DNA of 41,023 bases, from assembly GCA_002069965.1 (NCBI GenBank), contig MWCI01000026.1, positions 1 through 41,023 of the forward strand. The letters are read 5' to 3'. The translations under genes and the position numbers were made by a program. Under the pieces are notes generated by a model. That model saw only the letters and a program-made list of their open reading frames with translations. It searched no databases and had not been told where the DNA came from. This stretch comes from Spirochaetes bacterium ADurb.Bin218 (GTDB lineage Bacteria > Spirochaetota > UBA4802 > UBA5550). Within the stretch, counting starts at the first letter, position 1. Each line of letters opens with the position of its first letter. Shown here piece by piece: positions 1-41,023 of the stretch.

Positions 1-390
1 TTCTGTTGTCCATAAGCCATCCAGGTATATTGCATCAAAGGAATTATTGATGATACAATCATTTATAAATTGGTTTATTTTCGGATCATAATGGTTCTGA
101 GCATAGCGTGGACGTGTGCTAAAAATACCTGTTAAGTAATCATATATAAAAAGAGCTTTGTTTCTGCGTCGCAAATATTTCTTTGTTTTGACAATATGAT
201 AATCAATATTTCTTTCTTTAAAAAATTGCAAAGAATGGTTTTCATCCTGACCAGTGACATTAAAAGATATTACAGTAATATTATCATTTTGGATATAGTG
301 TTCCATAATTTTGGAAAGAGTTGCCTTTTTGCCTCCATCTGATTGAGGATAAACAATCTGTGTGGTTATGAATAAAATATTTTTAACCAT
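1..390 (-). CDS. glycosyltransferase, N-terminal part (cut by window edge)
   Basis: An open frame runs from an ATG at 388-390 leftwards off the window, giving 130 codons with no stop. The protein begins MVKNILFITTQIVYPQSDGG, a hydrophobic first strand followed by a Gly-rich loop. This is the usual start of a GT-B fold glycosyltransferase (families 4/1), where the loop contributes to the acceptor and nucleotide-sugar cleft. A basic stretch (KKYLRRRNK) and the segment FDAIYLDGLW also suit the N-terminal Rossmann-like domain. The donor-binding C-terminal domain lies outside the window. It sits 10 bases downstream of the polymerase/ligase-like gene on the same strand and next to a flippase, so a role in surface polysaccharide assembly is inferred. 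Sugar specificity cannot be read from this fragment. Confidence 0.7.
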   Translation of the reverse strand, partial: MVKNILFITTQIVYPQSDGGKKATLSKIMEHYIQNDNITVISFNVTGQDENHSLQFFKERNIDYHIVKTKKYLRRRNKALFIYDYLTGIFSTRPRYAQNHYDPKINQFINDCIINNSFDAIYLDGLWTTE

Positions 391-400
391 ATTCCCCTTA

Positions 401-1840
401 TTATATGTTGTTATTTTTTATTTTTAATACTGAAAAATATAGACCAATTAAAGCCCATTGGAAAATAATAAAAAAAGCGCCATGATTAAATGAGTGTAAT
501 ATAAATGCTGGAAAGAAGAAAATATAACTATACTTAAAAAACTTTAGCATGGAATGGGTATCTGTATTTTGTATGTCAATTTTAATAAAAGATCTAGTTG
601 TCTTTGCAATAAAAATTATTAATGGAATTATTCCCATAATGCCAGTTTCAATAAGTATTCGAATGAATAATGCTTTTGCTGTTAAAGCCATCTTTGTGGT
701 GACAAAATAAGCAATTTCTGCATTTTGCCCCCAGTGAGGGATATAGTTATCTAAAAAATATTTTGCATTACCAAAACCTACACCAAAAATCGGTGAATAA
801 AAGAATTGTTTTAATCCAGCTACAAGCAAGGAAAAGCGTGTCTGAGCAGAGCCTTGATAGCTGCCATCCATAAACAATTTTATTATAGACTCTTTAAGTA
901 GGTTCAAAAATTCGTCATTCTTTGCTATGCAATACAATAATAAAATTATTATTAGAGGAATAGAAATTATGAGGAATTTGTTATATTTTGTATAAATTTG
1001 TATTTTTTTATACTTAAAAACTAAATATAAAAAAATAATAATTTGCATTAATAATACTATAAATCCTGCTGTTGAAAATGTAAATATAATTAAAGGCAAT
1101 GATAATAGAAGCAGCAAGTATTCGGCTTTTATTTTAAAATGTTCAAATACTGTAAAATTTGATAATGCAGAAGAAAATAAAAAAGGATAGAATAGAGTTT
1201 GCAACATATATGCGGCAATACTTGGCTCTTGATTTGTAAGCATAATTCTTTTCCATAGTAATACCTGTGGTTGTAGATTTGAATTTTTAAACATTTCAAT
1301 CCAACTGAAATTTATATATTTTTGAATTGTCATATAAAATGAAATCAAGGCTTCATTCGGAAATAATAAAACAAGTATTTGAATATATCCGTATATTATT
1401 ACAAAAAGTAATGAAAAATAAATAGTTCTAATCGAAAGTTGTAAATCGTCTCTTTGATTATTATAAGTATATGTATATATAAAACTCAAAAAGATTAAAC
1501 CTATAGTCCATGCTTTTAGAATTGATTCTTTAATCACAATTGTATCAGGAATAATTTTTGTAAAATAGAAGTAGCTGCTTAGTATAATACCAGATAAATA
1601 AATATAAGTGCAGTATATTAATAGTATCAGTATGATAGAGTCAATTTTTATTTTAGTATTTTTATTTATATATAATATGATGCTTATAATAGTTCCTATG
1701 AGTAAAAAAATTAAAGAAGCATTTTGACACCATGCTTTAAAATAATCAAAAAAGTAGCCTAATGCTGTAAATGGTAGAAAAAAAATAAAAAGGACATATA
1801 TTAATTGACTAATTGAATACCTTTTTAAATTTAAAATCAT
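401..1840 (-). CDS. O-antigen polymerase/ligase-like membrane protein (Wzy/WaaL family)
   Basis: A 479-residue, very hydrophobic protein with about 11-12 predicted membrane segments. The larger non-membrane loop lies in the second half (about residues 310-370) and contains GVGFGNAKYFLDN. That G-x-G-x-G-N-type motif is typical of the Wzy_C / O-antigen ligase superfamily, which joins or polymerises lipid-linked glycan repeat units at the periplasmic face. Its neighbours agree: a glycosyltransferase 10 bases downstream and a divergently transcribed Wzx flippase upstream. Composition is more AT-rich than the housekeeping genes further right, as is common for surface-glycan loci that move horizontally. 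Sequence alone does not separate polymerase from ligase. Confidence 0.7.
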   Translation of the reverse strand: MILNLKRYSISQLIYVLFIFFLPFTALGYFFDYFKAWCQNASLIFLLIGTIISIILYINKNTKIKIDSIILILLIYCTYIYLSGIILSSYFYFTKIIPDTIVIKESILKAWTIGLIFLSFIYTYTYNNQRDDLQLSIRTIYFSLLFVIIYGYIQILVLLFPNEALISFYMTIQKYINFSWIEMFKNSNLQPQVLLWKRIMLTNQEPSIAAYMLQTLFYPFLFSSALSNFTVFEHFKIKAEYLLLLLSLPLIIFTFSTAGFIVLLMQIIIFLYLVFKYKKIQIYTKYNKFLIISIPLIIILLLYCIAKNDEFLNLLKESIIKLFMDGSYQGSAQTRFSLLVAGLKQFFYSPIFGVGFGNAKYFLDNYIPHWGQNAEIAYFVTTKMALTAKALFIRILIETGIMGIIPLIIFIAKTTRSFIKIDIQNTDTHSMLKFFKYSYIFFFPAFILHSFNHGAFFIIFQWALIGLYFSVLKIKNNNI

Positions 1841-1954
1841 TGCTTTAAAACCGTTTTATTTTAGATTTTTTAATTTTTATGTTTACAAATTAAGCAATGC
1901 TTAAAGTTAGCAACGATAATGTCTACAAATTTTTATCCCAGAAGGTTTTTTTAA

Positions 1955-3388
1955 GTGACTTCAAAATCAAAAATATTTAAAGATAGCTTAATAGTAAATG
2001 CTGCATCAGTAATCGAAAAGATAGTATTTTTCATAGTCAACATCATTATAGCGCGCTATCTTTCTGTAGAGCATTTCGGAGAATATTCAACTGCTCTAAG
2101 TTATGCAACCTTTTTTTCCATAATGACAGATATAGGTATAAATGCCTCTCTTATACGGTTTATAAATTTAGAAAAAAAATCTCAGAATGAGCATTTTACC
2201 AATGCCTTTTTCACAAAGCTATCTTTAGCAATAATAATGTATATGCTCATGGCTTTTTCTTTGATGTTTATGGGATACAACAGGGATGTTGTAAATTTAA
2301 CACTCATACTTGGCTTGGTTAGAATAGGCAATGAGTTTATGAAGACTTTCTATGCGCTGGATGAGGCAAAGCAGCAATTTTTATTTCCATCAGTTGTTAA
2401 TTCCCTCTATGTTGTATTTTTTTTCTTAGGGGTTGTTGCTGTTATTTTTTTTCAGGGCAACTACTATCATCTATGCCTTGTCAGGCTGGTGATAGTTTAT
2501 CTTTTTATTGCATTGCTTACTGTGCATATTTTCAAGAAAGTAAAATTCAGGCTTAAGACGCCTCTATTTATTGCATTCATAAAAAGTGCAATACCATTTT
2601 CAACAATTGCGGTGCTCAGTAACCTCACATTCAGAATTAACGCAATTATAATATCATTAATGATTGGTACAACCAAGGTTGGATTTTTTAGTAACAGCAT
2701 TTTATTTGTCGATACACTTGCCATAATTCCGGGAAATCTTAGAAGAATACTCATGCCAACGCTTTACAGTGCTTTAGAAAAAAATGATGAATCTAAATTC
2801 CAGTTTTCTTTTGATATTTTGAGCAAATATTTTGGAATTGTTTCATTTTATCTTATGATGATATTATTTTTATATTCAGAGTTTATAATAAAAGCAGTCT
2901 TTGGGGGCAAATATTTAGAATCTGCAATTCTTTTAAAGATAATTGCCTTTTCTGTGCTCTTTGTGTTCAATGTGGCCTCTATTGTTTTAGTAGGTAAAGA
3001 CAGACAGGATATTCTCTCCAGAATAATGCTATTTGCAACAATAGTAAATATTTTGGCAAATATTGTGCTCATAAATATTTTTGACGTTGAAGGGGCTGCA
3101 GCATCTGTAACCCTGACCTATGGTGTGATTTTCTTTATGAGCCACTATTATCTTAGAAAACTTGAGTCCATTAAAATGATCCCTGCATTTAGAAAATATG
3201 TTATTATGGGGTTAATAGTTTGTGTAGCATCTCTGTGTTATGAGTTTTTAATTTATAAAAATTTTTCGCTCCCTGGGTCTTTTGCAACCATAACTATTCT
3301 TTATGGATTGCTTATTATTCTCTTTGTTATGGACAGGGATGATATAAGGATTTTTAAGGAAATTCTTGGACTCAAAAATCCCTCCTAA
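1955..3388 (+). CDS. polysaccharide flippase (Wzx / MATE-like MOP superfamily)
   Basis: A 477-residue protein with about 12-14 membrane segments. The start NAASVIEKIVFFIVNIIIAR followed by YLSVEHFGEYS is the classic opening of Wzx-type polysaccharide exporters (R-x-L-x-x-x-x-F-G). Such proteins flip undecaprenyl-linked oligosaccharide units across the inner membrane for Wzy-dependent polymerisation. The start is GTG at 1955, preceded by an AGAAGG ribosome site about 8 bases upstream; no ATG fits better. It is divergent from the polymerase-like gene across 114 bases. Its TAA stop overlaps the stop of the converging GerMN-like gene by four bases (3385-3388). The exact glycan cannot be predicted. 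Confidence 0.85.
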   Translation: MTSKSKIFKDSLIVNAASVIEKIVFFIVNIIIARYLSVEHFGEYSTALSYATFFSIMTDIGINASLIRFINLEKKSQNEHFTNAFFTKLSLAIIMYMLMAFSLMFMGYNRDVVNLTLILGLVRIGNEFMKTFYALDEAKQQFLFPSVVNSLYVVFFFLGVVAVIFFQGNYYHLCLVRLVIVYLFIALLTVHIFKKVKFRLKTPLFIAFIKSAIPFSTIAVLSNLTFRINAIIISLMIGTTKVGFFSNSILFVDTLAIIPGNLRRILMPTLYSALEKNDESKFQFSFDILSKYFGIVSFYLMMILFLYSEFIIKAVFGGKYLESAILLKIIAFSVLFVFNVASIVLVGKDRQDILSRIMLFATIVNILANIVLINIFDVEGAAASVTLTYGVIFFMSHYYLRKLESIKMIPAFRKYVIMGLIVCVASLCYEFLIYKNFSLPGSFATITILYGLLIILFVMDRDDIRIFKEILGLKNPS

Positions 3389-4044
3389 TTTATCTCCCAG
3401 AATTTTTTCCCTGGAACACCCCCTTCAGTTAACAGAACTGACTGAATATCCGGTATATTTTCCTTTATGGTTTTTTCAAGAGCCTCGATGAACATTTTTT
3501 CAGAGCCAGGGACTATTGTAATATCCTTTTCTATAACAACAGGAAGTATATCAATGAGGCATACTCTGCCATTATCTGTTTTGATAAACCAGACCTTTTT
3601 TACCAGGAGGTTTACAGGGACATTGGAAGAGGTGTTTTCAAACCATGATCCCTCTGCCACAATGGACAAAAGTTTTGAAACAAAAATATCCTCATCAATA
3701 TCCTTATCAATGGTGCGATACTCAGAGATTATCTCTTTGCAGCCCTCAGAGGGGATATATATTTTAATTTTGTCTTTGCTCTCAATAGCAGGCAGAGAAG
3801 GAAATATATCAAAAATATTTTTATCCATGTGAATAGATATAAAGACATAATCCAGCAGAAATATAACAGAAAGAGCAATAATAGCAATTCGAGTTTTTTC
3901 TTTTGGATTTTGCTCCATAAGTTTCCATGTGTCAAGAATCCATGTTTTTAATTGAGATATGCCATTTGCCAGCCTTTCTTTATATTTTAAAAAGAAGTTT
4001 TTTGAATCTCTTAGCAATGATTTTATCTTTTGTATAATCTTCAT
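3385..4044 (-). CDS. GerMN-domain-like membrane-anchored protein
   Basis: A 219-residue protein with a cytoplasmic basic N-terminus (1-50), one membrane segment at about 52-72 (IAIIALSVIFLLDYVFI) and an extracytoplasmic C-terminal domain. That domain begins with a strand (KIKIYIPSEGC), then DEDIFVSKLLSIVAEGSWFE and ends FIEALEKTIKENIPDIQSVL. This layout resembles the GerMN domain (spore-germination GerM family), which also occurs in non-sporulating diderms, often next to N-acetylmuramoyl-L-alanine amidases. The amidase gene lies directly upstream on the same strand, 124 bases away. A cell-wall role is inferred from family and context. The family call is by pattern only. Confidence 0.5.
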   Translation of the reverse strand: MKIIQKIKSLLRDSKNFFLKYKERLANGISQLKTWILDTWKLMEQNPKEKTRIAIIALSVIFLLDYVFISIHMDKNIFDIFPSLPAIESKDKIKIYIPSEGCKEIISEYRTIDKDIDEDIFVSKLLSIVAEGSWFENTSSNVPVNLLVKKVWFIKTDNGRVCLIDILPVVIEKDITIVPGSEKMFIEALEKTIKENIPDIQSVLLTEGGVPGKKFWEIN

Positions 4045-4168
4045 ACGTAATAACCAGAATTAAAGTTTTATTTTAGCCTTTACTATAAATATAAAGAATT
4101 TATACACCTCATTTACACCTGGCTCTGAGATGTTTCATTTGCTATACTTTAAAGATAAAGCTATAGTT

Positions 4169-5347
4169 TTATTCAATCATTTTATTATATTTTTTGATAA
4201 AATTTAGTATGCCCTCTGTGATGGCAGAGGATATTTTTTCCTGATAATCTCTTCTTGTGAGGTATTTTGCCTCCTTTGGATTTGTAATAAATCCCACCTC
4301 AACAAGCACTGCTGGCATAAGGGCTCCTCTGAGAACATAAAAATCTGCCCTGTGCACTCCCTTTGATTTAAATTCATGAATATTTGCGTCAAGAGCCCTT
4401 TGAACAGATTCTGCTAAAAGTGAGCTTTCTCTCTGGATTTGAGTTGTAAGCATAAGGGCTTCCATATATTCTGTATCATCATATTTTTTCCCTTTTTTAT
4501 CTTCAAGGACAATGACGTTGTTTTCCAGTGCTGCTGTTTTTCTTGCCTCTTCATTTGTGGGATTTTGGGAGAGGTAGTAGGTTTCAAATCCTGAGATTTT
4601 ATTGCTAATTGAGGCATTTACATGGATGCTCACAAATATGCCATTTATACCTTTTTTTAGTTCTCTGTTTGCAATCTCTGCTCTTTCTGCAAGCTCAATA
4701 AAAATATCGCTTTTTCGTGTTTCTTTTATTTTAACAGCGCTAAGAGCCTTTTGCAATTTTTGTGATACCTGACCTGATATTTGCAGTGTTATATCTTTTT
4801 CTCTTATGCCTCCCTTTCCTATGGCACCGGGGTCTTTTCCCCCATGGCCTGGATCTATAATAATAAATCCAATTCTATCCCTGGTGATTGACTCTTCTTT
4901 GTATTTTTTTTCTTTTTCCTCTGGCATTTTGACCTTTGTAGATATTTCAAAGGCTGAATTTTTTTTTGTTAAAATAACTTCAGGGAAAAAACTTTCTATT
5001 AGTTTTATTGCAATGTCCTCTGGCAAATATATACCTGACTTGTATCTGCATACTGGATTTAAGGATGCCCATAGGGAATTGTCTATTATTACAACAGAAT
5101 AATCAGGCTTATAGACAAGATAGTGATTTTTATAGTATAACCTTCCCTTCTGAAAAACAGGGTCAAAGGTGCTTTCGATGTTGAATTTATTAATTATTTC
5201 ATAGAGAGAGACATAGTTATTGCCATTGATATTTTCAACGGTAAGGCGATCGTTACCTGCACCTGTTATGGCCAGCAGAAGCAATGGGAAGAGAGCTTTA
5301 GCAATTATTCTTTTTATTTTTATAATATACGGAGTATGTTTTAACAT
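4169..5347 (-). CDS. N-acetylmuramoyl-L-alanine amidase (Amidase_3, AmiC-type)
   Basis: Zinc amidase that cuts the bond between N-acetylmuramic acid and L-Ala of the peptidoglycan stem, acting outside the inner membrane in cell separation. The Amidase_3 domain covers the C-terminal 230 residues: IIIDPGHGGKDPGA (zinc His), IREKDIT (zinc Glu), FVSIHVNAS (zinc His) and VLVEVGFITN (catalytic Glu). Ahead of it, residues following GNNYVSLYEI resemble a copper-amine-oxidase-N-like stalk domain. The open frame extends to 5377, but the ATG at 5347 gives a proper signal peptide (MLKHTPYIIKIKR, then ALFPLLLLAITGA), so I prefer it. It overlaps the end of pgsA by 50 bases, so the two are probably cotranscribed. 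Confidence 0.88.
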   Translation of the reverse strand: MLKHTPYIIKIKRIIAKALFPLLLLAITGAGNDRLTVENINGNNYVSLYEIINKFNIESTFDPVFQKGRLYYKNHYLVYKPDYSVVIIDNSLWASLNPVCRYKSGIYLPEDIAIKLIESFFPEVILTKKNSAFEISTKVKMPEEKEKKYKEESITRDRIGFIIIDPGHGGKDPGAIGKGGIREKDITLQISGQVSQKLQKALSAVKIKETRKSDIFIELAERAEIANRELKKGINGIFVSIHVNASISNKISGFETYYLSQNPTNEEARKTAALENNVIVLEDKKGKKYDDTEYMEALMLTTQIQRESSLLAESVQRALDANIHEFKSKGVHRADFYVLRGALMPAVLVEVGFITNPKEAKYLTRRDYQEKISSAITEGILNFIKKYNKMIE

Positions 5348-5894
5348 ATAAAATTGAGCCTGTGATATAAAATCCAAGGGATAAAATAGCTATTAGTGAT
5401 TTTAGCTCTATATTAAATATTATGTTTTTTAGGTCTATGATATATAAAATTGCAGTAAGAGCCATGAGTGCGATTCCTGCTTTTCCAAATATATTTGGAG
5501 CAACCTCGATATCTCTTCTATAGAATAAAAGCAGAGCTGAGACTACTACAAAGATCTCTCTTATAAGTATAATGGCAAGGATCCACCAGGGCAGGCCCTT
5601 ATAATAAATCAGAGAGGAGCCTAAGGTTATGAGGCAAATTTTATCTGCCATTGGATCAAGTAGCTGTCCCAGCTCTGTCACCTGGTTGAATTTTCTGGCA
5701 AGCATGCCATCAAAAAAGTCTGTGACCATAACAATGGCAAAAAATATTAGTTGCCAGGTTATGTAGCCTTTGTCTCCTGTAACAGATTCTTTATCCAAAA
5801 AGAATACGATGAAGGGTAAAGATGAAATCCTTATAACTGTGAGAAGATTTGATATTGTCCAGATATTTTTTTTGAAAAGATCCCTTAACCTCAT
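5298..5894 (-). CDS. pgsA: CDP-diacylglycerol--glycerol-3-phosphate 3-phosphatidyltransferase
   Basis: Inner-membrane enzyme making phosphatidylglycerol-phosphate from CDP-diacylglycerol and glycerol-3-phosphate, the committed step to phosphatidylglycerol and cardiolipin. The 198-residue protein has the complete CDP-alcohol phosphotransferase signature D-x2-DG-x2-AR-x8-G-x3-D-x3-D at residues 59-84 (DFFDGMLARKFN, then GQLLDPMADK). It also has the typical N-terminal ISNLLTVIRI and four to five membrane helices. Length is normal for PgsA. The signature alone does not separate PgsA from close CDP-alcohol transferases, but the N-terminal motif and length favour PgsA. It is first of a minus-strand pair with the amidase and divergent from the lipoprotein gene at 6076. 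Confidence 0.85.
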   Translation of the reverse strand: MRLRDLFKKNIWTISNLLTVIRISSLPFIVFFLDKESVTGDKGYITWQLIFFAIVMVTDFFDGMLARKFNQVTELGQLLDPMADKICLITLGSSLIYYKGLPWWILAIILIREIFVVVSALLLFYRRDIEVAPNIFGKAGIALMALTAILYIIDLKNIIFNIELKSLIAILSLGFYITGSILYVKTYSVYYKNKKNNC

Positions 5895-5995
5895 TAAAAC
5901 TCTGCCTGAAAATTTTTTATTGAATTCAAAGCCTATAAAGGCACAATTGTCCAGTCAAGATATTTTTAGGTAGACAGCAGCTCTGTAGATTTTAA

Positions 5996-6024
5996 TTGAC
6001 AATAAGTGCGCTTTCTAAGATTAA
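5996..6024 (+). promoter_or_regulatory. possible sigma-70 promoter for lipoprotein/pseudouridine synthase operon
   Basis: A perfect -35 hexamer TTGACA lies at 5996-6001. The best -10 at normal spacing is GATTAA at 6019-6024 (17-base spacer), which matches consensus at only three positions. It sits in the 181-base divergent region, about 50 bases before the ATG at 6076. The strong -35 makes it plausible; the poor -10 keeps confidence low. Confidence 0.3.
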
Positions 6025-6075
6025 ATTGATAGTGCTGTTATATTAAATATATTATTTAAATGAAGGTAGAATTTT

Positions 6076-6846
6076 ATGAAATCATATAAAATATTCAATG
6101 CAATAGCCTTGCTTTTGATTCTTGTTGTTTTTTTTAGTTGCAAAAAAAGCGATGAGGGAGGTCTCTTGCTCAATAATTCAGCCCCCAGAAAATTTGCTGT
6201 GGTTATAACCCCAAATACTGCAATGAGAATTGATCCCCTTGTGTTTTCTTCAAGGGTTGCCTTGCTTAAAAAGGGAGATTTTGGCGAGGTCATTGATCGC
6301 ACCACTGAAGAAAAAAGAGTTGGTTCAAATCGAAATTACTGGTATAAAATAAAGCTATCCAATGGAATTCAGGGTTGGGTCTTTGGTGAAAATCTAAATA
6401 TACTGGAAAATGCTGATAGTGATAATGTCGAGTCTTACCTTGGAAAGTTCTGGGAGAAGGAGTCTGAGGAGCTTAAAAAAGAACTCCATGGGAAGTGGTG
6501 GAGCGTTAACAGATTTAATGATTTTACAAATCATTGTCTTGAGATATATAACGATGGTAGATATAAATCTTATCTTAAGGGAGCCACAAAAAAATTAGAG
6601 GGTGAATATAATTTTGATTTTAATAAAAGTCAGATTATATTCTTAGGGGAAACCTCTTTTGAGGGTAATTTGTATTTTGTCAAAAGAGGTGATGTCTATA
6701 CTCTTTATAGAGAATCAGATAAAGATGAGATTAAATTTAAAAAGATCAATGTAAATCCTGAATCAGAAAATGAGGACTCAACTCTGGTAAAGAAAAGTCA
6801 GGAAGAGGAAGAAAAACAGGAAAAAAATGAAAGTGAGACTGAATAA
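6076..6846 (+). CDS. SH3-domain-containing lipoprotein
   Basis: A 256-residue predicted lipoprotein. The signal peptide MKSYKIFNAIALLLILVVFF leads to Cys22 in FFSCKK, a relaxed lipobox of the kind tolerated in spirochaetes. Residues about 40-112 look like a bacterial SH3 domain (TPNTAMRIDPLV, then NRNYWYKIKLSNGIQGWVFG; the W-x-x-V/F-G ending is typical). Residues 140-225 form a second beta-rich region (LEIYNDGRYKSY). The tail is a highly charged Glu/Lys/Ser stretch. SH3b domains often bind peptidoglycan, so a cell-envelope role is inferred. The last 20 bases overlap the next gene, indicating translational coupling. No specific function is recognised. Confidence 0.7.
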   Translation: MKSYKIFNAIALLLILVVFFSCKKSDEGGLLLNNSAPRKFAVVITPNTAMRIDPLVFSSRVALLKKGDFGEVIDRTTEEKRVGSNRNYWYKIKLSNGIQGWVFGENLNILENADSDNVESYLGKFWEKESEELKKELHGKWWSVNRFNDFTNHCLEIYNDGRYKSYLKGATKKLEGEYNFDFNKSQIIFLGETSFEGNLYFVKRGDVYTLYRESDKDEIKFKKINVNPESENEDSTLVKKSQEEEEKQEKNESETE

Positions 6847-7579
6847 ATATTTGACTCTCTGCGGTCTTGGTTCAAGGAGGAAGGTTGAGGATTTTATTAC
6901 CTCTGGCCTTATCAAGATAAATGGGGAGGTTGTGAGGGAACTGGGAAGTGTTATTGACACAGAGACCGATAAGGTCTTTTTTAAAGATAGTGAGCTTGTA
7001 GCCTCTGAAAAGAAGTATTATCTGATCTTAAACAAGCCTGAGGGATTTGTTACAACTCTTTCTGATGAAAAGGGCAGACCTACTGTGATGGATCTCATTC
7101 CAGAGAAGTTCAAGCGCTGTGGGGTAATCCCAGTGGGTAGGCTTGACAAAGACACAGAGGGACTGTTGCTTTTTACAAATGATGGAGATCTTGCCTATAG
7201 ATTAACTCGTCCTGAATTTAAGGTTCCAAAGGAATATAGCCTGATTCTTAATGCGCCTCTGGCTCCTGAACATAAAAAGATTATAGAGAAGGGATATTTT
7301 GTTCACCAGATAAAGATAAAAACAGCCCCTGCAAAAGTTGAGCTGGAAAATGAAAGGGGCGATAGGGTGAAAATTACAATTATGGAAGGTAAAAAACGGC
7401 AGGTGAGGTATACCTTTGGCAATCTTGGCTATAAGGTGCTAAAACTCAGGAGAGTTGGCCTTGGGCCTCTTCGTCTTGGAAATATTGCAAAGGGTGAGCA
7501 CAGGCTGCTGAAAAATTATGAGGTAAAGGCTCTCATGGAAAGTGCAAAGCCAGTTAAATTCAGGGAAAAGAAATATTAA
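6827..7579 (+). CDS. RsuA/RluB-family rRNA pseudouridine synthase
   Basis: Converts specific uridines in ribosomal RNA to pseudouridine. The 250-residue protein has an N-terminal S4 RNA-binding domain (about 1-60: MKVRLNKYLTLCGLGSRRKV) and the RsuA-family catalytic domain with GRLDKDTEGLLLFTNDG at 104-120; Asp107 is the catalytic aspartate. ILNKPEGFVTT and EGKKRQVRYTF are further family motifs. Length and S4 domain fit RluB/RluE/RsuA; RluB (23S rRNA) is the commonest assignment but is not proven here. The ATG at 6827 lies inside the end of the lipoprotein gene, suggesting translational coupling. Confidence 0.87.
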   Translation: MKVRLNKYLTLCGLGSRRKVEDFITSGLIKINGEVVRELGSVIDTETDKVFFKDSELVASEKKYYLILNKPEGFVTTLSDEKGRPTVMDLIPEKFKRCGVIPVGRLDKDTEGLLLFTNDGDLAYRLTRPEFKVPKEYSLILNAPLAPEHKKIIEKGYFVHQIKIKTAPAKVELENERGDRVKITIMEGKKRQVRYTFGNLGYKVLKLRRVGLGPLRLGNIAKGEHRLLKNYEVKALMESAKPVKFREKKY

Positions 7580-7726
7580 AGCGGTTTATTGCAAATTGAG
7601 AACTTTATTTATTCTCAAGAGGTGGCTTATCCTTGAACAAGGTAATATTTTCTTGATTCTACACTAAAAATTATATTTAGGAAAAATTACTGATAAATTG
7701 AAATCCTTTTTTACATTAAAAGGATT

Positions 7727-8515
7727 TTAGTGCTTAAGTATTTTAAAAAGACCTTCCATGCGTTTTGAGGCTTCACTGTCTGGGATTTTTTCCATTGAAA
7801 TGAAATATTCTATATTGGAAGAGCCACTGTCGTTTAGTAAGTTTTTTTCTGTAAGTATTCTCTTGAGATTTGTTATTGTTCCTTTGTTGCCATCTATTAC
7901 GTCAATGTGAGATGGCAAAATTTCCTGAAATATTTTTTTAAAAAATATGAAGTGTGTGCATCCCAGAACTACTGTTCCATAATCTGAGAGTTCGAATTTT
8001 GCAAATTCTCTTTTTAGATATTCTTTAGCCCGAATGGTGTTAAATTTACCTTCCTCTGCCATTGGGACAAGTTCTGGTAATGGCAAGAGATCCACTATGT
8101 GCTCGTTGTCTACTCTTTCTATCAGGTTTTTTAGCTTTTCTTCTTTCAGAGTCAGAGGTGTTGCTGTCACTATTACCCTTTTATGATTTTGCTCGCTTTT
8201 TTCCACAGCTGGTTTAACAGCTGGTTCCATCCCTATTATGGGGATAGAATAGGATTTCCGTAGATCTTCTATTGTAACGCTTGTTGCTGTGTTACAGGCA
8301 ATTATCAATGCCTTTATATCTTTGCCAAGAATAAAGTCCACAGCTTTTTTTACAAGATTGTGCACCTCCTCCTTGGATTTGATCCCATAAGGGGCATTTT
8401 TTGAATCAGCAAAATAAAGATAGTTTTCCTTTGGGAGAGTCTGTAGTGCCTCAAATAGGACTGTAAGGCCTCCTATGCCTGAATCAAAAAAGGCTATTGC
8501 TTTTTCTCTTTCCAT
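7727..8515 (-). CDS. murI: glutamate racemase
   Basis: Interconverts L- and D-glutamate to supply D-Glu for peptidoglycan stem peptides. The 262-residue protein shows the family motifs in order: FFDSGIGGLTVL with Asp11/Ser12, YFADSKNAPYG, the first catalytic cysteine in IIACNTATS (Cys74) and the second in VLGCTHF (Cys186, followed by Thr-His). Both catalytic cysteines are present, and length is normal. It lies 47 bases downstream of the membrane-protein gene at 8563-9297 on the same strand, so the two are probably one transcript. It converges on the pseudouridine synthase gene across 147 bases. Confidence 0.93.
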   Translation of the reverse strand: MEREKAIAFFDSGIGGLTVLFEALQTLPKENYLYFADSKNAPYGIKSKEEVHNLVKKAVDFILGKDIKALIIACNTATSVTIEDLRKSYSIPIIGMEPAVKPAVEKSEQNHKRVIVTATPLTLKEEKLKNLIERVDNEHIVDLLPLPELVPMAEEGKFNTIRAKEYLKREFAKFELSDYGTVVLGCTHFIFFKKIFQEILPSHIDVIDGNKGTITNLKRILTEKNLLNDSGSSNIEYFISMEKIPDSEASKRMEGLFKILKH

Positions 8516-8562
8516 GGCATAAGATTTACACAGTATATCATACAGTCAAATGTTTTTGGTTT

Positions 8563-9297
8563 TTATATAAGTCCAAGGGATATAAAAATTGTCAGGGAAA
8601 TTACAATAACTAACGCAAAAGTTGATGTAAATATAAGCTGTCTCTTTGTATTTTTCATGTCATAGACAAAATATGCAATCTCAAAAAAAGGCCAATAACC
8701 AATGATAAAGATTAAGTATGGAAAATCAGCTTTCCACCAGGAATAATTCCAGATAAGAGCACCCCATTTATTAAGCAGTATTTCAACCAGGACACATAGC
8801 CATGCCATTATGAAGGCGAAAAAATGGCGATTATTTATGCCAAGGATTGTTGCATCTCTGTCCTCTGGCAATAGTTTTGTGCTTGCAAGACCAAGAATAA
8901 GAAACATAAAAATTATCTCTATATTCCAGCCCATGAGAGGTTGATAAGCTGTTGGAAAAGAACACATCCATACAGCAGAAAAGCCTGTGGCTGTATAAAA
9001 AAGACCATTCCATATTTCATTAAAGGCATCCATTAAAAAGAAGGAAAGACCAGCACATATACCAGCGAGATTGTTTTTCTTTATTTCATCAAGATAGAGA
9101 TATACCACATAGACAAATAAAGGAACAATATACCATTTGAATAGTGAAGATTTTCTTAATATAGAAAAGGCCTCATCAGCACCAGAAGCTACACCATTGT
9201 AGTGAGTAAAAAGAGGAATAAGCCACACAGTGATATAGGCTAAAGCTATAATGGACCATATTATTACACTCTGGACTTTTCGAGTTTTGAAACTCAT
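8563..9297 (-). CDS. unknown seven-helix membrane protein
   Basis: A 244-residue integral membrane protein with about seven predicted helices, rich in Trp and aromatic residues (FNEIWNGLFYTATGFSAVWM, WGALIWNYSWWKADFPY, FIIGYWPFFEIAYFVYD). I do not recognise the family. The start at 9297 is firm: a consensus AAAGGAGG ribosome site lies at 9305-9312, seven bases upstream. The conserved acidic and Trp positions inside or near helices could suggest a binding or transport role, but this is guesswork. It precedes murI by 47 bases on the same strand and is divergent from rpmH. Confidence 0.65.
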   Translation of the reverse strand: MSFKTRKVQSVIIWSIIALAYITVWLIPLFTHYNGVASGADEAFSILRKSSLFKWYIVPLFVYVVYLYLDEIKKNNLAGICAGLSFFLMDAFNEIWNGLFYTATGFSAVWMCSFPTAYQPLMGWNIEIIFMFLILGLASTKLLPEDRDATILGINNRHFFAFIMAWLCVLVEILLNKWGALIWNYSWWKADFPYLIFIIGYWPFFEIAYFVYDMKNTKRQLIFTSTFALVIVISLTIFISLGLI

Positions 9298-9322
9298 GGC
9301 ATGGCCTCCTTTAACTTGAAAG

Positions 9323-9351
9323 TTTTTATCAATTGAATAGTCCTATGTCAA
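9323..9351 (-). promoter_or_regulatory. candidate promoter for membrane protein-murI unit
   Basis: Reading the minus strand, TTGACA (plus positions 9346-9351), a 17-base spacer and TAAAAA (9323-9328) lie shortly before the AAAGGAGG ribosome site of the membrane-protein gene. The -35 is perfect and the -10 matches at four of six positions. The position just ahead of the first gene of the pair fits a promoter. Confidence 0.4.
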
Positions 9352-9472
9352 TAATTATTTGGCAATAAAATTCACAGGGAAATGGGGTAAAGAAGTGGCT
9401 ATTAGTAAAAGAGACTATGATGCGGCTTTTAATTGATACACACATTGGCGAGATCATAATGAAAAAATTATA

Positions 9473-9500
9473 TTGACAAAAACTGACTTATTTTTAGGAT
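9473..9500 (+). promoter_or_regulatory. candidate promoter of the rpmH-rnpA-yidD-yidC block
   Basis: TTGACA at 9473-9478, a 16-base spacer and TAGGAT at 9495-9500 (four of six -10 matches) precede the rpmH start codon by about 90 bases. The surrounding 9298-9589 region is AT-rich, has no gene and holds this promoter plus the divergent one at 9323-9351. No clear DnaA-box cluster was seen there. Confidence 0.5.
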
Positions 9501-9589
9501 AAACTCTTCCAGAGTCTTTTTTAAATTGAAAAATCGAATGAAATAATATAATATGATAATATTTTAATGATTAAGAGAGGTAATAAGAG

Positions 9590-9748
9590 ATGAAAAGGAC
9601 ATTCCAGCCAAGCACATTGAAAAGGGTTAAAAAACACGGATTTAGAGCAAGAATGGCAGATGCTGAGGGGAGAAAGGTTCTCCAGAGGAGGAGAAGAAAA
9701 GGCAGAAGGAAACTCACAGTTTCTGACGAGAAGAGGATGCCTAAATAA
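9590..9748 (+). CDS. rpmH: 50S ribosomal protein L34
   Basis: A 52-residue, Arg/Lys-rich protein. It starts [20 protein letters not shown], continues [20 protein letters not shown] and ends [12 protein letters not shown]. The KRTFQPS...KR.R.HGFRARM...GR.VL..RR.KGR..L pattern is diagnostic of bacterial L34, a small 23S rRNA-binding protein of the large subunit. A ribosome site (AAGAGAGG, about 9573-9580) precedes the ATG. It is 18 bases upstream of rnpA, the near-universal arrangement. L34 is usually 44-46 residues; the few extra residues are at the C-terminus. Confidence 0.97.
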
Positions 9749-9766
9749 TCTGTTTAAATTTTTGAT

Positions 9767-10141
9767 GTGAAAAGAGTTTATTCTTTAAAAGGTAAGAAAT
9801 CATACAGTAAAGTTTTTGTAAAAGGACGAAAGAAAAAGGGCAAAGGAGTTGTTGTTTTTGTTTTGAAAGATAACACTATAGAAGAGACTGATAATCAAGG
9901 CAACATAAAAAAAATTAAAGTGGGTATCTCCATAAGTAAAAAAATTGGCAAAGCAAATAAGAGGAATCTGTTGAAGAGAAGAGTTAGATCTATTTGCCAC
10001 GAATTATTAAATGATATGAATGATGGATTATCAGTGATTGTAAAGCCCTATCCGGAATCATTGTATATGAGTTATAGTGAACTCAAAAGTGATATTGAGG
10101 GTCTTTTTAGATATACTGGAGTTATAAATGAAAAGAGCTGA
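9767..10141 (+). CDS. rnpA: ribonuclease P protein component
   Basis: Protein subunit of RNase P, which with the RNA subunit removes 5' leaders from precursor tRNAs. The 124-residue basic protein has VGISISKKIGKANKRNLLKRRVR at about 52-74, the RNR motif (K-x-x-x-R-N-x-x-K-R-x-x-R) that binds the P RNA. The start is GTG at 9767, 18 bases after rpmH; a start here gives the expected N-terminus MKRVYSLKGKKSYSKVF. Residues 34-50 (DNTIEETDNQGNIKKI) look like a small insertion relative to shorter homologues. It overlaps yidD by 14 bases. Confidence 0.93.
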   Translation: MKRVYSLKGKKSYSKVFVKGRKKKGKGVVVFVLKDNTIEETDNQGNIKKIKVGISISKKIGKANKRNLLKRRVRSICHELLNDMNDGLSVIVKPYPESLYMSYSELKSDIEGLFRYTGVINEKS

Positions 10142-10397
10142 AAATCTATCGTGGTTAAAGGCTACAGGTCAGATAAGCGCTATAGCCATGATTAGATTAT
10201 ATAAATATCTAATTTCTCCGCTGCTGCCAAAGGCCTGCAGATATTATCCTTCCTGTTCTGCTTATTCAGAAGAGGCTATAAGGCGTTTTGGCCTTATAAA
10301 GGGTGGATATCTTGCTGCAAGGAGGGTTTTGTCCTGTAATCCCTTTGGCGGTTATGGATATGATCCTGTTCCGGATAAGTTTTCTTTAAAAAGATAG
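10128..10397 (+). CDS. yidD: membrane protein insertion efficiency factor YidD
   Basis: An 89-residue protein of the YidD/UPF0161 family, membrane-associated and thought to help YidC-dependent insertion. The family core is present: IRLYKYLISPLLPKACRYYPSCSAYSEEAIRRFG, with the conserved cysteines in CRYYPSC and the third at SCNPFGGYGYDPVP. Its position between rnpA (14-base overlap) and yidC is the standard order. The N-terminal 18 residues (MKRAENLSWLKATGQISA) are somewhat longer than the usual core, so a downstream start is possible, but the overlap with rnpA supports this one. Confidence 0.92.
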   Translation: MKRAENLSWLKATGQISAIAMIRLYKYLISPLLPKACRYYPSCSAYSEEAIRRFGLIKGGYLAARRVLSCNPFGGYGYDPVPDKFSLKR

Positions 10398-10496
10398 TTT
10401 TCTTTCCTAAAAATTTTCTTACCTTGCCTTTATACTCTTTTTGCATCGTTATAATTCATTTAAAGTTTGAAATTTTATGTTTATAAGGAATAAATG

Positions 10497-12137
10497 ATGG
10501 AAAAGAGAACGTTACTGGCTGTTATTCTTACAATGGCTGTCTGGCTTGCATGGTTCTGGTATTTTGCGCCAGAGAAGTCTGTTAATCCACCTGAGAGTGT
10601 AACAACTGAGCAAGCTGCTACAACTGAAACCAATAAGACTGTAGAAGAGCCTAAAAAGGCTTCAGCAGTTGCAATGCCTGCTATAAATAAAAATATTAAA
10701 GAGGAAAAGTTAGATCTCAAAACAGGGAAGTTTTCCTTTGTGCTTTCAAATAAAGGTGCAAAAATTGAGAAAGCTAATTATTCACAGAGAAATATAGAAC
10801 TTTCCCTTGAAGATGGATTATTTAACTCAAAGGGTGGTCTTGATTTTGCTCTTCATTTTTCTGAAGAGGAGTTTTTGAAAGGCTCTGCCCTTGATGATAT
10901 TTTGTGGAATGTTGAAAGGATTGATGATAAGACAGTTAAATTTTCTACTGATCTTTTAAAGGATGGAAATGATCTCAGAATTGAGAAAACTTATAGATTT
11001 TCTGAAAAGGGCTATGATTTCTTTGTTGACTACAGGATAGTAAACAAGGGCAAAAATGAGGCTATCTTTAATTCAGGGATGATTTTCTCCCCTGGTGCAA
11101 CCCTCGGGCCTAAACTTGATTATTCCAATAGGTACAATAACCTTACTGGCATTTACTCCATTGGCGATGACTATGAGCAGAATCATAAAGGTGGCGGTTT
11201 CTTCTCTGCTCCAGAGATTTTAAAGAAGAAGTCTGGCTCTGTGGACTATACTGGTGTTATGAGCAGATACTTTTTGCTTATTATGATTCCTCAACAGTTC
11301 ACTGGAAATGAAATGCTTTTTGATAATAGGGCAGACAGTGGCTATAGAACAGGTCTTAGAGTGGATATTGGAACTATCGCTGCTGGATCTGAGGCTGTTA
11401 GATCTTTTAGAATTTATCTTGGTGAAAAGGACAAGGAGTTACTTGGGGCTGTAGATGAAAAGATAGTAGCTGCCTCTGATGTTAGCACTCTAATTGAGCC
11501 TATAAGATATTTTGTGATATGGGCTCTAATGGGGATTAACAGGCTATTCAACAACCTTGGCTGGTCACTTGTGATTTTTTCAATACTCACAAAGATTGTT
11601 TTTATGCCGCTAACAAAGAAGTCTACAGACTCAATGAAAAAGATGCAGGAGATTGCTCCTCAGATTAAAAAACTTCAGGAAAAATACAAGGATAAACCTG
11701 ACGTGCTCCAGAAGGAGACCATGAAGCTCTATAAAGAAAATAATGTTAATCCACTGGGCGGATGCTTGCCATTGTTGCTGCAGATGCCATTTTTCTTTGC
11801 TCTTTATAGCGCTTTGATTAACTCCATAGATTTATGGAATGCCCCTTTTATGTTATGGATGAAGGATCTCTCAATGCCTGATACTGTTGCATATATTGCA
11901 GGCATCCAGATAAACATTCTGCCTCTGCTTATGACTGCTTCAACTTTTATTCAACAGAAGCAGACTACAGTGGATACAGGGAATCAGCAGCAAAAGATAT
12001 TGATGTATATGATGCCTATACTACTGCTTTTTATATTCTGGACAATGCCCTCAGGTTTGGTCCTTTACTGGTTTTTACAGAACTTATATCAGATAATACA
12101 TCAGTATGTTGCAACAAAACTCTCTAAAGCATCATAA
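10497..12137 (+). CDS. yidC: membrane protein insertase YidC
   Basis: Inner-membrane insertase for newly made membrane proteins, alone or with SecYEG. About 546 residues, the long diderm form: an N-terminal helix (TLLAVILTMAVWLAWFWYF), a large periplasmic beta-sandwich (about 55-330) and the conserved C-terminal five-helix core. The core begins near YFVIWALMGINRLFNNLGWS and includes KKMQEIAPQIKKLQEKYKDK and NPLGGCLPLLLQMPFFFALY. Two ATGs are in tandem at 10494 and 10497. The AGGA ribosome site at 10486-10489 is better spaced for the second. It is followed after 42 bases by khpB with its own AGGAGG site. A short terminal basic tail replaces any long C-terminal extension. Confidence 0.95.
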   Translation: MEKRTLLAVILTMAVWLAWFWYFAPEKSVNPPESVTTEQAATTETNKTVEEPKKASAVAMPAINKNIKEEKLDLKTGKFSFVLSNKGAKIEKANYSQRNIELSLEDGLFNSKGGLDFALHFSEEEFLKGSALDDILWNVERIDDKTVKFSTDLLKDGNDLRIEKTYRFSEKGYDFFVDYRIVNKGKNEAIFNSGMIFSPGATLGPKLDYSNRYNNLTGIYSIGDDYEQNHKGGGFFSAPEILKKKSGSVDYTGVMSRYFLLIMIPQQFTGNEMLFDNRADSGYRTGLRVDIGTIAAGSEAVRSFRIYLGEKDKELLGAVDEKIVAASDVSTLIEPIRYFVIWALMGINRLFNNLGWSLVIFSILTKIVFMPLTKKSTDSMKKMQEIAPQIKKLQEKYKDKPDVLQKETMKLYKENNVNPLGGCLPLLLQMPFFFALYSALINSIDLWNAPFMLWMKDLSMPDTVAYIAGIQINILPLLMTASTFIQQKQTTVDTGNQQQKILMYMMPILLLFIFWTMPSGLVLYWFLQNLYQIIHQYVATKLSKAS

Positions 12138-12179
12138 GGGAATGATTAAAGAAAATAATAATTTTCAGGAGGCTTAATA

Positions 12180-12827
12180 ATGAAAGTGATTGAAGTAGAA
12201 GGGAGAACATCTGAAGATGCTACCAAGAAAGCCTTAGCTGAGTTAGGTATTAAAGATGCCTCTAAAGTTAGCGTCGAAGTGATAGACCATGGGAAAAGTG
12301 GAATCTTTGGTTTTGGTGTTTCAAGGCCTGCTAAGGTGAGAATTTACTACAATGAAAGTAATGAGGATATTGGCGATAAAGTAAGAGAAATGATAAACGA
12401 GCTCTTCAAGAAGATGGAATTGGAAGGTGGTGTTAAAGATATTAAGGAAGGAGAGAACAAGGTCTATGTTGAGCTTGAGAGTAAAACAGGCTCTGGCCTC
12501 ATAATAGGGAAGAAGGGTAAGACCCTTGAGGCTCTGCAGTTTATGGTAAACCTCATGATCAACAATCTCACTGGAAGTGAAAAGAAGATAATTCTTGATA
12601 TTGAATCTTACAGAGATAAAAGAGAAAAGGCTCTTAAGAAGATGTCAAGGGAGATGGCTCAAAAGGTTATAAAAACAGGAAGACCTCTTACTCTTGAGCC
12701 AATGAATCCCTTTGAAAGAAGGCTTATTCACCTGACTCTGCAAAATGACAAGAGGGTAACTACAAAAAGCGAGGGTCAGGGCATTTACAGGAAGATAAAG
12801 ATTTTCCCTGTTAACAATAGAAAGTAG
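12180..12827 (+). CDS. khpB: Jag/KhpB-family RNA-binding protein
   Basis: A 215-residue protein with the three Jag domains in order. They are Jag_N (1-50; GKSGIFGFGVSRPAKVRIYY), a KH domain (about 80-150; SGLIIGKKGKTLEALQFMVN with the G-x-x-G loop) and R3H (about 150-215; PMNPFERRLIHLTLQ, then SEGQGIYRKIKIFP). KhpB proteins bind RNA and in Gram-positives influence cell division and elongation; in other bacteria they are consistently encoded beside yidC. An AGGAGG ribosome site precedes the ATG. The stop is one base before the mnmE start, so translation is probably coupled. Confidence 0.92.
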   Translation: MKVIEVEGRTSEDATKKALAELGIKDASKVSVEVIDHGKSGIFGFGVSRPAKVRIYYNESNEDIGDKVREMINELFKKMELEGGVKDIKEGENKVYVELESKTGSGLIIGKKGKTLEALQFMVNLMINNLTGSEKKIILDIESYRDKREKALKKMSREMAQKVIKTGRPLTLEPMNPFERRLIHLTLQNDKRVTTKSEGQGIYRKIKIFPVNNRK

Positions 12828-12828
12828 T

Positions 12829-14184
12829 ATGTTATTTGATACCATCTGTGCACCGGCAACAGCTCCGGTTAACTCTGCACTATCTGTTATAAGAATTAGC
12901 GGCCGTGATAGTCTTGCGGTCGCTTCTTCTATATTTTCGAATCCAGCAAAGATTCTGGATCGCCATGCTGCCTATGGTTCTATTCTTTCTGATGGTGAGA
13001 TAGTTGATGATGTGATCCTCCTCTTTTATAAAGGTCCAAAGAGCTTTACGGGTGAGGATGTTGTTGAGATTATATGCCATGGTAATCCTGTTATTGTAAG
13101 TAAGATAATGAAACTCCTTTTTAATAAAGGAGCAAGAGCTGCTCTGCCTGGTGAGTTTACTCAACGGGCCTTTTTAAATGGCAAGGTCGATCTCACAGAG
13201 GCTGAGGCTATCAATACCTTAATCAATTCCAGAAGTGATTGGGAGATAAAAAAGGCTCTTGAGCAAATGCACGGTGCCATATCTAAAATTGTCTCTCTAA
13301 TAAAAGATAGAATTATTGAGCTTAAGGCAGATATAGAGGCTGGCATTGACTTTAGTGAAGAGGATATTGAATTTGTATCTTATGATGAAGCTAAAAACAT
13401 AGCCCTTTCTATTAAAAGCGATCTTGAGGATTTTCTGCGAAGGTGTAGAGTCGGCGAGCGAGTCAGTAAGGGTATTGATGTGATTCTTGCTGGTAGGCCA
13501 AATGTAGGAAAATCGAGTTTGCTCAATCTTATTCTTAATGAGGACAGGGCAATAGTCTCGGACATCCCTGGAACCACAAGGGATATAATCAGGGAGAGTG
13601 TGCAGATTGGTGGTGTTAGAATAAATCTCACGGATACTGCTGGTATTGCAGAGCCTGGTGATGATATTGAGAGGATTGGAATTGAACTTTCCAAAAAGAA
13701 AATATCCGATGCCTCTATTGTCGTAGCTATAATTGATGCCAGGGATGGATTTACTGATAGAGACAGGGAGATCTTTGAGCTTTTTAAAGATAAAAGGGTT
13801 ATCTATGTAATTAATAAAAAAGATCTTGTTGATGAAAAGAGCCTTGATAACATAAGAAAAGAAACTGGTATTGATTTTATTGCAATATCTGCAAAAAGTG
13901 GTGATGGCTTTAAGGAGCTTGAAAAGGCCATTGCAGATATAATCAATAATGATTTTGTGGACTACAGCGATTCCTTTATTGCAGATGCAAGGATTCAGTC
14001 AATATTAAATGAGGCAATAGATATACTATGCCGGATTATTTCTCTCTTTGAAAGTAAGGAATTGCCAGAGATCATTGCCTCGGAGCTTAATGAGCTTATA
14101 TATAAGATTTCTGAGATTACAGGTGAAATATCTGCTGATGATATTCTTGGATCTATATTCAGAAGGTTTTGCATAGGAAAATAG
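12829..14184 (+). CDS. mnmE: tRNA uridine-5-carboxymethylaminomethyl modification GTPase MnmE
   Basis: GTPase that with MnmG modifies U34 of certain tRNAs. The 451-residue protein has the N-terminal formyl-THF-binding domain (DTICAPATAPVNSALSVIRISG) and the helical domain. The inserted G domain has G1 GRPNVGKSS (222-230), G2 at GTTRD (248-252), G3 DTAG (269-272) and G4 NKKD (329-332). It ends in FCIGK with the invariant cysteine (Cys448). All key residues are present and the length is normal. It is the last gene of the rpmH-to-mnmE block and converges on the phosphatase gene at 14200. Confidence 0.96.
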   Translation: MLFDTICAPATAPVNSALSVIRISGRDSLAVASSIFSNPAKILDRHAAYGSILSDGEIVDDVILLFYKGPKSFTGEDVVEIICHGNPVIVSKIMKLLFNKGARAALPGEFTQRAFLNGKVDLTEAEAINTLINSRSDWEIKKALEQMHGAISKIVSLIKDRIIELKADIEAGIDFSEEDIEFVSYDEAKNIALSIKSDLEDFLRRCRVGERVSKGIDVILAGRPNVGKSSLLNLILNEDRAIVSDIPGTTRDIIRESVQIGGVRINLTDTAGIAEPGDDIERIGIELSKKKISDASIVVAIIDARDGFTDRDREIFELFKDKRVIYVINKKDLVDEKSLDNIRKETGIDFIAISAKSGDGFKELEKAIADIINNDFVDYSDSFIADARIQSILNEAIDILCRIISLFESKELPEIIASELNELIYKISEITGEISADDILGSIFRRFCIGK

Positions 14185-14199
14185 AATTTCTGTGAGTCT

Positions 14200-14994
14200 C
14201 TAAATCAGAGATAGAATCTTTCTTATTTCATTAAAATCACTGCAATTATATATCACAGCATAGTCCTCAAGCTCGAAATTATTTTTTGCTATTTTCTCAA
14301 AGTCCAGCTCTTCTCCATTGAGATATCTAATATGACTTCCAGCTTTAGTGACAACTGGTATTGCTCCAGCCCAGTCCCACAGGTATGATTTCCCAATAAA
14401 TGCAAGGACCCTGTTTCGACTATTATCTGCTGCAAGGCAGGCGTGTAAAGCTGTGGAGCCTAAGTTCCTGGCCTTTCCTGGAAAGTTCAGCTTTACACCC
14501 TTGATCTCAGAGGAGTAGAATATATTTGTTTCGTTATCTACAGGCATGTTTTCCCATATAAGGAGAGGCTTTGAATTTAAATAAGAAAAATCATCGTCAC
14601 AGTGAAACAGGAGTTCACATCCTGGAGAATAAACAAAGCCATAGAGCGGGCTGTATCCATGGAAAATACCCACAGAGACACACCAGAAGGGTAGGTGCAT
14701 GCTAAACATGGCAGTGCCATCTATGGGATCTATTATTATATTGATTGCATCATCTTTAAGGCATGTGCCTTTGTTTATGTTTTCTTCGCTTATGAGGTTA
14801 AAATCTGGGAACTTTTTTGTTACCTTTTCGAATAGATAATTCTGAACATAATAATCTGCATCTGTAACTATTGTTTTGTCATCCTTTCTTCTGGCATTGA
14901 TATTTTTTTTCTGTATTGAAAGAGCTCTATCTCCTGCTGCACAGATAGTCTTTTTAAAGAATAAAATCTCCTTTTTTGTAAGAGAGTCTATCAT
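14200..14994 (-). CDS. inositol monophosphatase family protein
   Basis: A Mg2+-dependent, Li+-sensitive-type phosphatase of the IMPase/SuhB/CysQ superfamily, 264 residues. Metal-site motifs are present: the acidic pair in LISEEN (about 68-72), IIDPIDGTAMF (Asp89, Asp92) and YLWDWAGAIPVVTKAG near residue 205. TDADYYVQ at 44-51 is the usual preceding motif. The substrate could be inositol phosphate, 3'-phosphoadenosine 5'-phosphate or another sugar phosphate; the sequence does not decide. It lies only three bases after livF, so it appears to be the terminal gene of the branched-chain amino-acid transporter operon, an unusual partner. Confidence 0.85.
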   Translation of the reverse strand: MIDSLTKKEILFFKKTICAAGDRALSIQKKNINARRKDDKTIVTDADYYVQNYLFEKVTKKFPDFNLISEENINKGTCLKDDAINIIIDPIDGTAMFSMHLPFWCVSVGIFHGYSPLYGFVYSPGCELLFHCDDDFSYLNSKPLLIWENMPVDNETNIFYSSEIKGVKLNFPGKARNLGSTALHACLAADNSRNRVLAFIGKSYLWDWAGAIPVVTKAGSHIRYLNGEELDFEKIAKNNFELEDYAVIYNCSDFNEIRKILSLI

Positions 14995-14997
14995 CTT

Positions 14998-15750
14998 TTA
15001 CTCACCAAGATATGCTGCTTTTACCTTTGGATTTTCCAGAAGATTTGAGCTTTTATCTACCATGACAATGTTGCCTGTTTCCAGAACATAGCCTCTATCG
15101 GATATTTTGAGAGCCATTCTTGCGTTTTGTTCCACAAGGAGTATTGTAACTCCGCTTTCTTTGTTTATCCTGGTTATGATTTGAAATATGTTCTGTATGA
15201 TTATTGGTGCAAGGCCAAGGGCTGGCTCATCAAGGAGCAAGAGTTTTGGTGAATTCATCAAAGCCCTTGCAATGGCAAGCATCTGTTGTTCACCACCAGA
15301 AAGAGATCCTGCAAGTTGTTTTCTCCTGTCTTTGAGAATCTCAAACATTTCATATTTTTCTTCAATTCTCTGCTCTATGAGTTTCTTGTCCTTTATGAGA
15401 AATGCTCCCATTTCTAAGTTTTCCTTTACTGTCATCTCTGGGAATATTCCTCTCCCCTCAGGGACAAGGGATATGCCTTTTTTTACAATTACATCTGTTG
15501 GGGTCGATATATTTTTTTTATCCCTTTCTGGATATACTCCATTTAATATTTCGCTGTTATATGTTACCTCCCCCTCATTTAAGGGTTCAAGTCCCACTAT
15601 GGATTTAAGGAGAGTTGATTTTCCTGCACCATTGGCGCCAATGAGTGCAACGATCTCTGCCTCTGCAATATGGAGGTCAACTCCTTTCAGTGCCTCAATA
15701 TTTCCGTATCTTACATGTGCATTTTTTAGTTCAAGTATATTGTTATTCAT
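14998..15750 (-). CDS. livF: branched-chain amino acid ABC transporter, ATPase LivF
   Basis: One of two ATPases energising the Liv importer. The 250-residue protein has Walker A GANGAGKST (38-46), signature LSGGEQQMLAIARAL, Walker B LLLLDEPALGLAP and the switch H-loop replaced by the family-typical LLVEQNA. That Glu-Gln-Asn ending marks LivF as opposed to LivG. It overlaps livG by eight bases, indicating translational coupling. All nucleotide-binding motifs are intact. In the assembled transporter it pairs with LivG beneath the LivH/LivM permeases. Confidence 0.92.
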   Translation of the reverse strand: MNNNILELKNAHVRYGNIEALKGVDLHIAEAEIVALIGANGAGKSTLLKSIVGLEPLNEGEVTYNSEILNGVYPERDKKNISTPTDVIVKKGISLVPEGRGIFPEMTVKENLEMGAFLIKDKKLIEQRIEEKYEMFEILKDRRKQLAGSLSGGEQQMLAIARALMNSPKLLLLDEPALGLAPIIIQNIFQIITRINKESGVTILLVEQNARMALKISDRGYVLETGNIVMVDKSSNLLENPKVKAAYLGE

Positions 15751-16525
15751 CGGATTTACCTAAATACGCCTCTATTACTTCTGGATTATTTTGAACATCA
15801 TCTGGTGTCTCTTCTGCAATTTTTCTGCCATAGTTTAGCACTATGATTTTATCGCAGATGTTCATGACTAATTTCATATCATGCTCAATGAGGACAACTG
15901 TTATTCCAAGATCTCTGATTTTTTTTATAGTTCCCATCAGCTCTTCTGTTTCCTGTGGATTCATCCCTGCTGCAGGTTCATCCAGAAAGAGCATGTCTGG
16001 TTCCGTAGCAAGAGCTCGAGCGATTTCTAATTCTCTCTGTTTGCCGTATGGAAGATTTTTAGCATACTCATCTCTGACATTCAGTAGATCAAAAAATTCC
16101 AGCCATTTCAAGGAATTAAAGTATATATCCCTCTCTTCTCTGGCGACAAAGATGCGACCCATGATGAAGTTCAGATATTTGTTTGAGGTGAATTTGGGGT
16201 GATTTCCACGAAAATGTCTGCCTATCATTACATTTTCAAAGACAGTCATCTCCTTGAAAAGGCGGATGTTCTGGAATGTCCTTGCTATTCCCTTGCGTGT
16301 GATCTGGTAGGCTGGCAAGGGGATTATGTCTTCACCTTTAAAGAATACAAAACCACCTGTTGGATAGTCAAGGCCAGTTATGGTGTTAAATAGAGTTGTT
16401 TTCCCTGCTCCATTGGGACCAATTATTCCTGTAATTGTGTTTTTAAATATCTCTATGCTGACATCAGAGACAGCAACAACTCCGCCAAATTCTCTTCTTA
16501 AGTTTTGTGTATATAGCAAAGGCAC
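15743..16525 (-). CDS. livG: branched-chain amino acid ABC transporter, ATPase LivG
   Basis: Second ATPase of the Liv importer, 260 residues. Walker A is GPNGAGKTT (36-44). The LivG-type signature is LPYGKQRELEIARAL instead of LSGGQ, followed by Walker B MLFLDEPAAGMNP and VVLIEHDMKLVM with the H-loop histidine. GIARTFQNIRLFKEMTVFENVMIG is the Q-loop region typical of LivG. It starts one base after the livM stop and runs into livF, so livM-livG-livF are tightly coupled. Confidence 0.93.
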   Translation of the reverse strand: MPLLYTQNLRREFGGVVAVSDVSIEIFKNTITGIIGPNGAGKTTLFNTITGLDYPTGGFVFFKGEDIIPLPAYQITRKGIARTFQNIRLFKEMTVFENVMIGRHFRGNHPKFTSNKYLNFIMGRIFVAREERDIYFNSLKWLEFFDLLNVRDEYAKNLPYGKQRELEIARALATEPDMLFLDEPAAGMNPQETEELMGTIKKIRDLGITVVLIEHDMKLVMNICDKIIVLNYGRKIAEETPDDVQNNPEVIEAYLGKSDE

Positions 16526-16526
16526 T

Positions 16527-17447
16527 TTACTTCTCCAGATGTAAAATTTCTTCTTTGATTATTTTTGCATAATTTAACTTCACTCTACCTATTATGCCCT
16601 GAGGCCTGTAGATCATCATCAACACAAGGATAAGCCCAAATATGACCTGGTTTATCTGAGGTGGTATTATGTGAGATATGCCTACAAGCCGTGGTATCTC
16701 AGAGGCTATTACTATTATTATTACACCAACCACTGTTGCAAAGTTATTCCCAAGACCTCCAAGGACAGCCATACACAGTATCATTATGGACATCATAAAA
16801 TCAAAGGTGAGAGGTGCAACTGATTGATTATATGCAGCAAAGAGACTTCCTGCAATTCCTGCCATAAAAGCCCCTGTTGTAAAGGCTCCTATTTTGTATT
16901 TTGCTGTATTTATGCCCATAGCAGAGGCTGCAATCTCATCCTCTCTTATGGCCTCCAATGCTCTCCCGATTCTTGAGCGAACAATTCGACGCACAAAATA
17001 ATAACAGAAAGCCAATATTGCCCATATAAGAACTGCCCAGGGAACTTTGTCAATGGCAGAAAAGGTTATGCCAAAAGCCTGAGGTCCTGGAATTCCATTT
17101 ATACCCATTGGGCCCTTTGTTACGCTGTCCCAGTTAACAATTATGTTTTTTACAATCTCCCCAAAGCCCAGGGTTGCAATTGCAAGATAGTCCCCCTTAA
17201 GCCTCAATGTTGGTATTCCTATGAGTATTCCAAAAATAGCGGCCACCAGCCCTGAGAGTAACATGGCTTCAAAAAATCCAAAGTGAAGTGCTGTCATGAA
17301 AATTGCTGTTGTATAAGCTCCTATGGCAATAAAGGCAGCCTGACATAGAGAGAGAAGTCCAGTATAACCCACAATAAGGTTGAGTCCAATGCCAGCTATG
17401 GCATATATTCCTATATAGATAATTATTAGCAAAATAAAATTTAGCAT
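16527..17447 (-). CDS. livM: branched-chain amino acid ABC transporter, permease LivM
   Basis: One of the two membrane subunits of the Liv importer, 306 residues with about eight to nine helices. Family motifs include GLNLIVGYTGLLSLCQAAFIAIGAY near the N-terminus, YLAIATLGFGEIVKNI, the cytoplasmic coupling loop GRALEAIREDEIAASAMGIN (EAA-like) and ENNFATV-type GGLGNNFATVVG. It begins one base after the livH stop and ends one base before livG. The longer E. coli LivM N-terminal extension is absent, as in most bacteria. Confidence 0.93.
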   Translation of the reverse strand: MLNFILLIIIYIGIYAIAGIGLNLIVGYTGLLSLCQAAFIAIGAYTTAIFMTALHFGFFEAMLLSGLVAAIFGILIGIPTLRLKGDYLAIATLGFGEIVKNIIVNWDSVTKGPMGINGIPGPQAFGITFSAIDKVPWAVLIWAILAFCYYFVRRIVRSRIGRALEAIREDEIAASAMGINTAKYKIGAFTTGAFMAGIAGSLFAAYNQSVAPLTFDFMMSIMILCMAVLGGLGNNFATVVGVIIIVIASEIPRLVGISHIIPPQINQVIFGLILVLMMIYRPQGIIGRVKLNYAKIIKEEILHLEK

Positions 17448-17448
17448 C

Positions 17449-18381
17449 TTAAACCTTCTCCCTGATATTTTTCATTAATAAGCCGCTTGGTCTAAAAAGC
17501 AGTATAATAATCAGAACTGAAAAGGCGATTGTATCCTTAAGCCCCTGAGGTATGCCTATAATTACAACGCCAAAGGTTTCCAGAAGACCAAGGAGAATAC
17601 CTCCAAGCATGGCTCCGCTTATGTTGCCAATGCCTCCTACAACAGCTGCTATAAAGGCTTTTAGGCCAGCCATTTGCCCCATGGTTGGATATAGCTTGAA
17701 TTCCATGGACATGAAGATTCCTGCAACAGCAGCCAGAGCTGATCCTATTGCAAAAGTTAAAGATATTATAAAATTTACATTTATACCCATAAGAGATGCC
17801 ACTGCCTGATTCTGACTTGTAGCCCTCATTGCTTTCCCTAATCTTGTTTTGTCTATAAATAGTTTAAGTGAGGCCATTAGAATTATGCCAACAATCAATA
17901 TCATTATCTGGTTTGGGGTTACACTTATATTGCCAAGCTGTAAAGCTGTATTGTCAAAGGGATAATCAAATTTTCTGGACTTTGTTCCAAAAAACAAAGC
18001 TGCAAGGTTCATGAGAATGATTGAAACTCCTATGGCACTTAGCAAAGGAGCAAGTCTAGGAGCTTTTCTAAGGGGCCTGTAGGCAATTCGCTCGATTATT
18101 ACACCTAAGAAGGAACTTATGAGCATTGCGAAGATCAATGAAATAACGAATGCTATAATGGCAAATCCACCCGTCTGAGATCCCTCGCATAAGAAATAAT
18201 ATAGAAAATAACCTGCGTATGCTCCCAGCATGAGTATTTCGCCATGGGCAAAATTTATAAACTTTAATATACCATATACCATGGTATATCCCAGAGCAAT
18301 AAGAGAATAAATGGCGCCAAGCGTTAGTCCATTTATCAGGTGCTGTAAAAGCTCTGTGTGAGGTAGATTGAATAGATTCAT
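17449..18381 (-). CDS. livH: branched-chain amino acid ABC transporter, permease LivH
   Basis: Membrane subunit of the Liv importer, 310 residues with about eight helices. Diagnostic sequence: LINGLTLGAIYSLIALGYTMVYGILKFINFAHGE near the N-terminus, LGKAMRATSQNQAVASLMGIN (coupling loop) and AAVVGGIGNISGAMLGG. The start has an AAGGA ribosome site upstream. It follows livK after 59 bases holding a strong GC-rich hairpin, so it is probably cotranscribed with livK but at a lower steady-state level. Confidence 0.93.
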   Translation of the reverse strand: MNLFNLPHTELLQHLINGLTLGAIYSLIALGYTMVYGILKFINFAHGEILMLGAYAGYFLYYFLCEGSQTGGFAIIAFVISLIFAMLISSFLGVIIERIAYRPLRKAPRLAPLLSAIGVSIILMNLAALFFGTKSRKFDYPFDNTALQLGNISVTPNQIMILIVGIILMASLKLFIDKTRLGKAMRATSQNQAVASLMGINVNFIISLTFAIGSALAAVAGIFMSMEFKLYPTMGQMAGLKAFIAAVVGGIGNISGAMLGGILLGLLETFGVVIIGIPQGLKDTIAFSVLIIILLFRPSGLLMKNIREKV

Positions 18382-18406
18382 CTTTGTAGTTCCTTATACA
18401 AATCTG

Positions 18407-18434
18407 TCCCGGCTGCAGATACCCACAGCCGGGA
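18407..18434 (-). other. GC-rich hairpin between livK and livH
   Basis: A perfect 9-base-pair stem (TCCCGGCTG at 18407-18415 with CAGCCGGGA at 18426-18434, ten-base loop) lies in the 59-base gap after the livK stop. In the direction of transcription it is followed by ACAGATTTG, with no uridine tract, so it does not look like an efficient terminator. By analogy with binding-protein operons it more likely protects the livK message 3' end or causes partial termination, giving more binding protein than permease. Confidence 0.6.
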
Positions 18435-18440
18435 TTTTTG

Positions 18441-19628
18441 CTATTTTATTTCAACTAAATTGTTTCCTTCAAGTTTATACATTTTCAGCTGTTTGAACTG
18501 CTTGTTTTCAGCTGTGTATATTCCTATGTTGGCAACCAGATCCCCGTTTTCTGTAAAGGTAATCTTGCCTGATGCACCATCATAATCTTTTGTCTTTGCA
18601 ACAAAATCTCTCACCTTGTCTCTGTCAACTTTTAAATTTCCATTCATTGCCTTGCTTGATGTTGCTTTAATAGCATTGAGTATTATCCATGCTCCATCAT
18701 AGGCATTGAGACTAAAGGCATCTGGCTTTTCTCCCCATTTTGCTTGATATTTTGCTTCAAATTCAGCTCTCTTGCTACTTGCTTTTTGCTGTGCCGCCTG
18801 AGAGAATATTACGCCATTTGAGAGATCCCCAGCAAGCTCAAATATTTGAGGGTTGGAGAATCCATCTGCACTATACATCTTTGCTTTTATGCCAAGCTGC
18901 TTTGCCTGCTCAAGGATTTGAGCAATTTCTGCAACGTAGTTTGGAATATAAAGGGCTTCAGGGTTTGCACTCTTAATTTTTGTAAGCTGTGTTTTGAAAT
19001 CCTTGTCTCCCTGGAGAGCTGTTTCAATCGCAACAACCTTTCCGCCTTCCTTTTCGTACTGATCTTTGAAATCCATTGCAAGTCCCTGGCTATAGTCATT
19101 CTTTATGTAAAGAATTGCTACAGTTTTAACGTTTTCAACCTTTGCAAGGTATTTGCCAAAAACTACTGCCTGAAGGGCATCGCTCATAACATCGCGGAAA
19201 ATGAATTTTCCTTTATCTGGCAGATCCTTATGAGTGGAAGATGGAGAAATCATAACGATTTTTGCTGCTTCTGCTTTTGGAGCAACAGCAAGAGAAACAG
19301 AGCTAAAAACCGCTCCTACAATGCCAAAAACCTTGTCAACTCCTGCAAGTTTTTCTATAGCAGGATTTGCCTTTTCCACTTTACCCTCTGTATCTTCTAC
19401 AATAACTTCAGCGTTGAAACCCTCAGCTCCGCCTGCAGCATTAAATTCTTCAACAGCAATTTTAACTGCCTGGCTCATGAGCTTACCATAGTTTCCTGCA
19501 TCGCCAGTCATTGGCCCAAGGAAACCTATTTTGATAGTTTCACCTGCCTTTACAACATCTGACTCTTTCCCACATGCAAAAGTAAAAACTAACATAAAGG
19601 AAAAGAGAACCACAAGTAGCTTTTTCAT
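18441..19628 (-). CDS. livK: branched-chain amino acid ABC transporter, substrate-binding lipoprotein LivK
   Basis: Extracytoplasmic binding protein delivering Leu/Ile/Val (or related amino acids) to LivHMGF. 395 residues: signal peptide MKKLLVVLFSFMLVFTFAC with lipidation Cys19, then the type I periplasmic-binding fold. Recognisable motifs are IKIGFLGPMTGDAGNYGKLM, VIVEDTEGKVEKA, GIVGAVFSSVSLAVAP, MISPSSTHKDL and DAFSLNAYDGAWI. It is the first gene of the operon, preceded by a consensus ribosome site (AAGGAGAG). Ligand preference among amino acids is not certain from sequence; such proteins can also bind amides or other amino acids. Confidence 0.92.
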   Translation of the reverse strand: MKKLLVVLFSFMLVFTFACGKESDVVKAGETIKIGFLGPMTGDAGNYGKLMSQAVKIAVEEFNAAGGAEGFNAEVIVEDTEGKVEKANPAIEKLAGVDKVFGIVGAVFSSVSLAVAPKAEAAKIVMISPSSTHKDLPDKGKFIFRDVMSDALQAVVFGKYLAKVENVKTVAILYIKNDYSQGLAMDFKDQYEKEGGKVVAIETALQGDKDFKTQLTKIKSANPEALYIPNYVAEIAQILEQAKQLGIKAKMYSADGFSNPQIFELAGDLSNGVIFSQAAQQKASSKRAEFEAKYQAKWGEKPDAFSLNAYDGAWIILNAIKATSSKAMNGNLKVDRDKVRDFVAKTKDYDGASGKITFTENGDLVANIGIYTAENKQFKQLKMYKLEGNNLVEIK

Positions 19629-19904
19629 AGGAACTCTCCTTCATTGATTTTATTGATACAGGGCTTTAAGCCCTTAGTGTGCTTTTTTGTATAAGAATAG
19701 CAAAAATACAAAAAAATTTCCAATTGCCAGACAAAAGGTATTGTATTGGGGCCGCTATTAGAGTCTTCCATATCCCTGATAAATCCGATAATTTGATTTA
19801 TTAACAAACATAATTTTGTGGTGCTTTTGAATTTGTCAATTAATATAATGAATTTTAATATTTCTTCCTGTTAAATTCAAGCAAATATTAGCATAGTGGC
19901 TCTG

Positions 19905-20033
19905 ATGGGCACAACTCAAATTTTGAAGTTGCAGCACTTAGGCGTTTTTGTAGAATTTCAAAAGAGGAGATACTTCTATATCAATCAACCCTGTGGAAGG
20001 TATAAAATAACTATGGAGAGAGAAACTAACTAA
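19905..20033 (+). pseudogene. possible decayed small toxin-like ORF (HicA-like resemblance, weak)
   Basis: A 42-residue frame starts MGTTQILKLQHLGVFVEFQK and continues RRYFYINQPCGRYKITMERETN. The order L-x-x-LG-F/V-x-V-x-x-Q-K-x-x-x-x-x-Y-I-x-x-P-x-G-x-x-x-I-T loosely follows the HicA mRNA-interferase pattern (GF-x-x-x-RQKGSHH-x-x-Y-x-x-P-x-G-x-x-x-T-I-P). However, the catalytic GSHH is replaced by RRYF and the C-terminal part is missing. No ribosome site is visible. It may be a relic of a toxin-antitoxin gene or chance; the resemblance is by eye only. Confidence 0.2.
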
Positions 20034-20053
20034 GAATAGTTCAAAATTTGAGT
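19914..20053. repeat. pair of 14-bp inverted, self-palindromic repeats
   Basis: ACTCAAATTTTGAA at 19914-19927 and its exact reverse complement TTCAAAATTTGAGT at 20040-20053 flank a 112-base interval. Each arm is itself nearly palindromic (TCAAA-T-TTTGA). They could therefore be two copies of an operator-like site, or ends of a tiny degenerate mobile element. No target-site duplication is obvious around them. Confidence 0.55.
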
Positions 20054-20069
20054 GTAACTGCATATCTCA

Positions 20070-20486
20070 TTAATCCAGATTATCGTGATTAATAACTTTT
20101 ATTTCTTTAACTCTAAAAAAGGGCTTATTTCTGGTTTCTGATGTGATAAACTCATCAATTTTTTCATGCACAGAAAATACAATATGAAAGGCATCCATGG
20201 CTGAAAGACCGTAATTTTTAGCAAGTGTTTTAGCTTCCTTTAAAATTCTTTCATCCCAGTTTAAAATGATACAATTGTCAAATATTGCCTGGTAAAATTC
20301 TACCTCTTCATTGCTTTTATTGTATATAGCTTTTGGAAAAATTTCCATCCAAACTGCATCACTAACATAAAACTCATATTCCTCATTACCCAGTAGTTTG
20401 AGAAATTTTTGACTTATATCTTCAGGTCCTCTAAATGCAGCTATTAACACACCAGAATCCAGATAAGCCTTTTTCTTATAATTCAT
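20070..20486 (-). CDS. VapC-like PIN-domain ribonuclease (putative toxin)
   Basis: A 138-residue PIN-domain protein. Predicted acidic metal-site residues are Asp10 in AYLDSGVLIAAF, Glu48 in DAVWMEIFPKA, Asp98 in LSAMDAFHI and a final acidic position around Glu117 in FITSETRNKPFF, where many PIN proteins have T-x-D. PIN nucleases of this size are typically VapC toxins cleaving tRNA or rRNA. It overlaps the upstream 67-codon gene by 11 bases, the usual antitoxin-toxin arrangement. The third gene of the operon, a TIGR04255-like protein, is not a standard VapBC component. Toxicity is inferred, not shown. Confidence 0.8.
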   Translation of the reverse strand: MNYKKKAYLDSGVLIAAFRGPEDISQKFLKLLGNEEYEFYVSDAVWMEIFPKAIYNKSNEEVEFYQAIFDNCIILNWDERILKEAKTLAKNYGLSAMDAFHIVFSVHEKIDEFITSETRNKPFFRVKEIKVINHDNLD

Positions 20487-20679
20487 CTTTTGTAAGTTCT
20501 TTATTTATTTCTTCAATAGTATATATTTTACCACCAGAGTTTACATAGTTTAATCTCAATTCCTGTAGCTTTTTAACAAAACTTTTTTTTTGCTTTAATG
20601 GTTCTATAGTGTTACTTAAGGATACTGTGGAATAAAATCTACTATTGTTAAAATATGCTATATTACTTACTAATTCCAT
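20476..20679 (-). CDS. putative antitoxin of the PIN-domain protein
   Basis: A 67-residue protein that I do not match to a named family. The middle (KQKKSFVKKLQELRLNYVNSGG) is basic and helical. The C-terminus YTIEEINKELTKDEL resembles the toxin-wrapping tails of small antitoxins (E-E-I-x-x-E-L). It starts three bases after the TIGR04255-like gene and overlaps the PIN gene by 11 bases, so all three should be translated from one message. The N-terminal part (YFNNSRFYSTVSLSN) could be a beta-strand or DNA-binding arm. The antitoxin call rests on size and position. Confidence 0.55.
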   Translation of the reverse strand: MELVSNIAYFNNSRFYSTVSLSNTIEPLKQKKSFVKKLQELRLNYVNSGGKIYTIEEINKELTKDEL

Positions 20680-20682
20680 TAT

Positions 20683-21423
20683 CTACCACTCCGGCTCTAA
20701 TTTATTAATTATTGAATCTTTTAGTATCATGTCAAAAAAAATTTCTTTTGCTTTATAATGCATGGCATCAATATTACGATTTATCAATTCATTGAACAGG
20801 ATACCACGTTCAAGAAGTTCAACCTCGATATCAATAATAGTTCCTGAGATTTGTCTATTGTCCATTACAATATCCATAGGTCTTGCAACCTGTATGATAT
20901 TTTTGAATCCTCCATCAAATTTTTCCACTAATAAACTAATTTTTTCATCTTTTACCTCCCATTTATCAATATTAATTGATACCTTAAGATCAGATAAATC
21001 ATGGAAGATATCCTTTTCTATAAGATCTATATACCTCAAAGAAATCTTTTCGATTGACTTAAACAAGTTTATTTCTTCAAATATTCCTGATAAAAATTTA
21101 ATCTCCTCTACAAATCTATTCCATCCTAAATAAGGTTTTTTATTGTTAAAAGTAAATACTCTTTCTCCCACCTGCCAGATTAATGGAATATCCATTACTT
21201 CAATTCTTAATGAAGGTGCATACCTTAAATTTGGGTCTATTTCCTTAATCTCAGCTGGAATAGACTCTGCAGGAAGCTTATTTATAACAAGATTAGAATA
21301 TTTATTTTTTAAACGTGAAAATAAAATGCCAGGTATAATCTTTGCAAAGTTTGGCTCTGTTTCAAATCGTAACTCCCATAGAACTTCTATAAGAGGATCT
21401 TTTTTTAATTTTTTAGGTATCAT
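20683..21423 (-). CDS. TIGR04255-like protein (sporadically distributed family)
   Basis: About 246 residues, cytoplasmic, no signal or membrane segment. The N-terminus (KKDPLIEVLWELRFETEP) and the central beta-rich part resemble the family named only for its sporadic distribution, TIGR04255, of unknown function. Recognisable central segments are WQVGERVFTFNNKKPYLGWN, IEKISLRYIDLIEK and ISGTIIDIEVELLERG. A GTG start at 21438 is also possible; I prefer the ATG at 21423, since neither has a clear ribosome site. It is the first gene of a three-gene operon with the putative antitoxin and PIN nuclease. That points to a tripartite toxin-antitoxin or defence-type module. The family call is by pattern recognition. 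Confidence 0.65.
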   Translation of the reverse strand: MIPKKLKKDPLIEVLWELRFETEPNFAKIIPGILFSRLKNKYSNLVINKLPAESIPAEIKEIDPNLRYAPSLRIEVMDIPLIWQVGERVFTFNNKKPYLGWNRFVEEIKFLSGIFEEINLFKSIEKISLRYIDLIEKDIFHDLSDLKVSINIDKWEVKDEKISLLVEKFDGGFKNIIQVARPMDIVMDNRQISGTIIDIEVELLERGILFNELINRNIDAMHYKAKEIFFDMILKDSIINKLEPEW

Positions 21424-21506
21424 ACTAAACCATGTCACACTTTATCATAGATTAAACAATCACTGATTTTGATGAGATTTTTATATCTCTTCTAACGTCG
21501 TTAATT

Positions 21507-21534
21507 TTTATAAAGTCAAAAAATTTTTTGTTAA
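21507..21534 (-). promoter_or_regulatory. promoter of the TIGR04255-antitoxin-PIN operon
   Basis: On the minus strand, TTAACA (plus 21529-21534), a 16-base spacer and TATAAA (21507-21512) match consensus at five of six positions each. They lie about 70-100 bases before the first gene. A small inverted repeat (GTGTA-AA-TACAC, 21547-21558) lies just upstream and could be an operator, as toxin-antitoxin operons are often autoregulated. Confidence 0.5.
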
Positions 21535-21658
21535 ATTCACTCTTTAGTGTAAATACACAATTTAGAGCTAAAATAGCTTACTTAATTGTATATTCTTTGT
21601 CAAGACATCTTTTGTAGATACAGCTTGACAGCAAAAATATAGCTGTTATCCACGGCTT

Positions 21659-22675
21659 ATGGAAAAAGAAATAAAACTCTTCCTTGCTCCTATGGCAGAG
21701 ATTACAACTGCAGCCTTTAGAAAAACTGTGAGAAGTTTTAGTCCACAGGCCGTGCTTTACTCTGAGATGCTAAGCGCTGCTGCTATTGTAAGCGGTGGCA
21801 TGCACAATGAATACCTCCTCAAAAAAAATGAGGATGATGATCCCTTTGTTTATCAAATCCTTGGTGGAGATCCAGAGCTTATGAAAAGAGCCTGTATTGC
21901 TCTTCAGGAAAGAGGTCCTTTGGGTATAGATATAAACATGGGGTGCAGTGCTCCAGAGATAATAAAAAAATTTCAGGGTTGCAGGCTCTTATCTGATATA
22001 AAAATAGCAGAAAAAATAGTAAAATCCTGCAGAGAGGTCTGCAAGTGTTTGCTCTCTGTAAAGATGCGAAGTGGTTTTGAAGAGACGGATGTTGACTATA
22101 TAGTTGATTTTGCCCTAATGCTTCAAGATGCAGGTGTTGATTATATTACTATCCATCCACGACATGGAAAGCTTTCCTTTAAAAGAAAGGCTGATTGGGG
22201 TCTCATAAAAGAATTTAAAGAAAAGCTCTCCATACCTGTTATCGCAAATGGGGATATTCTAACTCCAGAGGATGCTATTAGCTGTCTTGAAGAGACGGGC
22301 AGTGATGGGGTTATGATTGGAAGAGCAGCTATTGCAAGCCCATGGATTTTTTATTCCATAGACATGTTGCTTAAGAGAGGATTTTATGACCTAACTGTTG
22401 ATCTCTTCGATATTTATAAAGATGTAATGGAATCCATTGCTGATACATTACCAGAGAATCTTCATAAAAGCAGGGCTCATAGATTTTCTTTTTATTATTT
22501 TAAGAATTTTGTTTTTTCCCACGAACTCATGAATAAAATAAGAGTGCTTGACAGAATTGATTTGATGATCAATACTCTAAGGGATTATCTTGAAAGAAAT
22601 CCGCATGAGAGAGTTAAAAGCTTTAAAGGGGGGCTTTATGGAATACATGAGGATCTGGCAGGAAGTAGATATTGA
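21659..22675 (+). CDS. dus: tRNA-dihydrouridine synthase
   Basis: FMN-dependent enzyme reducing specific uridines in tRNA D-loops to dihydrouridine. The 338-residue TIM-barrel protein opens with FLAPMAEITTAAFRKTVRSF. It has the catalytic cysteine at Cys96 in DINMGCSAPEIIKKFQG (the family usually has GCP, here GCS), then LLSVKMRSGFE, YITIHPRHGKLSFKRKADWGLI, VIANGDI and GVMIGRAAIASPWIF. All binding motifs are present. No ribosome site precedes the ATG at 21659, where a TTGACA at 21625-21630 lies only 28 bases away. A short-leader or leaderless transcript is therefore possible. The end overlaps a zinc-ribbon gene by 38 bases. Confidence 0.9.
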   Translation: MEKEIKLFLAPMAEITTAAFRKTVRSFSPQAVLYSEMLSAAAIVSGGMHNEYLLKKNEDDDPFVYQILGGDPELMKRACIALQERGPLGIDINMGCSAPEIIKKFQGCRLLSDIKIAEKIVKSCREVCKCLLSVKMRSGFEETDVDYIVDFALMLQDAGVDYITIHPRHGKLSFKRKADWGLIKEFKEKLSIPVIANGDILTPEDAISCLEETGSDGVMIGRAAIASPWIFYSIDMLLKRGFYDLTVDLFDIYKDVMESIADTLPENLHKSRAHRFSFYYFKNFVFSHELMNKIRVLDRIDLMINTLRDYLERNPHERVKSFKGGLYGIHEDLAGSRY

Positions 22676-22943
22676 TGATATAGCAAATCACCTTGTAATG
22701 GTTGAGGATCTCTTTGCCCATTGTCCGGGCTGTAAGCAAATTGGAATTGACCTTAAGGATCTAAAGGAATGCCCCAATTGCGGCAGAGCTTTTAAATACG
22801 TAACATCCAAAGAAGCAAAGGGTGGAAAGGTTGACATAGTCGTTCGCACAAGGAAAAAACTCCCAGATCTTGTATTTGTAGATTATGATGATTATGAAAG
22901 AATAACAGGCAAAAAAAAGGCAGAGAAGCTTTTTAATATATAA
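22638..22943 (+). CDS. small zinc-ribbon protein of unknown function
   Basis: A 101-residue protein. The open frame reaches upstream to 22590, but a strong AAAGGGGGG ribosome site just before the ATG at 22638 decides the start. Two CxxC pairs, Cys29/Cys32 (CPGC) and Cys45/Cys48 (CPNCG), form a predicted zinc ribbon in the middle. The flanks are an acidic helix (MRIWQEVDIDDIANHLVMVED) and a C-terminal basic/acidic region ending VDYDDYERITGKKKAEKLF. The gene overlaps the end of dus by 38 bases, so expression is coupled and a link to tRNA or translation is possible. I do not recognise a named family. Confidence 0.75.
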   Translation: MEYMRIWQEVDIDDIANHLVMVEDLFAHCPGCKQIGIDLKDLKECPNCGRAFKYVTSKEAKGGKVDIVVRTRKKLPDLVFVDYDDYERITGKKKAEKLFNI

Positions 22944-23438
22944 TCACTTTTTTTCAGTTTCCTTTAAATACTCTCTGTAATAAAAAAAGGCCATATAGTC
23001 ATTGCCTAAGTGTTCGTATATAACTGCTATATTAAATAAAGCCTCAGCATATTTTTTATCCAGTTCATATGCTCTTTTGAAGGAGTGAATAGCCTCAATG
23101 TATTTTTCTGATATTAGTTGAGCCAGTCCTAAATAAAAGTTTGCATTAGCAAGATTATTATCGCACTCAATGGCCTTCTGTAAGTTAATTATGGCATCTT
23201 TTACTTTTCCAGTCTGTCTTATGTAAAGCCTTCCAAGAGCATAATAAGGCAGTGCATACCATTGATTGACCTTTATTGATTCCTTAAACTTAGCCTCTGC
23301 TTCCTGGTATTTTTTCTCTTTATAAAAGCTGAGCCCCTCTGAGTATAGAGAAAAGGATGTTTCTGCCAATAGATCTTTAGATATTAAAATAAGAAATATG
23401 CCCAAAAAAATAATTTTTCCTTTGATCTTATTTTGCAT
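22944..23438 (-). CDS. exported tetratricopeptide-repeat protein
   Basis: A 164-residue protein with a signal peptide (MQNKIKGKIIFLGIFLILISKDLLA, probable cleavage after A25) and about three to four TPR units. The repeats start near YSEGLSFYKEKKYQEAEAKF and follow the W-x-x-L-G-x-x-x-Y...A...F...A-x-x-x-x-P pattern, for example YALGRLYIRQ and FYLGLAQLISEKYIEAIHSFKRA. TPRs mediate protein-protein contacts; a periplasmic scaffold role is inferred. It overlaps the upstream membrane-protein gene by 11 bases. Its stop abuts the stop of the converging zinc-ribbon gene with no gap. Confidence 0.8.
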   Translation of the reverse strand: MQNKIKGKIIFLGIFLILISKDLLAETSFSLYSEGLSFYKEKKYQEAEAKFKESIKVNQWYALPYYALGRLYIRQTGKVKDAIINLQKAIECDNNLANANFYLGLAQLISEKYIEAIHSFKRAYELDKKYAEALFNIAVIYEHLGNDYMAFFYYREYLKETEKK

Positions 23439-23874
23439 AGGGGATCATTTTTTTGAGAGTTTCGTAAAAGAATTTTGCTATTCCTTCATGGAAGAAGAAA
23501 TAGATTATAAATATTATCCATAGAAAGAGAGTAAGTATGCACAAAAATTTGAGCATTTTTTCTGCACCAATATCATTTGCCATGTAAAATATTATTATTA
23601 GAGATATTGGCCATATGATAAAGAGAGTTCCAAATATAATAAATAAAGACTCACGGAAAAATTCTATGACTGCCAGATACCACTCTGCTTTAAAAGAAAT
23701 AAATCCTTTATAAACCTCTTCCCAGAAGAACCAGAGATAAAAAAGCAGTATGAAAGTTGCCATTATTTTCCAGAAAATTTCAATCCTTGGCCTAAACCAT
23801 AAAAGAAGAATGGCAAGCCCCCAAAAAGAAAGGAAAAGAAAAATAGATTTTATAAAGAGAATTTCATTATTCAT
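23428..23874 (-). CDS. unknown four-helix membrane protein
   Basis: A 148-residue hydrophobic protein with about four membrane segments and many aromatic residues (WGLAILLLWFRPRIEIFWKI, LLFYLWFFWEEVY, IIFGTLFIIWPISLIIIFYMAND). I do not recognise a family. It precedes the TPR protein with an 11-base overlap and follows the STAS/zinc-ribbon gene after 32 bases, all on the minus strand. It is therefore probably part of a four-gene transcript starting at 25582. Possible membrane partner of the TPR protein. Confidence 0.6.
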   Translation of the reverse strand: MNNEILFIKSIFLFLSFWGLAILLLWFRPRIEIFWKIMATFILLFYLWFFWEEVYKGFISFKAEWYLAVIEFFRESLFIIFGTLFIIWPISLIIIFYMANDIGAEKMLKFLCILTLFLWIIFIIYFFFHEGIAKFFYETLKKMIPYAK

Positions 23875-23906
23875 ATATTGCTATATTTAGACCTCTTGTA
23901 ATATTT

Positions 23907-24599
23907 TTAGTCAATTTTGAACAAAACCCTTCCACTTCTTTCCACTGTAAATTCAGAACTGCAGTGAGGACAAAGATGATCCCCTGAGGCGCTTATTTTT
24001 ATCAAATTGGAGCATTTTGGGCACTCAACTATAAATTCTTCCATATAGTCCCTACTGTGGAGATCCTCCTGTGTATAAGTTTCAAATTTGTTGAGGGGAT
24101 CTTCTTCCTCATAGTTTAGCTCTCTTTCATTGTCACTAAAATCCATTGGTTCCGGTTTATCTATTTTTATGTTCTCCTCATCACTTCTCTGTTGCTCTTC
24201 AGGGAATATGAGATTTCTGTCAATCACCATAGTGGTTTTTCTATCACTATGATCAGCGAAAGTATCTGAAATAATCCCCTTTGCATCACTAAGAGAGTCT
24301 GCTATTGTAAATATCTCTATAAATCCGAGGATCTTAAAAAGCTTTAAAATCTCTTCATTGAGATTGCAAAAAATCACTTTCCCCGAAAGCTTTTGAATTT
24401 TTTTTTGAATGATAAGGGTAGCCCCTATGCCCTCAGAGCTGATATAGCTGATCTCTTCCATTGATATGATTATCTTGCTGAAGCCATTACTGCTTAGCTT
24501 ATCTATATAGTCTACAAAATCAGAACTGGTTGTGCTATCCAGGTAGCCCTCAGGCTCTACTATTATATAATCATTTTCTTCTCTGTGGGTTATAAACAT
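23907..24599 (-). CDS. STAS-domain protein with C-terminal zinc ribbon
   Basis: A 230-residue protein. Residues 1-105 form a STAS domain of the anti-sigma-factor-antagonist type: EPEGYLDSTTSSDFVDYI, then IIISMEEISYISSEGIGATL, where Ser55 is the likely counterpart of the phosphorylated serine. Residues 115-195 are an acidic linker. The C-terminus is a zinc ribbon with CPKC and CPHC (VECPKCSNLIKI, DHLCPHCSSEF). STAS proteins act in partner switching with kinases and PP2C phosphatases, one of which is encoded at 38249-40258. The ribbon suggests binding to nucleic acid or protein. Its start overlaps the stop of the membrane-sensor gene by one base. Confidence 0.82.
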   Translation of the reverse strand: MFITHREENDYIIVEPEGYLDSTTSSDFVDYIDKLSSNGFSKIIISMEEISYISSEGIGATLIIQKKIQKLSGKVIFCNLNEEILKLFKILGFIEIFTIADSLSDAKGIISDTFADHSDRKTTMVIDRNLIFPEEQQRSDEENIKIDKPEPMDFSDNERELNYEEEDPLNKFETYTQEDLHSRDYMEEFIVECPKCSNLIKISASGDHLCPHCSSEFTVERSGRVLFKID

Positions 24600-25582
24600 T
24601 ATCTTTTCCTCTTATTTTCTGAAGGGATTGCATCAAGTATTCTCCTGCCTGTGGAGTGGGCTCTGTATTCTGGTATAATAGGTGCAACTATATATCTTTC
24701 ATGACCAATTACTGTAATTTCAGGAGAATCTTCACTTTCCAGAGAGTCATCTATTAGCTCAATTTGTAAGTTTTCCTTCTCTGAGGCAACATCTATCTCA
24801 GGAAGATCTAAAAATTTTTCTTTTGCTGAGGAGTCAATAGTTGATTGTTTTTTGTTACGGGATAGATCCCTTAGCATAACAAAAAGCGATATGAGCAATG
24901 ATAAAAGAAAGGACATGAGTAAAACTATTGCTGTTAATCTTCTTGCTCTTTCTATAATATTTTTAATGGCATAAAAAATTCTGTCTTTGCTCAATATAAA
25001 GTTAACTGTTCCTATAGGCTTTGATTTTACAAATACAGCCTTTGAGAATAGCCAGCCATTGGACTCTATTCCTTTATAAAAATATTTTTTTATAAGGTCA
25101 CGTATATTTTTTTTAAAATAGGGCTCTTTTTTTATGATGTTATAATCGCTTATGAGTATTTCGTGGCTATTATCTCTAAGGGGTTTTAAAATAAGGTCTA
25201 TGTTATAGGACATCTCATCCTTTGCAATATTGCCACTTAGCTCTTTTTCAATAGCAATATTTGAATGCACCACAAGCCTTCCATCAGTAAGGACAAAAAA
25301 TGCCTCATCTATTATATTTTCGGCGATCTTTTCCTGGAATAAATTTCTAAGGGGCTGGTATTGTTTATCTTTAATACTTAGCTCTGCAACATGGGCAAAG
25401 GCCTCTGCCAGGCTTGATGAGTATTTTTTTATATCAGATTCAAGTAAATTCACTTCCCTTTTGCCGTCAAAAAATAGATAGGCTGATATTGCAGATAGAC
25501 CAAGGAAGATCTCTGCTATGAATATTATAAAGAATATTCCGTATGGGAAAAAATTTTTTCTCTTTGAGTTTTTTTTGGCCAT
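24599..25582 (-). CDS. membrane sensor-like protein without a recognisable output domain
   Basis: A 327-residue protein with two membrane segments, at about 15-36 (GIFFIIFIAEIFLGLSAISAY) and 217-239 (LTAIVLLMSFLLSLLISLFVML). They enclose an extracytoplasmic domain of about 180 residues containing a Cache/PAS-like turn (AFFVLTDGRLVVHSNIAIEKEL). The cytoplasmic tail (about 240-327) is acidic, low in complexity and ends in a basic patch. No HAMP, kinase or cyclase domain is visible. Because its stop overlaps the STAS gene start by one base, the STAS protein is the likely output partner. Ligand unknown. Confidence 0.65.
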   Translation of the reverse strand: MAKKNSKRKNFFPYGIFFIIFIAEIFLGLSAISAYLFFDGKREVNLLESDIKKYSSSLAEAFAHVAELSIKDKQYQPLRNLFQEKIAENIIDEAFFVLTDGRLVVHSNIAIEKELSGNIAKDEMSYNIDLILKPLRDNSHEILISDYNIIKKEPYFKKNIRDLIKKYFYKGIESNGWLFSKAVFVKSKPIGTVNFILSKDRIFYAIKNIIERARRLTAIVLLMSFLLSLLISLFVMLRDLSRNKKQSTIDSSAKEKFLDLPEIDVASEKENLQIELIDDSLESEDSPEITVIGHERYIVAPIIPEYRAHSTGRRILDAIPSENKRKR

Positions 25583-25774
25583 TTTGTTCTTCTAAAAATC
25601 TTATAGTATTATCGTTGATATTTTCGGCTATTTTTCAGTGAATATTGATAAAAAAGCTCTGCATTATTCTTGATATTTTTTACACTGCTTTGACTATTTG
25701 CTCAAGAATTTATAGCAAGCTTTTGATTAGATAGCAGTTTGTTTAAAGATAAAAATTTTTTTAAAGAGGCTTTT
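25583..25774. other. divergent intergenic region
   Basis: This AT-rich stretch between the minus-strand sensor operon and the plus-strand Nudix-mnmH pair must hold two promoters. A TTGACT at about 25690 with TATAGC 15 bases on is the only plus-strand candidate seen, and it is weak. No RNA gene or repeat was recognised. Confidence 0.4.
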
Positions 25775-26464
25775 ATGAGCTATTACACAAGTGTTGAGGA
25801 AGAGATTGAAGAATGGGATTGGGATAGGGCGATCCCAACAGGTAAAAGTATAAAGAGGAGTTTGTCCTATAAATATGGCATTGCCCATGAGGGAGTCCAT
25901 TTGTGGATAATAAGAGAAAATTCAGGTTTGCCAGAGATTTTATTTCAACACAGAGCTGCTCACAAAAAGCTATATCCCGATTGCCTTGATATAACAGTTG
26001 CAGGACATGTCCCTTTTGGTTTAAAAGAGCATAAGATTAACAAAGAGGCTATGGAGGAGCTTGGGATATATTTAGATGAATCTAAGCTTTTTGATCTTGG
26101 ATATATTCGCTTTGAGGAAAAAACTGATGAGTATCATCACAGAGAATTTCAACATGTTTATTTGATGAAAGATAACAGACCTCTTGAAGAGTATAGATTT
26201 AATGATGGGGAGGTCGTTGGAATTTATGCAGTGCCACTTAATTTTTTAAAGGAACTTTTTTACCGCGATTTTAACTTTGAGGTTGATGGCTATGATGGCA
26301 AAGGAGCTATTCGCAGACTTTTAAGCAGAAAGGATTTTCATCCTTTGCTTTTTATGGAATCAATGAATTTATATATGGAGACTCTTTTTAAGGCTATTGA
26401 CGAATTATTTACTAAGGGTTCTGTTGATGTTAGATTTCCTTCTATCAGGGGGGATGCTCTGTGA
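25775..26464 (+). CDS. Nudix-fold hydrolase with a degenerate Nudix box
   Basis: 229 residues from the ATG at 25775, which has an AAAGAGG ribosome site; a TTG 36 bases upstream is in frame but lacks one. The beta-rich core is Nudix-like: GVHLWIIRENSGLPEILFQHRAAHKKLYPDCLDITVAGHV, then the box region and QHVYLMKDNRPLEEYRFNDGEVVGIYAV. The box should read G-x5-E-x7-REUxEExGU. Here it ends KEAMEELGI, and the early glycine/glutamate spacing is shifted, so the metal-binding helix is kept but the motif is not canonical. Substrate unknown. The stop overlaps the mnmH start by four bases. Confidence 0.75.
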   Translation: MSYYTSVEEEIEEWDWDRAIPTGKSIKRSLSYKYGIAHEGVHLWIIRENSGLPEILFQHRAAHKKLYPDCLDITVAGHVPFGLKEHKINKEAMEELGIYLDESKLFDLGYIRFEEKTDEYHHREFQHVYLMKDNRPLEEYRFNDGEVVGIYAVPLNFLKELFYRDFNFEVDGYDGKGAIRRLLSRKDFHPLLFMESMNLYMETLFKAIDELFTKGSVDVRFPSIRGDAL

Positions 26465-27507
26465 AAGATATTTACTATGAGGAATCCCTTAATTTAAGGA
26501 ATCCAGTTTATATAGATGTTAGATCCCCACTGGAATTTGAGGAGGATCATATTCCTGGTGCCTTGAATCTTCCTATTTTTGATAATGAGGAGCGCAAAGA
26601 GGTGGGAACTTTATACAAGATGGTTGGAAGAGACCAGGCTGTTTTGCGCGGGACAGAGATTGGAGGTAAGAGAATAGGGAATATTATTAATAAAATATCT
26701 GAGCTAAAGGGATATGATATTGTAATTTACTGTGCAAGGGGAGGAATGAGATCCGCTTCTGTTTCTTCTCTGCTAAGTGCCCTTGGCATAGAAACATACA
26801 GAATAATAGATGGATATAAATCCTATAGGCGATATGTTAATTCCAATCTTTCGAATTTAAAAATAAAACCAGCTATTTATATGCTTCAGGGACTTACTGG
26901 TTCAGGTAAAACAGATATTTTAAAAGAGCTAAATTTTTCTGTTGATCTTGAAGGCATGGCTGGTCACAGAAGCTCTGTATTTGGAGGGATTGGGCTTAGG
27001 CAGAATTCTCAGAAGTATTTTGAAGGTCAGCTCTTCTGGAAACTGACAGATCTTAATAACAACCCATATATTCTTTTTGAAGCAGAATCTCGCAAGGTTG
27101 GCAATTTGCATATTCCTGATAACATATTCAGCCAGATGAGAGCAGGGGATTTTATATTGATCAAGACTCCTCTGGAAAGAAGAATAGACATTATAAAAAA
27201 GGAATATTCGTCTTTTAGAATAGAAGAGATTATTTCCATAGTTAACTCAATAAGAGGGAAACTGGGCAATGCTAAATCTAACGCCTTAATTGAGCTTATT
27301 GAGAATTCAAGGATTGATGAGTTTATAGAAATACTTCTCAAGGAATATTATGATCCTCTATATATGCACTCAATTAAAAAATTGAATTACATTGCAGAGA
27401 TAGAAAACAGAAATACAAAGGATGCTGCTGAGGAGGTTGTCCTTTGTATAGATAAGCATTATAAAAAGCTCCAGAGTGGCAATAATTTTCAATTAAAATA
27501 TGTATAA
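26461..27507 (+). CDS. mnmH: tRNA 2-selenouridine synthase
   Basis: Replaces sulfur by selenium in 2-thiouridine-34 of Lys, Glu and Gln tRNAs, through a geranylated intermediate, using selenophosphate. The 348-residue protein has an N-terminal rhodanese domain (VYIDVRSPLEFEEDHIPGALNLP, with catalytic Cys91 in IVIYCARGGMRS) and a C-terminal P-loop domain with Walker A GLTGSGKT at 144-151. LEGMAGHRSSVFGGIG is the characteristic following motif. The start is GTG at 26461, overlapping the Nudix stop. Presence implies the organism makes selenophosphate (SelD); no selD is in the window. Confidence 0.92.
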   Translation: MKDIYYEESLNLRNPVYIDVRSPLEFEEDHIPGALNLPIFDNEERKEVGTLYKMVGRDQAVLRGTEIGGKRIGNIINKISELKGYDIVIYCARGGMRSASVSSLLSALGIETYRIIDGYKSYRRYVNSNLSNLKIKPAIYMLQGLTGSGKTDILKELNFSVDLEGMAGHRSSVFGGIGLRQNSQKYFEGQLFWKLTDLNNNPYILFEAESRKVGNLHIPDNIFSQMRAGDFILIKTPLERRIDIIKKEYSSFRIEEIISIVNSIRGKLGNAKSNALIELIENSRIDEFIEILLKEYYDPLYMHSIKKLNYIAEIENRNTKDAAEEVVLCIDKHYKKLQSGNNFQLKYV

Positions 27508-27510
27508 TAA

Positions 27511-27540
27511 TTGACACCATAGCATAAAGTATTGTATTTT
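27511..27540 (+). promoter_or_regulatory. candidate promoter of the lpoB-like operon
   Basis: TTGACA at 27511-27516, an 18-base spacer and TATTTT at 27535-27540 (four of six) lie four bases after the mnmH stop and about 60 bases before the lipoprotein start. The position between two transcription units fits a promoter. Confidence 0.45.
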
Positions 27541-27597
27541 TAATCCAAATATGTTGGAATTTTTATAAAAAAATATTTTGTCCAAAGGGGGTTTTTA

Positions 27598-28164
27598 ATG
27601 AAAAAGTTTTTTGTTGCTGCTTTACTTTTATTTATGGTAGGTTGTGGCGGTGGAACTCAGTATCAGGATGTAAATAAGGCTGAGGGATCAGTTGAGTGGG
27701 GTCCAAAGGAGATTAAGATTACAGTTGATAAGATGGTAACATCTCTTTATAGTTTTCTTAAGACAGAGTGGAACAAGCCAGCATATCTTCAGGTTAAAAA
27801 GTTTCAAAATAGAACTTCAGAGCATATTGATACAGATTTAATAGTTAGCGAAATTCAGACAAGGCTTATTCAAAAGAGAATAAAATTTATAGACGATTCA
27901 CTTGAGGCTGATGCACTGAAAGAAATGGAAAAAGGCATGACTGGAATGGTTGATCCTGAAAGTGCAATTCCAGTGGGAAATCTCATCTCACCTAATCTTT
28001 ATCTTACAGGGGATATAAGGGAAAATGTTAGATATGTTGATGGCAGAAAGGTCCAGTATTTAAAGGTGACTCTTAAGCTCATAAACATAAAGACAAACCA
28101 GACAGAATGGCAAGATCAGCAGGAGTTTTTGAAGTCATCAAAAACCGATAAGATTTCATTTTAA
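27598..28164 (+). CDS. LpoB-like outer-membrane lipoprotein (penicillin-binding-protein activator family)
   Basis: A 188-residue lipoprotein with signal MKKFFVAALLLFMVGC and lipidation Cys16. The body resembles the LpoB/COG3417 family: YLQVKKFQNRTSEHIDTDLIVSEIQTRLI, then LYLTGDIRENVRYVDGRKVQYLKVTLKLINIKTNQTEWQD. The N-R-T-S-E-H-I-D-T-D segment and the W-x-D/E near the end are typical. In enterobacteria LpoB reaches through the peptidoglycan to stimulate PBP1b; outside that group the family is common next to COG3014-type lipoproteins, as here. A strong AAAGGGGG ribosome site precedes the ATG. A role in peptidoglycan synthesis is inferred. Confidence 0.82.
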   Translation: MKKFFVAALLLFMVGCGGGTQYQDVNKAEGSVEWGPKEIKITVDKMVTSLYSFLKTEWNKPAYLQVKKFQNRTSEHIDTDLIVSEIQTRLIQKRIKFIDDSLEADALKEMEKGMTGMVDPESAIPVGNLISPNLYLTGDIRENVRYVDGRKVQYLKVTLKLINIKTNQTEWQDQQEFLKSSKTDKISF

Positions 28165-28187
28165 CTCCGAAAATACAGGAGTTTATC

Positions 28188-29591
28188 ATGAAAAAATTTA
28201 TTCTGTCCATAAGTTGTTTCTTTATGGCTTTTACTCTCCTTTCTTGCGCAGCTGGAAGGGATTATTATGAGGCCATGAAGGTCCCTGAAGAGCGATTTTA
28301 TAAAGGTGAATATGTAGATGCAGCAAGGATGCTCCTGCCAGAGGTTAATAAAGGTGGCAAGGATCAGTTGCTTTTTATGATGGAGTGCGGTCTTATGCTC
28401 CATACAGCGGGAGATTATGAAACAAGCAATAAGGTTTTGCTACCTGCAGGGAAATTAGCGCAGATTATACCAATAAGCATTTCTCAGGAAGTTGCATCCT
28501 TTCTTACAAACGATCGAAACACCAACTACAGGGGAGAGGATTTTGAAAAGGTATTGGTTCATGTCTATCTTGGCCTAAATTTTCTCCTCATGAATAAATA
28601 CGAGGAAGCTCGAGTTGAGTTTATGGCAGTAAACAATGAGCTTGCCAAGATCAAAAGTGAGGATGGAACTGCCAGATACAAGCAGAATATCATGGCTAAA
28701 TATCTCACAGCTATAACCTTTGAAATTGTGGGTGAGCTCAATAAAGATGATAGGGATATAGAATTTGCCTATATAGAATATAAGCAGATATATGACCTTG
28801 ATCCAAATCTTGCAATGGTAAAGGATGATCTCCTGAGGCTTTCCAAAAGGCTTGGTTATGATGATGAGTATAATGACTGGCGCAACAAATTCGGCAAGGC
28901 CTACAATGAAAAGGCAGATTCAGGGGAACTCATAACTATTTTTCAAGCTGGAAGAAGTGCTGTTAAGCAAAGCAGGGGTCCTCTCTTAAAGGATCCTATG
29001 ATGGAGCCTGTTATAAGAATAACTATAAATACTGGAAGCGTTACTGCAGGGGTTACAGCTGCAGCTGTTCTTGTAACACTACAGAATGCAGAAAATCCAA
29101 TTCCAAAGTTTGTTAAGAGATCAAACAGGGTTTCCAATGTCAGAGTAGTTGCAGGAGGGAACTCTATAAATACAATTAGGCTTGAGGATGTGGAGAAAAC
29201 TGCTATTCAGAATCTTGAGGATGATTATAGTAGGCTTTATAAAAGAGTTGCCGCATCCATTGCAACAAAGGCCATTGCCTCTGTTGCTGCTGGTATTGCA
29301 GCAAAGAAATTAGCTGAGCAAAATAAGCAGCTGGGGCAGTTTTCTGGATTAATTGGCACAGTTGTTGCAGCAGGGACAGGGGCTTATTTGTTTTCTCAGA
29401 TGAGGCCTGATCTCAGGTGTTGGCATACATTACCTGCCAATTTTCAATTGGGAAGAATGACTTTAAAGCCAGGGAAATATAATGTAAAATTCATCCTTTC
29501 TGGAGCTGAAGGAAAAATTGATGAAATTGAAAAAGAAGTTGAAATTAAAAAGGGGGAAAAGACACTGGTAAATATAAGAACGCTCTATTAG
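28188..29591 (+). CDS. COG3014-like lipoprotein
   Basis: A 467-residue lipoprotein: signal MKKFILSISCFFMAFTLLSC with Cys20, then a helical, TPR-like first half (YKGEYVDAARMLLPEVNKGGKDQLLFMMECGLMLHTAGDYE). A Gly/Ala-rich middle and a C-terminal beta region (RCWHTLPANFQLGRMTLKPGKYNVKF) follow. The domain order matches the uncharacterised family COG3014, frequently encoded beside LpoB-type lipoproteins; here they are 23 bases apart. Residues 280-295 (TGSVTAGVTAAAVLVTL) and 355-400 are hydrophobic but Ala/Gly-rich, so they may insert in or cross the outer membrane. Function unknown; a cell-envelope role with the LpoB-like partner is inferred. Confidence 0.72.
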   Translation: MKKFILSISCFFMAFTLLSCAAGRDYYEAMKVPEERFYKGEYVDAARMLLPEVNKGGKDQLLFMMECGLMLHTAGDYETSNKVLLPAGKLAQIIPISISQEVASFLTNDRNTNYRGEDFEKVLVHVYLGLNFLLMNKYEEARVEFMAVNNELAKIKSEDGTARYKQNIMAKYLTAITFEIVGELNKDDRDIEFAYIEYKQIYDLDPNLAMVKDDLLRLSKRLGYDDEYNDWRNKFGKAYNEKADSGELITIFQAGRSAVKQSRGPLLKDPMMEPVIRITINTGSVTAGVTAAAVLVTLQNAENPIPKFVKRSNRVSNVRVVAGGNSINTIRLEDVEKTAIQNLEDDYSRLYKRVAASIATKAIASVAAGIAAKKLAEQNKQLGQFSGLIGTVVAAGTGAYLFSQMRPDLRCWHTLPANFQLGRMTLKPGKYNVKFILSGAEGKIDEIEKEVEIKKGEKTLVNIRTLY

Positions 29592-29604
29592 AAAGGTTTG
29601 AAAA

Positions 29605-31470
29605 ATGGGTAAAAACCAATATTATAAAGAACAAACGGGAGAAATAAAGACTCCCGTTTTTTTTGATAAAGGTTTACTCAATCATTTGGTGTATCCTGCT
29701 TGCATAATTACATCTAAGAGTATACTTGAGTATGTAAACAAACCATTCCTTGAACTTTTTGGAATAGACTCAGAAAATAGAAAATTTGACTGGCCAAACG
29801 TATTTGATCATGATCATAAGAGGATTGTTGCTCAAAGTTTTGTCAATGCTCTCAATGGAGCCTTTTCTTCCTGTAGTGTCACTGTTAAAAGGGCTGATGG
29901 GACTTCTATCCCGGTGGAAATGTTTATGCAGCCTGTATTGGATGGCAATATAATTACTTCTGTCTTGATATTCATTAAAAGCTCTAACGTAAATGCAGAA
30001 ATTGCCATAGCAGAAAAGGATTTAGACATAGAATGGAACTCTGTCCACTATGAGTTTTCTCCTTTACCCCTTTTGAGATTTAACAGAGATCTTGAGATAA
30101 CCCGCTGCAGTAGATCCTTTGAAGGGACTTTGGGCTATAAGCTTGAAGATTTTAAAAAGTGCTGCTGGTCTGTGATTGATTCAGTTTTTAAGTATGATTC
30201 AGGAAGAATTAAAAATAGCATAGAAGAAATTTTAAAAGGAGCTATTCCCTTTAAGAGAATAGGAGAGATTAAGGTTAAAGCAAAAAGCGGTGATGAAAAA
30301 ATTGTAAATGTAATTATATATCCTGTTACAAAGGACAAGGATATCTGTGCCATTGACCTTATGATGGAGGATATAACAAGAATCAGGGAGCTTAAGGAAC
30401 GACTCAGTGCGGAGAAGAGAATAAGCCTTGTGAGTGAAATAGGCAATGGCTTTATACACTCTATAAATAATACCATAAATGTAGTTTTAAATCAGGCACA
30501 GCTTTTACAGATCATTGCAGAGAAGAGCGCTGTGATCCAGGGTCTAAAGCAGATAGAGAAGTATGTCCATGAGGTTGTGGAGCAACTCAGGCGAATGCAG
30601 GGCTTTTTTAATGAGAGAAGCGAGTCTGGCGATGAGAAGGAAGAGTGTATTGAACCAATAATCAATGACGCAATGGAATTTGCAAAAATTCACTTTAAGG
30701 TTGATGAATCAAGAAAGAGGAGAAATCTCCAGATTGAATTTAGAGGCCATGGGGATATTCTTCTAAAGACAGACACTTATTTTATAAGAGAGCTTTTAAT
30801 ATGGGCAATCTTAAAGGTCTCTGCCTATAGTGATAAAAAGGGAATTATAGCGCTTGATCTTGAAAAAGGTTCTCACACCCTCATTAACGTTTCTGTTAAA
30901 AAAGGTGAGTCCCTTGAGACAACAAATATAGTTCCTTTTATGCTCAATGGCCTAACTCCATCCGAGATTAGAAATTCTGCAGAAAAACTAAATATAAAGA
31001 TCTTTGAAGAAGAGTCAGCTGAGCTTTACTCCATAAAGATTATACTACCTCAAAAAATTATTGTTGAAAAGAAGTGTAGTGATAATGGCCATGAAGTTTA
31101 TGTTGTTCATGATAAGGATATAATGATCGTTGAAGATGAAAAGGCTCTTCAGATGATATTGGGTAATTTGTTTGAAAAAATGGGGAACAGGGTCTATATA
31201 ACAGATAATGGAAATGATGCCTTTGAAGAGTTTAAGAAAAAAAATTACAACATTGTAATTACAGATTATGATGTTGCAGGTATGAATGGAATTGAGCTTG
31301 CAGCAAGGGTAAAGGAGATTAGTGAAGATACCACTGTTGCTCTTCTCTCTGGATGGTCCATGGGTGACTTTAAAAAGTATAATAGCTTTATAGATATGTT
31401 TATTGCAAAGCCCTTTAATATTGAGGATCTCGTAAAGAAGATAGCAAGCTCTGCCAATAAGGACAGTTAG
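29605..31470 (+). CDS. PAS-PAS-degenerate histidine kinase-receiver hybrid protein
   Basis: A 621-residue soluble signalling protein. Domains are PAS 1 (about 25-125), PAS 2 (150-260, then EDITRIRELKERLSAEKR), and a HisKA-like dimerisation helix with His285 in GFIHSINNTINVVLNQAQLL. A kinase-ATPase-like region follows (about 350-485), then a receiver (505-620) with VEDE, phospho-acceptor Asp554 in NIVITDYDVAG and Lys602 in AKPF. The ATPase region lacks a usable N-box asparagine (ELLIWAILKVSA instead of NLILNA) and the glycine boxes, so catalysis is doubtful. The ATG at 29605 has an AGAAAGG ribosome site, but an intrinsic-terminator sequence lies inside codons 10-20. It converges with the channel gene with no gap. 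Confidence 0.8.
   Translation: MGKNQYYKEQTGEIKTPVFFDKGLLNHLVYPACIITSKSILEYVNKPFLELFGIDSENRKFDWPNVFDHDHKRIVAQSFVNALNGAFSSCSVTVKRADGTSIPVEMFMQPVLDGNIITSVLIFIKSSNVNAEIAIAEKDLDIEWNSVHYEFSPLPLLRFNRDLEITRCSRSFEGTLGYKLEDFKKCCWSVIDSVFKYDSGRIKNSIEEILKGAIPFKRIGEIKVKAKSGDEKIVNVIIYPVTKDKDICAIDLMMEDITRIRELKERLSAEKRISLVSEIGNGFIHSINNTINVVLNQAQLLQIIAEKSAVIQGLKQIEKYVHEVVEQLRRMQGFFNERSESGDEKEECIEPIINDAMEFAKIHFKVDESRKRRNLQIEFRGHGDILLKTDTYFIRELLIWAILKVSAYSDKKGIIALDLEKGSHTLINVSVKKGESLETTNIVPFMLNGLTPSEIRNSAEKLNIKIFEEESAELYSIKIILPQKIIVEKKCSDNGHEVYVVHDKDIMIVEDEKALQMILGNLFEKMGNRVYITDNGNDAFEEFKKKNYNIVITDYDVAGMNGIELAARVKEISEDTTVALLSGWSMGDFKKYNSFIDMFIAKPFNIEDLVKKIASSANKDS
29633..29664 (+). terminator. strong intrinsic terminator overlapping the start of the hybrid sensor gene
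   Basis: AAACGGGAG (29633-29641) pairs perfectly with CTCCCGTTT (29651-29659) around a nine-base loop, and eight T's run from 29657 to 29664. This is the strongest rho-independent terminator shape in the window with the pyrK one. It lies 42 bases after the COG3014-like gene stop, the expected place for the end of that operon, but also within codons 10-20 of the next gene. Confidence 0.85.
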
Positions 31471-32454
31471 CTAAATAATTTTATTTATTTTTTCAAGGTC
31501 GTCAATTCTGCCGAGCATAACAAGAACATCCCCCTCTTCAAGAATTTCATTTGATTGAGGGTTAAATTTCATTTCACCATTGGCCTTTTTAATAAGAACA
31601 ATTATGACACCAAAGTCACGCCGTAGATTGCTCTCAATGAGGCTTTTCCCTACATAGGGGGAGCCCTGTCTTATTTGCGCTTCTTCCATTCTAAGGCCAA
31701 GGCTGTCGTCCATTGTTGCAATATCGATAAAATCCACAACTGTTGGTCTGATTAGTAGTTGAGCCATTCTCTGGCCACCTATAAGGTAAGGTGATACAAC
31801 CTTTGTGGCTCCTGCACTTATTAGCTTATTTTCGTTTTTGGGGTCTGAGGATCTGGCAAGTATAAAAATATCAGGTCTGAGCATCCTTGCAGAGAGAGTT
31901 ATAAATACGTTGTCAGCATCTGACATTACAGCAGTGACAAGCCCCTTTGCTCTCATGATGCCTGCTTTTATGAGAGTGTTTTCATCCCGTGCATCAAGTA
32001 GCATATATGGAACTGATTTACTTTCAAGCTCAGCTATCTGTGTGGGATCATTTTCTATGACTATGAATTTTACATTATGCTTTTGGAGCTCACGGACTAT
32101 CAGTCGCCCAATTCTTCCATATCCGCATATAATGTAGTGATTTTTTAGCTTTGTAATTGTCTTTTCCACCTTTTTTCTCCCAAATCTTCTGCTCAGTTCA
32201 CCTTCTATGAACATTCTTATGAATGTTCCTGCTGTGTAACCTGTAATTGTTATTCCAAAAATGATCACAAAAATTGTAAAAATTCTTCCTGTTGGTGACA
32301 GAGGCTGAACCTCGCCATAGCCAACTGTGCTCAGGGTTATTGCCATCATAAAAATTGCATCTATGATTGACATTCTTTCTATAAAGTGATAGTAAGTAGT
32401 GCCAATCACAGTAACAACTATAAAGAGGTATAGGGATATTCTAAGTTTTCTCAA
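31471..32454 (-). CDS. potassium channel with RCK (TrkA-N/TrkA-C) domains
   Basis: A 327-residue single-pore K+ channel. It has two membrane helices (7-20 and about 58-80) around a pore loop with the selectivity filter TVGYGE at 43-48. An RCK-N Rossmann domain starts at KNHYIICGYGRIGRLIVREL (the G-x-G-x-x-G nucleotide site), with ENDP and DARDENTLIKAGI. The RCK-C domain spans about 245-327 (YVGKSLIESNLRRDFGVIIVLI, EEGDVLVMLGRIDDLEKI). Such channels (MthK/Kch/YugO type) are gated by Ca2+ or nucleotides through an RCK ring. The first pore helix begins almost at the N-terminus, the short two-helix form. The gene stands alone on the minus strand. Confidence 0.92.
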   Translation of the reverse strand: MRKLRISLYLFIVVTVIGTTYYHFIERMSIIDAIFMMAITLSTVGYGEVQPLSPTGRIFTIFVIIFGITITGYTAGTFIRMFIEGELSRRFGRKKVEKTITKLKNHYIICGYGRIGRLIVRELQKHNVKFIVIENDPTQIAELESKSVPYMLLDARDENTLIKAGIMRAKGLVTAVMSDADNVFITLSARMLRPDIFILARSSDPKNENKLISAGATKVVSPYLIGGQRMAQLLIRPTVVDFIDIATMDDSLGLRMEEAQIRQGSPYVGKSLIESNLRRDFGVIIVLIKKANGEMKFNPQSNEILEEGDVLVMLGRIDDLEKINKII

Positions 32455-32631
32455 AAACTGTCCTCATTAATAAAAGTATAAAAAACAACAGTATATTCCT
32501 AAGTATAATTTTTAGTGTAAAAGAAAAAATACTGAAAAAGCAATACTTTAGCAAAAACATTTTGTAAAGGATTTTGTTTTTCTAAAAGCAAAAATCTTTG
32601 ACAGATAATAAAAAAATGGCAATGTGGGAAA

Positions 32632-33264
32632 ATGAAATCGAGAATTATTATCATAGCCTCTTTACTATTTTTTTCATGCCTACCCTCTGGCAGGTTTTAT
32701 AGAGTGCTTGATAGGCCAGATGTTGAAACTTCCTCAAAAGGAGGTATAATAAGGACTATATATTGTGATCTATATATAGAAAATGTGAGAAGGGAACTCT
32801 GGCCTGTTTTAAAAAAGAGCCAGGTATATAAGGCCAGAGGCAGTGATGCTCCAGATGGGGTGGCCTTTCTTTTTATTGTTGATAACACATGGGACAGGCC
32901 AATCTCCATTGATAGGGTTTATATCCTTGATAAAGATTCAGGTAAAATTTATAGTGAAGAGGATTTTAAATATACCCCTGCAGATTATATAGATAAACGA
33001 TTTTGTGTAAATCCAGAAATGATGAGGCAATCAAGAAGACTTTTAACTGATGCAAAGTCAATTGAAGATATTAATTATGATGAGCTTACAGTGGAATATA
33101 AATTTGATTTCATAGCACCAGGGGATAAGGTTTTCTTTTTTAAGTTCTTCACTTTTGTTCCTCAGAAAAAAAATATAAAAATATGTGTTGTTTTTAAATA
33201 TAATGATTTGAAAAAAATAATTGATTTTGATATAGGGCTTTCGGATTATTTAGAGAAACAGTAA
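32632..33264 (+). CDS. lipoprotein of unknown function
   Basis: A 210-residue predicted lipoprotein: MKSRIIIIASLLFFSC with Cys16 in a relaxed FFSC lipobox. The mature part is mixed alpha/beta and charged (ELWPVLKKSQVYKARGSDAPDGVAFLFIVDNTWDRPISIDRVYILD; later FIAPGDKVFFFKFFTFVP). The latter has the look of an immunoglobulin-like or DUF4352-like beta sandwich of envelope proteins, but I do not recognise a family. It lies 24 bases before gatC and is probably the first gene of the lipoprotein-gatC-thpR-pyrK operon. No convincing ribosome site precedes the ATG. Confidence 0.6.
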   Translation: MKSRIIIIASLLFFSCLPSGRFYRVLDRPDVETSSKGGIIRTIYCDLYIENVRRELWPVLKKSQVYKARGSDAPDGVAFLFIVDNTWDRPISIDRVYILDKDSGKIYSEEDFKYTPADYIDKRFCVNPEMMRQSRRLLTDAKSIEDINYDELTVEYKFDFIAPGDKVFFFKFFTFVPQKKNIKICVVFKYNDLKKIIDFDIGLSDYLEKQ

Positions 33265-33288
33265 TCTTTATGTAAGAGGAGAATTCAG

Positions 33289-33576
33289 GTGAAAATTGGT
33301 ATAACAGATATAGAAAAGGTGGCGCGCCTTGCAAGGCTTGAGTTGTCTGAGGAGGAGAAAAATGAATTCTCCGGGCAATTAAGCAAGATTATAGATTATG
33401 TAGAGAAGATAAAAGAACTGGATACATCTAATGTTAAACCAGCTGAGCATATTGTAACTTTGAATAACGTCTTTAGAAAGGATGAGGTAAAAGACTCTAT
33501 CCCGAGAACTGCTATTGAAGAGATGGTTCCTGAATTTAAAAATGGGCATATTGTTGTTCCAAAGATAATTGAATAA
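33289..33576 (+). CDS. gatC: aspartyl/glutamyl-tRNA amidotransferase subunit C
   Basis: Small subunit of GatCAB, which converts Glu-tRNA(Gln) and Asp-tRNA(Asn) to their amide forms. The 95-residue protein has the family pattern ITDIEKVARLARLELSEEEKNEFSGQLSKIIDYVEKIKELDTSNV, then RKDEVKDS. The start is GTG at 33289 with an AAGAGGAGAA ribosome site upstream. GatA and GatB, usually adjacent, are not in this window, so the subunits are dispersed. It is followed after three bases by thpR. Confidence 0.92.
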   Translation: MKIGITDIEKVARLARLELSEEEKNEFSGQLSKIIDYVEKIKELDTSNVKPAEHIVTLNNVFRKDEVKDSIPRTAIEEMVPEFKNGHIVVPKIIE

Positions 33577-33579
33577 GAA

Positions 33580-34170
33580 ATGAAAGAGAAAAGATTGTTT
33601 ATTGCTTTGCCTGTGAAAGAGGAGATTTACTCTGGAGTGGGTGAGGTTTTTTCATTTTTTTCTAAGTATAAAAATGATTTAAAGATTGTTGATAAGAATA
33701 ACCTTCACATAACATTGAAATTTCTTGGTCCCACACCTGAGGAGAGGGCAGAGAGAATTGCCCATGACTTTAAGGATTTAATAATTGGTGATATAATTGC
33801 TTATAAACTAAAGGGGCTTGGGGGCTTCCCCTCTTTAAAGAGCCCTTCTGTCCTGTGGGCTGGCATAGATTGTGATATGGCATTGATGAAAAAAATTCAC
33901 AGTACCATAGATTCCTTTTGTTCTTCCTTTGCCTTTGAAAAGGAGAAGAGAGATTTTGTTCCCCATCTAACCCTTGCACGGGTTAGAAAGGGTATTTTCC
34001 TTAATAGCAAGTTTATAGAGTATATAAAAAGTTTTGAAGAGACTTTGTTTTGTGAGTCGTTTTTTGACAGAGTTGTTTTGTATGAGTCAATATTGCGTCC
34101 ATCAGGGCCAGAGTATAAGAATATAGCAGAAGTTTTTTTGGGAGAAAACAATGGCAATACTTTTAGATAA
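33580..34170 (+). CDS. thpR: RNA 2',3'-cyclic phosphodiesterase (2'-5' RNA ligase family)
   Basis: 196-residue member of the 2H phosphoesterase superfamily, acting on 2',3'-cyclic phosphate RNA ends and, in reverse, joining 2'-5' bonds. It opens RLFIALPVKEEI. The two catalytic H-x-T motifs are at His43-x-Thr45 (NLHITLKFLGPT) and His129-x-Thr131 (FVPHLTLARVR). Both are intact and the length is usual. It begins three bases after gatC and overlaps pyrK by 20 bases, so the three are translationally linked. Confidence 0.93.
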   Translation: MKEKRLFIALPVKEEIYSGVGEVFSFFSKYKNDLKIVDKNNLHITLKFLGPTPEERAERIAHDFKDLIIGDIIAYKLKGLGGFPSLKSPSVLWAGIDCDMALMKKIHSTIDSFCSSFAFEKEKRDFVPHLTLARVRKGIFLNSKFIEYIKSFEETLFCESFFDRVVLYESILRPSGPEYKNIAEVFLGENNGNTFR

Positions 34171-34900
34171 ACCACAAGAGGTTTCACAGGAACACTTTTT
34201 GTTAAAAATAGCAATGAAAGGAGCCAATTTTGCTCCAGGCCAATTTATAAATATTAAAACTACTGAAGGGACAGATCCTCTGTTGCGCAGGCCCTTTTCA
34301 ATTTTTGATGCAGAGGGTGATATTGCCCATATAATTGTTCGTGTGGTTGGCAGAGGCACCTCTCTTATAAGTAAGATGGAAAAGGGAGAGATCAATGTCC
34401 TTGGACCTCTGGGTAAGGGGTTTACTCTGGAAAAGAATAAAAATCTCCTTCTTGTGGGAGGAGGAGTTGGCAATGCTCCTTTATATTTTTTGGCAAGGGA
34501 ACTTAAAAATCGTGGGAATAAACTCACCTATATATATGCAGCAAAAACTAAAAACTATATCTTTTATGAAGATCTTTACAGAGGACTGGTAGATGAATTT
34601 TTGCTCTTCACAGATGATGGATCTGCTGGGACAAAGGGGGTGCCCACAGAGATGGCTCGAGATATTATATCCGGCAGTGGGTTTGAGCGAGTTTATTGCT
34701 GTGGACCAGATCCGATGATGGAAAAGGTAGTGAACATGGCAAGTGCCTCTGCTGCTGTTGAGGTATCAATGGAAAATTACTTTGGATGTGGAGTTGGACT
34801 TTGTATGGGATGCACAGTTGATACAATTCATGGATTTAAACGGGCATGTATGGATGGCCCTGTTTTTAATGGAAGGGAAGTTATCTGGAGCAAGGAATAA
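34151..34900 (+). CDS. pyrK: dihydroorotate dehydrogenase electron-transfer subunit
   Basis: FAD/[2Fe-2S] subunit that passes electrons from PyrD (class 1B) to NAD+ in pyrimidine synthesis. The 249-residue protein has RRPFSIFD (FAD binding, 46-53), NVLGPLGKGF, LLVGGGVGNAPLYFLAR (NAD binding, 100-116) and CCGPDPMM. Four iron-sulfur cysteines, Cys213, 218, 221 and 233, lie in GCGVGLCMGCTVDTIHGFKRACMDGPVF. All are present. pyrD is not in the window. A related ferredoxin-NADP reductase (SudB/GltD type) role cannot be fully excluded but the cysteine spacing and ending fit PyrK. Confidence 0.88.
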   Translation: MAILLDKPQEVSQEHFLLKIAMKGANFAPGQFINIKTTEGTDPLLRRPFSIFDAEGDIAHIIVRVVGRGTSLISKMEKGEINVLGPLGKGFTLEKNKNLLLVGGGVGNAPLYFLARELKNRGNKLTYIYAAKTKNYIFYEDLYRGLVDEFLLFTDDGSAGTKGVPTEMARDIISGSGFERVYCCGPDPMMEKVVNMASASAAVEVSMENYFGCGVGLCMGCTVDTIHGFKRACMDGPVFNGREVIWSKE

Positions 34901-34905
34901 TAAAT

Positions 34906-34945
34906 AAAAAGACTTCCCATAAGGTAAGTCAAGGGAAGTCTTTTT
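34906..34945. terminator. bidirectional intrinsic terminator
   Basis: AAAAAGACTTCCC (34906-34918) pairs with GGGAAGTCTTTTT (34933-34945) in a 13-base-pair stem around a 14-base loop. The flanking A and T tracts allow termination from both sides. It sits between the converging pyrK (stop at 34900) and chemoreceptor (stop at 34958) genes. Confidence 0.9.
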
Positions 34946-34957
34946 ACCTGAGGTTTT

Positions 34958-36784
34958 TCACTCGGAAATATATCGTTTATCTACTATGAAATAGTCAGTA
35001 ATGGATTTTAACTCAACTGCCTTTTCTTTTAATTTTTCTGCTGAGTTGTGCACATTCTCAGAGGAATTGGTAATTACAAGAATTGACTCATTTATATTGG
35101 AAAGGGCCTTGAGTATTTCATTGCTGCTATGTTGCTGCTCTGCTGTTGTCCCTGCAATTATGCTGGACATTTGATTTACCTTATCAATATCCTTAAGAAC
35201 ATTGTTGCTATCAGTCCTTTGATCCTTAGATGCGAGGGCAATTTCTTCAATGAGAGTGGCTGTGTTTTTTATATTTTCAATCATCTGGTTTATTGCTTCA
35301 TTTGTGGTATTAACAAGCCTTGCTCCTTCATTGACATCACTACCTGTTTGCTGAATCATCTTTTCTATTTCCTTTGTGCTTGAGGCAGTTGCATCAGCAA
35401 GTTTGGAGATCTCCTCAGCAACAACTGCAAATCCTCGTCCGTGCTCACCTGCTCTGGCTGCCTCGATTGAGGCATTAAGTGAAAGAAGGTTTATCTGTTC
35501 TGATATATCGTTTATAATTCTGATGATCTCAACAATTCTCCTGGAGTTTTCTGATATCTGGTTTATCTTTGAGGTTGTAGAGTCAAGAATTGACTTTGTC
35601 TCATTTGCATTTTTTACTGCAGCCTGAGTCTTCTGGCTTACATCAGTTGCCTGCTCGCTAACCTTTGCAGAGGACTTATAGAGCTTATCCATGGCCTTCA
35701 TTGTCTCTGCCATTTGGCTTGCCTGATTTTTTGCTGCATTGGATATGCTATCAATAGAGGCTGCCAACTCTTCATTTGAGGATGTTGTTTCTTCTATGTA
35801 GCCTGCCTGATTTTGCATCTCCAGTTCAAGCTTGCTGCTTGTTGATGCGAGTGTCTCTGCCTCTGTGTTTAACTCAGCAGAAACTTTTTTTATGGAAGCA
35901 ACGACATTTTGCGTTGTAACAATCATAGTATTTACAGCATCTATCAGCTCATCAAATTCACTTTTTATGGATTTGTGATAGACATTACAATCACAGCAGA
36001 ATTTCTTTATCTTTTCCTCTTTGGAGAGATCTTCCATGCCTTCATAACAGAGAGTTCCACTTATTCCCCAGCAGGCTTTGTTGGAGGTACTAAAGGCAGG
36101 GCATTCTTTTTTGTCACAGTTTTTTATCTCGCTGCATTTAACATACTGTGGCTGAATAATAAATTTGCTTAGATCCCCCTGGCTTGCAAGGTGAGCAACG
36201 TCAATAATTTGCCTCATAGGATTTTTAATATAACGTGCAATAAAAAAGCTTATCATAAAGAGAATTGGAGGTGTTACAAAGATTAAAAGCAAAAGCAATT
36301 CCCCAAAGGCCTTTTGTAAACTCATTGTATCCTTTCTTGGAATTGCAGCAGCAATATAGAGATTTCGCTCTGGAATAAATTCTTTGCTTACAAAGATCTC
36401 TTCTCCCTGAGAATCTTTGTATTTAAAAAATCCTCTGTCCCCTTGAAGTAAAGACAGAACATAAGAATCGCTTTCACCCTTTTTTGATGGATGAGCAACG
36501 TATGTTCCATTTGCATCCATGATAAAGAAAAATCCGCCACCACTAACTTTAGTTTTTTCCACAAGCTCAATGAGCTTGGAGTTATCATCAGATGGCAAAA
36601 TCTCACCAACAATCTTTGCATAATTTACACTTTTGTGGAGAGAATTCTCTGCAATTTTTTGTGAATAGCTGTCTATGAATGTATAAAGAATGACAGTAGT
36701 TATTACAAGAGGTGCTATTGAAATAGTCACCATTGATTTAAGGACAGTGCCTCTAACTCCATAAAAAAGTTTTCTCATTATCAT
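34958..36784 (-). CDS. methyl-accepting chemotaxis protein with cysteine-rich insert
   Basis: A 608-residue chemoreceptor. It has a first membrane helix (about 19-38), a periplasmic Cache-like sensor (about 40-155, with [16 protein letters not shown]), a second helix (161-184) and a HAMP start ([22 protein letters not shown]). The cysteine-rich insert spans 217-266 with eight Cys: 217, 223, 228, 238, 246, 263, 264, 266. The signalling coiled coil has the hairpin tip [39 protein letters not shown] at about 426-464. The insert resembles the 'two-CW' domain ([20 protein letters not shown]), with the first CW changed to CS. A GAGG ribosome site precedes the ATG. It probably senses small organic ligands, and the insert could bind metal or sense redox; both are inferences. 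Confidence 0.9.
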
Positions 36785-36810
36785 GATAATTCCTCACAAA
36801 AGAAGTTCTT

Positions 36811-36828
36811 CTCTGCAAAAATGCAGAG
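36811..36828 (-). other. hairpin in the chemoreceptor leader
   Basis: CTCTGCA (36811-36817) pairs with TGCAGAG (36822-36828) in a seven-base-pair stem with a four-base loop, 27 bases upstream of the chemoreceptor ATG on the minus strand. No uridine tract follows. It may affect mRNA stability or translation of the receptor. Confidence 0.35.
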
Positions 36829-36938
36829 GTTGCTTAAAGTTTGACCCCTTTTTATTTATATTTTCTGTGTCTGAGAGCCAGTTAATAAGCCATAGGCTGT
36901 AAAAGAACAGGGCAATAAGTATTATTTTTTAATTAAAT

Positions 36939-36966
36939 AGCATATAAATATAGCACAAATTGTCAA
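36939..36966 (-). promoter_or_regulatory. candidate promoter of the chemoreceptor gene
   Basis: On the minus strand TTGACA (plus 36961-36966), a 16-base spacer and TATGCT (36939-36944, four of six) lie about 155 bases upstream of the chemoreceptor start and just after the stop of the zinc-ribbon membrane gene. No sigma-28-like flagellar promoter was evident. Confidence 0.45.
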
Positions 36967-36980
36967 GCCTTTATGATTTA

Positions 36981-37484
36981 TTAGCCAAACCTAAATTGTT
37001 TTTTAAAGAAGTTGCCTGCATAAACACCAAAAATTGCAATAAGGCAATATAAAAGTGCAACCAGAATAGATTCAAATGTTATATAGTTTATGATTATAAA
37101 ATCCCCACATTTTAGCAAAAAAATTGTAAAGAAAGCTCCATAAAGTGCCTCTTTGATTTTTATGTATTTGATAAAAAAAGTTATGGCAATTGTAGAAATT
37201 AAAATACCTGCAGCAGGCCCAACAGAAGATACAATGATAAAGTTCTCTGGAATTATATCCATATTGCTGTCATAGATTCCCAGAAGTATTGCAGCAACAA
37301 AACTTGTTATGATCATAGCTAAAAAAACTATAAGTGAAGAGATTATAAAATATTTATAGGAGAATCCTAACTTTTCAGGAATTCTCTCTTGTGGCAAAAG
37401 CTCTTTTCCGCATTTGTTGCAAAAGTTGCTATCTGGTGGAATAATATTCCCACAGTGTGAGCATTTTATATCTTCTTTATTCAT
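36981..37484 (-). CDS. zinc-ribbon membrane protein
   Basis: A 167-residue protein with an N-terminal zinc ribbon (IKCSHCGNIIPPDSNFCNKCGKEL: CxxC...CxxC, Cys8/11 and Cys22/25) followed by about four membrane segments (YFIISSLIVFLAMIITSFVAAILLG, VGPAAGILISTIAITFFI and two more). Zinc-ribbon-plus-membrane proteins of this 'zf-ribbon_3/DUF' type are common and mostly uncharacterised. The start overlaps the nitrilase-family gene stop by four bases (ATGA), so the two are translationally coupled. No enzymatic motif is visible. Confidence 0.7.
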   Translation of the reverse strand: MNKEDIKCSHCGNIIPPDSNFCNKCGKELLPQERIPEKLGFSYKYFIISSLIVFLAMIITSFVAAILLGIYDSNMDIIPENFIIVSSVGPAAGILISTIAITFFIKYIKIKEALYGAFFTIFLLKCGDFIIINYITFESILVALLYCLIAIFGVYAGNFFKKQFRFG

Positions 37485-38203
37485 GGAAGATCAATCTCCT
37501 TTTTTATTATCATTGGAGTATGTTCCTGCTCTGGAGAAACTCTGTATATTATTCCCCCTGGTGATGCAATTAGACTTCGTGCCTGTAAAAAATCTTTGTA
37601 TTCATCTCGAACTCCACAGACCTTTACAATGATAGCAGAGGAAAGCTTTGCACCGCGAACATATATATCATTGTCTCTTTTATATTTTTCTTCAACTGTC
37701 TCTTCTTTTTTTATTAGAGAAAATGTAGGAGAAAAAATAAGTTCTGCCTTATTTTCTTTCATAAAGAAGAAACTCTCATCGTGAAAGACGTCAGCACAGA
37801 TCAGCACACCAAACCTAACTCCATCAGCCTCAAAGACCTTCAAATCATTGCCAGGTGTAATTTTGCCAACCTCTGCAAAAAAGAGATTTTTTTTGCGGTA
37901 AAATCCAAGCTCTTTTCCTTTGCTAAAGACAAAGGTGGTATTATACATTACATCATCGGCAAGCTCTGGCATTGTGCCGCCAATTATAGTGCAATTTAGC
38001 TCCTCAGACAAAAGCCTGATTCTCTTTATTTGCAACTGCTGATTATGGAGACTCTGGCCATGATTTCCAAGTCGCCTGTTTACAAAAAAATATTCAGGGA
38101 AGCATACAAAATGAGGGGCAAAAAGCTCCATCTCTTTAATGTCGCTTCTGGTAATAGGAATGCCCAGAGGCTTTTGATATAAGATGAGGCGAATTTTTTT
38201 CAT
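37481..38203 (-). CDS. carbon-nitrogen hydrolase (nitrilase superfamily)
   Basis: A 240-residue member of the nitrilase superfamily, which hydrolyses amide or nitrile C-N bonds. The Glu-Lys-Cys triad is visible: Glu37 in FVCFPEYFFVN, Lys104/105 in FYRKKNLFFAE and Cys136 in FGVLICADVFHD. The protein is at the short end of the family. The insert between residues 160 and 185 is charged. Substrate cannot be assigned; omega-amidase, N-carbamoyl hydrolase and others share these motifs. It lies 45 bases downstream of the PP2C gene and overlaps the zinc-ribbon gene downstream. Confidence 0.85.
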   Translation of the reverse strand: MKKIRLILYQKPLGIPITRSDIKEMELFAPHFVCFPEYFFVNRRLGNHGQSLHNQQLQIKRIRLLSEELNCTIIGGTMPELADDVMYNTTFVFSKGKELGFYRKKNLFFAEVGKITPGNDLKVFEADGVRFGVLICADVFHDESFFFMKENKAELIFSPTFSLIKKEETVEEKYKRDNDIYVRGAKLSSAIIVKVCGVRDEYKDFLQARSLIASPGGIIYRVSPEQEHTPMIIKKEIDLP

Positions 38204-38248
38204 AGGCTTACATCAATGAAGAAAACTTTTTAAGTCAAGTTTAAAATT

Positions 38249-40258
38249 TCATAAAAGTGATATTCCAATGAGGAGCAGATCATCCTCATAGGGCTTGAGC
38301 CCTCTTTTGCTGTCAAGAATGGACATTATACTGTCAAGGGAAGAGCCTATATCTGAAGAAGAATTTTCAGTAAATATATTTAAAAAATCTTCACTTTGAG
38401 ACAGAGGCAAATTTGTCACTGGATCTGTCATCTCGGTAAGTCCATCTGTGAATAAAAAGATTCTGTCCCCTCTGTGTAATTTGAAACTGTAGGCTTTATA
38501 TTCAGCATCTTCCATTAAACCTATGAGAGAGCCATGGGACTCAAGGATAGTTGCAACTCCCTCTGCAGAAATTACAACAGGGGAGGGGTGAGCTCCATTT
38601 GAAAAGGTTAGTTCATATTCATCGTTTGAGCTGTTAAATTTTATGTGAGCATAAATCCCTGTTAAAAAATAAGATGACATATAGCCAGAGATATTTTTAT
38701 TCAGTGCCTCTATATAACCATGGGGGTTATCCTTGAATTTTAAGGAAAGATCGTCTGTAATAAATTTAAGGAGAGAAAGGAAAAGAGAAGAGGCAACGCC
38801 GTGGCCTGAAATATCTCCAATAAAAACTGATAGCTCATCATCTGAGAAATTTTTCACTGCAAAAAAATCACCGCCAATCTTTTCAACACACCTCTGCCTG
38901 GATTCGACGTGAAATCTGCCCATCCTGCCTGTATTGCCAAGGAGTATGGTTTTTTGGACCAACTCTGCAATTGAGATCTCTTTTTCTATAATCTGATTTC
39001 TTTCCTGTAATTTTATCTGGTTTTCTTTAAGTTCCATTTCGATTTTTTTTCTAAGGGTTATATCCTCTTCAACAGCTATATAATTTGTTATTTTGCCAGA
39101 GTCATCTTTAATAGAAGAAATTGCAGCAAGCTCCCAGTATTCCTCGCCATTCTTTTTTGTGTTTTTAATCTCTCCAATCCACTTACCACCATTGCGTATA
39201 ACGTCGATTATAGCCTCAATCTCCCTTTGCAATAGGTTGCGATTTAAAAACTTCTCTGGCTTTTTGCCCTTTACTTCATCAAGAGAGTAGCCAGTCATTT
39301 CTTCAAAACGGGGATTTACATATTCAATTCTGCCTTTTGTGTCTGTGATACATATACTTGCAGGAGAGTGCTGCACTGCTGCTGAAAATTTCCGTAGGGC
39401 ATTTTCTTTATTTTTTCTTTCTGCAAGTTCAAGGTGTAGCTCTTTTGTTTTCTCTTCTATTTTTTTTGCAAGGAAGAGGTTGTATTCTTCGATTATCTTT
39501 TGCTGCTCAGTGGTTTTTTCTTCATAGGCTGCAATTATTGGAATGTTTATATAAACCACAGTGGAGATAAAAGCCATGACTATTAAAACAAATATCTCTC
39601 TGAGAAGGTTAAACCCTGTATGAATAACAGAACCATCAAGGACTTTGATATAAATCTGCGCATTGGAAAAATATGCCACAAAGATAAATACAATCCAGTT
39701 GATAAAAATAAAGTAAAATATCAGCCTGTATAATCTTTTATTGTATAAAAATACATTTATAATAGTAACAGTTGCATATAACACAGAAATATTATATGAC
39801 AAAAGGGCTATATCCCATCCGAGTTTTGCTACATAGATATAACGAGTAATGACAATACATGTTGCAAAGGTAAAGGCTGCTATATATGAGAGAGCAGTTG
39901 CATCTGCCATGTTTTTCTTTTTTTGGTAAATAAACCATGCCATTACTGCAACAGAGAAATTCATAGATATGGGAAGAAAAACAGTAGTCAGGTGTATCCC
40001 TGCGATCAATTGAAATGTTGCAGCCATAAAAGAAATACCTGCAACAGCTATAAAATATATAAAACTGCCTCTTATCTCCAGAACATGCCATGGCCTGTAG
40101 CCAGGCTTATAATTTAGGGCAAGAAGTTCTTCTGTGACGCCTATGAGACTCCAGAATTTATCTATAAAGCCATCTTTAAAGCCATCTTTTCTCATCAAAA
40201 AATTCCAGGAAAATTTATATGTTTTTATATACAAGATTAAATTTAAAAAATCAACCAC
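38249..40258 (-). CDS. membrane PAS-PP2C (SpoIIE-type) serine phosphatase
   Basis: A 669-residue protein. Six membrane helices lie between about 60 and 245, then a coiled coil (245-290) and a PAS domain (290-405; SPASICITDTKGRIEYVNPRF, ending AVEEDITLRKK). A second coiled coil follows, then a SpoIIE/RsbU-type PP2C phosphatase (445-669) with metal-site motifs IGGDFFAV (462-464), GDISGHGVASS (481-487), FTDGLTEM (603-606) and EDDLLLI. Such enzymes dephosphorylate STAS antagonists in partner switching; a STAS protein is encoded at 23907-24599. The GTG start (40258) and an ATG at 40195 (MRKDGFKDGF) are both possible, since neither has a ribosome site. The downstream nitrilase gene is probably cotranscribed. 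Confidence 0.88.
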   Translation of the reverse strand: MVDFLNLILYIKTYKFSWNFLMRKDGFKDGFIDKFWSLIGVTEELLALNYKPGYRPWHVLEIRGSFIYFIAVAGISFMAATFQLIAGIHLTTVFLPISMNFSVAVMAWFIYQKKKNMADATALSYIAAFTFATCIVITRYIYVAKLGWDIALLSYNISVLYATVTIINVFLYNKRLYRLIFYFIFINWIVFIFVAYFSNAQIYIKVLDGSVIHTGFNLLREIFVLIVMAFISTVVYINIPIIAAYEEKTTEQQKIIEEYNLFLAKKIEEKTKELHLELAERKNKENALRKFSAAVQHSPASICITDTKGRIEYVNPRFEEMTGYSLDEVKGKKPEKFLNRNLLQREIEAIIDVIRNGGKWIGEIKNTKKNGEEYWELAAISSIKDDSGKITNYIAVEEDITLRKKIEMELKENQIKLQERNQIIEKEISIAELVQKTILLGNTGRMGRFHVESRQRCVEKIGGDFFAVKNFSDDELSVFIGDISGHGVASSLFLSLLKFITDDLSLKFKDNPHGYIEALNKNISGYMSSYFLTGIYAHIKFNSSNDEYELTFSNGAHPSPVVISAEGVATILESHGSLIGLMEDAEYKAYSFKLHRGDRIFLFTDGLTEMTDPVTNLPLSQSEDFLNIFTENSSSDIGSSLDSIMSILDSKRGLKPYEDDLLLIGISLL

Positions 40259-40676
40259 TCAGACGGTTGAAAATTTATTCTTATATCATTTTTGTCAATT
40301 TATTTAAGCTGAAAAATCTTACATAAATCTAACTAAGGCAATGAATTTTATTTCATTTATAAAAAAGGCAATATTTTAGCTTTTTTTGCAAAAAAACGCC
40401 AAAATTTTATTTATGAAAGGCCATAATGGCTCTGTGAAAAAAAATTTTTGTGGATTTATATTGAAGAGATTTATAAATGGAAAAAAGATTATTTCAGATG
40501 TAATCCGCTGACTTGGCGGCAGATTATATCTTGAATAATAATATAAAAACAAAAAAATAGGTAAAACTGGATTGTTTGGTCGGCATAAATGAGCATAGTC
40601 CGTTAAAGGGCAGAGGTTCATGGAAAATTCTGCAAGCCGGTTTTGCCATAAAATCAAAAAATAAGTGAGGTTTTCT
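40259..40676. other. 418-base leader/intergenic region before the acyl-CoA dehydrogenase gene
   Basis: No gene is supported. The region is very AT-rich from 40259 to about 40480, then contains a structured stretch: TAATCCGC (40501-40508) pairs with GCGG-CAG-ATTA (40516-40526) around TGACTTG with a small bulge. A GCCAT-A-ATGGC palindrome sits at 40430-40440. Neither matches a riboswitch class I can name. A GTGAGG ribosome site precedes the ATG at 40677. Confidence 0.45.
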
Positions 40677-41023
40677 ATGGATCGTATTGTTGATTCAAGG
40701 GATCAGAAGTTTGTTCTCTACGAAATGCTTAATGTAACTGAACTTTGCAAAACTGATATGTTCAGTGATTTTGATCAGGAGATGTTTGACATGACTCTTG
40801 ATCTGACAAGGGAAATCTGTGAAGAGCATATTCTTGGCTGCTATCAGGAAGTTGACAAAGAAGGTGGAGCAAAATTTGAAAATGGAAAAGTGACAATCCC
40901 CAAACAGTATCATGAAGTCCACAAGATAATGAATGAGGCAGGCCTTTTTACAATGGGAGTTAGCAAAGAGGCTGGCGGTCAGGGATTTCCTTACACAATA
41001 TGCCTTGCTTCTTATGAATACTA
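40677..41023 (+). CDS. acyl-CoA dehydrogenase, N-terminal part (cut by window edge)
   Basis: 115 codons from an ATG at 40677 to the right edge, no stop. The segment reads FVLYEMLNVTELCKTDMFSD, then ICEEHILGCYQEVDKEGGAK, YHEVHKIMNEAGLFTMGVSK and EAGGQGFPYT. It is the start of the long (about 600-residue) acyl-CoA dehydrogenase class, whose N-terminal helical domain carries the VTEL...DFD pattern and GGQG(F/L)P. Members oxidise acyl-CoA to enoyl-CoA with FAD and electron-transfer flavoprotein, in fatty-acid or related degradation (some act on methylmercaptopropionyl-CoA). The catalytic Glu lies beyond the window. Ribosome site GTGAGG at 40665-40670. Confidence 0.88.
   Translation, partial: MDRIVDSRDQKFVLYEMLNVTELCKTDMFSDFDQEMFDMTLDLTREICEEHILGCYQEVDKEGGAKFENGKVTIPKQYHEVHKIMNEAGLFTMGVSKEAGGQGFPYTICLASYEY

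What the first reader, a model, noticed from the sequence alone, without database searches (positions are those of the whole stretch)
20070..21438. Three-gene PIN toxin / small antitoxin-like / TIGR04255 module
The sequence shows one tightly packed minus-strand operon: a TIGR04255-like protein, a 67-residue protein three bases later, and a PIN ribonuclease overlapping it by 11 bases, behind a good promoter. Known VapBC systems have two genes. TIGR04255 is known only as a sporadically distributed family of unknown function. Inference: a tripartite toxin-antitoxin or phage-defence unit in which the TIGR04255 protein is a sensor, chaperone or target adaptor.
Basis: partly seen in the sequence, partly recalled or inferred. 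Interest (0 to 1): 0.7.

Follow-up and report, generated by a model that had tools for sequence, protein, structure and literature searches.

The report
Three-gene toxin cassette with swappable toxin
A spirochaete genome carries a three-gene toxin–antitoxin cassette whose first gene, the unstudied protein family TIGR04255, turns out across many bacteria and phages to be the constant part of a widespread, undescribed system in which the antitoxin and toxin (here a PIN ribonuclease) are swapped for other kinds.

Summary
The three minus-strand ORFs are real: TIGR04255 protein (A), 67-aa protein (B), PIN nuclease (C) with an intact acidic active site. The "good promoter" was not confirmed. The cassette is a low-GC insertion between livK and dus; related genomes have the empty site. 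In 114 non-duplicate TIGR04255 loci from several phyla and from temperate phages, A is followed, nearly always in tight coupling, by a B gene and then a C gene. C varies: PIN (10, plus two of other types), MazF, HEPN, HicA-like, Zeta, PtuB-like HNH, AAA and several unnamed families. B type follows C type. The window's B carries the antitoxin tail of two-gene PIN modules that lack TIGR04255. Closely related A proteins (58% identical) serve different toxins, and B's N-terminus weakly follows A while its C-terminus follows the toxin. So A is the constant part of a modular tripartite toxin–antitoxin cassette, most likely for phage defence. By analogy with SecB-type TAC modules, A probably holds B's N-terminus and frees the toxin when a phage is sensed; that step is inferred. 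A's predicted fold is two-lobed, weakly TBP-like. No PADLOC model and no paper in the library names the family.

The parts
20683..21438 (-). Gene A: TIGR04255 protein, 251 aa (246 aa if it starts at the ATG at 21423); proposed sensor/holder of the antitoxin
   Evidence: NCBIfam TIGR04255, 112 bits, E 3.2e-32; AF2 pLDDT 92.7; conserved PYxGW, RYIDxI, LEPEY
20689..20692 (-). Shine-Dalgarno-like GGAG of gene B, inside the 3' end of gene A
   Evidence: sequence; inference
20476..20679 (-). Gene B: 67-aa protein, proposed antitoxin
   Evidence: ORF; found by a profile of two-gene PIN antitoxins at E 5e-5 and by the PIN-class cassette B profile at E 1.6e-6
20584..20679 (-). N-terminal segment of B (about residues 1-32), low-confidence/disordered; proposed contact with A
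   Evidence: pLDDT about 35-59 in the A-B read-through model; class-wide N-terminus/A co-variation; inference for this locus
20491..20583 (-). C-terminal toxin-neutralising tail of B (about residues 33-63, 'FVKKLQELRLNYVNSGGKIYTIEEINKELT')
   Evidence: profile alignment to PIN-class antitoxins
20070..20486 (-). Gene C: PIN-domain nuclease, 138 aa, proposed toxin; acidic residues D10, E48, D98, E117
   Evidence: PF01850 E 1.5e-13; the four acidic residues invariant in cassette and two-gene relatives
19850..21660 (.). Approximate extent of the horizontally acquired insertion between livK and dus
   Evidence: empty livK-dus intergenic regions in same-genus L146 and same-family L148, flank alignments, GC 27-30% against about 37-42% for livK/dus
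20708..20735 (-). Possible internal promoter for B and C (TTGACA-16-AATAAT, 11/12)
   Evidence: consensus scan only

Best explanation
The three genes form one tripartite toxin-antitoxin unit of a modular, mobile type. C is a toxic PIN ribonuclease. B is its antitoxin and neutralises it through its C-terminal tail. A (TIGR04255) is the constant partner: it binds B's N-terminal segment and keeps B folded, stable and able to neutralise C. When a phage component binds or titrates A, or A otherwise lets go, B is lost and C cleaves RNA, stopping growth and phage production. Supported here by comparison: gene order, coupling, B as antitoxin by homology, toxin swapping on a constant A, carriage by phages and by an inserted island. 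Inferred: A-B contact, chaperone/sensor action, the trigger, and RNA as the target of this PIN.
For: A-B-C order in 114 non-duplicate loci, B starting -80 to +24 nt from the A stop in 110, C usually within 30 nt of B. B and C families match class by class. C carries known toxin/effector domains in 21 of 108 cases, against 2 PIN among the genes upstream of A (only 25 of 121 families shown; Fisher p 3e-5). A profile of antitoxins from two-gene PIN modules lacking TIGR04255 picks out the ten PIN-class B proteins, window included, and no other B. The effector label needs 34 changes on the A tree (least possible 13, shuffled mean 73.5; at least 3 PIN changes forced by strong branches); A proteins up to 58% identical carry different effectors. 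Across effector classes B's N-terminus follows A (0 of 2000 permutations as high) and its C-terminus does not. Carried by temperate phages Dobby, VW-6S and SNW-1 and by 14 IMG/VR contigs. The window copy is an island at a site empty in relatives. Parallel: SecB-TAC modules, where one chaperone family serves unrelated toxin families and CmdC senses phage capsid (PMC5105189, PMC11618068).
Against: No experiment. The A-B read-through model shows no confident docking. A's listed fold matches include no SecB and are weakly TBP-like. Hydrophobic, chaperone-client-like N-termini occur in some B classes but not in the window's B. A two-gene PIN module in a viral contig (L178) has a similarly short, about 62-aa B without TIGR04255, so the window's B might neutralise alone. 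The N-terminus signal rests on 46 non-independent pairs from few swaps. The commonest effector families have no known function.
Confidence: 0.6

Rival explanations
1. A is the operon's autoregulator: a TBP-like DNA-binding protein that replaces the DNA-binding part missing from B and represses the operon, alone or with B and C.
For: Best Foldseek hits to A are TATA-binding proteins (E 2.7e-4, prob 0.99), again in the viral library. The window's B has no recognisable DNA-binding domain.
Against: TM-scores to TBP are only 0.25-0.37. One whole effector class has B proteins with their own helix-turn-helix (cluster), making a second repressor redundant. Co-variation of B's N-terminus with A points to protein contact.
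Confidence: 0.15
2. A is a target adaptor or co-effector: it binds phage or host RNA or ribosomes and brings the C nuclease to its target.
For: The associated effectors with known domains are mostly RNA- or nucleic-acid-acting (PIN, MazF, HEPN, HNH). A has a two-lobed alpha/beta prediction with long curved-sheet strands.
Against: A also pairs with Zeta, AAA and many unnamed effectors. It is translationally coupled to B, and B's N-terminus follows A, which fits an A-B rather than an A-C contact.
Confidence: 0.15
3. An ordinary two-gene VapBC-type module with an unrelated upstream gene.
For: B and PIN are homologous to two-gene modules without TIGR04255 on cyanobacterial plasmids and in L178.
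Against: A-B-C coupling across over 100 loci, several phyla and a dozen effector families is hard to explain as hitchhiking.
Confidence: 0.03

Closest known systems
SecB-type toxin-antitoxin-chaperone (TAC) modules, incl. M. tuberculosis TAC and CmdTAC
   Same: Three genes; one constant partner family serving antitoxins of unrelated families; extra antitoxin segments without mutual similarity; several toxin types; at least one acts in phage defence (PMC5105189, PMC11618068).
   Different: Partner is TIGR04255, not SecB; it is the first gene; the variable extra segment is at the N-terminus of B, not a C-terminal ChAD; many more effector families.
VapBC type II toxin-antitoxin modules (PIN toxins), in particular the two-gene PIN modules on cyanobacterial plasmids (L051-L053)
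   Same: PIN toxin 38-42% identical to the window's; antitoxin with the same C-terminal tail; B and C overlap or nearly touch.
   Different: Two-gene antitoxins have another N-terminal domain or none, and no TIGR04255 gene nearby.
TIGR04255 (sporadTIGR04255), NCBIfam family of unknown function
   Same: Gene A is a clear member (112 bits, cut-off 30).
   Different: Family definition says nothing of B, C or a toxin role.
Retron and Septu effectors (PtuB HNH; PtuA/MAD3/Eco8-type AAA)
   Same: Single cassettes carry effectors matching these models (L012, L117), so TIGR04255 cassettes draw on the same effector pool.
   Different: TIGR04255 sits in the constant-partner position; reverse transcriptases and msDNA were not searched for in these loci.
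Panacea (DUF4065) hyperpromiscuous antitoxin network
   Same: One constant protein part combined with many toxin families (PMC8832971, PMC10440598, abstracts).
   Different: There the constant part is a domain of the antitoxin itself; here it is a separate third gene and the antitoxin varies with the toxin.

Membership tests
TIGR04255 | score above the curated HMM cut-off over nearly full length | tested here: met
   112.3 bits against 30, model positions 1-243 of 252
TIGR04255 | sporadic distribution | tested here: met
   18/393, 30/398, 66/392 and 13/289 genomes in four phylum samples; 0 of 14 control genomes
VapBC / PIN toxin-antitoxin | PIN domain with four conserved acidic residues | tested here: met
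   PF01850; D10, E48, D98, E117 invariant
VapBC / PIN toxin-antitoxin | small antitoxin gene upstream, coupled, with toxin-binding tail | tested here: met
   11-nt overlap; antitoxin-tail profile hit E 5e-5
VapBC / PIN toxin-antitoxin | antitoxin with its own N-terminal DNA-binding domain | tested here: not met
   67-aa B has no Pfam/NCBIfam domain; N-terminus modelled with low confidence
VapBC / PIN toxin-antitoxin | two-gene unit | tested here: not met
   third gene A present and coupled in ten PIN-class cassettes, though the same PIN family also occurs in two-gene modules
SecB-type TAC | three-gene unit in which one partner family serves several TA families | tested here: met
SecB-type TAC | third gene is a SecB-fold chaperone | tested here: inconclusive
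   no SecB among the listed fold matches; weak TBP-like matches; absence from a list excludes nothing
SecB-type TAC | C-terminal chaperone-addiction extension on the antitoxin | tested here: not met
   conserved toxin-binding tail is at B's C-terminus; the variable segment is N-terminal
SecB-type TAC | antitoxin stability and neutralisation depend on the partner | not testable with these tools
   needs expression experiments
Known anti-phage system (PADLOC) | A, B or C of the window matched by a PADLOC model | tested here: not met
   no hit for window A, B or C at E up to 1

The most novel reading that the evidence does not exclude
TIGR04255 is a new, non-SecB family of dedicated infection sensor/antitoxin holder that arms at least a dozen unrelated toxins and effectors, several of unknown chemistry, in a widespread and undescribed class of phage-defence cassette.
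Probability: 0.5. Interest if true: 0.87.

Novelty: new variant of a known kind. Interest (0 to 1): 0.74.

Why it matters
It gives a family annotated only as 'sporadic' a testable role and marks its neighbours as candidate toxins. In four phylum samples, 127 of 1472 genomes carry it. Several effector families found this way (the 'QGD...SxSCDI' proteins, the 'SVSRH' proteins, DUF7689) have no known activity and become candidate new toxins. If A holds the antitoxin as SecB does in TAC modules, it shows that toxin control by a third, phage-sensing protein arose with a different protein family.

Tried and rejected
SecB identity of A: not among listed fold matches; no claim made that it is excluded. 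Creatine-kinase-like and TBP-like matches: Z up to 8.4 and TM about 0.3, within background, used only as description. A-B docking through the in-frame TAG (TAG read as Q, an artificial fusion, no claim of recoding): no confident interface. B N-terminus as a universal hydrophobic chaperone client: true for some classes, false for the window's B. B-only rows added to the A-B alignment aligned wrongly and were removed. Full-family alignment too diverse for a contig scan. B in plasmids by tblastn: nothing. Integron cassette: the 14-bp inverted repeat after PIN lacks attC core sites by eye and is single-copy. No Rfam element. PIN nearest solved structure by sequence: none significant. The upstream-gene control lists only 25 of 121 families, so it could miss a few single toxins.

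Full report
OBSERVATION. A (20683-21438) is TIGR04255 at 112 bits against a cut-off of 30. B (20476-20679, 67 aa) matches nothing. C (20070-20486) is a PIN domain, E 1.5e-13. B starts 3 nt after the A stop behind a GGAG, and C overlaps B by 11 nt. The promoter claim fails: upstream of A the scan finds only 9/12 matches at a chance rate; the one 11/12 site near the operon is inside A, just before B. PADLOC has no match to any of the three, and no paper in the 5.39-million-paper library contains 'TIGR04255'.

THE ISLAND. The genome has one TIGR04255 gene. In same-genus G192 (L146) and same-family G180 (L148), livK and dus face away from each other across 391 and about 350 bp with no cassette. 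In the window the gap is 2,030 bp; homology on the livK side ends near 19849 and resumes at dus. GC falls to 27-30% in the cassette against about 37-42% in livK and dus. The cassette is therefore most likely an acquired insertion.

NEIGHBOURHOOD SURVEY. TIGR04255 was found in 18/393, 30/398, 66/392 and 13/289 genomes of four phylum samples, in 25 genome contigs with named records, and in phages and plasmids. Of 114 non-duplicate loci, 110 have a same-strand gene starting -80 to +24 nt from the A stop (most often -4 or -8), and a third gene mostly within 30 nt of that. Clustering C at phmmer E<1e-4 gives families of 27 ('QGD...SxSCDI'), 14, 12, 10 (PIN), 8 (MazF), 6, 6, 6 (HEPN) and smaller ones; B clusters match C clusters. 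Pfam on 108 C proteins: PIN 9, PemK/MazF 7, DUF7689 6, HEPN 2, Zeta 1, HNH 1, AAA 1; two more look HicA-like by eye (L009, L120). PADLOC/NCBIfam name single C proteins as PtuB-, MAD3/PtuA- and HEC-01A-like. As control, the genes upstream of A are mixed housekeeping and mobile genes with PIN in 2 of 107 (only 25 of 121 families shown). 21/108 against 2/107 gives p 3e-5.

PIN CLASS. Besides the window, TIGR04255-B-PIN occurs in L026 (Verrucomicrobia LP2A), L032, L033, L106, L111, L113, L116, L125 and L139; L119 and L006 carry other PIN types. In L106 the class rests on B, in L125 the PIN frame is short, and in L006 the PIN gene is split over two frames. The acidic residues D10, E48, D98, E117 are invariant in cassette and two-gene PINs, so the window's enzyme looks intact.

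B IS THE ANTITOXIN. The nearest plasmid relatives of the window's PIN (38-42% identical) are two-gene modules on cyanobacterial plasmids with no TIGR04255 in the 1.5 kb around them. Their antitoxins end in a tail of the form 'LGxxLxxIRxxIxxxGxPLLTxxxIExE' behind a different N-terminal domain. A profile of just these three two-gene antitoxins, run against all cassette B proteins, returns the ten PIN-class B proteins including the window's (E 5e-5) and nothing else below E 1. So B's C-terminal half is a PIN antitoxin tail. MazF-class B proteins end in a conserved 'LRxFAEDWDxPGMExYDxL', by memory a MazE-like tail (a lead, not a test).

A IS CONSTANT, THE TOXIN IS SWAPPED. On a tree of 108 A proteins the effector label needs 34 changes (13 is the least possible; shuffled mean 73.5), and strong branches force at least three changes for PIN (quick method, several long branches). 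The window's A groups with MazF- and PIN-carrying A proteins (support 90). L026 (PIN) and L073 (MazF) have A proteins 58% identical, as have L060 (DUF7689) and L119 (PIN2). Among 46 pairs with similar A but different effector class, B N-termini are more alike than when B is reassigned within class (21.0 against 18.95, sd 0.56; 0 of 2000), while C-termini are not (20.3 against 20.7). This fits B as an adaptor, N-terminus to A and C-terminus to the toxin. The effect is small and the pairs are not independent.

PHAGES. A-B-C occurs in P. aeruginosa phage Dobby next to the portal gene, in VW-6S between the CI repressor and the integrase, in SNW-1, and on 14 IMG/VR contigs, nearly all with a full A-B-C. 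Cargo of this sort in temperate phages commonly protects the lysogen (established knowledge), which supports defence; the window's own island has no other recognised defence gene beside it.

STRUCTURE. A is predicted with pLDDT 92.7 as a two-lobed alpha/beta protein. PDB matches are weak: TBP E 2.7e-4 but TM about 0.3, best Z 8.4. A fused A-B chain, made only by reading A's TAG stop as Q, keeps A intact and leaves B's N-terminus at pLDDT 35-59 with two C-terminal helices near 60: no docking shown, none excluded.

MECHANISM. The best-supported reading is a tripartite toxin-antitoxin cassette with A as the constant holder or sensor of B. The known parallel is TAC: SecB-like chaperones protect antitoxins of HigA, HicB and MqsA type through ChAD segments that share no significant similarity (PMC5105189), and in CmdTAC phage capsid protein pulls the chaperone away, the antitoxin is degraded and the toxin is freed (PMC11618068). 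The cassettes differ in partner family, gene order and the end of the antitoxin that varies, so they are not filed as TAC; they may work like one. Rivals are A as repressor and A as target adaptor.

VERDICT. Unit and association: strong. Role of A: inferred. New variant of a known kind (tripartite toxin-antitoxin), with a fair chance of being a distinct, widespread defence class.

Noticed in passing
window 19914-19927 and 20040-20053: Perfect 14-bp inverted repeat with 112 nt between, directly downstream of the PIN stop; single copy in the genome, fold not better than shuffles, no attC core sites by eye.
   Followed up: partly
window 20708-20735 (-): 11/12 sigma-70-like site inside the end of gene A, placed to transcribe B and C without A.
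   Followed up: no
L020:2187-2786, L005:2507-3046 and 25 others: Large family of about 180-210-aa third genes with QGD and S-x-S-C-D-I motifs and no Pfam match in the ones scanned; the commonest effector slot and carried by Pseudomonas phages; possible new toxin family.
   Followed up: partly
L013, L014, L068, L127, L129, L133-L136 and others (third genes): Second large unclassified third-gene family ('SVSRH'), with a matching B family of about 150-180 aa.
   Followed up: no
L026, L060, L138, L143 (genome G393, Verrucomicrobia LP2A): One genome with four TIGR04255 matches (one partial) and three different effector classes.
   Followed up: partly
L028, L032, L040, L013, L049: Cassettes next to genes that look like restriction or BREX/DISARM-type components by eye (PglZ-like, HsdM/HsdS-like, restriction helicases); not scanned by HMM.
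   Followed up: no
L037, L117, L138: TIGR04255 reading frames of 391-499 aa, possibly fusions or upstream extensions.
   Followed up: no
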